This document shows, one piece after another, positions 1 to 48,475 of a stretch of 48,475 nucleotides of DNA. Numbering within the stretch: position 1 is the stretch's first letter; each line of letters starts with the position of its first letter. The stretch lies in the NCBI GenBank assembly GCA_903928075.1, contig CAIYPD010000045.1:1-48475 (forward strand), given 5' to 3'. The notes beneath the pieces are model-generated. The model did no database searches. It was given only the letters and a program-made list of their open reading frames with translations, and was not told the DNA's origin. Source of the DNA: Candidatus Firestoneibacteriota bacterium. GTDB taxonomy: Bacteria > Oederibacteriota > D2-FULL-39-29. The translations under genes were made by a program, and so were the position numbers.

Positions 1-201
1 AAAAGACTGGCGGACGACAATATCAAATACACTAAGGTAAGTCGAAAGCCAAACAAGATCGCTGTAATATATCAAATTAATAAACTTACATTGATTTTGT
101 TTAGTGCTTATCTCGCGATGTTGACGAATGTCGACATATTTATATCATTCATATCGAGAAAAGCTTTGCTTAGAATTTTGATCTTAGAATTTGTTTTATC
201 G
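1..201. other. No gene identified at left edge
   Basis: No convincing gene is visible here. One frame stays open from base 1 to about 249, but its predicted product matches no family I know and it runs into the antisense of the next gene, so I do not call it. The right part contains one arm of a 21-bp inverted repeat (152-172) whose partner lies beyond the nuclease gene. Confidence 0.5.
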
Positions 202-777
202 TTACTCGGTGGGGTTTATCGTCTTCTTGATTCCTGTATCTGTTTTTAACCGTGTGATTTCGTCCCGTATCCCGGCCGCTTCTTCATAATTTTCGCTCTC
301 GACCAGTTTAGTCAGCTTGTTTTGCAGGTCGTTGAGTTTAGTTGTCTTTTCGTCCATATTGTGCAAGGGGTGTGCAGCAACTCCTGACCCTGTAATTATA
401 TCCTCTGCAACCAGAATCGGGGCTTTAGACCGGAGGGCCACCGCGATTGCATCAGAAGGCCTGCTGTCTATATCTTTTTGAACACCGTTGGCCTCAACGG
501 TTATGGTTGCATAAAAAGTGTTGTCTTTGAGATAATTAATATTGACCTTAACTACAGTAGCATTAAGGTTATCAAGAATTATTTTAATAAGGTCGTGGGT
601 TCCCGGACGGGGTAGTTTGTTGTTTTCAAGCTCAAGGGCAATCGCCTGGGCTTCAAGCGGCCCGATATATATCGGAAGCCATTTGTTGTTAACCTCATCG
701 CGAAGAATTACCGCGAAAGCCCTTGTAATCGGGTCGGCTACTACACCTTGCACTGTGACCGGTACCATGTGTTCCAT
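202..777 (-). CDS. Bifunctional nuclease-family protein (DUF151/BFN) with UvrB/UvrC motif
   Basis: A protein of about 191 aa. The N-terminal two thirds is a bifunctional nuclease (DUF151) domain, recognisable from the start VPVTVQGVVADP, the segment LPIYIGPLEAQAIALELE and the signature SRPSDAIAVALRSKAPI. The last ~40 residues carry a UVR-like motif (LQNKLTKLVESENYEEAA) followed by a coiled helix. Fusions of BFN and UVR motifs are common in bacteria; the cellular role of bacterial members is poorly established, and nuclease activity is known mainly from plant and Thermotoga relatives. A longer frame extends to 870, but a near-consensus promoter lies inside that extension, with predicted +1 on the A of the ATG at 777. 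The start at 777 (MEHMVP) would therefore give a leaderless transcript; the ATG at 768, preceded by GGAA, is the alternative. Confidence 0.85.
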   Translation of the reverse strand: MEHMVPVTVQGVVADPITRAFAVILRDEVNNKWLPIYIGPLEAQAIALELENNKLPRPGTHDLIKIILDNLNATVVKVNINYLKDNTFYATITVEANGVQKDIDSRPSDAIAVALRSKAPILVAEDIITGSGVAAHPLHNMDEKTTKLNDLQNKLTKLVESENYEEAAGIRDEITRLKTDTGIKKTINPTE

Positions 778-783
778 TCTTGG

Positions 784-812
784 ATTATAAGACAAAAGGT
801 GTTGAAAGTCAA
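784..812 (-). promoter_or_regulatory. Sigma-70-type promoter of the DUF151 gene
   Basis: On the minus strand TTGACT (812-807) and TATAAT (789-784) are separated by exactly 17 bp. The expected transcription start, 7 nt past the -10 box, falls at 777, the A of a start codon. Confidence 0.7.
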
Positions 813-1059
813 ATGAAACAAGGTAAAAAGCGCATTTTATTTTGCCGGCGTTGAAATATTTACCTTTCAAAACAAAATAAGCAAAGCTTTTCTCGATAGG
901 AATAGTTATATGCCGGGATATCCATCGGGCTTTGGCCCATGGTAGTTTATTATTGAAACGCGCAGGGTGTTGTGCTAAACTTAAAACAGAATTTTGTGAG
1001 TGAGCACACAGAAAGTAGGCTAAAAAAAGATAATTTAAAAAGAAGCACGGGAGGTGTCT

Positions 1060-1506
1060 ATGAAGAAGTTAATTGGTGTAACACTGGTTTTTGCGCTTGC
1101 AGTTACCCTGACCGGATGCGGGGGCAGTAAATATCTGGAAAATGGTCAGCTGAAAAGTACTATTGATCAAACGAATGAACTCGATAAGTACATAATTGCC
1201 ATAGGTCTGGGAGCTCCGGCAAAAGATGCTACAGACTCCACTCAAAGAAAGGCCACCTCCAGAAATGCCGCTATTGTTGCAGCGCAGTATGATCTGGTTG
1301 GCAGGGTAAAAGGCGTAAAAATTGAAGGTGGTATCTCAATACAGAAAGCGATAGAAACGGATTCCAAGATCTCCGCCATTGTTAATGATTCTATCCTGGG
1401 CGCCGAAACGACTAAGACTGAATGGACGGCCGATGACGGCTGTGTTGTCACCATGCGCCTTGATAAAGATAAACTTGCCAAACAACTGAATGTAAAGTTA
1501 CAGTAA
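1060..1506 (+). CDS. Small exported lipoprotein, LPP20-like
   Basis: A 148-aa protein with a type II signal peptide: lysines, a hydrophobic stretch, then lipobox LTGC near residue 20, predicting lipidation and membrane anchoring. The mature part (TSRNAAIVAAQYDLVGRVKG and onwards) resembles the LPP20/FlgT-N style domain, in which residues of the form AAxxAAxxDL precede a beta-rich segment. No enzymatic residues are apparent. The ATG at 1060 is chosen because GGGAGG (1049-1054) sits 5 nt upstream; a GTG two codons earlier overlaps that Shine-Dalgarno. It is followed by a GC-rich hairpin and a second lipoprotein with a related domain, suggesting the two act together at the envelope. Function unknown. 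Confidence 0.75.
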   Translation: MKKLIGVTLVFALAVTLTGCGGSKYLENGQLKSTIDQTNELDKYIIAIGLGAPAKDATDSTQRKATSRNAAIVAAQYDLVGRVKGVKIEGGISIQKAIETDSKISAIVNDSILGAETTKTEWTADDGCVVTMRLDKDKLAKQLNVKLQ

Positions 1507-1559
1507 AATATTTGCCCTCTGCAAAATAGTTTTCTGCGGAGAGCCGGACTGTTTTTAAG

Positions 1560-1590
1560 CCGCCGGCCGGTTTTTACTGACCGGCGGTTT
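1560..1590 (+). terminator. GC-rich hairpin between two lipoprotein genes
   Basis: CCGCCGG (1560-1566) pairs with CCGGCGG (1581-1587), then TTT and an A/T-rich run. The T tract is short, so this may be a weak terminator or an mRNA-processing hairpin that partially uncouples the two genes. Confidence 0.45.
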
Positions 1591-1615
1591 AGTTTCTGCG
1601 TTACATGGAGTTGAT

Positions 1616-2788
1616 ATGTCAAAAATATTGGTTGCTCTCGGGATTTGTTTGGTTCTTGCCGGTTGCGGTGGCACCAGGCCGGCGGTGCTGCCTTCTACTC
1701 CTGCTGCGGTAGATGAGAAAGAGGTTCTTGTAGAAGTTGAAGCCGAAAGCCTTATTGCTCCGGTAAAGGATAATATTCTTGCAACCAGAGAGCAGGGGAT
1801 AGAAGCCGCAAAAAGAGCCGCTATTGAAAAAGCAATAGGTGTGTGGGTTACCGGTCAACAGATAGTTCAGCAGGCCGCTTTGATAGAGGAAAAGATATTT
1901 TCAAAAGTCGGGGGCTACATTAAGGATTATAAGGTCCTTTCCTCCGGCCCCGACGGCGAGTTCTATAAGACCAAACTCTGGGCCAGCGTAAAACAGGCGG
2001 ATATCAGGAAACAGATAAATGATCTGGGCCTACTTATACAGACTAATACGGTTAACAATCCCCGGGTTGTAGTGCTTGTTGAGGAGTATATTAACGGTAA
2101 GCCGGTAGCAACTCAGACTGCCGCTACCATAATTATGAGCGAGCTTATTGACAAAAACTATAAAGTGGTGGACCAGGAGCAGATTGATAAGATTAAGAAA
2201 GATGATAGTATGCTTGCGGCCTTGAAAGGCGATGAAAAAGCAGCCGCGCAGATAGCCCGGAAATTTGACGCCGATATTGCGGTGGTAGGAAAAGTTACTT
2301 CAACGGTAAAACCTAATCCCTCGGAGTATCTTAAAGAAACGATGCTTTCAAATACGGTATTGAACCTGAGAGTGGTAAAGACCACCACAGGTGATTCGCT
2401 TTATGCTGTTTACAAGAACGCGGATCTTTGGGACTTTTCCGGGGAAGCTGCCTCCTCGAAGGCCACGGCAAGAGTTGCGGAGCAAGCCTCCAAGGAACTG
2501 GCCGGGACAATTGCCGCAAAGCTCTATGAAAGTGTTTCTGTGCTTATTACGGTGAGCGGGATTATGAATCTTAATAAACTGGAAGATTTTAGAAAAACAG
2601 TCAGATATTTAGACGGTGTTTCCGATGCCAGAAACAGGGACTTTGTCGAAGGTTCTGCCCGTATCGAATTGACTCTGAAATACGGAAATGCCCAGTTAAT
2701 AGCCGCAAAACTGGAAACTCTAAAAGATTGGTCAATAAAAGTTACCGAAGTAAGCGGGCATATGATAAATTGTACGGTGACGAAGTAG
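1616..2788 (+). CDS. Exported lipoprotein, FlgT/LPP20-like
   Basis: A 390-aa lipoprotein with lipobox LAGC at about residues 13-16. Residues ~45-145 (beginning REQGIEAAKRAAIEKAIG) resemble the N-terminal domain of FlgT and LPP20 proteins. The middle (~150-290: VVVLVEEY, then DADIAVVGKVTST) resembles the FlgT-M/CsgG-like fold that senses or assembles at the outer membrane. The C-terminal ~90 residues form a beta/alpha repeat. In polar-flagellated bacteria FlgT belongs to the H ring, but no flagellar gene is nearby, so a flagellar role is not supported; a general envelope scaffold is more likely. The start is the ATG at 1616 with GGAG 5 nt upstream. It lies downstream of a smaller lipoprotein sharing the same domain style. 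Confidence 0.7.
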   Translation: MSKILVALGICLVLAGCGGTRPAVLPSTPAAVDEKEVLVEVEAESLIAPVKDNILATREQGIEAAKRAAIEKAIGVWVTGQQIVQQAALIEEKIFSKVGGYIKDYKVLSSGPDGEFYKTKLWASVKQADIRKQINDLGLLIQTNTVNNPRVVVLVEEYINGKPVATQTAATIIMSELIDKNYKVVDQEQIDKIKKDDSMLAALKGDEKAAAQIARKFDADIAVVGKVTSTVKPNPSEYLKETMLSNTVLNLRVVKTTTGDSLYAVYKNADLWDFSGEAASSKATARVAEQASKELAGTIAAKLYESVSVLITVSGIMNLNKLEDFRKTVRYLDGVSDARNRDFVEGSARIELTLKYGNAQLIAAKLETLKDWSIKVTEVSGHMINCTVTK

Positions 2789-2825
2789 AAAGGTTGCCGA
2801 AAAATTAATTGTACTGTGTCAGCGT

Positions 2826-2880
2826 CCACCTGCGGTGAGATCCCGCTGCAGGCGGAGAATCTTTCAAAGAAAAGGACGAG
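2826..2880. repeat. Dispersed intergenic element, GAGATC/CCGCC type
   Basis: An imperfect hairpin (CCACCTGC pairing with GCAGGCGG) around a GAGATC core, followed by an A-rich stretch ending in a Shine-Dalgarno-like AAGGA. Related segments occur at 7648-7691, 19890-19953 and, more degenerate, 37443-37500. Confidence 0.45.
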
Positions 2881-2884
2881 AAAA

Positions 2885-3127
2885 ATGAGTGAACCGAAAA
2901 ATATTAAAGAAGTTCATGAACTGCTTCGCAGGATGCAGGACACCAAGAAAGTTGATCCCGATGAAGTGGCCTATTATCTAAAAAAAGCCATTACAAAAAA
3001 AGACAGCCATGGGGTCTGGATTAAAAAAGAAGAAGCGGGCAAAGAGGAAACGCTCTCTGTTGTCCGGGTGGAATTTGATAAAGAGCTGGTAGCACTGCGT
3101 CTTAACGGTAAGAAAAAAGGAAGATAG
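2885..3127 (+). CDS. Small hypothetical protein, 80 aa
   Basis: An 80-aa charged protein with no signal peptide or membrane segment. The first half is helical (VHELLRRMQDTKKVD); the second looks like a small beta sheet (LSVVRVEFDKELVALRLNG) ending in a lysine-rich tail. I do not recognise a family. The frame extends upstream to 2816 but that stretch is the repeat element; the ATG at 2885 has AAGGA about 9 nt upstream. No partner is implied by the flanking genes. Confidence 0.55.
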   Translation: MSEPKNIKEVHELLRRMQDTKKVDPDEVAYYLKKAITKKDSHGVWIKKEEAGKEETLSVVRVEFDKELVALRLNGKKKGR

Positions 3128-3187
3128 GGCTTGCTCCGCTAAACTACGCCGCTTTTGTATTTCCCTTCACTTTACTGTATTTTCTGC

Positions 3188-3215
3188 TTGACCTTTCCTT
3201 GTTTTCTGGTAGACT
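3188..3215 (+). promoter_or_regulatory. Putative promoter of the secreted-protein operon
   Basis: TTGACC (3188-3193) and TAGACT (3210-3215) with a 16-bp spacer and an extended -10 TG one base before the hexamer. It lies about 190 bp upstream of the first gene, with a nonamer repeat array between. Confidence 0.45.
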
Positions 3216-3333
3216 ATGTATATTCACTTAGGGGTGAAAGAAAAACAAACTCAAAACACTACTCCTCCAAAATGATCGGAGCGTGACAATTATTTAATTT
3301 AAAACTATGGTTTGTTAAACTCTAAATTTAAAA

Positions 3334-3378
3334 CTTTTTGACCTTACGAACCTCGCAGACCTTGCGACATTAGGGACA
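3334..3378 (-). repeat. Nonamer repeat array, reverse orientation
   Basis: Five consecutive 9-bp degenerate units, read on the minus strand as the GTYYRYAAG type (for example GTTCGTAAG and GTCTGCGAG). It is the same unit type as the arrays at 28433, 34611 and 37328, but inverted relative to the downstream gene, and lies in its 5' leader. Confidence 0.6.
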
Positions 3379-3403
3379 GGTATTTTGGTAAAGGGGTGTG
3401 TCC

Positions 3404-5056
3404 GTGAAAAAAGTATTATTATTCCCATTCCTGTTTGTATTGGAAACAATGGCTTTAACGGGTTGGACGGATCCTGTCCCGGTGACCGCCGCCTTTGGCG
3501 CAATTCAGGAATTTGCTTTTTCTATCGCTCCCGATAACGGCCGCGGTTTATTTTCCTATGCCGGAAATGGGGGGAGCGGCGTGAATGGTATCTATTTTAA
3601 AGACAGTGTCTTAGACTATCTGACCTGGTCGAAATATTCTTTTCTTTCCACGGAAAACAACGAAGCACTCTCCCCCGCCGTAACCGGACTAAATAATTAC
3701 AACTACACCTCCTGGCTCGATAATAACTCCGGAATATACCGTCTGCTTTTCAGACGGGATTTGGGAAGTACAAGGGAGCTTAGCGGCGGCGGGAACTGCA
3801 CCTCTTTAAATATCTTTGCCGGTGCGAATAACTGCGTGCATGCCGTATGGTCGGAAGGAGGCGTAATTTACTACAGGAAAGGCTTTAATAACGGAGCAAA
3901 CTGGTCTGATATAAAGTCCGTTAGCGGTCTGTTAGCCGACAGGCCCTGTATATATGAAACCGGCGGAAAACTGCTTTTGCTCTGGGAGGCCGGTGCGCCG
4001 GCGATTTTAAGGTTTTCTTTAAGCAGTGATGCAGGCGTTACCTGGAGTGCGGAAGAAAACTTTTCATCTCCGGGCATTACCGCACTCTCCGGAGCCGCGG
4101 CTTCGGCCGGTGCGGTATATACCGTCTGGGAGCAGGCAAATAAAATATATTTCAGAAAATATAGTTCTTCCGGCTGGGAGATGGAAAAAACGGTCTCGTC
4201 AAATACGGCAGGCAGCGCGAAATATCCGGCTGTGGCAGGGGAGGACGGGGGCGGGATCAATGTTTTTTGGACGGATAACCGTACCGGAGATTTCCGGATT
4301 TATTATTCCGCAAGCCGTGATTCAGGAATGACCTTTGCGCCGGAGACGGAGCTGGGCGTTTTGCCCGCAGCCGGCAGGCTGGTAGCCGCTTCCTATAAAA
4401 ACAATATTCACCTTTTCTGGAAAGCAGCAGGGCAAATATATTTTCGTATTAAAGACGATACGGCTCCGTTAGCGGTGCAAATATCCAGTCCCACCCATAC
4501 CCAAAACGGGGCCGGCAGTAATAATAACTGCCCGGTATTTAATTTTGCGGCATTTGACAATGAGGGCGGGACGGGAATAAAGGGCTTCAGTTTTACTTTT
4601 GATAAAGAACCTCTGACCCGGCCGGATTCTTCGATAAATTTAGCGCAAACTTCTGTTAGTTTTCCCCGGACAGAAAATGGCAAATGGTATTTGCATGTAA
4701 GTGTTTCAGATGCCCTCGGGAATTGGAGTAGTCCGGCGCATTATGGGATTACTGTCAATAATAGCTCCTTGTTACCGGGGAGCGAGGCCTGGTGTTTTCC
4801 TAATCCGGTGCAGAGCAGTAATCCGAAAATAAGGTATTTTGTGCCTGAAGCGGCAACTATCTATCTGACCATTTTTAACGAGGCCGGGGAGAGTGTTTTG
4901 CTCAAGACAAAAGATGCTCTTGCCGGAATCAATGAAATTGACAATCTGGAAACAGCGAACTGGGCGAATGGGGTATATTTTTACAGAATAAAGGCAGTAA
5001 GCACAGCTACCGGTCGTTCCGCGCAGCTTGTAAAAAAAATGGTGCTGCTTCGATGA
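3404..5056 (+). CDS. Large secreted protein with BNR/sialidase-like repeats and C-terminal sorting domain
   Basis: About 550 aa. An N-terminal signal peptide is followed by a repeated beta-rich region (~25-350) of the kind seen in BNR/sialidase-like propellers, with recurring S-x-D-x-G-x-T-W-like blocks such as SSDAGVTWSAEENF and SRDSGMTFAPETEL. A Big/FN3-like domain spans ~370-455. The last ~85 residues (from WCFPNPVQ, then GVYFYRIKA, ending in a basic KKMVLLR tail) match the FlgD-Ig/type IX secretion C-terminal sorting domain style. Sialidase active-site residues were not identified, so an adhesive or binding role is as likely as an enzymatic one. GTG at 3404 is preferred because AAGGGG lies 7 nt upstream; GTG 3398 would overlap it. 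Its stop overlaps the next start (ATGA). Confidence 0.7.
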   Translation: MKKVLLFPFLFVLETMALTGWTDPVPVTAAFGAIQEFAFSIAPDNGRGLFSYAGNGGSGVNGIYFKDSVLDYLTWSKYSFLSTENNEALSPAVTGLNNYNYTSWLDNNSGIYRLLFRRDLGSTRELSGGGNCTSLNIFAGANNCVHAVWSEGGVIYYRKGFNNGANWSDIKSVSGLLADRPCIYETGGKLLLLWEAGAPAILRFSLSSDAGVTWSAEENFSSPGITALSGAAASAGAVYTVWEQANKIYFRKYSSSGWEMEKTVSSNTAGSAKYPAVAGEDGGGINVFWTDNRTGDFRIYYSASRDSGMTFAPETELGVLPAAGRLVAASYKNNIHLFWKAAGQIYFRIKDDTAPLAVQISSPTHTQNGAGSNNNCPVFNFAAFDNEGGTGIKGFSFTFDKEPLTRPDSSINLAQTSVSFPRTENGKWYLHVSVSDALGNWSSPAHYGITVNNSSLLPGSEAWCFPNPVQSSNPKIRYFVPEAATIYLTIFNEAGESVLLKTKDALAGINEIDNLETANWANGVYFYRIKAVSTATGRSAQLVKKMVLLR

Positions 5057-6741
5057 AAATAAAAAAAATAGGTTTGTTATTTGTATTTATCTTATTTATT
5101 CCTCTGTACGCGAATTATAGTTCTGCCAGTTTTATTATTTCTTTTGAAGGAAACAGCGGCGGGCGGCTCTATGCAGCGGCTTCCGCAAATTATCTCCTTG
5201 ACGGCAGCACAGGAGAAAATTCAGGGAATTCCGTTTCCCCGGATTTTGAAGTAAACAGTGGCTGGTACTATACTGTTAGTTCAGACGATGTGCCTCCTGA
5301 GGCCGTGAGCGGGATTTTTGCGGTTACTCTCGCCGGCGGAAATATAAAAATATCCTGGGCAGCCGTAATAGATAAAGAATCCTTTACGAGGGCCTATCGT
5401 GTTTACCGTTCAGTAAAACAAAATGACGAAGGTTTGTTGCTGGCACAAACGGAAAGCCTCGAATACACGGATGTAGCAGGTCTCATATTCGGAATAAACT
5501 ACTATTACAGGGTAAAATCGGTTGATATGGCGGGCAATCCGAGTATAACCGGAAATCTTGTAATTACTGCTCTTTCCGGGAGTTTAAGTACATCCGTCAC
5601 CGCTCTGCTTGTAAACTCGAAGCAGGGTGGCAGGCTTGACCTCTCCTGGCCGGCCGTTTCCGGCATTACAAGTTACCGTATTTACAGATCAACGGCGGCA
5701 GGAGATAAAGGAGTCCGGGTCAGTACGGTCAACGCCCCGAACTGTTCTTTATCGGAGACGATAGGCAGCGGGCTTTTTGATGCCGTAAGGTATTTTTATA
5801 CGGCCCAGGGTGTTGATGCGGACGGAAATGAGCAGCAGCAGGGGAATAACCAGGGTTCTGCCGTTTGTGACGCTTCCGGTCCTGCTATGCCGGCAGTTTT
5901 TTCAGTCACACATCCGGATTCTGCAGTGAGTACGGATAATTGCCCCGGCTTTTTTTGGGCGGAGGTTGAAGATTTCAAAGCGCCTGCCGGCGGTGCAACC
6001 GGAGTAAGGGGTTATTATTATTGTTTAAGCCGGAATTCTGCGGAAATTTTCGGGGCAAACTGGATTTTTATTAACGAACTCTCGGTCAGCTTTAAAAATA
6101 TTTTAGACGGAGATTGGTTCTTTTATGTACTTGCAATGGACCGGGCGGACAATATAAGCTCTGTGGTTTTCAGGAAAATTGTTATTAAAACCACCGGAAG
6201 TGTAAGCGGGTGTCTGACGGATTCTGAGGGCAGAACATTTTTAAAAGACAGCCGTGTTGACCTGCTCAGTAGCTTAGTAGCCGTAAGAAAAAGCCGGACC
6301 GATTTAGCGGGAAATTATAGTTTTGCGGAGGTGCCTTTCGGAAATTACAGGCTAAGAATATATAAAGCCGGCTATAATCCTCTTGATTCAGAAGAGTTTA
6401 CACTTTCAAAAAGCCAGACCCTGGTGCTCCTGAATAAAACAGTTTCTGCCGTTTTAAACATAGGAGTTGAGGGCGTCGCGGTTTATCCCAATCCCTGCCG
6501 GACAAGCCTGCTTACTTTTGTTTATAAAGTTGAGGCCCCGGCAAAAGTATTTATAGACATTTATGATGCTTCGGGCTGCCATGTAGCCGGTATACAGGAA
6601 TTTCAGGCGCTGACCGGTTTTAGGGAGACGAGATGGGATGCTTCCGGTATGCTTTCCGGGGTATATTTTTACATCGTAAAACTTGAGACGGGCGGGAATA
6701 TTTTCAGGTTTCCTGTTAAAAAATTTTCATTGATAAGGTAG
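5053..6741 (+). CDS. Large secreted protein with FN3 domains, carboxypeptidase-regulatory-like domain and sorting domain
   Basis: 562 aa with a signal peptide (MKIKKIGLLFVFILF). Two fibronectin type III-like domains follow (~75-170 and ~180-275; segments YYYRVKSVDMAGN and RYFYTAQGVDADGN), then a further Ig-like module (~285-380), a carboxypeptidase-regulatory-like domain (~385-460, GNYSFAEVPFGNYRLRIYK) and a C-terminal sorting domain (~475-562, starting VYPNPCR, with GVYFYIVKL and a basic tail). It overlaps the preceding gene by 4 nt and is followed 6 nt later by the PorV/PorQ-like gene, so the three are probably co-expressed. The domains indicate a surface or secreted structural/adhesion protein; no catalytic site was recognised. 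Confidence 0.7.
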   Translation: MKIKKIGLLFVFILFIPLYANYSSASFIISFEGNSGGRLYAAASANYLLDGSTGENSGNSVSPDFEVNSGWYYTVSSDDVPPEAVSGIFAVTLAGGNIKISWAAVIDKESFTRAYRVYRSVKQNDEGLLLAQTESLEYTDVAGLIFGINYYYRVKSVDMAGNPSITGNLVITALSGSLSTSVTALLVNSKQGGRLDLSWPAVSGITSYRIYRSTAAGDKGVRVSTVNAPNCSLSETIGSGLFDAVRYFYTAQGVDADGNEQQQGNNQGSAVCDASGPAMPAVFSVTHPDSAVSTDNCPGFFWAEVEDFKAPAGGATGVRGYYYCLSRNSAEIFGANWIFINELSVSFKNILDGDWFFYVLAMDRADNISSVVFRKIVIKTTGSVSGCLTDSEGRTFLKDSRVDLLSSLVAVRKSRTDLAGNYSFAEVPFGNYRLRIYKAGYNPLDSEEFTLSKSQTLVLLNKTVSAVLNIGVEGVAVYPNPCRTSLLTFVYKVEAPAKVFIDIYDASGCHVAGIQEFQALTGFRETRWDASGMLSGVYFYIVKLETGGNIFRFPVKKFSLIR

Positions 6742-6747
6742 GCCGGG

Positions 6748-7629
6748 ATGTTTGTTAAGTCTGTTTTACTTGTTATGGTTTTAGCTTTGCCGGTTCTGAC
6801 GGAAAATTCTTCTGCCTTTGCTTTTCTTTCAAGCGGGGCCGGCGCAAGAGCCCTTGGCATGGGCGGTGCTTTTACGGCCGTTGCCGAAGATGCCTCAGCC
6901 CTATACTGGAACCCGGCGGGTTTGGCTGGCCCGGATATTTATACGACTCATTTTACCGGGATGTTTGTGAATATGGATTATGACAGGCTTCTTGGCTTTG
7001 CAGGAATCTATGAAAGAATGGAAAACGGCGCGGGCTCCGTAGGCCTCAGCCTGAATTATTTCCACACCGGAAAAATAGACGGCCGGGACGCTTTAGGTAC
7101 GGCTGCTAATGAGTTTGAATACAATACGGGCGTATTTTCCGTAAGTTACGCCAATGTTTTTGCGGATAACTTCAGAGGCGGAATTAGTCTCAAATATTAT
7201 TATGCTTCGGCTCTTGAGTCCGCAGGTAAAGGCTTTGGCGCGGATATCGGTTTGCTCTTTAAGCCTTTGGGGCCGTATTTTTCGGCAGGAGTTGCAATAA
7301 AGAATATAAATACCGGGATAAAGTGGAATTCCGGCCGTACCGACTATGTCAAGACGACTCTGACTCTGGCAGCGGCGCAGAGTGTCATCTACGAGAGGCT
7401 TCTTTTTGCTTTTGAGGCGGAGAGTGGCACGGATTGGGACCTGAAATACCGGGCCGGCGGAGAATATATATTTAATAGTACCTTCGCGCTGCGTCTCGGG
7501 CTAAATCAAGGGGATATTGCAACAGGTTTCGGATTAACTTATCAGAATTATAAGATAGATTATTCTTTTTCACTGGATAACGACGGCTTTGCCGATCTTC
7601 ATAGATTTTCTTTTTCTGCGGGATTTTAG
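6748..7629 (+). CDS. PorV/PorQ-family outer-membrane beta-barrel protein
   Basis: 293 aa: signal peptide, then the family hallmark GAGARALGMGGAFTAVAEDA and YWNPAGLAG, followed by alternating beta strands ending in an aromatic residue (FSFSAGF), as in outer-membrane barrels. In Bacteroidota PorV shuttles type IX cargo to the attachment complex. Here it directly follows two genes whose products carry type-IX-like sorting domains, which supports a cargo-attachment role in this organism, although the family also includes FadL-like proteins of unknown function. Hairpin-containing repeat sequence follows the stop. Confidence 0.8.
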   Translation: MFVKSVLLVMVLALPVLTENSSAFAFLSSGAGARALGMGGAFTAVAEDASALYWNPAGLAGPDIYTTHFTGMFVNMDYDRLLGFAGIYERMENGAGSVGLSLNYFHTGKIDGRDALGTAANEFEYNTGVFSVSYANVFADNFRGGISLKYYYASALESAGKGFGADIGLLFKPLGPYFSAGVAIKNINTGIKWNSGRTDYVKTTLTLAAAQSVIYERLLFAFEAESGTDWDLKYRAGGEYIFNSTFALRLGLNQGDIATGFGLTYQNYKIDYSFSLDNDGFADLHRFSFSAGF

Positions 7630-7647
7630 CCGAAACAGCCGGCTGAT

Positions 7648-7691
7648 GATCCGCCTTAGGGCGAGATCTCTCCAAAGTTATTCTTTGGAGG
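7648..7691. repeat. GAGATC-type intergenic element with perfect hairpin
   Basis: TCCGCC and GCGAGATCTC precede an 8-bp perfect stem (7670-7677 with 7683-7690, loop TTATT). No T run follows, so it is not a standard terminator on the plus strand. Related to 2826-2880 and 19890-19953. Confidence 0.5.
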
Positions 7692-7792
7692 ACACAGATG
7701 AATCAAAGACACACTGAATTACGACTTCTATATAGGTCCAGCCGGAGTCGGCTCGGATAAAACTATCTTAATCCACACCCTAATACATTCCT

Positions 7793-7822
7793 GTGGCATA
7801 ATATGGAAAAAAGAGTTATAAT
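7793..7822 (+). promoter_or_regulatory. Putative promoter of the small membrane-protein genes
   Basis: TATAAT at 7817-7822 with a weak -35 (GTGGCA, 7793-7798) at 18 bp. It lies about 33 bp upstream of the first start codon. Confidence 0.4.
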
Positions 7823-7854
7823 TCTGATAATTCAAAATAACAGGGAGGAGAAAA

Positions 7855-8232
7855 ATGGAGAATATTTCATCGAACATGGCCGGGGGAATGATGGCTATGA
7901 TAGGCGCTTTTTTTGTGGTTTTTCTTTTATTCGTAACGGCATTTTACATTTTTTTCTCTATTTGCCTGCAGACAATTGCAAAAAAGACAAATACTGAAAA
8001 CGCCTGGCTTGCCTGGATTCCGGTTGCCAATATATTTTTAATGGCAAGTATAGCAAAAAAACCCGTCATATGGGCAATACTTTGCCTTATCCCTATTATC
8101 AATATAGTGGCCTTCATTTTCTTAGGAATAGGCATAGCCGAAGCAAGAGGGAAAGAAAGTTGGCTTGGTATTTTAATGATAATTCCCGGTATTAATTTAG
8201 TAGTGCTCGGGTATCTTGCTTTTTCAAAATAA
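7855..8232 (+). CDS. Small integral membrane protein, DUF5684-like
   Basis: 125 aa with three to four hydrophobic helices (~15-40, ~60-80, ~85-97, ~103-120). The segment WLAWIPVANIFLM and the later IIPGINLVVLGYLAFSK match the pattern of DUF5684-type membrane proteins, with the internally repeated W-x-A-x-IP-x-xN motif. No function is known for the group. GGGAGG 6 nt before the ATG gives a strong start. It is followed at 27 bp by a DUF2062 gene, probably in the same transcript. Confidence 0.65.
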   Translation: MENISSNMAGGMMAMIGAFFVVFLLFVTAFYIFFSICLQTIAKKTNTENAWLAWIPVANIFLMASIAKKPVIWAILCLIPIINIVAFIFLGIGIAEARGKESWLGILMIIPGINLVVLGYLAFSK

Positions 8233-8259
8233 TTGTTAGCCGTATAGACACAGGGAGAA

Positions 8260-8718
8260 ATGTTGAAATCAAAATGTAAGAAGCCGGAGTTTAAGAGAAT
8301 TCTAAGGTTTATGTACCTGCGTATTGTAAGGGCGAATGATTCACCGCCCAAAGTCGCGGCAGGAGTTGCCGTGGGCGTATTTTTAGGGATTTTCCCCACT
8401 TTTGGTCTGGGTCTGGTCCTTGCCTATGTTTTTGCGATGATATTTAGAATAAATAAAGCGGCGGCTTTAGCGGGGAGTCTGATTATGAATCCTTTGACTA
8501 CACCATTTTTCTGGGCAATTTCTGCTATTTTGGGTGGAGCGCTAATAGGTACTGAAAGGGATATAATACTAAAAGAGTTGACAACAGGAAATATATTTAA
8601 AGCCCTAGGCCCTGCTTTTTATGCCTACATGCTGGGAAATATCCTGATTTCGATTGTTTTTGCCGTTGCTTCCTATTTTATTACGCTCGAGATAATACGG
8701 AAGCATAAAAAAGTTTAA
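8260..8718 (+). CDS. DUF2062 membrane protein
   Basis: 152 aa. After a basic N-terminus (KKPEFKRILRFMYLRIVR) comes the DUF2062 signature: SPPKVAAGVAVGVFLGIFP, then NPLTTPFFW in a hydrophobic hairpin, and a final membrane helix before a basic tail. These are inner-membrane proteins of unknown function, sometimes beside glycosyltransferases. The start is uncertain: AGGGAG is only 2 nt from ATG 8260 and 5 nt from TTG 8263. It is the second gene after the DUF5684-like protein. Confidence 0.75.
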   Translation: MLKSKCKKPEFKRILRFMYLRIVRANDSPPKVAAGVAVGVFLGIFPTFGLGLVLAYVFAMIFRINKAAALAGSLIMNPLTTPFFWAISAILGGALIGTERDIILKELTTGNIFKALGPAFYAYMLGNILISIVFAVASYFITLEIIRKHKKV

Positions 8719-8903
8719 AAACTTTCATATTTATGTTATTATTTTGCTTAGATGACCTAGAAGTAATAAAGAAGTAGATTTCCAAGTTTCCTTTGAAAAA
8801 AATGAGTTTTTAGGTTCTTTTTTTGTCTTTCTTATATAATACCTTTTATGGTATGTTTGGTATTCCCGGCAAATTTCCGCTTTTAAAAATCCCCAAATTC
8901 TGG

Positions 8904-8909
8904 TAGAAT
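8904..8909 (+). promoter_or_regulatory. Extended -10 box upstream of hom
   Basis: TAGAAT preceded by TG with one intervening base, about 40 bp before the hom start. The same TGGTAGA pattern occurs in the promoter at 3188-3215. No good -35 is visible at 17 bp. A second TATAAT at 8835-8840 also lacks a -35. Confidence 0.35.
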
Positions 8910-8948
8910 ATGATATTAGTTACATAATTGCTTTTTAAAGGAACAATT

Positions 8949-10256
8949 ATGAAGAAAGATATCAAAGTAGGGCTCATTGGTTTTGGGACGGTAGGCGCTT
9001 CGGCGGTCCGGATAATTAATGAAAATAATTCTAAGGTTAGCACCCGCGCCGGCGGTAAGGTAATCGTGAAATGGATAGCAGATAAGGATATTACCACGGA
9101 TCGCGGCGTCAAAATTGATAAAAAAATACTTACCACGGATGCCTATAAAATAATAAACGATCCCGAGATAGATATCGTCGTAGAACTGATAGGCGGCCTT
9201 GAGCCGGCGCATACATTCATTATCGCGGCCTTAAACAACGGCAAACATGTGGTCACGGCCAATAAAGCAGTACTTGCAAAATACTGGGCAGAGATAATGG
9301 AAACGGCAAAGAAAAAGGGGGTTGATGTTTATATTGAGGCCTCCGTCGGCGCCGGGATTCCGGTTATTCAGGCCCTGCATGACGGTTTGGCTGCAAATAA
9401 TATCAAAGCCATCTATGGTATTGTTAACGGGACTACTAACTACATCCTTACCCGTATGCTTGAAGACAAAAAGGATTTTGAAGAAGTTCTCAAAGACGCG
9501 CAAAAGAAGGGGTACGCAGAGGCCGATTCCTCCACAGACCTTGAAGGAAAAGACGCGGCCAATAAACTTGCTATACTTTCATCCATTGCTTTTGATACGA
9601 TTGTCGACCTGAAAGATATTTACTGCGAAGGCATAACAAGAATAACCCGGAAAGACATGATGAACGCCCGGGAATTGGGTTATGTCATAAAACTCCTGGC
9701 AATTGCGAAGGATTGCGGGGATTCTCTTGATGTCCGGGTTCATCCGGCGCTTATCTCCTCGGAACACCAGTTAGCGGCGGTAGATGATGTATATAACGGT
9801 ATTTATTTTATCGGAGATGCGGTTGGGCCGGTAATGTTTTACGGGCAGGGAGCCGGCGGAGCTTCCGCTGCTTCGGCGGTTGTTAGCGATATTATATTTA
9901 TTTCCAGAAATATATTTAACGGCGTCGCGGGCAAAGTTCCGAGCGTTTTCTTTGAAAAAGGAAAAACGGTAAGAAAAATCAAATCCATAAATGAAATAAA
10001 ATTCAGATATTTTTTAAGGTTTATCGTTCTGGACAAGCCCGGTGTTTTTGCGAAAATTGCGGGCGTGCTCGCTAAACACGGCATCAGTATCTCTTCCGTG
10101 GACCAGAAAGAGCAGCATTCCGGGAGCAAGGTCCCCGTTATAATCACGACCCATGAAGCCAAAGAAAGAGAAATGCGAAAGGCCCTCAGCGAAATAGATA
10201 AGCTTTCCGTTGTTGGGGAAAAGACCCTGGCTCTTCGAATGGAGAAGGGTGAATAA
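8949..10256 (+). CDS. hom: Homoserine dehydrogenase
   Basis: About 435 aa, the usual length for the ACT-containing form. It reduces aspartate semialdehyde to homoserine with NAD(P)H, committing carbon to threonine, isoleucine and methionine. The Rossmann motif [12 protein letters not shown] is at ~9-20. The NAD-domain lysine region ([12 protein letters not shown]) and the catalytic block ([14 protein letters not shown], then [14 protein letters not shown]) are intact. A C-terminal ACT domain starts at ~355 ([16 protein letters not shown]), implying allosteric control, probably by threonine. ATG at 8949 has AAGGA 6-7 nt upstream; an in-frame TTG at 8928 is less likely. The stop overlaps the thrC start (TAATG), so the two are translationally coupled. 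Confidence 0.95.
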
Positions 10257-11350
10257 TGCCGGAAAAAAAGATTTTGTATAAAGGCCTGATCGAGACCTGG
10301 AGAAAGTACCTTCCCGTTTCAAAAAAGACACCTGTCATAACTCTGTTTGAAGGCAACACGCCTCTAATCCGGGCTTTGAAGCTCGAAAAAATAATAAGCA
10401 AAGACATCGAGTTGTATTTGAAGTTTGAAGGCATGAATCCCACAGGTTCTTTTAAGGACCGTGGTATGACCCTGGCTGTTTCTAAAGCAAAAGAAGAAGG
10501 AGCTAATGCGGTAATTTGTGCTTCCACCGGAAATACCTCGGCTTCGGCTGCGGCGTATGCGGCAAGAGCGGGGATGCAGTGTATTGTAATACTCCCTGCC
10601 GGCAAGATTGCTCTCGGAAAACTCACTCAAGCCCTGATGCACGGGGCAACCGTCCTGGCTATAGACGGTAATTTTGATGAGGCACTTAATATTGTAAAAG
10701 AAATTGCTTCTAAATATCCCGTTACTCTGGTTAACTCCATAAATCCTTACCGCATCGAAGGGCAGAAGACAGGCGCTTTTGAGATTTGCGGTCAATTTAC
10801 CCCCGACTATCACGCCATACCTGTCGGGAATGCCGGAAATATCACGGCTTACTGGAAAGGTTATAAGGAATTTAAGTCCGCCGGAAGAATCAAAAACCTC
10901 CCGGTTATGCTGGGTTTTCAGGCCGAAGGCGCGGCACCTATCGTCCGGGGTTATCCGGTAGAAAAACCCGAAACTCTGGCAACTGCCATCCGTATAGGCA
11001 ATCCTGCTTCCTGGAAACAGGCGGAAGCTGCGCGGGATGAATCAAAAGGCCTTATAGATATGGTCAGTGATGAAGAGATAGTTAACGCTTATAAACTGGC
11101 GGCTGCGCTTGAAGGCGTTTACTGCGAGCCGGGCTCTGCGGCTTCCTTAGCCGGTGTTATTAAACTCGCAAAGCAAAAATATTTTTCTAAACGGGCCGGT
11201 AGTAAAAAAGCTAAAGTTGTCTGTATTCTTACGGGGCACGGTTTAAAGGATCCGGACCGGGCAATAAAGGTTTCGCCGCCCCTGGTTACGGTAATACCCG
11301 TTCTCAAAGAGATAATGAAGCATCTTAAGTTTACCGGGGCACAAAAATGA
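10256..11350 (+). CDS. thrC: Threonine synthase
   Basis: 364 aa, the short class of threonine synthase, which converts O-phosphohomoserine to threonine using PLP. The PLP lysine lies in [10 protein letters not shown] (Lys67), and the phosphate-binding loop is seen in [17 protein letters not shown]. The segment [15 protein letters not shown] and the C-terminal [15 protein letters not shown] are family-typical. It starts within the hom stop codon, with GGAGAAGGG inside the end of hom serving as ribosome binding site. Its own stop overlaps the next small gene (ATGA), so hom, thrC and the nuo genes may be one transcript. Confidence 0.95.
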
Positions 11351-11517
11351 AAAAAAATAAGGTAATAGGCCTGGTCTTGCTGGGGCTCGCTTTTGTTTTT
11401 ATGACGAGTACAATTATCGGAAAGGCAGAACTGACCTTTATAGTTAATTCTCTTACGGTAATGACGGTTATTATCTGCGGTGTGGTTCTAATATTCGGCG
11501 GCGAGGAGCAGAAGTAG
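11347..11517 (+). CDS. 56-aa membrane protein between thrC and nuoB
   Basis: A 56-residue protein starting [16 protein letters not shown], with two hydrophobic helices (~6-22 and ~33-51) and the acidic tail GGEEQK. It overlaps the thrC stop by 4 nt and ends 1 nt before the nuoB ATG; the tight coupling on both sides is the main evidence that it is real. It is too short for NuoA (about 120 aa, three helices) and lacks NuoK features, so I cannot assign it to complex I. Possibly a small accessory or assembly subunit. Confidence 0.6.
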
Positions 11518-11518
11518 G

Positions 11519-12043
11519 ATGGGCATATTACTTGATGAAGCACCCTACATTTTAGAGAAAATGCCGGGAGGCGGAATAATTATTACTTCCGCGGACTGGC
11601 TTATTAACTGGTCCCGGGCTAATTCTCTCTGGCCTTTGACTTTTGGCCTGGCCTGCTGTGCTTTTGAAATGATCTCCACAAATATGTCGAAATATGATTT
11701 GGACCGGTTTGGTGTATTCCCCCGGCCGACCCCGCGCCAGGCCGATCTTATTTTTGTGGCCGGTACGCTGACAAAAAAAATTGCCCCAAAACTAAAAAAA
11801 CTTTATGACCAGATGGGGGAGCCGAAGTATGTTATCTCCATGGGGAGTTGTTCCAATACCGGAGGGCCGTTTTATGACTCCTACTCCGTGGTTAAAGGGG
11901 TGGATAAAGTTATTCCGGTAGATGTTTATGTCGCCGGCTGCCCGCCGCGTCCGGAAAATCTTATAGAAGGTATATTAAAACTCCAGGAAAAAATTAAAAA
12001 GGATACTATTAAAAATAATGACCGAGCCCAGATATTTAAATGA
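11519..12043 (+). CDS. nuoB: NADH-quinone oxidoreductase subunit B
   Basis: 174 aa, normal length. The subunit binds cluster N2, the last Fe-S centre before quinone. Expected cysteines are present: the adjacent pair C46-C47 ([10 protein letters not shown]), C111 in MGSCSNTGG and C141 in VAGCPPRPE. The loop [20 protein letters not shown] is typical. It begins a NuoB-C-D-H-I run and overlaps nuoC by 26 nt. No nuoA precedes it. Confidence 0.95.
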
Positions 12044-12473
12044 CATAAAGGGGAAGTTTCCCGGTACCGAGGCGGTCCTTCCGGAAAAAATTAAAGACGG
12101 CATTCCTGCTTTTGACTGTCCGCCTTCTTTAATTTTAGATATTGTTAAATATCTTAAAGCAGAAGGATTTAACTATCTTATGAATCTCTGCGCGACCGAT
12201 TACAAAGATACCTTTGAAGTAATCTATCATTTGTCTGCTCTGGAAAGTAAAGCGAAAATTACGCTTAAAGTTAAAATTAACCGGGAAAAACCGGAACTTG
12301 CTTCCATAACTCCGCTGCACCCGGGTGCCAACTGGCAGGAACGGGAAGCGTTCGACCTTTTGGGCGTCGTTTTTACCGGGCATCCTAATTTAACGAGAAT
12401 TCTGCTTTCCTGCGACTGGGAGGGTTATCCTTTAAGAAAGGATTATTCCCGCAAACCGGATCAATATGATTGA
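12018..12473 (+). CDS. nuoC: NADH-quinone oxidoreductase subunit C
   Basis: 151 aa of the 30-kDa subunit family, part of the peripheral arm that contacts NuoD. The signature [20 protein letters not shown] and GYPLRKDY is intact. It overlaps the end of nuoB by 26 nt and the start of nuoD by 8 nt, an arrangement implying tight translational coupling. It is separate from NuoD, unlike the fused NuoCD of enterobacteria. Confidence 0.93.
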
Positions 12474-13587
12474 CAATAAATTAAAAGACAAAGACGGCTT
12501 TGAAACGATGTACCTGAATATGGGGCCCCAGCACCCGTCGACGCACGGAGTACTCCGGCTCGGGCTGGTGCTTGACGGGGAAGTCATTGTCAGCGCCGAA
12601 CCAGATATCGGTTATTTGCACCGCGGGATGGAAAAACTGGCTGAGCACCGCACCTATCAGGCTAATATTGCGATGAGCGACAGGTTTGACTATGTCACTT
12701 CTATGAATAATAATTTTGTCGTTGCTCTGGCAATTGAAAAACTTCTGGGAGTGGAAATACCCAAAAGGGCGCATTATCTCAGGATTCTTATGGCAGAACT
12801 CAACCGGGTGGTGAACCATATCCTGTTGTTTGGTTTCTTTGCCATGGATCTTGGAGCTACGACCGCCTTAATATTCGGTTTCCGGGAAAGAGAGGAGGTC
12901 CTTGACCTCTTTGAAAGTGTTACCGGCGCCAGATTGACCTATAACTATTTCAGGGTAGGCGGTGTGGCCCGGGACCTGCCGGAGGACTTTATCCAAAAGA
13001 CCGGAGCCTTCATTAAGTTGATGAGAAAAAGAATCAAGGACTACGATGATCTGGTCACAAATAATGTTATTTTTCGCGACAGGTCTGTCGGTATAGGAAA
13101 AATCTCCAAAGAGGATATACTCGCCTATTCTTTAAGCGGCCCGGTAATGCGGGCTTCAGGCATTAAATATGATATAAGAAAAGATGATACTTATTCGGTC
13201 TATAAGGAATTTGATTTTAATATTCCTACACGCGAGGACGGGGACTGCTTTGACCGTTACTTGCTTAGAATGCTGGAACTCAGGGAGTCGCTCAAGATAA
13301 TTGAACAGGTGCTTGTAAAACTGGAACCGGGTGAAATAATGGCCAAGGTACCTAAAGTGATAAAACCGCCCGCCGGCGAGGCCTATATCCGTACCGAGTC
13401 GCCTAAAGGCGAACTTTCGGTATATCTGGTCAGCGACGGTACGGTTAATCCCTATAGATTCCACTTAAGAGCGCCTTCATTTATTAATTTGCAGATTTTA
13501 CAAAAGATTCTGCCCGGGGTTAAAGTGGCTGATGTTATTGCCATCTTAGGGTCAATCGATATAGTTCTGGGTGAGGTTGACCGATGA
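12466..13587 (+). CDS. nuoD: NADH-quinone oxidoreductase subunit D
   Basis: 373 aa of the 49-kDa subunit, which forms the quinone pocket with NuoB. The N-terminal MGPQHPSTHGVLRLGL carries the conserved quinone-site histidines, and the C-terminus is GSIDIVLGEVDR. The CxxC pairs that ligate Ni in related hydrogenase large subunits are absent at both ends, so this is complex I and not a group 4 hydrogenase. It overlaps nuoH by 4 nt. Confidence 0.95.
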   Translation: MIDNKLKDKDGFETMYLNMGPQHPSTHGVLRLGLVLDGEVIVSAEPDIGYLHRGMEKLAEHRTYQANIAMSDRFDYVTSMNNNFVVALAIEKLLGVEIPKRAHYLRILMAELNRVVNHILLFGFFAMDLGATTALIFGFREREEVLDLFESVTGARLTYNYFRVGGVARDLPEDFIQKTGAFIKLMRKRIKDYDDLVTNNVIFRDRSVGIGKISKEDILAYSLSGPVMRASGIKYDIRKDDTYSVYKEFDFNIPTREDGDCFDRYLLRMLELRESLKIIEQVLVKLEPGEIMAKVPKVIKPPAGEAYIRTESPKGELSVYLVSDGTVNPYRFHLRAPSFINLQILQKILPGVKVADVIAILGSIDIVLGEVDR

Positions 13588-14639
13588 ATGTAAGTTACGG
13601 CCTCGAAAATATCTGGTTATGGTTCACCGCCCTGCTGGAAAAGTTGTTTGGCTGGTTCGGGCTGCCGTATATTTTTGCCTATACAATAGAAAAAATAATC
13701 TTTGCCGCGGCACTTCTTGCTTTCATCTCTATCTCGGTGCTTTTTCTTATCTGGATGGAAAGAAAAGTTTCCGCGCACATCCAATCAAGGCTCGGCCCGA
13801 TGCATGTCGGCGGCTGGCACGGCTGGGCGCAGACCATTGCAGATATGGTAAAGCTCCTGTTTAAAGAAGATATTATCCCCGCAAAAGCCGATAAATGGGT
13901 GCATAGAATTGCCCCTATAGTTGTTTTTGTACCGTCTTTGATGGCGTTTCTTGTTATTCCGTTTGAAAAAAACCTTATCGGGCAGGATCTAAATGTAGGT
14001 ATATTACTTATTTTTGCTTTTTCCTCGCTTGCCGTTTTAGCCATTATAATGGGGGGTTGGGCCTCAAACAATAAATACACTTTAATCGGCGGAATCAGGT
14101 CGGCTGCTCAAATGGTGAGCTATGAAATTCCCCTGGTACTCTCGGTTTTAAGCGTGGTTATGATGGTAGGCAGTCTTAAACTTAATGATATTGTGGAAGC
14201 ACAGAGCCGGGTCTGGTTTGTCTTTTCTCAACCGCTGGCGTTTATGCTCTATATAATTGCTGGCACCGCAGAGGTAAACAGAACGCCCTTTGATTTGCCG
14301 GAAGCCGAGTCGGAGATTGTCTCGGGCTATAACACCGAATACAGCGGTTTGAAGTACGGGTTCTTTATGCTTTCTGAATTCACCAATATGCTGATAGTTT
14401 CCCTGGTGGCGGCTACGGTTTTTATGGGAGGCTGGCTGGGGCCAAAATGGCTTCCTCTACCGGGTATAATCTGGCTTTTACTCAAAACCTATCTTATCGT
14501 ATTTGTGCTGATGTGGGTCAGGTGGACCTTCCCGCGGCTTAGAGTGGACCGGCTTATGGATTTTGGCTGGAAGATACTGATTCCGCTGGCTTTTATAAAT
14601 ATCTTTATTACAGGCCTGTTTATGGTGATTTTTAAATGA
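13584..14639 (+). CDS. nuoH: NADH-quinone oxidoreductase subunit H
   Basis: 351 aa, about eight membrane helices, the membrane subunit that contacts the quinone tunnel. Hallmarks: WMERKVSAHIQSRLGPMHVG, the loop GTAEVNRTPFDLPEAESE and the adjacent YNTEYSG, and the late WVRWTFPRLRVDRLM. It is the only clear membrane subunit in this run; NuoA, J, K, L, M and N are not in the window. It overlaps nuoD and nuoI by 4 nt each. Confidence 0.95.
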   Translation: MNVSYGLENIWLWFTALLEKLFGWFGLPYIFAYTIEKIIFAAALLAFISISVLFLIWMERKVSAHIQSRLGPMHVGGWHGWAQTIADMVKLLFKEDIIPAKADKWVHRIAPIVVFVPSLMAFLVIPFEKNLIGQDLNVGILLIFAFSSLAVLAIIMGGWASNNKYTLIGGIRSAAQMVSYEIPLVLSVLSVVMMVGSLKLNDIVEAQSRVWFVFSQPLAFMLYIIAGTAEVNRTPFDLPEAESEIVSGYNTEYSGLKYGFFMLSEFTNMLIVSLVAATVFMGGWLGPKWLPLPGIIWLLLKTYLIVFVLMWVRWTFPRLRVDRLMDFGWKILIPLAFINIFITGLFMVIFK

Positions 14640-15070
14640 TCTCCTATATAATTAAGATACTTAAGGGTTCCTGGAGTTTACTTGTCGGCATGAAAGTGAC
14701 TCTTAAATATTTTCTATTTGAAAAAGCTGTAACGGTCCGGTATCCCTATGAAAAACGGAAGGTTGCTCCTATCTGGCGGGGTACGCTCAGGCAGCTCTGT
14801 GATGATAAAGGTGAAGAGATCTGCGACGGCTGTCAGATTTGCAGCCGGGTTTGTCCGGTCCAGTGTATTTCCATGGAAGTATTTAAGGATCCGGCGGATA
14901 ATAAAAGAAAAACGAGTAGTTATACGGTCGATTTTGGCCGGTGTATGTATTGTGGTCTCTGCGTTGAGTCCTGTCCAAAAAAATGCCTGGTGCACACCAC
15001 CGACTATGCTTTTGTTTCGTTTGACCGTGAAGGTCTGGTCCTGGGCAAAGATAAACTGGTTAAAAGATAA
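14636..15070 (+). CDS. nuoI: NADH-quinone oxidoreductase subunit I
   Basis: 144 aa ferredoxin-type subunit carrying two [4Fe-4S] clusters: C63, C66, C69, C73 (CDGCQICSRVCP) and C103, C106, C109, C113 (CMYCGLCVESCP). It passes electrons towards NuoB. An amphipathic N-terminal helix likely lies along the membrane. It is the last gene of the run; a heptamer repeat element and a tRNA follow, so the remaining complex I genes must be elsewhere or absent. Confidence 0.93.
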   Translation: MISYIIKILKGSWSLLVGMKVTLKYFLFEKAVTVRYPYEKRKVAPIWRGTLRQLCDDKGEEICDGCQICSRVCPVQCISMEVFKDPADNKRKTSSYTVDFGRCMYCGLCVESCPKKCLVHTTDYAFVSFDREGLVLGKDKLVKR

Positions 15071-15230
15071 ACTCGAAGCACGAAATTCGAAATTCGAAAC
15101 AAAAAAGAAAAGAAGTGCAAATCAAGAAAGAAAGCTTAAACAAAAAGACACGATATGTCAATATTTGTTCCGGTTCTTTTTTTGGAATTTATCTTTTTGT
15201 CAGTTTTGTTTAGAATTTCGAGTTTGTTTT
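15071..15230. repeat. Heptamer inverted-array element H1 (left of tRNA-Leu)
   Basis: From 15071 a run of about 13 degenerate 7-bp units on the plus strand, most ending in AA (for example ATTCGAA twice in succession). From about 15178 to 15230 the same kind of unit reads on the minus strand (ACTCGAA, ATTCTAA). Together they form an inverted pair of arrays that could fold into a long imperfect hairpin just after nuoI. Confidence 0.65.
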
Positions 15231-15292
15231 GACTGGATTTATCAGCTCGAATCTGTTATTATACTAAAACCTCGTTTTACGATGTTTCGGTA

Positions 15293-15377
15293 GCCGGGAT
15301 GGTGGAATTGGCAGACACGTACGCTTGAGGTGCGTATGGGCTTTCCCGTGGGGGTTCAAGTCCCCCTCCCGGCACCA
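15293..15377 (+). tRNA. tRNA-Leu (anticodon GAG), CCA encoded
   Basis: The acceptor stem GCCGGGA pairs with TCCCGGC. The anticodon stem TACGC/GCGTA closes the loop TTGAGGT, giving GAG. A long variable arm, GGGGTTCAAGTCCCC T-arm, discriminator A and an encoded CCA are present. TATACT at 15260-15265 is a possible -10. Heptamer arrays flank it on both sides. Confidence 0.95.
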
Positions 15378-15378
15378 A

Positions 15379-15470
15379 ATAGAGAATAGAAAATCGACAA
15401 TCGATAATAGATTTAGGAAAAAGTATATAAACTATAAAAATTGCCGACTTTCGATTTTCGAAAAAGTAAA
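15379..15470. repeat. Heptamer inverted-array element H2 (right of tRNA-Leu)
   Basis: Begins 2 bases after the tRNA CCA. The left arm has 7-bp units such as AGAAAAT, CGACAAT and CGATAAT; the right arm (about 15440-15466) reads the same style on the minus strand (AAAATCG, AAAGTCG). The centre contains ATAGATTTAG and ATTGCCG, resembling the cores of the elements near 24.3 and 24.5 kb. Confidence 0.6.
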
Positions 15471-15525
15471 AAGCACAAGCAATTGAAAAATAGACCGGGA
15501 AAAAAATAATATAAGGAGCAAGGGA

Positions 15526-16323
15526 ATGATAATTGTCGGGGAAAGAATTAATGCTACAAGAAAACATGTAGGGGCCGCGGTTTCTGCCAGAGATGAAAAA
15601 TATATAATCAAGGAAGCGGTCGAACAGGAACAATTCGGGGCGCATATGATAGATGTGAACGCCGGCAAGGCTCCGGAAAAAGAAGTTGAAGATATGAAAT
15701 GGCTAATGGACCTGGTACAGAAGCATACAAAATTGCCCATCTGTATTGATTCCGCAAACGCAAAAGCCCTGGAGGCCGGTCTGGCTTTGAACAGAAACGG
15801 CCGCCCGCTGGTAAATTCGGTAACCGATGAAACCGCCCGGATTGAAGCAATTCTTCCGCTGGTGAAAAAATTTGATACCATGGTGGTCGCCCTGTTGATT
15901 GACGAAAAAGGCGTGGCGGATACGGTTGCAAGGCGCATGGAAATAGCTGATTCGCTGGTAAATAAAATATTAAAAACAGGGATTAAAGTCGAAGATATAT
16001 TTGTAGATCCCTGTATTTTCCCTTTGTCCACAAACGGGATTTACGGTCTGGATGCCGTCGAGAGTATCAGTAAAATAAAAGCAAAATTTCCGGGAATAAA
16101 AACAACCTGCGGGCTAAGCAACATTTCCTACGGCCTGCCTTTAAGGTCTCTTGTTAATCAGGCTTTCATCGTAATGCTTATGACTGCGGGACTTGATTCG
16201 GCTCTCATCGATCCTCTTGATAAAAAAATGGTCTCTCTTGTTTACGCTGCGAATGCCCTGCTGAATAAAGATGAATATTGTATGAACTATATAACAGCGG
16301 CCAGGGAAGAAAAACTCACCTGA
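15526..16323 (+). CDS. acsE: Methyltetrahydrofolate:corrinoid methyltransferase (AcsE-like)
   Basis: 265 aa, a single TIM-barrel pterin-binding domain. It would transfer the methyl group of 5-methyltetrahydrofolate to the cobalt of a corrinoid protein, a step of the Wood-Ljungdahl pathway; stand-alone domains like this are also used in other corrinoid methyl transfers. Diagnostic segments are IIVGERINATRK at the start, GAHMIDVNAGKAPE, LPICIDSANAKALEAG, PLVNSVTDE and TTCGLSNISYGLP. AAGGAG lies upstream of the ATG. folC follows after 8 bp, fitting a folate C1 unit. No corrinoid protein or CO dehydrogenase is in view. Confidence 0.85.
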   Translation: MIIVGERINATRKHVGAAVSARDEKYIIKEAVEQEQFGAHMIDVNAGKAPEKEVEDMKWLMDLVQKHTKLPICIDSANAKALEAGLALNRNGRPLVNSVTDETARIEAILPLVKKFDTMVVALLIDEKGVADTVARRMEIADSLVNKILKTGIKVEDIFVDPCIFPLSTNGIYGLDAVESISKIKAKFPGIKTTCGLSNISYGLPLRSLVNQAFIVMLMTAGLDSALIDPLDKKMVSLVYAANALLNKDEYCMNYITAAREEKLT

Positions 16324-16331
16324 AGGTACGC

Positions 16332-17690
16332 ATGACACAGCTTACAGGCAGTTCCTACAGTTCTAAACGCTATGCCGAGAGTTTTTTAAACAGTCTGAGT
16401 GATTACGAAAAGACAACGGGTTATTCGTATTCTGCCGCTTATTTCAATCTAAAACGCATGGAACACCTCCTTTTCCTTCTCGGCCATCCCGAGCACAAAG
16501 TTCCTTCCGTTCACATCACCGGAACAAAAGGAAAAGGATCGACTGCAAATTACATAGCCGCAATTTTAAGCGGGGCGGGCTTTAGTACCGGTCTTTACAC
16601 CTCACCGCATATTTTGAGCTTCAGGGAAAGAATAAAGCTTAACGGAATTATGATTTCCTGGAAAGAGCTTGCCGGACTAACGAAAATAATTAAGCCGGCA
16701 GTTGAACTCCTGAATAAAGAGACAAAATTTGGAATGCCCACTTTTTTTGAAGTTTACACCGCCCTGGGTTTTTTGTATTTTGCAAGGAAAAAAGCCGGGG
16801 TAATGGTTCTTGAAGTGGGGATGGGCGGCCGGCTTGACGCCACAAATGTAGTAAACCCGCTTGTTTCGGTAATTACAAATATCAGTCTGGACCATATCAA
16901 AGAGCTGGGTAATACGCTTGCCAAAATAGCAAAAGAAAAAGCGGGAATTATTAAGCCCGGGGTTCCTGTTGTTTCCGCAGTTCAGAAAAGAGAAGTTCTT
17001 TCGGTACTTAAATCTGCGGCGGCCGCTGCCGGTTCCCGGCTCAAAATAGAGGGCCGAGATTTTAAACATACGGTAATTACTCAAAATAAGGAAGGGAGTT
17101 TGTTTTCTTTCCGGAGTCAGGAACTTAATTTAAATAACCTTAAGCTGAGAATGCGGGGAAAACACCAGGCGGCGAACGCTGCTCTTGCCATAGCTTCTTC
17201 ACAAATAGCCGCCGTAGGTCTGGGAAAGAGGTTGGACCGTCTTAAACGGGCTATTCCCTGCGCGCTGAATAATCTGCAGGTTCCCGGGCGGTTGCAGCTT
17301 ATCTCAAAAAAGCCTTTGATCCTGCTGGATGCCGCGCATAATGCGGCCTCGGCGAAAGTCCTGCTTGCGGGGCTTAAACTCTTCAAATATGGTAAACTTG
17401 TAATGGTTGTCGGTATGTCTGCCAATAAAGATAATAAAGGCTTTCTAAAGGTCTTCGAAAAAGAAGCGGCCCTGGCGGTATTTGTCAGGTCCTCAAATTA
17501 CAGATCGGCTGATCCAAAGATCCTTTTCGGCTCCTCTGCCGCCTTGGCAAAAAAAGCAAAAACTTTTGAAAGTGTTTCTGATGGAATAAAGTACGCGCTT
17601 ATGCAGGCAGGAAAGAATGATCTCATATGCGTGACCGGCTCATTTTATGTGCTCCATGATACATTTAAATACCTTAAGCTAAAGGCCTGA
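16332..17690 (+). CDS. folC: Folylpolyglutamate synthase / dihydrofolate synthase
   Basis: About 452 aa, a Mur-ligase-fold enzyme that adds glutamate to folates (and often to dihydropteroate). The P-loop HITGTKGKGST is at ~61-71, and TSPHILSFRERI and VLEVGMGGRLDATNVV match the family. The C-terminal domain contains LLDAAHNAASAKVL. ATG 16332 is preferred, with GAAGG 5 nt upstream; a longer frame from 16278 would overlap acsE by 46 nt. The gene ends 1 nt before the first unit of the 68-bp tandem array. Confidence 0.92.
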   Translation: MTQLTGSSYSSKRYAESFLNSLSDYEKTTGYSYSAAYFNLKRMEHLLFLLGHPEHKVPSVHITGTKGKGSTANYIAAILSGAGFSTGLYTSPHILSFRERIKLNGIMISWKELAGLTKIIKPAVELLNKETKFGMPTFFEVYTALGFLYFARKKAGVMVLEVGMGGRLDATNVVNPLVSVITNISLDHIKELGNTLAKIAKEKAGIIKPGVPVVSAVQKREVLSVLKSAAAAAGSRLKIEGRDFKHTVITQNKEGSLFSFRSQELNLNNLKLRMRGKHQAANAALAIASSQIAAVGLGKRLDRLKRAIPCALNNLQVPGRLQLISKKPLILLDAAHNAASAKVLLAGLKLFKYGKLVMVVGMSANKDNKGFLKVFEKEAALAVFVRSSNYRSADPKILFGSSAALAKKAKTFESVSDGIKYALMQAGKNDLICVTGSFYVLHDTFKYLKLKA

Positions 17691-17691
17691 A

Positions 17692-17964
17692 ATGAAAATA
17701 ATAATCGATGCTATATTTCGAGCAAAGCGAGAAACAAGACATCGTTACCACAGGTAGGGAATGAAAATAATAATCGATGCTTATTTTGAGCAGAGCGAGA
17801 AACAAGACATCGTTACGACGGGTAGGATATGAATATAATAATCGATGCTTATTTTGAGCAAAGCGAGAAACATGCCATCATTACCACGGATAGGGAATGA
17901 ATATAATAATCGATGCTTATTTTGAGCAGAGCGAGAAACAAGACATCGTTACGACGGGTAGGAT
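17692..17964 (+). repeat. 68-bp tandem repeat of micro-ORFs leading into the NYN gene
   Basis: Four head-to-tail units: 17692-17760 (69 bp), 17761-17828, 17829-17896 and 17897-17964 (68 bp each), with the first ~25 bp of a fifth being the start of the NYN gene. Each unit begins with the ATG and first codons of that gene (MKIIIDA or MNIIIDA). Units 2-4 each encode a 23-aa peptide whose TGA overlaps the next ATG as ATGA, preceded by a TAGG Shine-Dalgarno-like run. Unit 1 has one extra base and stops at 17757. Units 2 and 4 differ at a single base and units 1 and 3 share the other 3' end, so the array may derive from duplication of a two-unit block. Peptides from unit 3 end in AIITTDRE, similar to IITSDKE in the full gene. 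Confidence 0.85.
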
Positions 17965-18489
17965 ATGAATATAATAATCGATGCTTACAATGTTATGCGT
18001 TCCACCCGGTTTTCGGATGACTGTGTTGCTAAAGTTTTAAAGAACCAGCGGGAACAGTTCCTTACCCTTCTTTCGGCCTATGCGGAAAAATCAAACAACA
18101 GGATAGTTGCGGTATTTGACGGAGGCGGGAGCGGCGAGGTGTTCGGAAACTCCGAAGTTTACGGGTTGGTTGAAGTCCGGTATTCGGCAGGCGGGGAGAC
18201 CGCAGATGATGTAATAAAAAAATTGGCTGCGGAGGCGCAAAATCCAAGAGAGGTTCTGATAATTACTTCTGATAAAGAAATCTCTTATTATGCGAGAAAC
18301 TGCGGCGCAACGGTAGTTTCGGCGGTTGATTTTTATTCGAAAATAAGGCGAAACACTGCTCATGCGGAAAAAGAGCCGACTCCCGGGGAATATTTTGAAA
18401 AACATGTTAAAGGTTTTGACGAAGAAGCCGATAAAAAGGAAAATTACAAAAAAAACAAGGGTAAAAAAAGACGGAAAAATAACTGGTAA
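17965..18489 (+). CDS. NYN-domain endoribonuclease-like protein, YacP/Rae1 family
   Basis: 174 aa. The N-terminal MNIIIDAYNVM, central VAVFDGGGSGE, ETADDVIKKLA and IITSDKEISYYAR supply the conserved acidic residues of the NYN (PIN-like) fold, as in YacP (DUF901). Bacillus Rae1/YacP is a ribosome-associated endoribonuclease; activity here is inferred. The C-terminal ~40 residues are lysine-rich (KKENYKKNKGKKRRKNNW), suiting RNA binding. The ATG is the fifth repetition of the upstream array and overlaps the stop of the preceding micro-ORF, so translation is probably coupled to it. Confidence 0.85.
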   Translation: MNIIIDAYNVMRSTRFSDDCVAKVLKNQREQFLTLLSAYAEKSNNRIVAVFDGGGSGEVFGNSEVYGLVEVRYSAGGETADDVIKKLAAEAQNPREVLIITSDKEISYYARNCGATVVSAVDFYSKIRRNTAHAEKEPTPGEYFEKHVKGFDEEADKKENYKKNKGKKRRKNNW

Positions 18490-18493
18490 TTTA

Positions 18494-18502
18494 TGTTAGA
18501 AT
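18494..18502 (+). promoter_or_regulatory. Extended -10 box before the exported hypothetical gene
   Basis: TG, one base, then TAGAAT (18497-18502), about 36 bp before the ATG. No recognisable -35. Confidence 0.3.
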
Positions 18503-18537
18503 GTTGTAGATTATTCTGAAGAAGTAAGCGAGGTTCT

Positions 18538-19560
18538 ATGCTAAAAAAAATTGGTCTTCTTCTCTTGTTGGCCTTTTCTTTGAATGTAGTCTTTAACCTT
18601 TTTGAGGTGAGGGCGATATTTGCGGCGACTCCCGTGAAAACGCCAAAAAAAGAGATACCGGCCAAAGACCTTGCGAAACTGGCAAGACTTACCGGCCTTT
18701 CTACAAGTACCCTGCAGAAATATGATCTGGATACACCTGCTACTTTACGGGTATATACTTTGGCTGTTGTTTCGGGGAACAGTTTTGACACTATCTATCA
18801 GAATACCGATTTTGGGATGAATCTGCCGAAATTCTATCAAAGAAACAATGTAACCACGGCAATCCAGGACGAGGCACTGGCGAAATTTAATAAATTAAAT
18901 GCGGAATTCAGCAAAGTTGCTTTTGTAAAAGACACCTACGAGGGCGTCAATAAGACTGCGGTAGCCGAACTTATCTCCTTAAAATTAGGCCTTTCAAAAG
19001 GTGATATTATTGAGTATGGTTTTGGTTCCGGAATCCCTCTCACCGAAATACTGACCTGTGCGGCAGTCTCCCACCTAAACGGTAATTCTTTTTCTCAAGT
19101 CATAGATAAGAGGAAGAGAAACGACAGCATGGAAGGTGTCTATCTTTATTATTCCACATCCGAAAAACAGCGGGCCGATATCCTTGCTCTGGCTAATAGC
19201 TACACTGAAGATCTCCAGATAGCGGCCAAGGCCGGTACAAAAGTCCTTAAGGTGGTACTTACCCCGGAACTGACTAACGAAGGCGTACAACTTGCCCGTT
19301 GTGCCGGAGTTCCTAAAGAGAAGGTTCTTGAGGAATTAAAAAACGGCAATACATCCGCCGATGTAAAAAGAGCTATAGTCGTTTCAAAAAGATTAGCCAC
19401 AGATATTTCTAATATTTTAAAGATTAAAAATGAGGGTGGTTGGAAAAAAGTATATGAGTATTATTTACTGAATAATACAAAATCCCAGACGGAGCTTGCT
19501 GCAATAGAGAAGGAGTTAAACGAAAAAATAACTCCGCCGCCTGCGGTTATTAACAGGTAA
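18538..19560 (+). CDS. Exported protein of unknown function
   Basis: 340 aa starting with a signal peptide (MLKKIGLLLLLAFSLNVVF, probable cleavage after AIFA at ~31). The mature protein is predicted mostly helical, with recurring short segments of the kind LAKLARLTGLSTSTLQKYDL and ARCAGVPKEKVLEELKNG that look like degenerate helical repeats binding peptides or partners. I do not recognise a family and see no catalytic motif. GAGG lies 5 nt before the ATG. A DUF4321 gene follows 33 bp later and is probably co-transcribed. Confidence 0.6.
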   Translation: MLKKIGLLLLLAFSLNVVFNLFEVRAIFAATPVKTPKKEIPAKDLAKLARLTGLSTSTLQKYDLDTPATLRVYTLAVVSGNSFDTIYQNTDFGMNLPKFYQRNNVTTAIQDEALAKFNKLNAEFSKVAFVKDTYEGVNKTAVAELISLKLGLSKGDIIEYGFGSGIPLTEILTCAAVSHLNGNSFSQVIDKRKRNDSMEGVYLYYSTSEKQRADILALANSYTEDLQIAAKAGTKVLKVVLTPELTNEGVQLARCAGVPKEKVLEELKNGNTSADVKRAIVVSKRLATDISNILKIKNEGGWKKVYEYYLLNNTKSQTELAAIEKELNEKITPPPAVINR

Positions 19561-19593
19561 AAGAAGGTCTAACCAAGTTACAAAGGAGTGGAA

Positions 19594-19869
19594 ATGGCAG
19601 AAGGTAAAAGCGGAAGTATCTGGTTTTATATCGTGATTCTAATTGTTGGAGCGGTTATCGGCTCGGTGATAGGCGAGCTTATAGGCCAGTTGGGCCCTAC
19701 GGAAGGGGTAATCCATGATATTCTGGTAAAAGGAATTTCTCCGGGCATGAATCCGCCGGCAAATATTGACCTTAAATTCTTTACTCTAACCTTTGGTTTT
19801 ACGCTAAAACTTACCTTGAGCAGCGTCCTGGGTATAGTTGTAGCGGGCCTTATCATGAAGAAAATTTAA
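19594..19869 (+). CDS. DUF4321 membrane protein
   Basis: About 91 aa with two membrane helices (~9-30 and ~65-88). The segment GAVIGSVIGELIGQ and the later FTLTFGFTLKLTLSSVLGI are typical of DUF4321, small bacterial membrane proteins of unknown function, often near septation or maf genes. ATG 19594 has AAAGGAG 6 nt upstream; the GTG two codons earlier overlaps it. Confidence 0.75.
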   Translation: MAEGKSGSIWFYIVILIVGAVIGSVIGELIGQLGPTEGVIHDILVKGISPGMNPPANIDLKFFTLTFGFTLKLTLSSVLGIVVAGLIMKKI

Positions 19870-19889
19870 AGTCAGATGGTTGGAAGGCT

Positions 19890-19953
19890 ATCCGCCTGCG
19901 GTCCGTCTCGCCATTAGGCAGACGAGATCTCATCAAAATTATTTTTGCCGGAG
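19890..19953. repeat. GAGATC-type intergenic element
   Basis: TCCGCCTGCGG, then GACGAGATCTC, then an A/T-rich stretch and GGAGAGG; the same layout as 7648-7691 but with about 20 extra bases inserted between the two blocks. Confidence 0.45.
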
Positions 19954-19955
19954 AG

Positions 19956-20124
19956 GCTTAGAGGCTTGGCAAAAGCGAATAACAGAGAAGGGTTAATGGA
20001 AAAGGCGCGAACCAGTTTGGTCTCGCGCCTTTTTTTATAGTTTAAATTGTAACCTCTTAATTTTGTTTAAATGCTTGGTGAATTTTCCCTATTCTTCATT
20101 TAATCTTTTACCAAGCCTCTAAGC
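19956..20124. repeat. 20-bp inverted repeat nested around a terminator
   Basis: Bases 19956-19975 and 20105-20124 are reverse complements with one mismatch. Each arm contains two related 9-10-bp blocks (GCTTAGAGG then CTTGGYAAA). The arms enclose the terminator at 20001-20036, in the gap between convergent genes. The architecture matches the other inverted-array elements. Confidence 0.65.
20001..20036 (+). terminator. Rho-independent terminator, probably bidirectional
   Basis: AAGGCGCGA pairs with CTCGCGCCTT around a short loop (13 paired bases with one bulge), followed by seven Ts. On the opposite strand the stem is followed by TTTTCC, so it may also serve the convergent foldase gene. Confidence 0.85.
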
Positions 20125-20148
20125 ATCAGAGCTTCCAAGTCTCTATTT

Positions 20149-21918
20149 CTATTGTTGCGTTCCTAATTCGTTAAAAATCTTCTCCGAGTAATCCTTTATT
20201 GATGCCTTTTTCCTTAATTCATCAATAAAACTGCTTATAGCCGCTGTTTGTTTCTTTTTTACCAGATCTGTCTTAATTGTTTCTTTTTCTTTTTCAAACT
20301 TTTTGCTGTCAGGTTGCTTTATATCAGCAAGCTCAAGAAGGTAAAAGCCGGTTAAACTTTTTACTAAACGGCCCAAATCTCCTTTTACTTTAAGAAGTTT
20401 GGCTGCTTTTATAAAGTCAATTGACTCTTCAATTCCTTTAAGTTCCTTGTCCGTCAGGGAGAAATAACCGCTGTCTTTAATTCCGTATTTTGATCCCGCC
20501 TTATCAAAAGTAGTGGTTTTGTCTTTTATTGCTTTGTGCAGATTTTCTGCCTCCAGCGCGGCGAGCGGCGCAGCTTTCTCCTTTCTAAGGTTCTCTTCAA
20601 TACTCGACTTCACGAGCTCGAAGGGCCTGAAACTTTCAGGCGTCAGCCCGAGGAGTTTTACGACATAAAAACCTTTCCGGGTTTCCACCGGGTCCGAGGT
20701 TTCGCCGGGTTTTAACTTAAAGATTGCTCCTTTAATAATTTCCTGTTCGTCCGGATCTATGTTGCCGGTATTTAAATTATCCATGCGGGATGAAGACATC
20801 TCTATTACTCCCAGTCCGTTTGCTTTTGCCCCGGCAAGGAAATCTTTTTTCAGTGTGAGTAGTTTTTCAATCGCGGCTGCTTTACCTTTTGCATCCGGAG
20901 CCGGTTTAATAAGAATATGCCTGGCCCGGACTTCATCGCCTTTTTTTTCATCTACTTTGATTATATGGTAGCCGAACTGAGTTCGAACCGGTTCCTTTGT
21001 GTATTCGCCTGTTTTAAGTGCGAAGGCTGCTTTTTCAAATTCCGGCACCATCATGCCTTTTTTGAAAAAAGAAAGGTCCCCGCCGTTATCTTTTGAACCC
21101 GGATCTTCGGAATTTTCTTTGGCTAAAGCCGCAAAATCTGCGCCGCCTGCCAGTTTTTTAATAAGTTCCAGAGCTTTGTCTTTTGCAGTTTTGTCAAAGG
21201 CTCTGTTGAAATCCAGCATAGTAAATTGAATTCTAAATTGTTCCGGAAGACTGAATTCCTGTTTTCTGGTTTTATAATAGCCTGATATTTCTTCCGGGGT
21301 TACTTTTACGGTTTTAGAAAAATTTGCGGGATCGAGTTTAAAATAGCGGACTTTTCGCTGTTCATTTTTAAACAGATATTCTTCTGTTATTTCGCTGTCG
21401 CCGACCTTGGCTGAATCATTCACTATCTGCTGTATTTTGGTAAGCGTGTTGAAGCGGTGGATTTCGACCAGCAATTGCTCTTCGGTCATTCTCTTTTCTT
21501 TGAGCCAGTATTTCATAGCGTTAGTGTTGAATCTCCCACCCGGAGAAAAAATACTTTTTATCCTCTCTTTGTCTTCGGCTTCCGAAGAGCTAAGACCGCT
21601 TTTTTTGGCGTATTCCAGGAGCAATTGCTGATTAATAATATTCTGCAGAGTGCTCTTCCTTATATCCTTCAGATAAAGTTCCGGTATTTCTCCGTCTTTG
21701 AAGAACATAGATTTGTACTGTTCGACCCTTTGTTTATATTCCTTTTCCCATTCCTCATATTTTATTGCTTTGCCGTTAACTGCCGCAAGTGTGTCCGGGT
21801 CAGGTCCAAAGAGATTACTTTTGACGCCGGCGTAGCCCAGACTCAAAACAAAAGCAATGGCTACAGTAAAGTAGATAACCTTCATATTCTTCTTGTTCCT
21901 GAATACCTGCATAGACAT
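20149..21918 (-). CDS. Membrane-anchored PpiC-type peptidyl-prolyl isomerase, PpiD/SurA-like
   Basis: 589 aa. A short cytoplasmic start, one membrane helix (~14-31), then a SurA-N-like chaperone region (~40-215, with NQQLLLEYAKKSGLS). Two parvulin-like domains follow: ~225-325 (DFAALAKENSEDPGSKDNGG, FGYHIIKVDEKKG) and ~330-425 (RARHILIKPAPDA, RKGFYVVKLLGL). The first is well conserved; the second lacks part of the usual core and may be non-catalytic. This is the layout of PpiD, a periplasmic folding factor for exported proteins. AAGGGGG lies 9 nt before the ATG at 21918. It is the only gene on its strand in this part and shares its promoter region with the divergent wHTH gene. Confidence 0.87.
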   Translation of the reverse strand: MSMQVFRNKKNMKVIYFTVAIAFVLSLGYAGVKSNLFGPDPDTLAAVNGKAIKYEEWEKEYKQRVEQYKSMFFKDGEIPELYLKDIRKSTLQNIINQQLLLEYAKKSGLSSSEAEDKERIKSIFSPGGRFNTNAMKYWLKEKRMTEEQLLVEIHRFNTLTKIQQIVNDSAKVGDSEITEEYLFKNEQRKVRYFKLDPANFSKTVKVTPEEISGYYKTRKQEFSLPEQFRIQFTMLDFNRAFDKTAKDKALELIKKLAGGADFAALAKENSEDPGSKDNGGDLSFFKKGMMVPEFEKAAFALKTGEYTKEPVRTQFGYHIIKVDEKKGDEVRARHILIKPAPDAKGKAAAIEKLLTLKKDFLAGAKANGLGVIEMSSSRMDNLNTGNIDPDEQEIIKGAIFKLKPGETSDPVETRKGFYVVKLLGLTPESFRPFELVKSSIEENLRKEKAAPLAALEAENLHKAIKDKTTTFDKAGSKYGIKDSGYFSLTDKELKGIEESIDFIKAAKLLKVKGDLGRLVKSLTGFYLLELADIKQPDSKKFEKEKETIKTDLVKKKQTAAISSFIDELRKKASIKDYSEKIFNELGTQQ

Positions 21919-21971
21919 ATGGTAATACCCCCTTAAAAATCAGTAATTTACAGGTGAAAAAATCAGTCCTA

Positions 21972-22000
21972 ATAATATCATCTATGAGAGAAGATTTCAA
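21972..22000 (-). promoter_or_regulatory. Promoter of the PpiD-like gene
   Basis: On the minus strand TTGAAA (22000-21995) and TATTAT (21977-21972), separated by exactly 17 bp; each box has 5 of 6 consensus bases. Confidence 0.6.
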
Positions 22001-22008
22001 TATAATAT

Positions 22009-22038
22009 TTGACAATAACAATATTCTGTGTTAATAAT
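22009..22038 (+). promoter_or_regulatory. Promoter of the wHTH gene
   Basis: TTGACA (22009-22014) and AATAAT (22033-22038) with an 18-bp spacer. The -35 lies 9 bp from the divergent promoter, so polymerases could compete. A second TTGACA (22038-22043) with TATATT only 10 bp downstream is not a functional pair. Confidence 0.5.
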
Positions 22039-22087
22039 TGACAGAGAATATGCTATATTCAGCTTACTTAAGGGAGAGAATAAGCGT

Positions 22088-22462
22088 ATGGATGTGGGTG
22101 AGATACTGCTAAAAAAACACATAGATGAAGGTATGGTTAATTTTCTTAAAAACCACATTAATACCTTTGAAAAGTTGGATATTGTTAGATTTTTTGGGCT
22201 AAATTCCTGCTCGAGTGTGGACATCGAAACTCTCACCGAAGTAACCAATAACAAAAAAGAAGAGATAGAAAAAGCAATCAAAGATTTGTTGAAAAATCAT
22301 ATTATTGAAGAGACTACCGCAGAAGGGAAAAAACTCTATGAACTCACACAAAACAAAAATACGCTTGAGCTTGTAAAGAGATTCATTGCGTATTACAGCA
22401 AGAATTCCATACGAATGCTGATAATCGGCTACTTGTTAAATAAAAGTATAACAAAAAAATAG
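22088..22462 (+). CDS. Small winged-helix-like protein
   Basis: About 124 aa. The region ~15-85 (LDIVRFFGLNSCSSVDIETL, then KKEEIEKAIKDLLKNHIIEE) has the helix-turn-helix-wing pattern of wHTH regulators (MarR/ArsR-like fold), including a strand pair around KKLYELTQN. The C-terminal helix pair is basic. No ligand-binding domain is present. The ATG at 22088 is 12 nt from AAGGGAG, a long spacing, but no better start is in frame. The divergent arrangement with the PpiD-like gene would allow it to regulate both, which is inference. Confidence 0.55.
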   Translation: MDVGEILLKKHIDEGMVNFLKNHINTFEKLDIVRFFGLNSCSSVDIETLTEVTNNKKEEIEKAIKDLLKNHIIEETTAEGKKLYELTQNKNTLELVKRFIAYYSKNSIRMLIIGYLLNKSITKK

Positions 22463-22574
22463 CAGTTAGCGAAAATATACCGGCCAGATTAAACTTCCGT
22501 GTAAAATACCTCCGTGTGAAGCAAATAGCATTCTTCCTTCACTGCCTCAGGATGAGCTGCCTCTGAGTTTCTCC

Positions 22575-22603
22575 TTGAAAAGCCCGCTCAATTAGGGTAT
22601 AAT
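22575..22603 (+). promoter_or_regulatory. Promoter of tRNA-Glu
   Basis: TTGAAA (22575-22580), 17-bp spacer, TATAAT (22598-22603); the tRNA starts 22 bp downstream. Confidence 0.75.
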
Positions 22604-22624
22604 AATTTTTCATTATTTTAACGC

Positions 22625-22699
22625 GTCCCCATAGACTAAGGGTTAGGTCACCACCCTTTCAAGGTGGTCGTAGGGGTTCGAATCCCCTTGGGGACGCCA
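22625..22699 (+). tRNA. tRNA-Glu (anticodon TTC), CCA encoded
   Basis: 75 nt. GTCCCCA pairs with TGGGGAC, discriminator G and an encoded CCA. The anticodon arm CCACC/GGTGG closes CTTTCAA, giving TTC. The T-arm GGGGTTCGAATCCCC is canonical. An 11-bp copy of its 3' end recurs 40 bp downstream. Confidence 0.97.
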
Positions 22700-22739
22700 A
22701 TAACACCAAATCGGACTGTCGGCTCTATCCTGTTGCACA

Positions 22740-22771
22740 TGGGGACGCCAAATTTGCTCCGGCAAATTTGG
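22740..22771. repeat. tRNA-Glu 3'-end copy fused to a perfect hairpin
   Basis: GGGGACGCCA (22741-22750) repeats the end of the tRNA. Its final CCA opens a 10-bp perfect stem (22748-22757 with 22762-22771, loop TCCG). A related unit lies at 24205-24237. Confidence 0.6.
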
Positions 22772-22772
22772 C

Positions 22773-22852
22773 CGAAAGTCGATAATCGAGATTCGAGATT
22801 TGATTATGGAGGATATCTATTCGGTCCATTTTCGATTCTCGATTTTCAAAAG
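22773..22852. repeat. Heptamer inverted-array element H3
   Basis: Left arm 7-bp units GTCGATA, ATCGAGA, TTCGAGA; right arm (about 22828-22852) the same style on the minus strand (AAATCGA, GAATCGA). Directly follows the hairpin at 22740-22771. Confidence 0.6.
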
Positions 22853-22953
22853 ATCTCTTTGCGAAGCAAATATATAATAACCTCATATCGCGTCATGCTA
22901 AAAGCATCTTTTCCATTCTCCTTCCTGTGTATTTCTCTTTCAACTATCGCCCC

Positions 22954-22990
22954 TTGACTTTATGCAGGACTTTATGTATACTTTATGCAA
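22954..22990 (+). promoter_or_regulatory. Promoter and three direct operator-like repeats of the Fic gene
   Basis: TTGACT (22954-22959), 17 bp, TATACT (22977-22982). The octamer ACTTTATG occurs three times at 22957, 22969 and 22980, about one helical turn apart, covering the whole promoter. This suggests a cooperative repressor, possibly the Fic protein's own wHTH domain. Confidence 0.7.
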
Positions 22991-22993
22991 GAT

Positions 22994-23995
22994 ATGTGGA
23001 AACCAAAATATAATATAAATAACAGAACCTTACGGCTTCTGGAAGAAATTGCGGGGCTCAAGGAAAAGATACAGTCTGCGAGTGTAAAACTTCCGTGGAT
23101 TCCTGCACTTGTTCGGGATGCGGCGGTTAGCCTTGCGCACGGGTCTACGGCAATAGAAGGCTGCACTCTTTCAATTGAAGCGGTTGAATCGCTCTTTGAC
23201 GGAAAGGAAGTGGTTGGTTATCCGGAAAAGCATGTTGTAATGGCAAAAAACTATTTAAGCGCAATAAAGTGGATAATTAAAAGAGAGAAGGACAAGATAA
23301 TAGATAAAAAAGATATTTTGCGCCTTCACGGAATAATTGCCACCGGAGCTCTTGAAGGCGGAAAAGCAGGTGAGTACCGGAGAGTGAATGTTAAAGCCGG
23401 ACTTCATTTTGCCCCAAACTGGAAAAAAATACCCGGGCTGATGGAAGAACTTGTGGATTGGATAAACAAAGAAGCGAATGAACTGCCGGCCGTTATATCT
23501 TCCGCGCTGCTGCATCTTCAATTTGTAACCATACATCCTTTTCAGGATGGTAACGGACGAAGCGCCAGAGCTCTTGCTACCTGGGACTTATACAGAAAAG
23601 GTTTTGACTCGCTACACATATTTTCTTTAGATGAAGTGTTGAATGAAAACCGGCGTTTTTATATAAGCAATCTTCAATATGTACAGGTTGAAGGGCGTCC
23701 CATTGATATATGGCTGGAATATATGTGCGAGAATGTTCTGGAAACACTGGAAAGAACTTATAAGCGTATTCTTGCCGTCGGCATAAATGAGAAACTCAAA
23801 GTTTCCCTGACTTCCCGACAGGAAAAGTTACTTAGGTTATTGCAGGAAAAGAGACTCGCGGGTATAAGAGAAATAGCTGAAGTTCTAGGCACGACACTGC
23901 CCGGAGCGCATTATGTGATGAAACCTCTGATTAGTGCCAGCGTGATAGAAGCGGTAGGTAGTCATAAAAATGTTAAGTACAGAGTAAAAAAATGA
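22994..23995 (+). CDS. Fic family protein with N-terminal inhibitory motif and C-terminal wHTH
   Basis: About 333 aa. The Fic core carries the active loop HPFQDGNGR (catalytic His ~181), normally used to transfer AMP from ATP to a hydroxyl side chain. An inhibitory helix motif STAIEG (~51-56) matches (S/T)xxxE(G/N), as in class II Fic proteins that hold themselves inactive. The C-terminal ~70 residues (TSRQEKLLRLLQE, then GIREIAEVLGTTLPG) form a winged helix, suggesting self-regulation. An ATG at 22985 lies upstream of the predicted transcript start (about 22989), so ATG 22994 is chosen, giving a leader of 4-5 nt. The gene lies between two tRNA-end-like repeats and is probably accessory. Whether it is a toxin or a housekeeping AMPylator is not decided by sequence. 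Confidence 0.9.
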   Translation: MWKPKYNINNRTLRLLEEIAGLKEKIQSASVKLPWIPALVRDAAVSLAHGSTAIEGCTLSIEAVESLFDGKEVVGYPEKHVVMAKNYLSAIKWIIKREKDKIIDKKDILRLHGIIATGALEGGKAGEYRRVNVKAGLHFAPNWKKIPGLMEELVDWINKEANELPAVISSALLHLQFVTIHPFQDGNGRSARALATWDLYRKGFDSLHIFSLDEVLNENRRFYISNLQYVQVEGRPIDIWLEYMCENVLETLERTYKRILAVGINEKLKVSLTSRQEKLLRLLQEKRLAGIREIAEVLGTTLPGAHYVMKPLISASVIEAVGSHKNVKYRVKK

Positions 23996-24000
23996 ACCGA

Positions 24001-24165
24001 TTAATTCCGAGCTAAGTGATTTAAAGCGTGAAGCACTGTATCTTTTGATACCGCGAGTGTTTTTGTTATCTCGCAGATACTCATACCAAGCGCGTTTAGT
24101 TCAACTATTTTTGGCGCAAGCTTTGCATAGAGGGGGATACGATCACTCGGCGTAATAATAATATT
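24001..24165 (-). pseudogene. Helix-turn-helix remnant (recombinase/regulator fragment)
   Basis: About 55 codons read IPLYAKLAPKIVELNALG followed by MSICEITKTLAVSKDTVLHA, a helix-turn-helix of the kind found at the C-terminus of resolvases and in transposon-linked regulators. The frame continues upstream to 24252 only through the repeated hairpin, and no start or other domain is visible. It is probably a truncated remnant. It converges on the Fic gene with a 5-bp gap. Confidence 0.45.
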
Positions 24166-24204
24166 GGCTGTAATTATACTTTCGGTTCGATTTGATTGCA
24201 AACA

Positions 24205-24237
24205 GGGACGCCATTTTTCGCTAGGGTGAAAAATGGC
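24205..24237. repeat. Second tRNA-Glu-end copy fused to a hairpin
   Basis: GGGACGCCA (24205-24213) followed by a 10-bp perfect stem (24210-24219 with 24228-24237, loop GCTAGGGT). A shorter relative of the stem is at 24370-24392, and both are followed by AGAGCAATTGAAC. Confidence 0.6.
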
Positions 24238-24239
24238 AG

Positions 24240-24536
24240 AGCAATTGAACAATCGAGAATGGACAATAGATAAAGCCAGTTTAATTGCGGTCTATTGCTC
24301 AATTGTTCTATTGTTCAAAAAGAATTTTTGTGGTAGTTTCGGTTTTATTGCTCTAGTTTTTAACTTCGATTTTTCGCTAGGGCGAAATATGGCAGAGCAA
24401 TTGAACACTCGACAATAAGCAGAGCTTTTCTCGATAGGAATTATATATTCATGCCAACTACCGTTGACATCCCGAGATATGAAAATAGATAAAGAGATTC
24501 TCATTGCGGCCTATTCTCTATTTTCAATTGCTCAAA
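24240..24536. repeat. Heptamer inverted-array elements H4 and H5
   Basis: No gene lies between 24253 and 24692; this part is repeats. H4 (24240-24322): left units ATTGAAC, AATCGAG, AATGGAC, AATAGAT; right units on the minus strand ACAATAG, AACAATT, GAGCAAT. H5 (about 24472-24536) has the same layout. Both have a core ATAGATAAAG, about 10 variable bases, then ATTGCGGYCTATT. A single left arm at 24394-24420 runs into a copy of the dispersed repeat seen at 876-903. Confidence 0.65.
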
Positions 24537-24642
24537 ACGAATTTTAAAGCTGCTCAATTCTTTACTCTCTTCCCTGTGTTTCTGTCCGGAATCTTTACGG
24601 TTAACAAAAATCAATTATACGACTATACTTCACTAAGTAAAT

Positions 24643-24660
24643 ATTGGAGTAGATTCCAAT
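24643..24660 (+). promoter_or_regulatory. Palindromic operator upstream of the AAA/DUF4143 gene
   Basis: ATTGGA, six bases, TCCAAT: a perfect 6-6-6 palindrome. It ends 10 bp before a TATAAT (24670-24675) and overlaps the expected -35 position, as a repressor site would. Confidence 0.45.
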
Positions 24661-24692
24661 ATGTACGCGTATAATATGGAGTGGAGGGAAAT

Positions 24693-25883
24693 ATGGGCGC
24701 AGGCAAGCAAATTGTCAGGTATCTGGAAGCAAATGCAGGAGCTGATATTTCTGAGAAGATGGTATTTATCGGCGGGCCCAGGCAGGTTGGGAAGACCACG
24801 CTTGCGGAACAACTGGGAGATAAACTTTACAAGGGAAATTATCAATACCTGAATTGGGACAGCCGGGAAGACAGAACGAAAATTCTTAGTGAAAATTTTG
24901 AAACAAAAAGCAAGTACATCATTTTTGATGAGCTGCACAAATACAAGAATTGGAAGAATTATATAAAGGGTATTTACGATAAGAATAAAAATAGGCTCAA
25001 TATCTTGGTCACAGGAAGTTCACGGCTTGACATTTTCAGGAAAGGCGCGGATTCTCTTTTGGGCAGATACCGTTATTATAGGTTGCATCCTTTTAGTGCC
25101 GCAGAAATGGCGGGAATGGCCTATAAAGGAGTTCCTTTAAAAAATAATCCTGACTATAACGGTAAAACTGACATCAAGTTATTTGAAAGGCGTTGTAAAT
25201 ATGGCGGCTTTCCCGAGGTTTACCTGAACCAGGATGAAGCGGGACTACGGCGCTGGCATAATGAACGGTCTGACAGGATTATAAAAGAAGATATAAGAGA
25301 TATTGAGAGTATAAAGGATATTTCCGCTATGCAGGTGCTTGTTGAATTATTGCGGGGAAAAGTCTCTTCCGAGTTATCGATTGAATCCCTCTCTAAAGAT
25401 TTGAAGGTTTCATTCAAGACCGTTCAGCATTGGTTAGATATTTTGTCCAGATTTTATTATATTTTCAGAATAACACCTTTTAGAAGTTTAAAAATAAGGT
25501 CTTTAAGTAAAAAAACTAAAATGTATCTGTGGGACTGGTCAGAGCTTGAAGATGAAGGAGCTAGATTGGAAAACATAGTTGCTTCGCATCTTCTTAAATT
25601 TACTGACTACCTGTACGATACACAGGGCTATAAGGTAGAGCTTCATTTCATAAAAGACAAAGATCAGAGAGAAACAGATTTTCTTGTTTCTGTGGATAAT
25701 AAGCCCTGGTTTGCCGTTGAGGTGAAATCTTCGTACAAAGAAATTCCCCAAACTCTAAGATATTTTATAGAAAGGATTGGTATACCTGCTGCCTATCTTG
25801 TAGTGATGGAACCGGGGAAAGATTTTATTATTAAAGGCGTAAGGGTTATTAGTATAGATAAATTTCTTGCTGGATTGGTTTAG
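24693..25883 (+). CDS. AAA ATPase with DUF4143 C-terminal domain
   Basis: About 396 aa. The Walker A motif GPRQVGKT (28-35) and Walker B YIIFDEL (Asp79-Glu80) mark an AAA_14 ATPase; the arginine-containing GSSRLDIF follows. The C-terminal half (from ~170) is DUF4143, with a winged-helix-like region (SIESLSKDLKVSFKTVQHWL) and a PD-(D/E)xK-like fold segment (RETDFLVSVDNKPWFAVEVK), the E-x-K pair being visible. These proteins are common in archaea and candidate phyla; function is unclear, possibly DNA-related. ATG 24693 is chosen because GGAGGG lies 4 nt upstream. It sits alone among repeats and is probably accessory. Confidence 0.85.
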   Translation: MGAGKQIVRYLEANAGADISEKMVFIGGPRQVGKTTLAEQLGDKLYKGNYQYLNWDSREDRTKILSENFETKSKYIIFDELHKYKNWKNYIKGIYDKNKNRLNILVTGSSRLDIFRKGADSLLGRYRYYRLHPFSAAEMAGMAYKGVPLKNNPDYNGKTDIKLFERRCKYGGFPEVYLNQDEAGLRRWHNERSDRIIKEDIRDIESIKDISAMQVLVELLRGKVSSELSIESLSKDLKVSFKTVQHWLDILSRFYYIFRITPFRSLKIRSLSKKTKMYLWDWSELEDEGARLENIVASHLLKFTDYLYDTQGYKVELHFIKDKDQRETDFLVSVDNKPWFAVEVKSSYKEIPQTLRYFIERIGIPAAYLVVMEPGKDFIIKGVRVISIDKFLAGLV

Positions 25884-26236
25884 CGTAAATCCTTATTTTA
25901 TAACGATTGTTTTTCCAGAAGAGAATTTAAAGTTAGAGCTGCTTTTTAAAAGAGAAATAATAAAATGAGAGAACAAAAAGAAATTAATGCATTTGAAACT
26001 AAAATTAAGAAAATAGATGAGCAGATAGCTGCTTTAAATGCGCTTCGAAAACAATATCTGAGAGAAGAAGCTGGGTGAAAGCTTGAATATGATTGGCAGA
26101 GGTCGGCTTCTAATAAAGGTCGCTGTCCCCTTTAATATTGAGGGAAGCCAAAATAAATAGGAAAAACTGTTAAAAAGCTGCATCTGTTTCTTTAAAGTTT
26201 AAAAAAGAAAACTTCAAAATCGGCTTTCCTGCCTGT
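25884..26236. other. Gap with at most one tiny ORF
   Basis: A 353-bp A/T-rich gap between the ATPase and HAD genes. Apart from the 37-codon frame below I see no RNA gene, clear promoter or strong terminator. Confidence 0.5.
25965..26078 (+). CDS. Possible 37-aa coiled-coil peptide
   Basis: A frame of 37 codons, MREQKEINAFETKIKKIDEQ and onwards, strongly helical and charged with heptad-like hydrophobics. The Shine-Dalgarno is poor (AGAG 8 nt upstream), so it may not be translated. It could be a remnant of a larger coiled-coil protein. Confidence 0.25.
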   Translation: MREQKEINAFETKIKKIDEQIAALNALRKQYLREEAG

Positions 26237-26884
26237 TTACCAATTAAGGACTTCTTCCGGGGCTTTTGCCAGGTTTTTTGCGAACCAGTCGGCGCCTTTT
26301 AATTTTTTTTGAGGGAAGGTGGTGGTAAGGGCGAGGCATTTTGCGCCGGCGGCTTTGGCTGCGGTTACGCCGCTCACGGCATCTTCGACCACCAGACAGT
26401 CAAAAGGCGATAAATTCATTTCTTTGGCGGCTTTCAGGAATATCTCCGGGGAGGGCTTTTTGTTTTTTACCTGCAGGCCGTTGATGACCGTGTTAAAAGT
26501 TTCCGGAGGTAGTTTTATTTCCAAAAGATTTGTAAGGACCTTGATTTCATCCGCGCTTGACGCCACGGCTATTTTCAGGCCTTTGCTTTTGCAAAGTTTT
26601 ATAAACTTCCTTACCCCGGGAAGGGGTTTTAGTCTTCCTCTCACGAGCCGGCCGTAAAGTTCATAGGTTCTGGCTTTGGCTTTTTTAAGATCCAGCTTTA
26701 AGCCGTATTTTTCTGCGGGGCCGCCTATAAACCTGTCTTCACCGGTGCCTACAAAAGGCAAGAAATCTTTTTTTTGGGGATTCAAGCCCTGTTCCTTGAG
26801 GAAAGCCATGGCGGCGGCAAGGATAAATTTTTCGGAGTCTACAAGTACTCCGTCCATATCAAAGATTACGCCTTTTACCGGCAT
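26237..26884 (-). CDS. HAD-superfamily phosphatase, beta-phosphoglucomutase-like
   Basis: 215 aa. Motif I FDMDGVLVDSE (nucleophile Asp9, acid Asp11) opens the protein, followed by an alpha-helical cap (~15-80), motif II VASSADE, the lysine in NKKPSPEIF and the motif III acidic pair VVEDAVSG. This arrangement fits subfamily IA phosphatases/phosphomutases acting on small sugar phosphates. The substrate cannot be deduced, and the neighbours (lysC divergent, ATPase convergent) do not help. GGGAGG lies 6 nt before the ATG. Confidence 0.85.
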   Translation of the reverse strand: MPVKGVIFDMDGVLVDSEKFILAAAMAFLKEQGLNPQKKDFLPFVGTGEDRFIGGPAEKYGLKLDLKKAKARTYELYGRLVRGRLKPLPGVRKFIKLCKSKGLKIAVASSADEIKVLTNLLEIKLPPETFNTVINGLQVKNKKPSPEIFLKAAKEMNLSPFDCLVVEDAVSGVTAAKAAGAKCLALTTTFPQKKLKGADWFAKNLAKAPEEVLNW

Positions 26885-27001
26885 TTCCTGCCTCCCTTGT
26901 TAAGAACTTTACCGGGAAGAAAAATAAACCGTCTCCGGATGCGCAGTGCGAATTTCCCTGATTTCTTTTAAAAATGCTCTTAAATAATAAATTACTGAAG
27001 C

Positions 27002-27030
27002 ATTATAACAAAATATGAAGAAGGAGTAAA
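27002..27030 (-). promoter_or_regulatory. Promoter of the HAD gene
   Basis: On the minus strand TTTACT (27030-27025), 17 bp, TATAAT (27007-27002), with TG one base before the -10, an extended -10. Confidence 0.55.
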
Positions 27031-27099
27031 AGAGTATTCCAAAGCCACGGGATTTGAGTAAAAAAGCCGCTCAATTTTTAATAAATATCCTGTTTCTTA

Positions 27100-27128
27100 T
27101 AGAAAAAGCCTTCTTTTTTTGCTAAAAT
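27100..27128 (+). promoter_or_regulatory. Putative promoter of lysC
   Basis: TAGAAA (27100-27105), 17 bp, TAAAAT (27123-27128), preceded by TG and one base. It lies 70 bp upstream of the ATG. Confidence 0.4.
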
Positions 27129-27198
27129 ACTGCTTGAATACGCTCTTTAGGGGTGTGTTTTTTTGTATATTTTAACGGGAGGGGAAAAGTAAAAAGAA

Positions 27199-28416
27199 AT
27201 GGGGATAATCGTTCAGAAGTTCGGGGGCAGTTCGGTTGCCACACCGGAAAATATGAGGGCAGTTGCAAAAAGAATAGTTAAATGCAAAGACGAGGGAAAC
27301 CAGGTGGTTGTGGTGGTTTCCGCGCCGGGTGATGAAACTGATGAGCTTATTGAGCTGGCTCACAAGATTACGGATTCTCCGGATGAGAGAGAGATGGATG
27401 TCCTGCTTGCCACCGGCGAACAGAAATCAATAGCTCTTATGGCTATTGCGCTTAAGTCTTTAGGTTGTGACGCTATATCCTTTACCGGTCCTCAGGTCGG
27501 TATAGTGACTGACGATGTGCACGGTAAAGCGCGTATCGTTAAGATAGGCGGCGAGAAAATAGTAAAAGCGTTAAATCTGGACAAGGTGGTAATAGTCGCC
27601 GGGTTCCAGGGAATGGACGAAGACGAAGATATTACAACACTCGGCCGGGGCGGCTCTGATCTGACGGCGGTCGCAGTAGCCACAGCATTAAACGCCCAGG
27701 TTTGCGAACTCTACAAAGATGTGGACGGAATACTTACGACTAATCCGAAGATCGTGCCGGAAGCCAGGCTGATAAAACATATTTCTTACGAGGAGATGCT
27801 GGAAATGGCTTCAGCCGGAGCGCAGGTCGTCAACGCGCGCTCTATTGAATACGCGCAAAGATATAATATGCCGGTGCGGGTGCGGCCCACCTTTAATGAA
27901 GGTATGGGGACAATTATAACCATGGAGGCAAAAGAAATGGAAAAGTTATTTGTTAGCGGCGTTACTTACAGTAAAGACGAGGCAAAAGTTACGGTCTACG
28001 GCGTGCCGGATAGGCCGGGAAATGCGGGGACCATCTTCCGCACTATCGCAGATGAGAATATTAATGTGGATATGATAGTCCAGGATGTCAGCGAGGACGG
28101 CATCACAAATATTTCTTTTACCGTGGGCACGGATGAGTTAAAGAAGACACTTTCTGCGGTGGAAAAGGTAAAGTCCAAACTGGGAATAAAAAATGTAATG
28201 ATAGACGAAGGCATATCCAAACTGTCGGTAATAGGCGTCGGAATGAGAAGCCATGCCGGGGTAGCTGCGATGATGTTTGAGGCGCTGGCGGAAAGGGGAA
28301 TAAATGTGGAGATGATCTCCACTTCTGAAATAAAAATATCCGTGGTTATTGATAAGGCCAAGACGGAAGAAGCGGTCAGGTCTTTGCATAAGAAATTTAA
28401 TTTGGATAAGGTATAG
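27199..28416 (+). CDS. lysC: Aspartate kinase
   Basis: 405 aa, typical of the monofunctional class. It phosphorylates aspartate, the entry step to lysine, threonine, methionine and isoleucine. The N-terminal KFGGSSVATPENM (Lys7) and TLGRGGSDLTAVAVA mark the amino-acid kinase fold. Two C-terminal ACT domains (~265-335 and ~345-400: YGVPDRPGNAGTIF, then VGMRSHAGVAAMMFEAL) indicate allosteric feedback by lysine and/or threonine. GGGAGGGG lies 13 nt from the ATG, a longer spacing than usual. cimA follows after a nonamer array. Confidence 0.95.
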   Translation: MGIIVQKFGGSSVATPENMRAVAKRIVKCKDEGNQVVVVVSAPGDETDELIELAHKITDSPDEREMDVLLATGEQKSIALMAIALKSLGCDAISFTGPQVGIVTDDVHGKARIVKIGGEKIVKALNLDKVVIVAGFQGMDEDEDITTLGRGGSDLTAVAVATALNAQVCELYKDVDGILTTNPKIVPEARLIKHISYEEMLEMASAGAQVVNARSIEYAQRYNMPVRVRPTFNEGMGTIITMEAKEMEKLFVSGVTYSKDEAKVTVYGVPDRPGNAGTIFRTIADENINVDMIVQDVSEDGITNISFTVGTDELKKTLSAVEKVKSKLGIKNVMIDEGISKLSVIGVGMRSHAGVAAMMFEALAERGINVEMISTSEIKISVVIDKAKTEEAVRSLHKKFNLDKV

Positions 28417-28432
28417 GATTAAAAAAAGTAAC

Positions 28433-28594
28433 GGTTTATAAAGTTTTTAAGGTTTGTAATGTCTATAAGGTCTAAAATCGTTGAAAGATATTTAATTTTT
28501 TCGTGTATCTGTGTCATCTGTTTTTTATCTGTGAAATCAGCTGCGCTTTTAGCAGCATAAGGTCTAAAATCGTTGACGGATATTTTTTTAAAAC
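28433..28594 (+). repeat. Nonamer array at the lysC-cimA junction
   Basis: Four to five 9-bp units (GTTTATAAA, GTTTTTAAG, GTTTGTAAT, GTCTATAAG) followed by the conserved tail GTCTAAAATCGTTGAARG and ATATTT. A second copy of the tail alone is at 28559-28594. It occupies the cimA leader. Confidence 0.7.
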
Positions 28595-28649
28595 AAACAG
28601 CGAGGGGATAAGCGGGATAATGCCGGTTAGGCTTATCGAGGGTAAAAAA

Positions 28650-30215
28650 ATGAAAAAGATTATTATTTACGATACTACATTAAGAGACGGAGCGCAGGGC
28701 GAGGGTGTGACCTTCTCTGTTGCCGAGAAATTAAAGATTGCGAAAAAACTTGACGAAGCGGGCATTGAATATATTGAAGGCGGCTGGCCAGGCGCAAATC
28801 CTAAGGACGCTGAGTTTTTTCAGGGGCTTAAGGGTTTAAAACTTAAAAATGCAAAAAGTGTCGCTTTTGGAAGCACAAGAAGGGCGAAAAATGCCGCCAA
28901 GGACGATGAAAATCTAAAAGCTATAGTGAGAACCGGCGCTTACGGCGCGGCTATTTTTGGAAAGACCTGGGACTTGCATGTTACCGACGCGCTCAGGATT
29001 ACGCTGCCCGAGAATCTCATATTAATCTTTGATTCCGTGAAGTACCTTAAGGCGCATAAACTCAAGGTTTTTTATGATGCGGAACATTTTTTTGATGGCT
29101 ACAAGGCCAACAAGAACTATGCTTTGAAGACCCTGCAAGCCGCAGAAGACGCCGGGGCAGATTACCTGGTGCTTTGTGATACCAACGGCGGTTGTATCTC
29201 GTCTGAGATAATTGAAATATTTGAAGATGTCAAAAAACATGTAAAAACACCTCTGGGTATTCACGCCCATAATGATTCGGATATGGCCAACGCCAATACC
29301 GTTGTAGCGGTGCAAGCAGGAGCGGGAATGGTCCAGGGGACCGTCAATGGTTTTGGGGAGCGCTGCGGTAACGCCAACCTCTGCACGGTTATCCCCAATT
29401 TGCAGGTTAAACTGGGTTACAACTGCCTGCCGCCGGCAAAAATCAAAGAACTCACTTCGCTTTCTATATTCGTCGCGGAAGTGGCGAATGTAAAGCTTCC
29501 GGACAATATGCCTTTTGTCGGTTTTTCTGCGTTTGCGCACAAAGGCGGCATACATGTGGACGCCGTAAAAAAGAATCCCAAGACTTACGAACATATGGTG
29601 CCGGAGCTGGTCGGAAACAAAAGAAGAGTGCTCATATCGGACCAGTCGGGTGTAAGTAATGTCCTGTACAAGGCCATGGAACTTAATATTGACCTGGGCA
29701 AAGATAACCCGGCAACCCGGGAACTCTTAAGAAAACTTAAGGAACTCGAGAATCAGGGTTATAATTTTGAAGATGCGGAAGCTTCTTTTGAATTGCTTAT
29801 GAAAAAGACCTTGAAAACCCACCGGACCTTTTTTAAACTTGAAGGGTTCAGGGTCATTGTCGAAAATAAAGCGGACAAACTGATTTCGGAAGCGACTATT
29901 AAACTTACCGTAAAGGGTGTGCCTGAACATACTGCGGCGGAAGGGAACGGGCCCGTGGATGCGTTAAATAACGCGCTTAGAAAAGCGCTTTACGGTTTTT
30001 ATCCGACTTTAAAACAGGTGCATCTGCGGGATTACAAAGTCAGGATCATAAATCCCCAGGCAGCAACGGAAGCCATCTGCCGGGTCACCATCGAATCTAC
30101 CGACGGCAAAAATATCTGGAGTACGGTAGGTGTATCTTCCAACCTGATCGAAGCCAGCTGGTACGCGCTGGTGGACAGTATAGAATATAAACTGCTTAAG
30201 GACGGCGTTAAGTAA
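28650..30215 (+). CDS. cimA: (R)-citramalate synthase
   Basis: 521 aa, the length expected for the CimA group of the isopropylmalate synthase family. It condenses pyruvate with acetyl-CoA to citramalate, giving a threonine-independent route to isoleucine. The TIM barrel starts with [15 protein letters not shown] (metal Asp8); the metal histidines are in [14 protein letters not shown]. The C-terminal ~130 residues form the LeuA dimer/regulatory domain ([20 protein letters not shown]). ATG 28650 has GAGGG 7 nt upstream; the frame is open back to 28503 but only through the repeat array. Its stop overlaps the next lipoprotein start (TAATG). Confidence 0.93.
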
Positions 30216-30940
30216 TGAAAGCTTCCGGAAAGACAGGGAGCCTATTTTCAGGAACCCTTTTTTTTCTTCTGTTCTTAGCGGGTTGCGGCCCTTTTTACCG
30301 GACCGTAGTGGTTATGGCACCCGTGAGGACCGGAGAGTACGAGATTGATTCAGGAACCGGGATTTGCAAGATAGAAAAAGCCGGGGTTAAATTCACGCTT
30401 TCTTTTCAAAAAAGAAAAGAATTGGAAGCGATTTCACCCTACCCTGCCTGGAATCCTTATTTAAACGAACAGAAAATATTTTATAGTGTTTTTAAACTCG
30501 TAGTGGAAAACACGAGGCAGGATAAGATTTCTGTTGATATGTCAAAAGCCGTTCTGCTTGACGGCCTGGGCAATCAGGAAAGTGCGCTAATGACCGAATA
30601 TTTTAAAGGCATCTACCCGGAGAGCACTAAAGTACAGCAGCAGAGAGGGCTTAGAGGTTTTGATTATTCGGAAATAGTTATTTACACCGAGGATTATTAC
30701 AGGTATAACGCAGCTGAACGCACAATTTTTAAAGCCCGGGAAGTTTTTCCCGAAGTGAAGATGGAAGGGTATCTGGTCTTTAATATAGTAAGACGGGAAG
30801 CCGGAAGTGTTACCGTAGTTCTACCCGGGGTAAAATTACTGGGCGCAAAAGGCGAAGAAGAAGGAAAGACGGAAGAGCTTAGGTTTAAGTTCGTGCATAG
30901 TGTCTCAGTGAAAGAAAGTACAGCCGACGATAAGCGTTAA
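30215..30940 (+). CDS. Lipoprotein of unknown function
   Basis: 241 aa. The signal peptide ends in the lipobox LAGC at ~20-23. The mature part looks beta-rich and has no family I recognise; segments such as FYSVFKLVVENTRQDKISVD and KMEGYLVFNIV resemble the Ig-like domain of exported DUF4352-type proteins. It starts within the cimA stop codon, so it is translated with cimA although no functional link is obvious. valS follows after a 10-mer inverted array. Confidence 0.65.
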   Translation: MKASGKTGSLFSGTLFFLLFLAGCGPFYRTVVVMAPVRTGEYEIDSGTGICKIEKAGVKFTLSFQKRKELEAISPYPAWNPYLNEQKIFYSVFKLVVENTRQDKISVDMSKAVLLDGLGNQESALMTEYFKGIYPESTKVQQQRGLRGFDYSEIVIYTEDYYRYNAAERTIFKAREVFPEVKMEGYLVFNIVRREAGSVTVVLPGVKLLGAKGEEEGKTEELRFKFVHSVSVKESTADDKR

Positions 30941-30956
30941 ATGTTTGCTGATTGGC

Positions 30957-31085
30957 CGTCTAAAAGTCTGTAAAAGTCCATAAAGGTAAATGATTTAAAT
31001 TGCTTTTTGCGCCAGAGAAAAACGATAAACAAGTATTTTACGTTTATAGACTATTATAGACCTTTACGGACTGTTGCAGACTATG
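30957..31085. repeat. Decamer inverted-array element before valS
   Basis: Bases 30966-30987 and 31060-31081 are reverse complements at 19 of 22 positions. Each arm is made of 10-bp units (GTCTGTAAAA, GTCCATAAAG; on the other strand GTCTGCAACA, GTCCGTAAAG, GTCTATAATA). The centre carries GTAAATGATTTAAATTGC. A long hairpin could form in the valS leader. Confidence 0.7.
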
Positions 31086-31108
31086 TTTATATGCAGAGGA
31101 GTTTTATT

Positions 31109-33790
31109 GTGGCAATACATGAGCTTTCTAAAAGGTATGAGCCGAAAGAGGTTGAGAAAAAATGGTATGATATCTGGCTCTCTAAGGGATATTTTACCGC
31201 CGATGCGAACGATGGAGTAAAACCGGTTTATTCTCTGGTCATCCCGCCTCCCAATGTAACGGGTGCCTTGCATATGGGACACGCCTTGAACAACACCATC
31301 CAGGATGCGCTTTCGCGTTTTAAAAGAATGCAGGGGTTCAATGTATTATGGCTGCCCGGGACGGATCACGCAGGCATTGCTACCCAAAATGTAGTCGAAA
31401 AAGAACTGCGAAAAGAAGGCAAGACCCGGCACGACCTTGGCCGTGAAGCTTTTGAAAAGCGGGTCTGGGAATGGAAAAATAAATACGGCAATACCATTAT
31501 CGGCCAGTTGAAAACCATGGGCTGTTCCTGTGACTGGACCAGAGAAAGGTTCACCATGGACGAGGGCCTTTCTAATGCGGTAAAAACGGTTTTTGTGACG
31601 CTTTACCGGGAAGGCCTCATCTACCGCGGCAATTATATCGTGAACTGGTGCCCGAGATGCCAGACGGCTCTTTCTGATATAGAGGTGGAGCATAAGGATA
31701 CGCAGGGGCATTTCTGGTATATAAAATATCCACTCAAAGATGAACCCGGCACCTGTGTAACAGTGGCGACCACCAGGCCTGAAACTATGCTCGGAGATAC
31801 CGCGGTTGCGGTAAATCCGGCGGATGAAAGGTGGAATAAACTTATCGGGAAAACACTTCTACTGCCTATTATGAACAGGAAAATAAAAGTGATAGCCGAT
31901 GAGAGCGTTGATTTAGAGATGGGGACCGGCGCGGTTAAGGTGACCCCGGCGCATGACCCAAACGATTTTTCGATGGGCAAAAGGCATAACCTGGAAGAGA
32001 TAAAGATTATGGACAACTCGGCGATTCTTAATGAGAACGCCGGAAAGTATAAGGGTAAAGACAGATTTACGGCAAGAAAAGAAATTATAGCGGAACTGGA
32101 AGCACTGGGGCTTTTAAGCAAAGTCGAAGACTGCCTCCATTCCGTGGGTTATTGTTCCAGGTGTGAGACCGTGGTGGAGCCGATAGTTTCCCTGCAGTGG
32201 TTTGTAAAGATGAAACCCCTGGCCGAACCGGCGGTTAAAGCGGTAAAGGACGGGCAGATAAAGTTTATTCCCGGGCACTGGGAAGATACTTATTATCAGT
32301 GGATGGATAACATCAGAGACTGGTGCATAAGCCGGCAACTCTGGTGGGGGCATCGCCTGCCGGTCTGGTATTGTGTAATCTGTAAAGAAGTCATCGTTGA
32401 TTATACCGCTCCCGAGAAGTGTCCGGCCTGCGGCGGGGCAGTCGAACAGGATCCTGATGTGCTGGATACCTGGTTTTCTTCGGTACTCTGGCCTTTTTCC
32501 ACTATGGGCTGGCCGAATGAAACGCCCGACCTGAGAAAATTCTATCCGACCGCGGTGCTTTCCACGGCGTTTGATATCATCTTCTTCTGGGTTGCCAGAA
32601 TGATTATGCTCGGTATCAAGTTCCGCTGTGAAGTCCCGTTCAAAGATGTCTATATTCATGCTTTAATCCGCGATGCGGAAGGCAAAAAGATGAGTAAGTC
32701 CAGCGGCAATGTTGTGGACCCGCTGGTTGTCCTGGACCAATATGGAACAGATGCTTTACGGTTCACGCTGGCGATACAGGCGGCGCAGGGCCGGGATATA
32801 ACGCTCTCTGATGAGCGTTTTGAGGGCTACCGGAATTTTGCAAACAAAATCTGGAATGCCTCCCGTTTTGTGCTTATGAATCTCGAGGGTTTTGACGCTT
32901 CCGTTATAAAAGCGGAAAAGTTGCAACTCACGCTCGCCGACAGATGGATGCTTTCCAAATTTAACCGGCTCGTAATCCAGGTAACAAAAGACCTGGATAC
33001 CTATAATTTTGATAAAGCCGCGGGCGGCCTTTATGATTTTATGTGGCACGAATTTTGTGACTGGTATATTGAACTCGCAAAACCGAGACTCAACCCGAAA
33101 AATATTGAAGCGGCCGTCTCTACGCCGGAAAAGCATTCTCCGAGGGAAACGGCGCAGTTTCTTATTTCCGAGACCCTGGAAAAAACTTTAAGATTGCTCC
33201 ATCCCTTTATGCCCTTTATTACCGAGGAAATCTGGCAGACCCTGCCGCATGAAGGCCCGTCCATAATGACGGCTAAATGGCCCGAAGCGGCCCGTGATGA
33301 AATAAAGCCTGATTTTGAAGCGGAGATGGAACTTGTTAAATCCATAATCGCCTCGATAAGAAACGCCAGAAGCGAAGGTAAGGTTAATCCCGGAGCGAAG
33401 GTAAATGTAAATATTAGAACCAGCGATGAAGGATATCTGCGTACGATCCAAAATAACAGCCACTACATTGTGGACCTGGCCCGTGTGGAGAAACTTCTTG
33501 CCGGCCCTTTGGTTTCTAAACCGGAGCTTTCGGTAACTGCGGTCTTGCCAAGGCTGGAAATATTTGTTATATTAGAAGGGTTAATTGACCTGGGCAAGGA
33601 AAAAGTGCGTCTTGCCGGGGAAATAGAAAAAATGAATATCGAGATAGCTAAGGCTAAGGTTAAACTTTCCAATGAATCCTTTCTTGCGAGGGCTCCCGTA
33701 GAAGTGATAGCGGGGGAAAAGAAAAAACAGCAGGAATATATTGAAAAGAAACAAAAACTCGAAGAAAATCTTGAAAGGATCTCAAAATGA
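31109..33790 (+). CDS. valS: Valyl-tRNA synthetase
   Basis: About 893 aa, a normal length for bacterial ValRS. It charges tRNA-Val. The HIGH-type motif is HMGH (55-58, in TGALHMGHALNNT), KMSKS is at 527-531, the editing domain (CP1, ~190-350) includes the TTRPETMLGDTAVAVNP region, and the C-terminus ends in the coiled coil seen in other bacterial ValRS (~830-893). GTG 31109 is chosen: GAGGAG lies 7 nt upstream, and MAIHELSKRYEP matches known N-termini. The frame extends to 31007 only through the repeat. It overlaps nadC by 4 nt (ATGA). Confidence 0.95.
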   Translation: MAIHELSKRYEPKEVEKKWYDIWLSKGYFTADANDGVKPVYSLVIPPPNVTGALHMGHALNNTIQDALSRFKRMQGFNVLWLPGTDHAGIATQNVVEKELRKEGKTRHDLGREAFEKRVWEWKNKYGNTIIGQLKTMGCSCDWTRERFTMDEGLSNAVKTVFVTLYREGLIYRGNYIVNWCPRCQTALSDIEVEHKDTQGHFWYIKYPLKDEPGTCVTVATTRPETMLGDTAVAVNPADERWNKLIGKTLLLPIMNRKIKVIADESVDLEMGTGAVKVTPAHDPNDFSMGKRHNLEEIKIMDNSAILNENAGKYKGKDRFTARKEIIAELEALGLLSKVEDCLHSVGYCSRCETVVEPIVSLQWFVKMKPLAEPAVKAVKDGQIKFIPGHWEDTYYQWMDNIRDWCISRQLWWGHRLPVWYCVICKEVIVDYTAPEKCPACGGAVEQDPDVLDTWFSSVLWPFSTMGWPNETPDLRKFYPTAVLSTAFDIIFFWVARMIMLGIKFRCEVPFKDVYIHALIRDAEGKKMSKSSGNVVDPLVVLDQYGTDALRFTLAIQAAQGRDITLSDERFEGYRNFANKIWNASRFVLMNLEGFDASVIKAEKLQLTLADRWMLSKFNRLVIQVTKDLDTYNFDKAAGGLYDFMWHEFCDWYIELAKPRLNPKNIEAAVSTPEKHSPRETAQFLISETLEKTLRLLHPFMPFITEEIWQTLPHEGPSIMTAKWPEAARDEIKPDFEAEMELVKSIIASIRNARSEGKVNPGAKVNVNIRTSDEGYLRTIQNNSHYIVDLARVEKLLAGPLVSKPELSVTAVLPRLEIFVILEGLIDLGKEKVRLAGEIEKMNIEIAKAKVKLSNESFLARAPVEVIAGEKKKQQEYIEKKQKLEENLERISK

Positions 33791-34605
33791 ATACCAGAAA
33801 CCTGATCAGAACTGCTCTTGCTGAAGATGTAGGCAGCGGAGATATCACAACCGATACGATAGTTCCCGAAGGGCTTAAAGTAAGGGCCCGGATAGTTGCC
33901 GGCGAGACCGGTATAGTCTGCGGCCTGGCTCTGGCCCGCGAGGTTTTCACGGTTTTCGATCCTGAGATGGAAGTCAAAGTACTTTTAAGCGACGGGGATA
34001 AAATTAAAAAAGGCACCGTACTTCTTAAACTTAAAGGTTCAGCCAGAACCGTTTTGACCTGCGAGCGGCTCGCGCTTAATCTGCTGCAGATGCTTTCCGG
34101 TATTGCGACCCTTACCAATCAGTATGCAAAAAAGACTAACCGCTACGGGGTAACTCTACTGGACACAAGAAAGACCACTCCGGGAATCCGGGATATAGAA
34201 AAGTACGCAGTCAAGGTTGGCGGCGGGCAGAATCACCGGGCAGGGCTTTATGACGGGACACTGATCAAGGATAATCATATAAAGATAGCGGGGTCAATAG
34301 ATAAAGCGGTGAGAGCAGTTAAAGAAAAATATCCCGGGGAACTTATTGAAGTGGAAGCGCAGAACCTGAAAGAAGTTGAGGCCGCGCTCAAGGCCGATAT
34401 AGAGGTGATTATGCTGGATAATATGAGCATCTCCGATATGCGGAAGGCCGTAAAGATGGTTAATAAAAAATGCCGCCTGGAAATTTCCGGGGGCGTAAAC
34501 TTGAAGACGATAGAAAGATTTGCGAAGCTGGGCGTGGACTATATATCGGTAGGCGCGCTGACACATTCGGCAAAGAGCCTAGACTTATCCCTGGATATAG
34601 TTTAA
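33787..34605 (+). CDS. nadC: Nicotinate-nucleotide pyrophosphorylase (quinolinate phosphoribosyltransferase)
   Basis: 272 aa, the usual length. It converts quinolinate and PRPP to nicotinate mononucleotide, CO2 and PPi in de novo NAD synthesis. Family segments: LAEDVGSGDITTD at the start, LLDTRKTTPGIRDIEKYAV, KVGGGQNHRAGLYDG and DNHIKIAGS, and IEVEAQNLKEVEAAL. Translationally coupled to valS by a 4-nt overlap. nadA and nadB are not in the window. Confidence 0.94.
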   Translation: MNTRNLIRTALAEDVGSGDITTDTIVPEGLKVRARIVAGETGIVCGLALAREVFTVFDPEMEVKVLLSDGDKIKKGTVLLKLKGSARTVLTCERLALNLLQMLSGIATLTNQYAKKTNRYGVTLLDTRKTTPGIRDIEKYAVKVGGGQNHRAGLYDGTLIKDNHIKIAGSIDKAVRAVKEKYPGELIEVEAQNLKEVEAALKADIEVIMLDNMSISDMRKAVKMVNKKCRLEISGGVNLKTIERFAKLGVDYISVGALTHSAKSLDLSLDIV

Positions 34606-34610
34606 ACAAC

Positions 34611-34675
34611 GTTTATAAAGTTCGTAATGTTTGTAAAGTCTAAAATCATTGAAGGATATATTTTTAAAGCAGTGG
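34611..34675 (+). repeat. Nonamer array at the nadC-purS junction
   Basis: Units GTTTATAAA, GTTCGTAAT, GTTTGTAAA, then GTCTAAAAT, CATTGAAGG and ATATATTTTTAAA, matching the lysC-cimA array unit by unit. It lies between the nadC stop and purS. Confidence 0.7.
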
Positions 34676-34725
34676 AATCCAAAAGTTTTGTAATTAGTGG
34701 ATCGTTTTCCAAGGGAGGAAAACAT

Positions 34726-34950
34726 ATGCGGTGGGAGGTTGAAGTCTGGTATAAGGCCGGAGTTACCGACGCGGTCGGGGATTCGGTTATGAAAGGGATT
34801 AAAGACCTGGGTGTAGGCGGGGTAACCTCGGTTAAGACCGGACAGGTCTATATTATTGAGGGAAAAACGGATAAAAAACAGATAGAAAAAATCTGCTCCG
34901 GACTGCTGGCTAACGGAATAGTGCAGTTTTACAAAATAAAGAAAGTTTAA
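34726..34950 (+). CDS. purS: Phosphoribosylformylglycinamidine synthase subunit PurS
   Basis: 74 aa, the normal small-subunit size, starting RWEVEVWYKAGVTDAVGD. PurS bridges PurQ and PurL in the three-part FGAM synthase used by organisms without the single-chain enzyme. ATG 34726 has AAGGGAGG 7 nt upstream, stronger than the frame opening at 34627. purL begins 6 nt after the stop. Confidence 0.9.
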   Translation: MRWEVEVWYKAGVTDAVGDSVMKGIKDLGVGGVTSVKTGQVYIIEGKTDKKQIEKICSGLLANGIVQFYKIKKV

Positions 34951-34956
34951 GAAAAT

Positions 34957-37323
34957 ATGAAAAATGTAAAAATTATAGAGCTGCTCAAAGCTGAAGATAA
35001 AAAACTTCTCGAGATTAGCAGAAAAGGCCTGTTATCTTTAACCCTGGCCGAGATGAAAGCCGTAAAGAACTATTTTAAGAAGAAAAAGCGAAATCCCACA
35101 GATATAGAGCTTGAGACCATCGCCCAGACCTGGAGCGAACACTGCAAACATAAAACCTTCAGAGGCATAATAAACTACAACGGCAAAAAAATCGATAACC
35201 TTTTGAAACAGACGGTTATTAAAGCCACCAATCAGTTGAATAAACCCTGGTGCGTTTCGGTCTTTACCGATAATGCGGGTATAATAAAATTTGACAAAGA
35301 AAATTGTGTGGCCTTTAAAGTGGAAACGCATAACCATCCCTCGGCGATAGAGCCTTACGGCGGCGCAGGTACCGGGACCGGCGGAGTAATAAGAGATATT
35401 TTAGGCGTAGGCCTCGGCGCGAAGCCCATTATGAATACAGATGTATTTTGTTTCGGCCCGCTGGATTTCCCTGAAGAAAAAATGATAGAAGGCACCCTCC
35501 ATCCCGGAAGGATATTCAAAGGCGTGGTTGCCGGGGTCAGGGATTATGGGAACCGTATGGGCATTCCTACCGCCAACGGCGCGGTTATATTTGACGAAGG
35601 CTATGCCTCCAATCCGTTAGTTTACTGCGGGACAGTTGGGATAATGCCGAACAAAGATTGCTTTAAAAAAGTTAAACCCGGGGATTTTGTTGTTTCTCTC
35701 GGCGGTAAAACAGGCCGGGACGGTATACACGGGGCTACCTTTTCTTCTATAGCGCTGGATAAGGATACGGAAGTAAGCGCCGTGCAGATAGGAAACCCCA
35801 TAATGGAAAAGAAAGTACAGGATGCTCTGCTGCAGGCACGGGATTTGGGCCTTTATGACGCCATGACCGATTGCGGCGCGGGCGGTTATTCCTCCGCGGT
35901 CGGCGAAATGGCGGAAGAGACCGGTGCCAGGATATATCTGGATCGCGTGCCTTTAAAATATCCGGGCTTAACACCCTGGGAAATCTGGGTTTCGGAAGCG
36001 CAGGAGAGAATGGTTTTTGCAGTCCCGCCGGCGAAACTTACGGAAATTATGAAAATATTTGAACGCGAAAATGTTGAAGCCGTGGTTATCGGAGAATTTT
36101 CCGGTACGGGCCGGCTCGAACTTTTTTTTGGTAAGGAAAGACTTGCCGATCTGGATATGAAGTTTATCCACGACGGCGGGCCCAGGTTCGAACTTACGGC
36201 CGTCTGGAAAGATAAAAATTTCCCCGCGCCGGATTTTCTTTGCCCCTTAGATCTCGGTAATTCTCTGGAAAAAATACTTTCGGATCTTTCTGTTGCCAGC
36301 AAGGAATGGATCATAAGGCAGTACGATCATGAAGTTCAGGGCGGCTCCGTTATTAAACCCCTGCAAGGGGTAACCAACGACGGGCCCGGCGATGCGGCGG
36401 TAACCCGGCCGGTTCTGACTTCGTTTAAAGGTGTGGCTATTGCCAACGGGATAAATCCCCGTTATGGACTGCTGGACCCCTACTGGATGGCGGCTTCCAA
36501 TATAGATGAAGCAGTGAGAAATATTATCGCTGTGGGCGGGGATCCGGACAAAATTGCGATACTTGATAATTTCTGCTGGGGCAGTCCCAATAAACCGGAA
36601 GAACTTGCGGGCCTGGTCCGGGCTTCTCTGGCCTGCTACGATATAGCGATGGCTTATGGCACGCCTTTTATCTCGGGAAAAGACAGTTTAAATAATGAAT
36701 ACGCAGATTCAAAGACCGGCAAAAAGGTCGCTATTCCCGGGACGCTTTTAATTTCAAGTATTTGTATAGTAGAGGATATTCGAAGCTGTGTTACCATGGA
36801 TTTTAAGAAAGAAGGCAGCCTGATTTATCTGGTAGGCGAAACTTTTAACGAAATGGGTGGTTCGGTCTATCTGAAAAATAACGGTTATACCGGAAATACG
36901 GTTCCCAAAGTGAATGCCGTGCAGGCAAAAAAGCTTTTCGACAGAATGTTTAAAGCAATGCAACAGGGATTGGTCAGGGCATGTCATGACTGTTCGGAAG
37001 GCGGGCTGGGCGTTGCTCTTGCCGAGATGGCTTTTGCAGGCGGGCTGGGGGCCAATGTTTACCTCGACAAAGTTATTAAGGCGCCGGATTTAAAGCGCGA
37101 TGATTTTATTCTTTTTTCCGAGTCCAATACCCGGTTTGTAGTAGAAATCGAAAAAAAGAATAGCAGGAAATTCGAGACGCTGTTTAAGAATTTTGCGGCC
37201 GCTAATATAGGCACTATCAACGGGGAGCGTTTAATTGTACATGGGGAAGATGGCAGGGTGATTCTCAGCGAAGATATAAATAAATTAAAAGAGGCGTGGC
37301 AGAGGCCTTTAAGGAATCCTTAA
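34957..37323 (+). CDS. purL: Phosphoribosylformylglycinamidine synthase subunit PurL
   Basis: 788 aa. The ATP-dependent synthetase half of FGAM synthase, fourth step of purine synthesis. It has the small-type layout of two AIRS-like repeats: early TWSEHCKHKTFRG, KVETHNHPSAIEPYGGAGTG, DGIHGATFSS, MTDCGAGGYSSAVGEMAEE, then in the second half NINP-type IANGINPRYGLLDPYWMAA and SGKDSLNNEY. Coupled to purS; purQ follows after a 217-bp gap carrying repeats. Confidence 0.95.
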   Translation: MKNVKIIELLKAEDKKLLEISRKGLLSLTLAEMKAVKNYFKKKKRNPTDIELETIAQTWSEHCKHKTFRGIINYNGKKIDNLLKQTVIKATNQLNKPWCVSVFTDNAGIIKFDKENCVAFKVETHNHPSAIEPYGGAGTGTGGVIRDILGVGLGAKPIMNTDVFCFGPLDFPEEKMIEGTLHPGRIFKGVVAGVRDYGNRMGIPTANGAVIFDEGYASNPLVYCGTVGIMPNKDCFKKVKPGDFVVSLGGKTGRDGIHGATFSSIALDKDTEVSAVQIGNPIMEKKVQDALLQARDLGLYDAMTDCGAGGYSSAVGEMAEETGARIYLDRVPLKYPGLTPWEIWVSEAQERMVFAVPPAKLTEIMKIFERENVEAVVIGEFSGTGRLELFFGKERLADLDMKFIHDGGPRFELTAVWKDKNFPAPDFLCPLDLGNSLEKILSDLSVASKEWIIRQYDHEVQGGSVIKPLQGVTNDGPGDAAVTRPVLTSFKGVAIANGINPRYGLLDPYWMAASNIDEAVRNIIAVGGDPDKIAILDNFCWGSPNKPEELAGLVRASLACYDIAMAYGTPFISGKDSLNNEYADSKTGKKVAIPGTLLISSICIVEDIRSCVTMDFKKEGSLIYLVGETFNEMGGSVYLKNNGYTGNTVPKVNAVQAKKLFDRMFKAMQQGLVRACHDCSEGGLGVALAEMAFAGGLGANVYLDKVIKAPDLKRDDFILFSESNTRFVVEIEKKNSRKFETLFKNFAAANIGTINGERLIVHGEDGRVILSEDINKLKEAWQRPLRNP

Positions 37324-37327
37324 AAAA

Positions 37328-37400
37328 AGTCTATAAGGTTTTTAAGGTTTGTAAAGTTTTTAAGGTTTTTAAGGTCTAAGATCGTTGAGGGATATTGTTT
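37328..37400 (+). repeat. Nonamer array at the purL-purQ junction
   Basis: Six units in exact 9-bp phase (GTCTATAAG, GTTTTTAAG, GTTTGTAAA, GTTTTTAAG, GTTTTTAAG, GTCTAAGAT) and then CGTTGAGGG and ATATTG. It begins 4 nt after the purL stop. Confidence 0.75.
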
Positions 37401-37442
37401 GTTTTAATCTGATTTTCATAAATGTAAGATAAAGATATATGG

Positions 37443-37500
37443 TCATCCGCCTTTCTGCGAAAGCAGTCCGCCAGGCTTAAGGGTGGAGTGGCGGAAGGGT
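37443..37500. repeat. CCGCC-type intergenic element in the purQ leader
   Basis: TCCGCC, a small hairpin (CTTTCTGC with GCGAAAG-like pairing), TCCGCCAGGC and GGTGGAG; a degenerate relative of the elements at 2826 and 19890, without the GAGATC core. Confidence 0.35.
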
Positions 37501-37540
37501 AATCCTGTAGAATTGAAATCAGTGGAATTTTAGGAAAAAT

Positions 37541-38332
37541 ATGAAAAAGAAGGTTAAGGTTATAGTCATAAGGACGGCGGGGACGAATTGTGATTATGAG
37601 ACGGTCACCGCTTTTAAGCTCTGTGGAGCGGAAGTGGATCTTGTTCATATAAATCGCCTGCTGGAAAAAGAAATTAATGTTATGGATTATCAGATTCTGG
37701 CCATTCCGGGTGGTTTTTCTTACGGGGATGATGTGGCTTCGGGGAAGATACTCGCGAATGAAATTCAGTACCGCTTGATGGAGTCCATCTCGAAATATGT
37801 CGCTGCAAAAAGACTTATTATCGGTATCTGTAACGGTTTTCAGGTCCTGGTAAAAACAGGCCTCCTGCCCGGTATTGACGGCATAGATAAAAAAGAATAC
37901 ACCACCCTTTTTAATAATGACTCCGGGAAATTTGAGGATAGATGGGTGCATCTGAAGAGCACCTCAAAAAAATGCGTCTTCACAAAAGGAATTAAGAACT
38001 TGAGTTATCTGCCCGTCGCGCACGGGGAAGGGAAATTTTTAACTCTGGATAAAAAGATACTGGATTTTATCAAGAATAATGATATGGTCGTTTTTAAGTA
38101 TGTTAATGCAAATGGCGGGCGGGCCGTATATCCCGAAAATCCCAACGGCTCCGTAGAAGCGATTGCCGGTATCTGTAATCCCGGCGGAAATATACTCGGT
38201 ATGATGCCGCATCCCGAGAGGTTTGTGAACCGTTATACTCATCCCAGGTGGACCAGGGTAACTCTCCCTGAAGAAGGCGACGGCCTGGCACTATTTAGAA
38301 ACGCCGTGGAATTCGCAAAGAAAAACCTCTGA
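37541..38332 (+). CDS. purQ: Phosphoribosylformylglycinamidine synthase subunit PurQ
   Basis: 263 aa, slightly longer than the usual ~230. The glutamine amidotransferase that feeds ammonia to PurL. The nucleophile is Cys97 in GICNGFQVL; PGGFSYGDDVASGKILANE and the C-terminal MMPHPERF supply the rest of the class I amidotransferase site. The extra length is an internal insertion around 120-165. It is separated from purL by a repeat-rich gap and its stop overlaps the DUF1638 start (TGATG). Confidence 0.93.
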   Translation: MKKKVKVIVIRTAGTNCDYETVTAFKLCGAEVDLVHINRLLEKEINVMDYQILAIPGGFSYGDDVASGKILANEIQYRLMESISKYVAAKRLIIGICNGFQVLVKTGLLPGIDGIDKKEYTTLFNNDSGKFEDRWVHLKSTSKKCVFTKGIKNLSYLPVAHGEGKFLTLDKKILDFIKNNDMVVFKYVNANGGRAVYPENPNGSVEAIAGICNPGGNILGMMPHPERFVNRYTHPRWTRVTLPEEGDGLALFRNAVEFAKKNL

Positions 38333-39069
38333 TGCGCCTCAAACTCATCGCCTGTGAAGTATTTGTCAGAGAAATCGCCTATTTTATAAGTAAAACCTCC
38401 AATATTGTCGATGTGGAATTTCTCGAAAAAGGCCTGCACGAAAAATCCGAAGTTCTCCGCGCCAAACTTCAGGAAAGAATCGACGCCGCGAAAATAACCG
38501 GTAAAACCCCTTATGACGCTGTTGTCCTGGCCTACGGGCTTTGCGGAAATTCTGCGGAAGGTTTGATGGCAGGAGAGCTGCCTCTGGTTACTGCCCGCGT
38601 TCATGACTGCGCCGGGTTTCTACTCGGCTCAAATAAAAGGTTTATGGAATATTTTAAGGATAATTTAAGCCAGCCCTTTACCTTCGCCGGTTATATGGAA
38701 CGGGGTGATTCGATGTACCGCGAGGGCGAAACGATGAAACTTTACGGCACGCAAGGGACTTACGACGAGTTCGTAAAAATGTACGGCGAAGAAAACGCAA
38801 AATTTATCATGGAATCCTTGAGCCCGGGTAAACATAACGAAGCCATAGTATATATAGAAACCGAAGTGACCAAACATCTGGGTTTTGACAATAAAACAAA
38901 AGAATATGCCGAAAAAGAAAAAATTAAGTATATTGAATACAAAGCTGATTTATCTCTGATGCAGGACCTGGTGGACGGTAAATGGGAAGATAAAGAACGT
39001 TTTCTGGTGGTTAAACCGGGCCAAACCGTAAAGGCCTGCTACGACGAATTCGTAATAAAAGCGGTCTAA
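38332..39069 (+). CDS. DUF1638 protein
   Basis: 245 aa, cytoplasmic. The start LKLIACEVFVREIAYFI, the segment VVLAYGLCGNSAEGL and the following RVHDCAGFLLGSNKRF match DUF1638, with conserved cysteines (in LIACEV, YGLCGN and HDCAGF) that could bind a metal or cofactor. DUF1638 proteins are found mostly in anaerobes and are often near corrinoid or methyltransferase genes; that link is from general knowledge and is not shown here. It begins within the purQ stop codon, so it is translated with a purine gene, an unusual pairing. Confidence 0.8.
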   Translation: MRLKLIACEVFVREIAYFISKTSNIVDVEFLEKGLHEKSEVLRAKLQERIDAAKITGKTPYDAVVLAYGLCGNSAEGLMAGELPLVTARVHDCAGFLLGSNKRFMEYFKDNLSQPFTFAGYMERGDSMYREGETMKLYGTQGTYDEFVKMYGEENAKFIMESLSPGKHNEAIVYIETEVTKHLGFDNKTKEYAEKEKIKYIEYKADLSLMQDLVDGKWEDKERFLVVKPGQTVKACYDEFVIKAV

Positions 39070-39191
39070 AGGGAGTGCTGTTACCCTGCTTCCCGGGCAC
39101 CTTTACTTATGAAAATATCCGATATAATTAATCTGCGGCTGACTTCAGATTTTTAGGATACTTCGAACCGCAAAAGGGTTCACGGAAAAAA

Positions 39192-41807
39192 ATGAGAATC
39201 ATAACGACGCATAACAATGCGGATTTTGACGCACTTGCCTCCCTTGTGGCTGCCCATAAACTTTATCCTGATGCTTTAATGGTCTTTCCCGGCAGCGCTG
39301 AAAAAAATGTAAATGAGTACCTGGCTCTTTATTCCGAATTTAGGGTCTACAAAGTTAAGGAAATCAACCTGGCGGAAACTGACGGGATTATTATCGTAGA
39401 TACTAAATCAAAAAAGCGTATCGGCGAACTCGCAAAAGTTCTGGACAATCCCGGAATTAAAGTCACCCTCTGGGACCATCATCCGGCCGGAGAGGAAGAT
39501 ATAAGAGGCGAGGAAATGCTGAAGGAACTGAAAACAGGCTCCTCCATTACAAAGTTTATTTATAAATTTAAACAGGATAAAATAAAAATAGAAGAAACCG
39601 AGGCCACCCTTTTCGCCATTGCTCTTTATGAGGAGACCGGTTCCTTTGAGTTTTCCTCGGTTACGCCTCTGGATTTTCAGATGATGGCGTATCTTTTGGA
39701 TTGCGGGGCAAAAATAAATATCGCCAGGGATTTTCTAAAAGAAGGTTTTACGGCGGAACAGGACGCGCTTTTCCGCAAACTACTTAACAATATAGAGACT
39801 TTTGATGTGAAAAGCATTCCCGTGCGGCTGGCGGTAGCGGAAAGCGACAGGTTTGTCAAGGATATCGCGGTGGTGGTGCATAAACTCCGGGATATGGGCA
39901 ACCTGGAATGTGTCTTTGTTATAGTCAAACTCCCCAAGCACATTCATATAATAGGCCGGAGTTCCCTGGAGGAGATAGATGTAGGCGAGGTTATGAAAGA
40001 GTTCGGCGGCGGCGGGCATAAAGTGGCGGCTTCTGCGACGCTTTCTGAGGGCAATCTTTTTGATGTGCAGGAAAAATTGCTTAAAGTCCTGCACGAGAAA
40101 ACCCGGCCATACATGGTCGCTTCGGATATTATGAGCCATCCGGTTTTGACCCTGAAGCCCGGGGTAACCGTAGAGGAAGCAAGAAAGATTATGCTCAGGT
40201 TTAATCACAGTTCGCTTCCCATAGCCGATGGGAATACCCTGATGGGGATTGTTTCGATCTCAGAACTCGATAAGGCCATCCAGCACGAACTTAAGGACGC
40301 GGGGGTTGCCGGTTATATGCGGACCAATGTTAAGACGGTCAGCCCCGGGACTTCCGTTTCCGATATTCAAAAACTTATGATTGACGAAGGCGTGGGGAAA
40401 ATTCCGGTAATTGATATGAACTCCGACATAATGGGCATAGTAACCCGGACTGATATGCTCAGGAGTTTGAATAAGGATATAATGAAAGAGAAGATAATAC
40501 AAATAGAGAAAAAACTGGAGAGCGCGGACCCGCACCTGCACAATGTCAAAGAACTTATGCAAAAAAGGCTGCCCGGAAAAATGTATGCACTTTTGCTGGA
40601 ATTGGGCCGGCTCGCTGATGCAGGAAAATACAAGGCCTATGTGGTCGGAGGTTTTGTAAGGGACCTTTTCCTGAATATTGAGAATTTTGACCTGGATATT
40701 GTGGTGGAGGGGAAGGGTATTGCTTTTGCCTCCCTTCTGGCGAAACAGTTTGGCGGAAAACTTAAAAAGCATAAGAAATTCGGTACGGCCGTCTTGTATC
40801 TGCCCGGCGGCCTTAAACTCGATATTGCCACGGCGCGGGTGGAGTTTTATGAATATCCTGCAAGTTCCCCGACCGTGGAGTTTTCAAAAATAAAATACGA
40901 CCTCTACCGGCGGGATTTTACGGTAAACGCCATGGCTATTGAATTAAATCAAAATGATTTCGGGATGCTGGTTGATTTCTTCGGCGCGCAAAAGGATCTG
41001 CAGGAAAAGCTTATAAAAGTAATGCACAATATGAGTTTTGTCGAAGATCCGACCCGTATTTTCCGCGCAATCCGTTTTGAACAGAGATACGGCTTTAAAA
41101 TAGAGGAGAGCACGCGGAACTTTATGGAAACCGCCCTGGAGCTGGAGATGTTTGACCGGCTGGCAACACATAAGATGAAGGACGAACTGGTGCTTATCTT
41201 AAACGAAGACCTGCCGCTTAAGGCCATTGACCGGATGCTTGAACTTGATGTGCTCAAGTACATTCATCCGGAGATAAAAATAACTGCGGCCAAAAGGCGG
41301 ATTTTCCGCGAGATTACCAGTAGTTTCACGGTGGAAGTACTTTTTCTGGAGGCACCGGTGGAGCGCTGGCTGGTTAATTTCCTGGCGCTGGTAGAAGATC
41401 TTTCCACCGATAAAGTCATACATGTTTGCGAAAAATTTAAGATTTCGTCACGGACCGTCGCGGAGATAAGCAAGATAAAAGAATCCGGCCCGGAAATACT
41501 CCGTCTTTTAGAAAAGACCGGGATGAAGAACAGTGATGTTTTCACTATTCTTGCGCAGTCTTCACGGGAAGGACTTCTTTATTATATGTCAAAGTCAGGC
41601 TCGCTGCGGGCCCGGCAGAGAATCCATCTGTTTCTGTCGTCGCTTATCCGGGTGAAAGTTGCTATTACGGGCGCAGATCTCAAAACTTTCGGCATCAAGC
41701 CGGGGCCGGTCTACAAAAAAATATTTCAGGAATTACTTGCTTTAAAGCTTGATGGCATAGTAAATACGCGCGCGGAAGAAATGAACTTCTTAAAAAAGTT
41801 TATATAA
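39192..41807 (+). CDS. Multidomain tRNA nucleotidyltransferase (DHH-DHHA1-CBS-CBS-polyA polymerase)
   Basis: 871 aa. The N-terminal ~1-310 is a DHH/DHHA1 phosphoesterase module (THNNADFDALASL, WDHHPAGEE, then GGGGHKVAASATL). Two CBS domains follow (~315-430), which can bind adenosine ligands. The C-terminal ~470-871 is a class II tRNA nucleotidyltransferase: VVGGFVRDLFL with DLDIVVEG metal aspartates, RRDFTVNAMAI and DPTRIFRAIRFEQRYGF. This architecture is known for A-adding or CCA-adding enzymes in Aquifex, Geobacter and Deinococcus; here a partner enzyme elsewhere may add the CC. The DHH domain may hydrolyse cNMPs or short RNAs. Both tRNAs in the window encode CCA, so repair is the likely role. 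Confidence 0.9.
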   Translation: MRIITTHNNADFDALASLVAAHKLYPDALMVFPGSAEKNVNEYLALYSEFRVYKVKEINLAETDGIIIVDTKSKKRIGELAKVLDNPGIKVTLWDHHPAGEEDIRGEEMLKELKTGSSITKFIYKFKQDKIKIEETEATLFAIALYEETGSFEFSSVTPLDFQMMAYLLDCGAKINIARDFLKEGFTAEQDALFRKLLNNIETFDVKSIPVRLAVAESDRFVKDIAVVVHKLRDMGNLECVFVIVKLPKHIHIIGRSSLEEIDVGEVMKEFGGGGHKVAASATLSEGNLFDVQEKLLKVLHEKTRPYMVASDIMSHPVLTLKPGVTVEEARKIMLRFNHSSLPIADGNTLMGIVSISELDKAIQHELKDAGVAGYMRTNVKTVSPGTSVSDIQKLMIDEGVGKIPVIDMNSDIMGIVTRTDMLRSLNKDIMKEKIIQIEKKLESADPHLHNVKELMQKRLPGKMYALLLELGRLADAGKYKAYVVGGFVRDLFLNIENFDLDIVVEGKGIAFASLLAKQFGGKLKKHKKFGTAVLYLPGGLKLDIATARVEFYEYPASSPTVEFSKIKYDLYRRDFTVNAMAIELNQNDFGMLVDFFGAQKDLQEKLIKVMHNMSFVEDPTRIFRAIRFEQRYGFKIEESTRNFMETALELEMFDRLATHKMKDELVLILNEDLPLKAIDRMLELDVLKYIHPEIKITAAKRRIFREITSSFTVEVLFLEAPVERWLVNFLALVEDLSTDKVIHVCEKFKISSRTVAEISKIKESGPEILRLLEKTGMKNSDVFTILAQSSREGLLYYMSKSGSLRARQRIHLFLSSLIRVKVAITGADLKTFGIKPGPVYKKIFQELLALKLDGIVNTRAEEMNFLKKFI

Positions 41808-41866
41808 ATTAAAAAGTTGTTTTAAGCGCGGGCCGCCGGAAATAACCGGGGCAGGGAGTAAAGAAT

Positions 41867-42874
41867 ATGGAAAGAGTTCCGGCTGTATTTATAGTAGATG
41901 ACCCGCCGATAAATTCGGCTTACCTGATGAGAAAGCAGATGGAAGATGCAGGCAAACCGCTTGAAGAAAACGGTTTTTTTTCCCGGACCTATCTGAGCCG
42001 CTGGCGCGAGATGGAAAAGAGCACAATTATTCCTAATGCATTTTTTAAGAATTTGATAATCTGGGCACTGAAAGAAGGCGTAAAGGGAAAATGCTCCCTG
42101 CTGGCCTGTCCCGGAGGCCTGGGTTTTCTGGATTCTGCTGTTACGGGTTATTCAAAAGCGGAGTTAAAAGAACTGATAGGCATTTTTAAAAATGAGTATA
42201 TGCAGAACTTTGAAATTACCCCGGAAATACTGACCCACACCCTGGCGCTGGACTTGAAAACGGACAAGCTTCTTCCGGTAACCGAGCACGAATGGATGGC
42301 GGCTCAGGATGAAAAGACCCTGACGGCTTATATGGCCCGGGGCCTGCAGGTGCTGAGAAATGCGGGTATTATAGCAACCGGGATTACCCAGCCCTGCAAT
42401 TACAGAGGGGACTTTGCTTTGTATTCAAGGGCGGTTCTGAATGCGGAAAAAAGAGTTAACAATATCTCCAAAACCTATTATTTTCATGACTGTGAGGCCG
42501 AGGCTTTGGAAGTTAATTCTAAAATAATGATAAATAACCCGGAAAAGAATGAATATGTTGTAAGTGTTGTCAGTGCTTCCCGGGCCGACGAACCCTTCTG
42601 GTATACTCTCTATGGAGAAGGCGAGCCGGGGAAACTTGCGGACTACTATATTACAGAAGACGGCAGGCAGGGGCGTTTTCTTGACCTTCTGTCTACTAAC
42701 AGCCCTCTGGTTTTCCATGCGCACGGCCAGACTCTCTATTCTAACGGCTCAGAAAAAGGATTCTTAGCCCTTCAGGAAGTTGTTAGAAGGATGAATAAAT
42801 ATCTTAGCGGCCGTTTTGTCTGGATGAAGATAGGGGAGTTTGCGGAATGGAATGTTAAGAAGTGGGGAATATGA
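41867..42874 (+). CDS. Polysaccharide-deacetylase-like hypothetical protein
   Basis: 335 aa, no signal peptide. The opening VFIVDDPPINSAYLMR resembles the first strand and metal-site DD of the NodB-like deacetylase/(beta/alpha) barrel fold; SLLACPGGLGFLD, ILTHTLALDL and GITQPCNYRG follow in the positions of later strands, and FHAHGQTLYSNG suggests a C-terminal histidine. I do not see the full NodB motif set, so enzymatic assignment is tentative. It overlaps a secreted esterase gene by 4 nt and leads a carbohydrate-related run, which supports a glycan role. Confidence 0.5.
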   Translation: MERVPAVFIVDDPPINSAYLMRKQMEDAGKPLEENGFFSRTYLSRWREMEKSTIIPNAFFKNLIIWALKEGVKGKCSLLACPGGLGFLDSAVTGYSKAELKELIGIFKNEYMQNFEITPEILTHTLALDLKTDKLLPVTEHEWMAAQDEKTLTAYMARGLQVLRNAGIIATGITQPCNYRGDFALYSRAVLNAEKRVNNISKTYYFHDCEAEALEVNSKIMINNPEKNEYVVSVVSASRADEPFWYTLYGEGEPGKLADYYITEDGRQGRFLDLLSTNSPLVFHAHGQTLYSNGSEKGFLALQEVVRRMNKYLSGRFVWMKIGEFAEWNVKKWGI

Positions 42875-44730
42875 CGAATAAATTGGTTATTGCGGCAATA
42901 TTTATAGGAGGGCTGATGTCTTCGGGTTTTTCAAATGTGGTCTGGCAGGAAGGCGAGAATTATTCAAAAGCCGGCAAAGGCGCGGAGCTGGCCATCGCTC
43001 AAAGGCCGCCTGCTTCCGGCGGCGCGGCTTTAAACGGTATGGCGGTGGGCCTGCGGGGGGAGACGGTAAGTTATGAACTTCTATTGGAACAAGCTATACC
43101 GGCGGCAAAAATAATATTCCGCTTTGCCCGGCTGCACTGGAAAGCAGGAATGGAGCCGGCCCAATTTATTTGTCTTATTGAGAATGCCGGAGTTACGCAT
43201 AAATTAAAACTCAACTTCGGGGATACCAAAGGCTGGGGGACAAACAACGGCGGTGAATGGGGGCTTGCGGAGGCCGAAGCAGGGGATTTGAGCAAAGGGC
43301 CCGTGAAAATTTTTTTAACCGTAGATTCCGAAACCGGGGATATCACGCTGGACGGTTTTTTCCTGGTACCCAAAGAATTTAAGCTGACCGCCGAAGAGCT
43401 CCGTGAGTTAAATAGAATTAAAATTTATAACTACGGTTATGCCGGGCTTAACCTTTCTTATTCGGCGGTGGAACAGAAGGCGTTTGGCGGTTTTGATATT
43501 GTGGTCCGGGAGTTTGGCCAAAAAAAGTGGAGCCTAAACGCCGCGCTGGTAGATGAGCAGGGAAAAGAGGTGATATCTTTTTATAAGAACTCCGGGTTGG
43601 AAGTTAACGGGACGGAGAGAATAAATATCCGGACTAAAGAAGTGCAAAAACTGGCGGACGGGAATTACCGCGTTAGAGTAGATTTTAATGAGGGCAAAGA
43701 CAGGTTGGAATTTCCTTTCACGGTTATCGGGGAGATTCTGGACCTGGCCGTCGGGAAAAAAAACGAGTACAAGGAATTTATTTTAGCGGAATTACTTACA
43801 GGATTCAAAAATAGCAATAAAGAACAGCACGGTTCTGTGCTTGCGGACCTGAAATACGCCGTCGACTATTTAGAAAATACCATTGTCTTCCTGCGGGACA
43901 AAAGAGGGGCAGGAGAGGAATCAGAAAGGAAAAAGGCCCTTTCTTTTTTTGAAAAGGCCAGAAATAAGACGGCGCAAAGTTTTGTGCTGGATCTGAAGAA
44001 TATTATAAAGCAGACAGAGGAGACCATAGCAAGAATTAATAGTAATATCAGTCCTTATCCTTATAGCGGCCGGTTTGGCGATCTTAGAAAAGCGTTTTAT
44101 TCAAAAGCCACCGGAAAACTGGAGCCATATAGGCTCTTTATCCCTAAAACCTATGAACAGCGGGAAAAAACACCTGTGATGCTCGCGCTGCGCGGCGGGG
44201 GCGGGGACGAGAACTATTATCCCGATTTGGATGACGGCGCCGTGCTGAAAATAATGGAAAAGGATGGTCTTATTATGATTTCGCCTAAAGCCACAAGCGG
44301 GTACAAGGGCGACGGCGCAAAGGACCTGGTACAGCTTTTAGAGCTTGTTTTGACCGCTTATCCCAAAGCGGACCGCTCTTTGATATTTTGTACCGGGGTT
44401 TCCATGGGCGGTTTCGGAACCTATAACCTGGCCGTGGAATATCCTGGCTTACTTGCAGGTGTGGCCTGCGTTTCGGGGACGGTAAGTAAGGGGCCGGACG
44501 CCTTCGGCAAAATAGAAAATCTTAAAAATACGCCCTGTCTCATTCTACATGGCGGGGCGGATAGCGTAGTGCCGGTGGCGGGAGCCCAAAGAACGGCAGA
44601 GAAGTTGAAAGAGCTGGGGTATGTTCACGAGTTGAAGATTTTCCCTGATTACGGACACGATTATCATGGCGCGGAATATATGAACCTGACGCTTGATTTT
44701 TTTGAAAAACATACAAAATTCAGGAGGTAG
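42871..44730 (+). CDS. Secreted alpha/beta-hydrolase, PHB-depolymerase/carbohydrate-esterase-like
   Basis: About 619 aa with a signal peptide (~1-22). The first ~270 residues are beta-rich (possible carbohydrate-binding and FN3-like modules; FDIVVREFGQKKWSLNA). The C-terminal ~230 residues form an alpha/beta hydrolase with nucleophile Ser511 in GVSMGG, Asp564 in HGGADSVVP and His596 in DYGHDYHG, a complete triad. The fold matches feruloyl/acetyl esterases and PHB depolymerases that release ester groups from polymers. ATG 42871 overlaps the previous stop; the frame opens at GTG 42862. The MORN gene follows after 2 nt. Confidence 0.8.
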   Translation: MTNKLVIAAIFIGGLMSSGFSNVVWQEGENYSKAGKGAELAIAQRPPASGGAALNGMAVGLRGETVSYELLLEQAIPAAKIIFRFARLHWKAGMEPAQFICLIENAGVTHKLKLNFGDTKGWGTNNGGEWGLAEAEAGDLSKGPVKIFLTVDSETGDITLDGFFLVPKEFKLTAEELRELNRIKIYNYGYAGLNLSYSAVEQKAFGGFDIVVREFGQKKWSLNAALVDEQGKEVISFYKNSGLEVNGTERINIRTKEVQKLADGNYRVRVDFNEGKDRLEFPFTVIGEILDLAVGKKNEYKEFILAELLTGFKNSNKEQHGSVLADLKYAVDYLENTIVFLRDKRGAGEESERKKALSFFEKARNKTAQSFVLDLKNIIKQTEETIARINSNISPYPYSGRFGDLRKAFYSKATGKLEPYRLFIPKTYEQREKTPVMLALRGGGGDENYYPDLDDGAVLKIMEKDGLIMISPKATSGYKGDGAKDLVQLLELVLTAYPKADRSLIFCTGVSMGGFGTYNLAVEYPGLLAGVACVSGTVSKGPDAFGKIENLKNTPCLILHGGADSVVPVAGAQRTAEKLKELGYVHELKIFPDYGHDYHGAEYMNLTLDFFEKHTKFRR

Positions 44731-44732
44731 GT

Positions 44733-46022
44733 ATGAAAATGTTGAAATATTTTATGGCGGTTCTACTTTTTGCGGCCCCGGTGTTTTCCCAGGCGGCAAA
44801 GGCGGAAGTGAAAAGCACCGCGGTAATAAAAACGGAAGTCAGGGACATCCGGGATAATTTAACGGACATCGTCTATAAACAGGGCGAGATTGAAGTGGCC
44901 CGGGAGGAATACACGGCGGGCGGGCAAATGAAGAAAAAGACCGGAAAGATACCTGATGGAATAGTCCTGGAATTATACAAGCGCGGCAACCTGATGACTG
45001 AGTGGACCTATAAGGATGGAAAACTTAACGGGCTCTGCAAGACCTATTACAAAACGAATAAGCTTAACAAAGAGGAGAATTATAAAGATGGAAAGCTGGA
45101 CGGCCTCAGCAGGATTTATGATGAGAAAGGGATTTTAAAAACGGAGATAAATTTCAAGGAAGACCGCCAGGACGGGGTAACAAAAATATTTTATCTCAAC
45201 GGTTTAATGAAGACCCTCGAGGTGTATAAAACAGGCAAAATTACTGCTAAAAAAGCCTATACGGATAAAGGTGAGATATTGTCGGAAGAGAATTTTCTGG
45301 AGGATAAATACGAGGGCCTCAGCAGGGCCTATTACAAGAACGGTAAAGTAAAGACGGAAGGTCTTTATGCCTCGAGCAAGCCGTTGGAGATGAAACATTA
45401 CTTTGAGAGCGGCCTGCTTTTTGCTTCGGAAAAATTTATGCATAATGAGAAAAGCCGTAATAGAATTGATATAAGATCGATAAATATGGACCCGGCAGCG
45501 TTCACAGCTGAAGCAGGCGGTGTACCCGCTGCGGCCGGCAAAACAGGTAAGAAAGCGGCCGAGTGGATTTTAAAAGACGGAAAACTTGAAGGCAGCTCAA
45601 AGATTTATTATGAAAGCGGAAAGCCATGGTTAGAACTCAGTTTTGCGGGCGGTAGACTTGAAGGTACCTGCAAGTGGTATTTTGAAAAAGAAAATTTCAC
45701 GAAATTTGAATTGAATTTTAAAGCAGGCTTGATGGAGGGCGTAAATAAATGGTATTATGAAGACGGCAGGACCGCCCAGGAGGTAAATTACAAAGCCGGG
45801 GAAAAGGACGGCATTTGCAAGCTTTATTATAATTCCGGAAACCTTAAGGGCGAGTTCATTTTCGATAGAGGGAGTTTAAACGGCAAGGCAGTGGTTTATT
45901 ATGATATAGACGGCTCTATAAAGTATGAAGATACCTATTCAAGCGATAAATTGACAGGTAGAGTTAAGAGAGAACCCAATTTTACCGTTGTTCCCGGCGA
46001 GTTCCTGGAAGAGGAATATTAG
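44733..46022 (+). CDS. Secreted MORN-repeat protein (YwqK-like)
   Basis: 429 aa: signal peptide (~1-22) and then about a dozen MORN_2-type repeats of ~22-24 residues, of the form YKDGKLNGLCKTYYKTNKL and YYESGKPWLELSFAGG, interrupted by a spacer near 245-275. Such repeats form beta hairpin ladders and occur in YwqK-family antitoxins and many envelope proteins; nothing shows a toxin here. AGGAGG lies 6 nt before the ATG. It lies between an esterase and a glycosidase, so binding at the cell surface is a reasonable guess. Confidence 0.75.
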   Translation: MKMLKYFMAVLLFAAPVFSQAAKAEVKSTAVIKTEVRDIRDNLTDIVYKQGEIEVAREEYTAGGQMKKKTGKIPDGIVLELYKRGNLMTEWTYKDGKLNGLCKTYYKTNKLNKEENYKDGKLDGLSRIYDEKGILKTEINFKEDRQDGVTKIFYLNGLMKTLEVYKTGKITAKKAYTDKGEILSEENFLEDKYEGLSRAYYKNGKVKTEGLYASSKPLEMKHYFESGLLFASEKFMHNEKSRNRIDIRSINMDPAAFTAEAGGVPAAAGKTGKKAAEWILKDGKLEGSSKIYYESGKPWLELSFAGGRLEGTCKWYFEKENFTKFELNFKAGLMEGVNKWYYEDGRTAQEVNYKAGEKDGICKLYYNSGNLKGEFIFDRGSLNGKAVVYYDIDGSIKYEDTYSSDKLTGRVKREPNFTVVPGEFLEEEY

Positions 46023-46099
46023 GAGAAGCTGGGAAAGTGAGCAAAGTGGGGAGAGCATAAAAAAGTAAAAAAAACGGATACTTTTAGAGGAGGATAAAA

Positions 46100-48475
46100 A
46101 TGTCAAGTGCAAGGCAGGAAATATCGTTAAACGGCGAATGGGATCTGGCTTTTGACCCGGAGAATAAAGGAAAAAATAAAAAGTGGTTCAAAAATTTTCC
46201 CAAACAGACAAAAATTCAGGTTCCCGGAGTCTGGGAACAGGTTAAACCCGGCTATGACGGCGTCGGGTGGTACCGCAAGGTTATTAATATAGAAAAGCAG
46301 CCGGGCCGGGTCATCAGGCTGGAAATCGGCGCGGCGCATTATTACGCGGATGTATATGTGAACGGCCGGGCCGCAGGCAGTCATGAAGGGGGCTACACAC
46401 CTTTTGTTTTTGACATTACCCGGCTGATAAAAGCCGGGAAAAATGAAATTACCGTAAGGGTCATTAACCCGCCTATTAATCATGAGATTGAAGGCCTAAG
46501 AGCCGGCGCGCCTTTAAACCAGGGGGATTTGCCCATCGGTAAGGCGGCCTGGTATTTTAACTTTGGCGGCCTCTGGCAGGATGTGAAATTAATCATAACG
46601 GAAAAAGTTTATATTCTGGACTGTTTTGTCGAGCCCTTTATTTGGAAGAAACAGGCAAAAATTAATTTGACCGTAATGAATAGCGGTAAAGCCGGAAGTT
46701 ACGAACTTATTTTGCGGCTGGCGCCAAAAAAGAATCCGGGTAAAGTAACAGCTGAAAAAATAATTAAGGCAAAACTTAAAGCCGGGGAAAATAAAGTTAC
46801 CGCGGTGCTGGCTTTTGAAAAGGTAAATCTGTGGTCGGATACGGACCCTTTTCTCTACACGGTGACCACCGAGGTAATCCTCGACTACGCGCTCCTTGAC
46901 AGCTATGCCGTTAATTTTGGTATGCGGGAATTCACCATAAAAAAAGGCGGCTTCTATCTGAACGGAAAAAAAGTAATTCTAAAGGGTTTCCTGCAGCAGG
47001 GTGTTTACCCTCGGACCCTGAGCTTCCCTCATTCCCGGGAGTTTGCCGCGAAAGAACTGCACATGTGCAAGGACTTCGGTTTTAATTTCCTTAGAATGCA
47101 TCTTAAACCGGCGCCGAAAGAATATCTGGATTTGGCCGATGAAATCGGGGTCTTACTCAGCGCGGAACCGCCGAGCGGCTGGATAGGTAACTCCGTACAC
47201 ACCGAGAGAAGATTGAAGAATGAAACCCGGGAGATGTTCCTGCGCGACCGGAACCATCCGAGTATTATTTTCTGGTGTATTTTAAATGAAGCCTATCATT
47301 TCAGAGGCTTCACCGTACCGGAGATCACCCGGCTTAAAGATGTCCTCGCCAATGACGGCAGGCAGTACGATCCGACCCGGCTTTTAATAGATACTTCGGG
47401 CGGCTTACCCGGGGCAAAGAAAGCCTTAACCCAGATTATGCTGCCTTACTCGCATAAGAGAATAGGGATGATGGACCTGCACGCCTATTGCCAGCTCCCC
47501 CTGCAGGATGAAAGTCTTGTTAAATACAGAACTATGGGAGAGAAAGGTGTGGTCCTCTTTAGTTCCGAACACGGCGCGCCCGAAATAGCGCCTGACTACC
47601 AAAAGGTTATGAGCAAATATACGCCTGCCGAAAGAAAACTCGGTTTGGAAGATTATCAACTCCATAAAGATTTCTATGACTCCTTAAAAAGCATCTTCGT
47701 CAAAGATAATCTGCAGGGAACCTTTGGCAGTGTCGAAGATTTAATAGCCAGGGCAAATACGGCAAGAGCGGAAGAGATAAAACATATCACCGCGGCAATG
47801 CGTTCTAACCCTAAATTTGACGGGATTACGCTTTGCCAGCTGGCGGACGCGGCGGGAGAACTTTTCGGGGCCGTGGACATCTGGCGCGACCCGAAACCGA
47901 CCTGGTTTAAGATGGCCAAGGCCTCACGGACACCGTATCTGTCACCGGAAGTTCGGCCCCGGGTTATCGGTGAAACGGGAACGCTTAACTTGCGGGCTAC
48001 TTTAATAAATGAAGCTCTGCTCGGTGTAAAATACACCTATACCGTAGCCGTTGTTTCGAAAGCGGGAAAGACCGTAAAAAAATTCAGCGGAAAGGTTACG
48101 GCAAAAAGCGGCGTGCAGCTGCTCTTAGAAAAGAAACTTAAGGTAAAACTAAAAGAAGGCCAGTATTTTCTGAGCGCTATTTTGTTGAAAAACGGGCATG
48201 AAGTCTCGAAAGACAACATGCGGTTTACCGTCATAAAAGAAGCCACCTTGAAATGCAGTGCCGTTTCCGTGCATGATCCTGAAAAAGTCATGGGGCATAA
48301 ATTAAAAGACAGTGGCATTCTGGTTAAAGAATTCAGCAATAACTCAAGAGATAAGAATATGCCCCTGCTCTTTGACTTGAGAAAAGCCACCAACGAGGGC
48401 TGGATGCTGGGTGAGCTTTTTGGCCAGTTGAAAAAATGTGTGCAACTCGGCGGCTGTGCGGTGCTCTTTGAGTCG
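46100..48475 (+). CDS. Glycoside hydrolase family 2 enzyme (beta-glucuronidase/galactosidase-like), 3' end outside window
   Basis: 792 codons are visible, open to the window edge. It starts MSSARQEISLNGEWDLAF with AGGAGG upstream and has no signal peptide. The jelly-roll sugar-binding domain (~1-170, WYRKVINIEKQ, VYVNGRAAGSHEGGY), an Ig-like domain (~175-280) and a TIM barrel (from ~285) follow the GH2 order. The acid/base is Glu397 (ILNEA) and the nucleophile Glu490 (SSEHG), 93 residues apart, close to the 91 of E. coli beta-glucuronidase. The barrel is followed by further beta-rich sequence, longer than classical GusA. Substrate is not decided. It ends the run of deacetylase, esterase and MORN genes. 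Confidence 0.9.
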   Translation, partial: MSSARQEISLNGEWDLAFDPENKGKNKKWFKNFPKQTKIQVPGVWEQVKPGYDGVGWYRKVINIEKQPGRVIRLEIGAAHYYADVYVNGRAAGSHEGGYTPFVFDITRLIKAGKNEITVRVINPPINHEIEGLRAGAPLNQGDLPIGKAAWYFNFGGLWQDVKLIITEKVYILDCFVEPFIWKKQAKINLTVMNSGKAGSYELILRLAPKKNPGKVTAEKIIKAKLKAGENKVTAVLAFEKVNLWSDTDPFLYTVTTEVILDYALLDSYAVNFGMREFTIKKGGFYLNGKKVILKGFLQQGVYPRTLSFPHSREFAAKELHMCKDFGFNFLRMHLKPAPKEYLDLADEIGVLLSAEPPSGWIGNSVHTERRLKNETREMFLRDRNHPSIIFWCILNEAYHFRGFTVPEITRLKDVLANDGRQYDPTRLLIDTSGGLPGAKKALTQIMLPYSHKRIGMMDLHAYCQLPLQDESLVKYRTMGEKGVVLFSSEHGAPEIAPDYQKVMSKYTPAERKLGLEDYQLHKDFYDSLKSIFVKDNLQGTFGSVEDLIARANTARAEEIKHITAAMRSNPKFDGITLCQLADAAGELFGAVDIWRDPKPTWFKMAKASRTPYLSPEVRPRVIGETGTLNLRATLINEALLGVKYTYTVAVVSKAGKTVKKFSGKVTAKSGVQLLLEKKLKVKLKEGQYFLSAILLKNGHEVSKDNMRFTVIKEATLKCSAVSVHDPEKVMGHKLKDSGILVKEFSNNSRDKNMPLLFDLRKATNEGWMLGELFGQLKKCVQLGGCAVLFES

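Follow-up and report, generated by a model that had tools for sequence, protein, structure and literature searches.

The locus and the question

Why should a gene be preceded by several near-copies of its own beginning? The question is raised by a contig of a Candidatus Firestoneibacteriota bacterium (CAIYPD010000045.1), analysed here as one window of 48,475 nucleotides that is the whole of contig C45 in a 2.72-Mb host genome (148 contigs, 98% complete). The answer that we favour, at about even odds (a probability near 0.5), is that a REP-like hairpin, captured together with the start of the gene, multiplied in tandem, became homogenised and has been retained between two cistrons as a translated control region for the RNase encoded downstream.

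The locus lies on the forward strand. Upstream is folC, coding for a bifunctional folylpolyglutamate/dihydrofolate synthase with Mur ligase domains (16278-17690; TIGR01499, E 1.1e-109; its TTG start was picked mechanically), and downstream is a 174-aa NYN_YacP (Rae1-family) RNase gene (17965-18489; PF05991, 93 bits against a cut-off of 24.6, E 2.7e-26), hereafter the NYN gene. The sole PDB matches of the NYN protein are the YacP/Rae1 entries 5mq8/5mq9 (E 3.7e-5), and the acidic residues of its IIIDAYN (D), ETAD and TSD motifs align with LLVDGYN, ETAD and TSD of YacP. We take these residues to be catalytic. A search of the protein against NCBIfam gave no match, and orthology to Rae1 is thus not established.

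Between the two genes stands a tandem array of four units of 69, 68, 68 and 68 bp (17692-17964), every one of which opens with the ATG and the first 7-8 codons of the NYN gene, as the first-pass annotation had described. That annotation carried the array to 17995; its presence is confirmed, but its true end is 17964 and the gene begins at 17965. Tandem Repeats Finder reports a period of 68 at 17689-17987 (4.4 copies, 89% matches) and a second period of 136 (94% matches). Unit 1 (17692-17760) has one extra A and a possible hairpin at about 17706-17744; its 21-aa ORF (17692-17757) departs from the frame of the other units after residue 7. Unit 2 (17761-17828; hairpin 17775-17812), unit 3 (17829-17896; hairpin arm disrupted by substitutions) and unit 4 (17897-17964; hairpin 17911-17948) contain 23-aa ORFs at 17761-17832 (MKIIIDAYFEQSEKQDIVTTGRI), 17829-17900 (MNIIIDAYFEQSEKHAIITTDRE) and 17897-17968 (MNIIIDAYFEQSEKQDIVTTGRI), respectively. 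The first 23 bp of the NYN gene are identical to the starts of units 3 and 4, and units 2 and 4 agree at 67 of 68 positions.

From folC to the NYN gene, each stop codon either overlaps the next start by up to 4 nt or precedes it by at most 3 nt. The folC TGA is 1 nt upstream of the ATG of unit 1, the TAG of unit 1 is 3 nt upstream of the ATG of unit 2, and the TGA of units 2, 3 and 4 overlaps the ATG of unit 3, unit 4 and the NYN gene in turn. The ATGA-linked chain noted earlier in units 2-4 is thereby borne out by the ORF coordinates. A second reading frame of the units is likewise open, with 26-aa ORFs.

A chance origin of the array is excluded, since a 33-nt piece of the unit, with up to three mismatches, finds four matches in the window and none in 100 shuffles. 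Assembly artefact is unlikely, given that two separate assemblies carry diverged arrays (see below). Four is nevertheless a minimum number of units, because near-identical neighbours lie 136 bp apart and a short-read assembly could have collapsed some of them. In an Rfam scan of the window, two tRNAs were the only hits and the array matched no family.

The array in a sister species

A search with the NYN protein matched 41 of 98 genomes, the host included. Of these genomes, a single further one belongs to the genus (Ca. Firestonebacteria, CAITEH010000023.1) and is referred to here as the sister species; its NYN protein is 72% identical to that of the host, and it shows the same order of folC, units and NYN gene. 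It holds two 68-bp units, as against four in the host, so that the unit count does vary among relatives, the comparison that the first-pass annotation had put forward. Both sister-species ORFs (MRLVIDAYFERSEKQAIRTKVWR and MNIIIDAYFERSEKQAIRTKVGK) have the full 23 aa and ATGA overlaps. Among 45 genomes of the phylum, a search with the unit peptide matched in these two alone, and a covariance model of the hairpin, with at most 141 candidates scored per genome, gave 69-73 bits in the same pair, six others reaching no more than 27 bits. The leaders of NYN genes were surveyed at 29 of 30 loci (L018, whose match is 132 nt from a contig end, was left out, and 11 further matched genomes gave no locus); units were present at the two loci of this genus and absent from the 27 outside it. 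In the sister genus g2, one genome (G003) has a plain folC-NYN ATGA overlap without units, and two others (G002, G004) have different leaders. At another locus (L035), an unrelated 18-aa ORF overlaps the NYN start.

Conservation within the units is uneven. At four-fold degenerate sites of seven syntenic genes, the host and the sister species are identical at 298 of 704 positions (42%), an eighth gene being without counterpart in the 20 kb examined. In all eight between-species comparisons of units, the core (positions 24-51, 28 bp) is identical at 24-26 of 28 positions, whereas the tail (positions 52-68) is identical at 6-9 of 17 (Fisher one-sided p 0.0001-0.02, for comparisons that are not independent). 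The probability of at least 26 identities in 28 at a level of 42% is 2.6e-8; if coding DNA, with an assumed 75%, is the yardstick instead, the excess shrinks to a modest one (p 0.017 for 26/28 and 0.055 for 25/28). Within the units, the tail has drifted to near the neutral level and the core has not. The peptide tails of the micro-ORFs are not conserved either (AIRTKVGK and AIRTKVWR in the sister species), and both species keep a unit length of 68, although the tail seems to have undergone a compensated indel.

The units have also changed together with the gene. The start letters ATAATC in the host and ATTATT in the sister species are common to units and gene, the first unit of the sister species being the exception. 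Unit starts follow the gene of their own species, which shows a homogenisation extending to the gene itself, in other words concerted evolution. The homogenisation that had been proposed from the near-identity of units 2 and 4 is in keeping with this.

These observations bear on the suggestion that the array is expansion debris without a role, a palindrome that was amplified along with its flank and tolerated in a repeat-prone gap. In such a case the ATGA chain would follow automatically from the unit length and from the ATGA at the gene start; as that ATGA is built in, one unit length in three yields the overlap. The frame of unit 1 and the hairpin of unit 3 are broken, the second frame is open, and the folC-NYN gap of sister genus g2 likewise holds a repeat, in the G002 leader. 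Against it stands the core, almost intact although four-fold sites have fallen to 42% and the tail has drifted, and searches of both genomes turned up no donor copies for re-supply outside the arrays. Conservation of the core at saturated divergence argues against pure debris, an option that the first-pass annotation had left standing, and we consider this explanation rather unlikely.

Repeats occur before NYN genes elsewhere in the order. The G002 gap (L080:5060-5155) contains a dispersed element of about 60 bp belonging to genus g2, with matches at 41 places in G002, 36 in G004 and two each in the host and the sister species. At three further loci (L014-L016, in G008, G007 and G005), inverted or direct repeats, such as AACGTTA motifs, lie 100-150 nt upstream of the NYN gene. 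It is as if the folC-NYN gap in this order attracted repeats. Elsewhere in the sister species (G001:C14, L088:1501-1590) 37-bp units that contain GAGCGAAGCGAAATCC and an internal palindrome are repeated in tandem.

A hairpin core with a REP-like centre

A hairpin of 38 nt can form at positions 15-52 of the unit; it would have 14 pairs, include a tandem G-A step and close on a 3-nt loop. This is possible in five of the six units (units 1, 2 and 4 and both of the sister species), unit 3 having lost it; the whole first unit of the sister species prefers another fold. In four of the five in-frame units, the 42-nt hairpin piece was beaten by 19, 21, 57 and 24 of 2000 synonymous recodings, as against 719 of 2000 at least as stable for unit 3. 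Energy z-scores of whole units went no lower than -1.8: unit 3 had 0.09 and the others -1.3 to -1.8. Covariation in the hairpin was not above that of shuffles, 11 of the 14 pairs never varying and one having a two-sided change, so that constraint on sequence and constraint on structure are indistinguishable.

The centre of the hairpin, ATTTCGAGCGAAGCGAGAAA, equals a 20-mer palindrome dispersed in a related genome of Goldiibacteriota type (G009). The pattern TTTCGAGCGAAGCGAGAAAC, with one mismatch allowed, has 12 matches in that genome, often as inverted pairs, one each in G015 and G026, one in the host and two in the sister species, in both cases within the arrays, and none in the other 93 genomes. 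In G009, REP-like inverted pairs TGTCATTTCGAGCGAAGCGAGAAATCT were seen at L045 and L050. As expected of REP elements, the unit hairpin is an imperfect palindrome within the 20-40 bp range. The letters GTAG, which with CGTC serve as terminal tags of REP elements, stand in the tail of four of the six units and do not adjoin the palindrome. The many dispersed copies of a REP element are found in G009, and rarely in G015 and G026; in the host and the sister species the core and the hairpin model match the array only. With up to three mismatches, the core pattern retrieves the four units and three other places in the host genome (one with two mismatches, two with three), and a reversed control retrieves two. 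The Y1 (RAYT-type) transposase domain PF01797 has 4, 3 and 5 matches in the host, the sister species and G009, respectively, and neither of the first two genomes has further unit copies that might adjoin the Y1 genes. A REP-like ancestry of the core is likely, judging from the shared palindrome, and membership of the REP family is not claimed because the host lacks dispersed copies.

Two other possibilities were discarded. The array is not a dispersed repeat of its own genome, as a search with 304 bp found no second locus (best other match, E 0.386). Nor does it look like an attenuator-type switch in which an alternative pairing would hide the next start: at six junctions, 90 to 255 of 500 shuffles were at least as stable, and the pairing is absent at the NYN start of the sister species.

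The hairpin nonetheless allows a reading in which translation is incidental, the array being an intercistronic mRNA processing or stability element that uncouples folC and NYN mRNA levels. This pure RNA-structure role is a close rival of the translated control region, because conservation is seen in the core but not in the peptide tail. The conserved part of the unit is the hairpin, and between-species differences at positions 16-51 fall mostly in the loop (32, 33), in a bulge (47) or in a change from C-G to a U-G wobble (27), with one pair broken, in unit 3 (position 45). Such an element would, however, need neither a constant length of 68, nor an open frame in five of six units, nor gene-like Shine-Dalgarno (SD) sites, and the hairpin covariation is not significant. 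We hold it to be the less probable course, and on a level with debris.

A proposed translated control region

What the preferred control-region reading adds is the linkage of units by their starts and stops. SD-like pairing at the internal starts is -3.5 to -7.6 kcal/mol, compared with medians of -5.5 kcal/mol for 29 long ORFs and -3.1 kcal/mol for 759 ATGs; at the first unit it is -2.6 kcal/mol in the host and -5.5 in the sister species. Each start lies within a gap of roughly 30 nt between hairpins, and the succession of a 1-nt gap, a 3-nt gap and then ATGA overlaps, both units of the sister species having ATGA, is the stop/start geometry of termination-reinitiation. In one study of overlapping gene pairs, 13 of the 14 cases that were tested showed strict coupling (PMC6728339).

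We propose the following course of events. A REP-like palindrome, with centre TTTCGAGCRAAGCGAGAAA, would have landed just inside the NYN_YacP start in an ancestor shared by both known species of the genus, and the hairpin and the first 23 bp of the gene would then have been reiterated in tandem. The resulting 68-bp module would consist of an SD-like site and start codon, the 38-nt hairpin from about +15, a linker and the next start. Because 68 is 3n+2, each module makes a 23-codon ORF whose TGA overlaps the next ATG, and ribosomes leaving folC may be relayed stepwise along the units into the RNase gene. Each reinitiation step would shed ribosomes, lowering or tuning RNase output relative to folC, which is the most likely role of the array as far as its anatomy can tell; the hairpins may govern the entry of free ribosomes and mRNA processing. 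Units, and the gene start with them, probably turn over through unequal exchange or conversion, so that their copy number differs between species, while selection would keep the hairpin core.

Some observations count against a control region. Only two of 45 phylum genomes carry the array at high score, unit 1 has lost its frame and unit 3 its hairpin, and G003 manages without an array. As to a promoter inside the array, TTACCA-18-AATAAT is a weak match (9/12) that is present at units 1-2 and again at units 3-4; the sister species has other letters at these positions.

A more specific possibility, autoregulation by the RNase, appears improbable. The Rae1-family enzyme would enter ribosomes on the micro-ORFs and cut at their Glu-Lys codons (GAG-AAA, residues 13-14), so that abundant RNase would destroy its own leader and each unit would add one target. 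In Bacillus subtilis, Rae1 is said to cut S1025, a micro-ORF, between its codons for Glu and Lys, and reportedly cuts the 26-aa ORF bmrX as well. The array resembles those cases in combining a Rae1-family protein, with PF05991 and YacP/Rae1 as its only PDB match, with short ORFs that have GAG-AAA in frame in all five full-length micro-ORFs of both species. It differs from them in that its ORFs precede the RNase's own gene, belong to another phylum and are candidate targets. The GAGAAA belongs to the REP-like palindrome, which supplies it without any codon selection, and is out of frame in unit 1; moreover, the protein has, as said, no NCBIfam match that would establish it as an orthologue of Rae1, and none of the 27 NYN loci examined outside the genus has such units. 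A precedent is found in RNase Y, which autoregulates by cleaving the mRNA that encodes it, both in the 5' UTR and within the first ~100 nt of the ORF (PMC10303841); like it, the present RNase gene has a candidate control region in its own leader, although here the leader is repeated and modular and its cleavage is a conjecture. If the enzyme did read the leader, a ribosome-associated RNase would have a natural target outside Bacillus, and the array would be an evolvable feedback device of a simple kind. The further step, that the RNase titrates its own leader as a copy-number-tunable self-target whose unit number sets the threshold, is slightly less probable again.

The proposal that the units are NYN gene copies with an internal deletion can be put aside as very improbable, since the resemblance of a peptide end to the gene's LIITSDKE is limited to AIITTDRE of unit 3 and is not above shuffled controls, the 45 bp after the start codons match the gene no better than shuffles do (best 23-nt matches of 14, 13 and 14 in three units, compared with 12-18), nothing like IITSDKE stands in the tails of the sister species, and at the centre of the unit lies the REP-like palindrome.

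Relation to known systems

Clusters of REP elements reiterated in tandem with flanking DNA have been described (PMC3733652). Like those GTAG/CGTC palindromes, the array repeats a short palindrome and adjacent DNA between genes of the same direction, and the sequence at its centre recurs as a dispersed palindrome in a related genome. Unlike those clusters, it is confined to a single locus of its own genome, its flank is a start codon and seven codons, it is conserved in two species and it forms linked micro-ORFs. Hairpins beside or between genes are also shared with MITE-like mRNA elements, ERIC of Yersinia and NEMIS of Neisseria, which have been proposed to act via RNA structure and ribosomes or RNases (PMC2229807); these are dispersed and exceed 100 bp, whereas the array consists of 68-bp tandem units beside one RNase gene. 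The ends of units 2-4, with a 4-nt stop/start overlap and an SD-like site, resemble termination-reinitiation as described in PMC6728339 and PMC10666635, where ATGA couples two real genes and not a chain of near-identical 23-codon ORFs.

Tandem REP clusters with flank, intercistronic hairpin elements and ATGA coupling are thus already known. Within the literature searched, what is new is their combination, a palindrome with a captured start codon that has given rise to conserved, copy-variable, linked micro-ORFs before an RNase gene. A text search of the literature with twelve letters of the palindrome returned only three papers, unrelated ones on plants or human cells. Our reading implies that a start codon can be captured by a palindrome of selfish appearance, which then becomes a modular translatable leader whose unit number could be changed by simple recombination. 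Because the array is conserved at saturated divergence, in a phylum that has been little studied, a functional role can be put to the test.

Two further features of the window may be mentioned. A 340-aa gene with a signal-like N-terminus (18538-19560), 3' of the NYN gene, matched nothing in Pfam or NCBIfam and lacked a counterpart in 20 kb of the sister-species contig. At 37334-37375, a short tandem repeat of TAAGGTTTT (4.7 copies) lies directly 3' of a long ORF.
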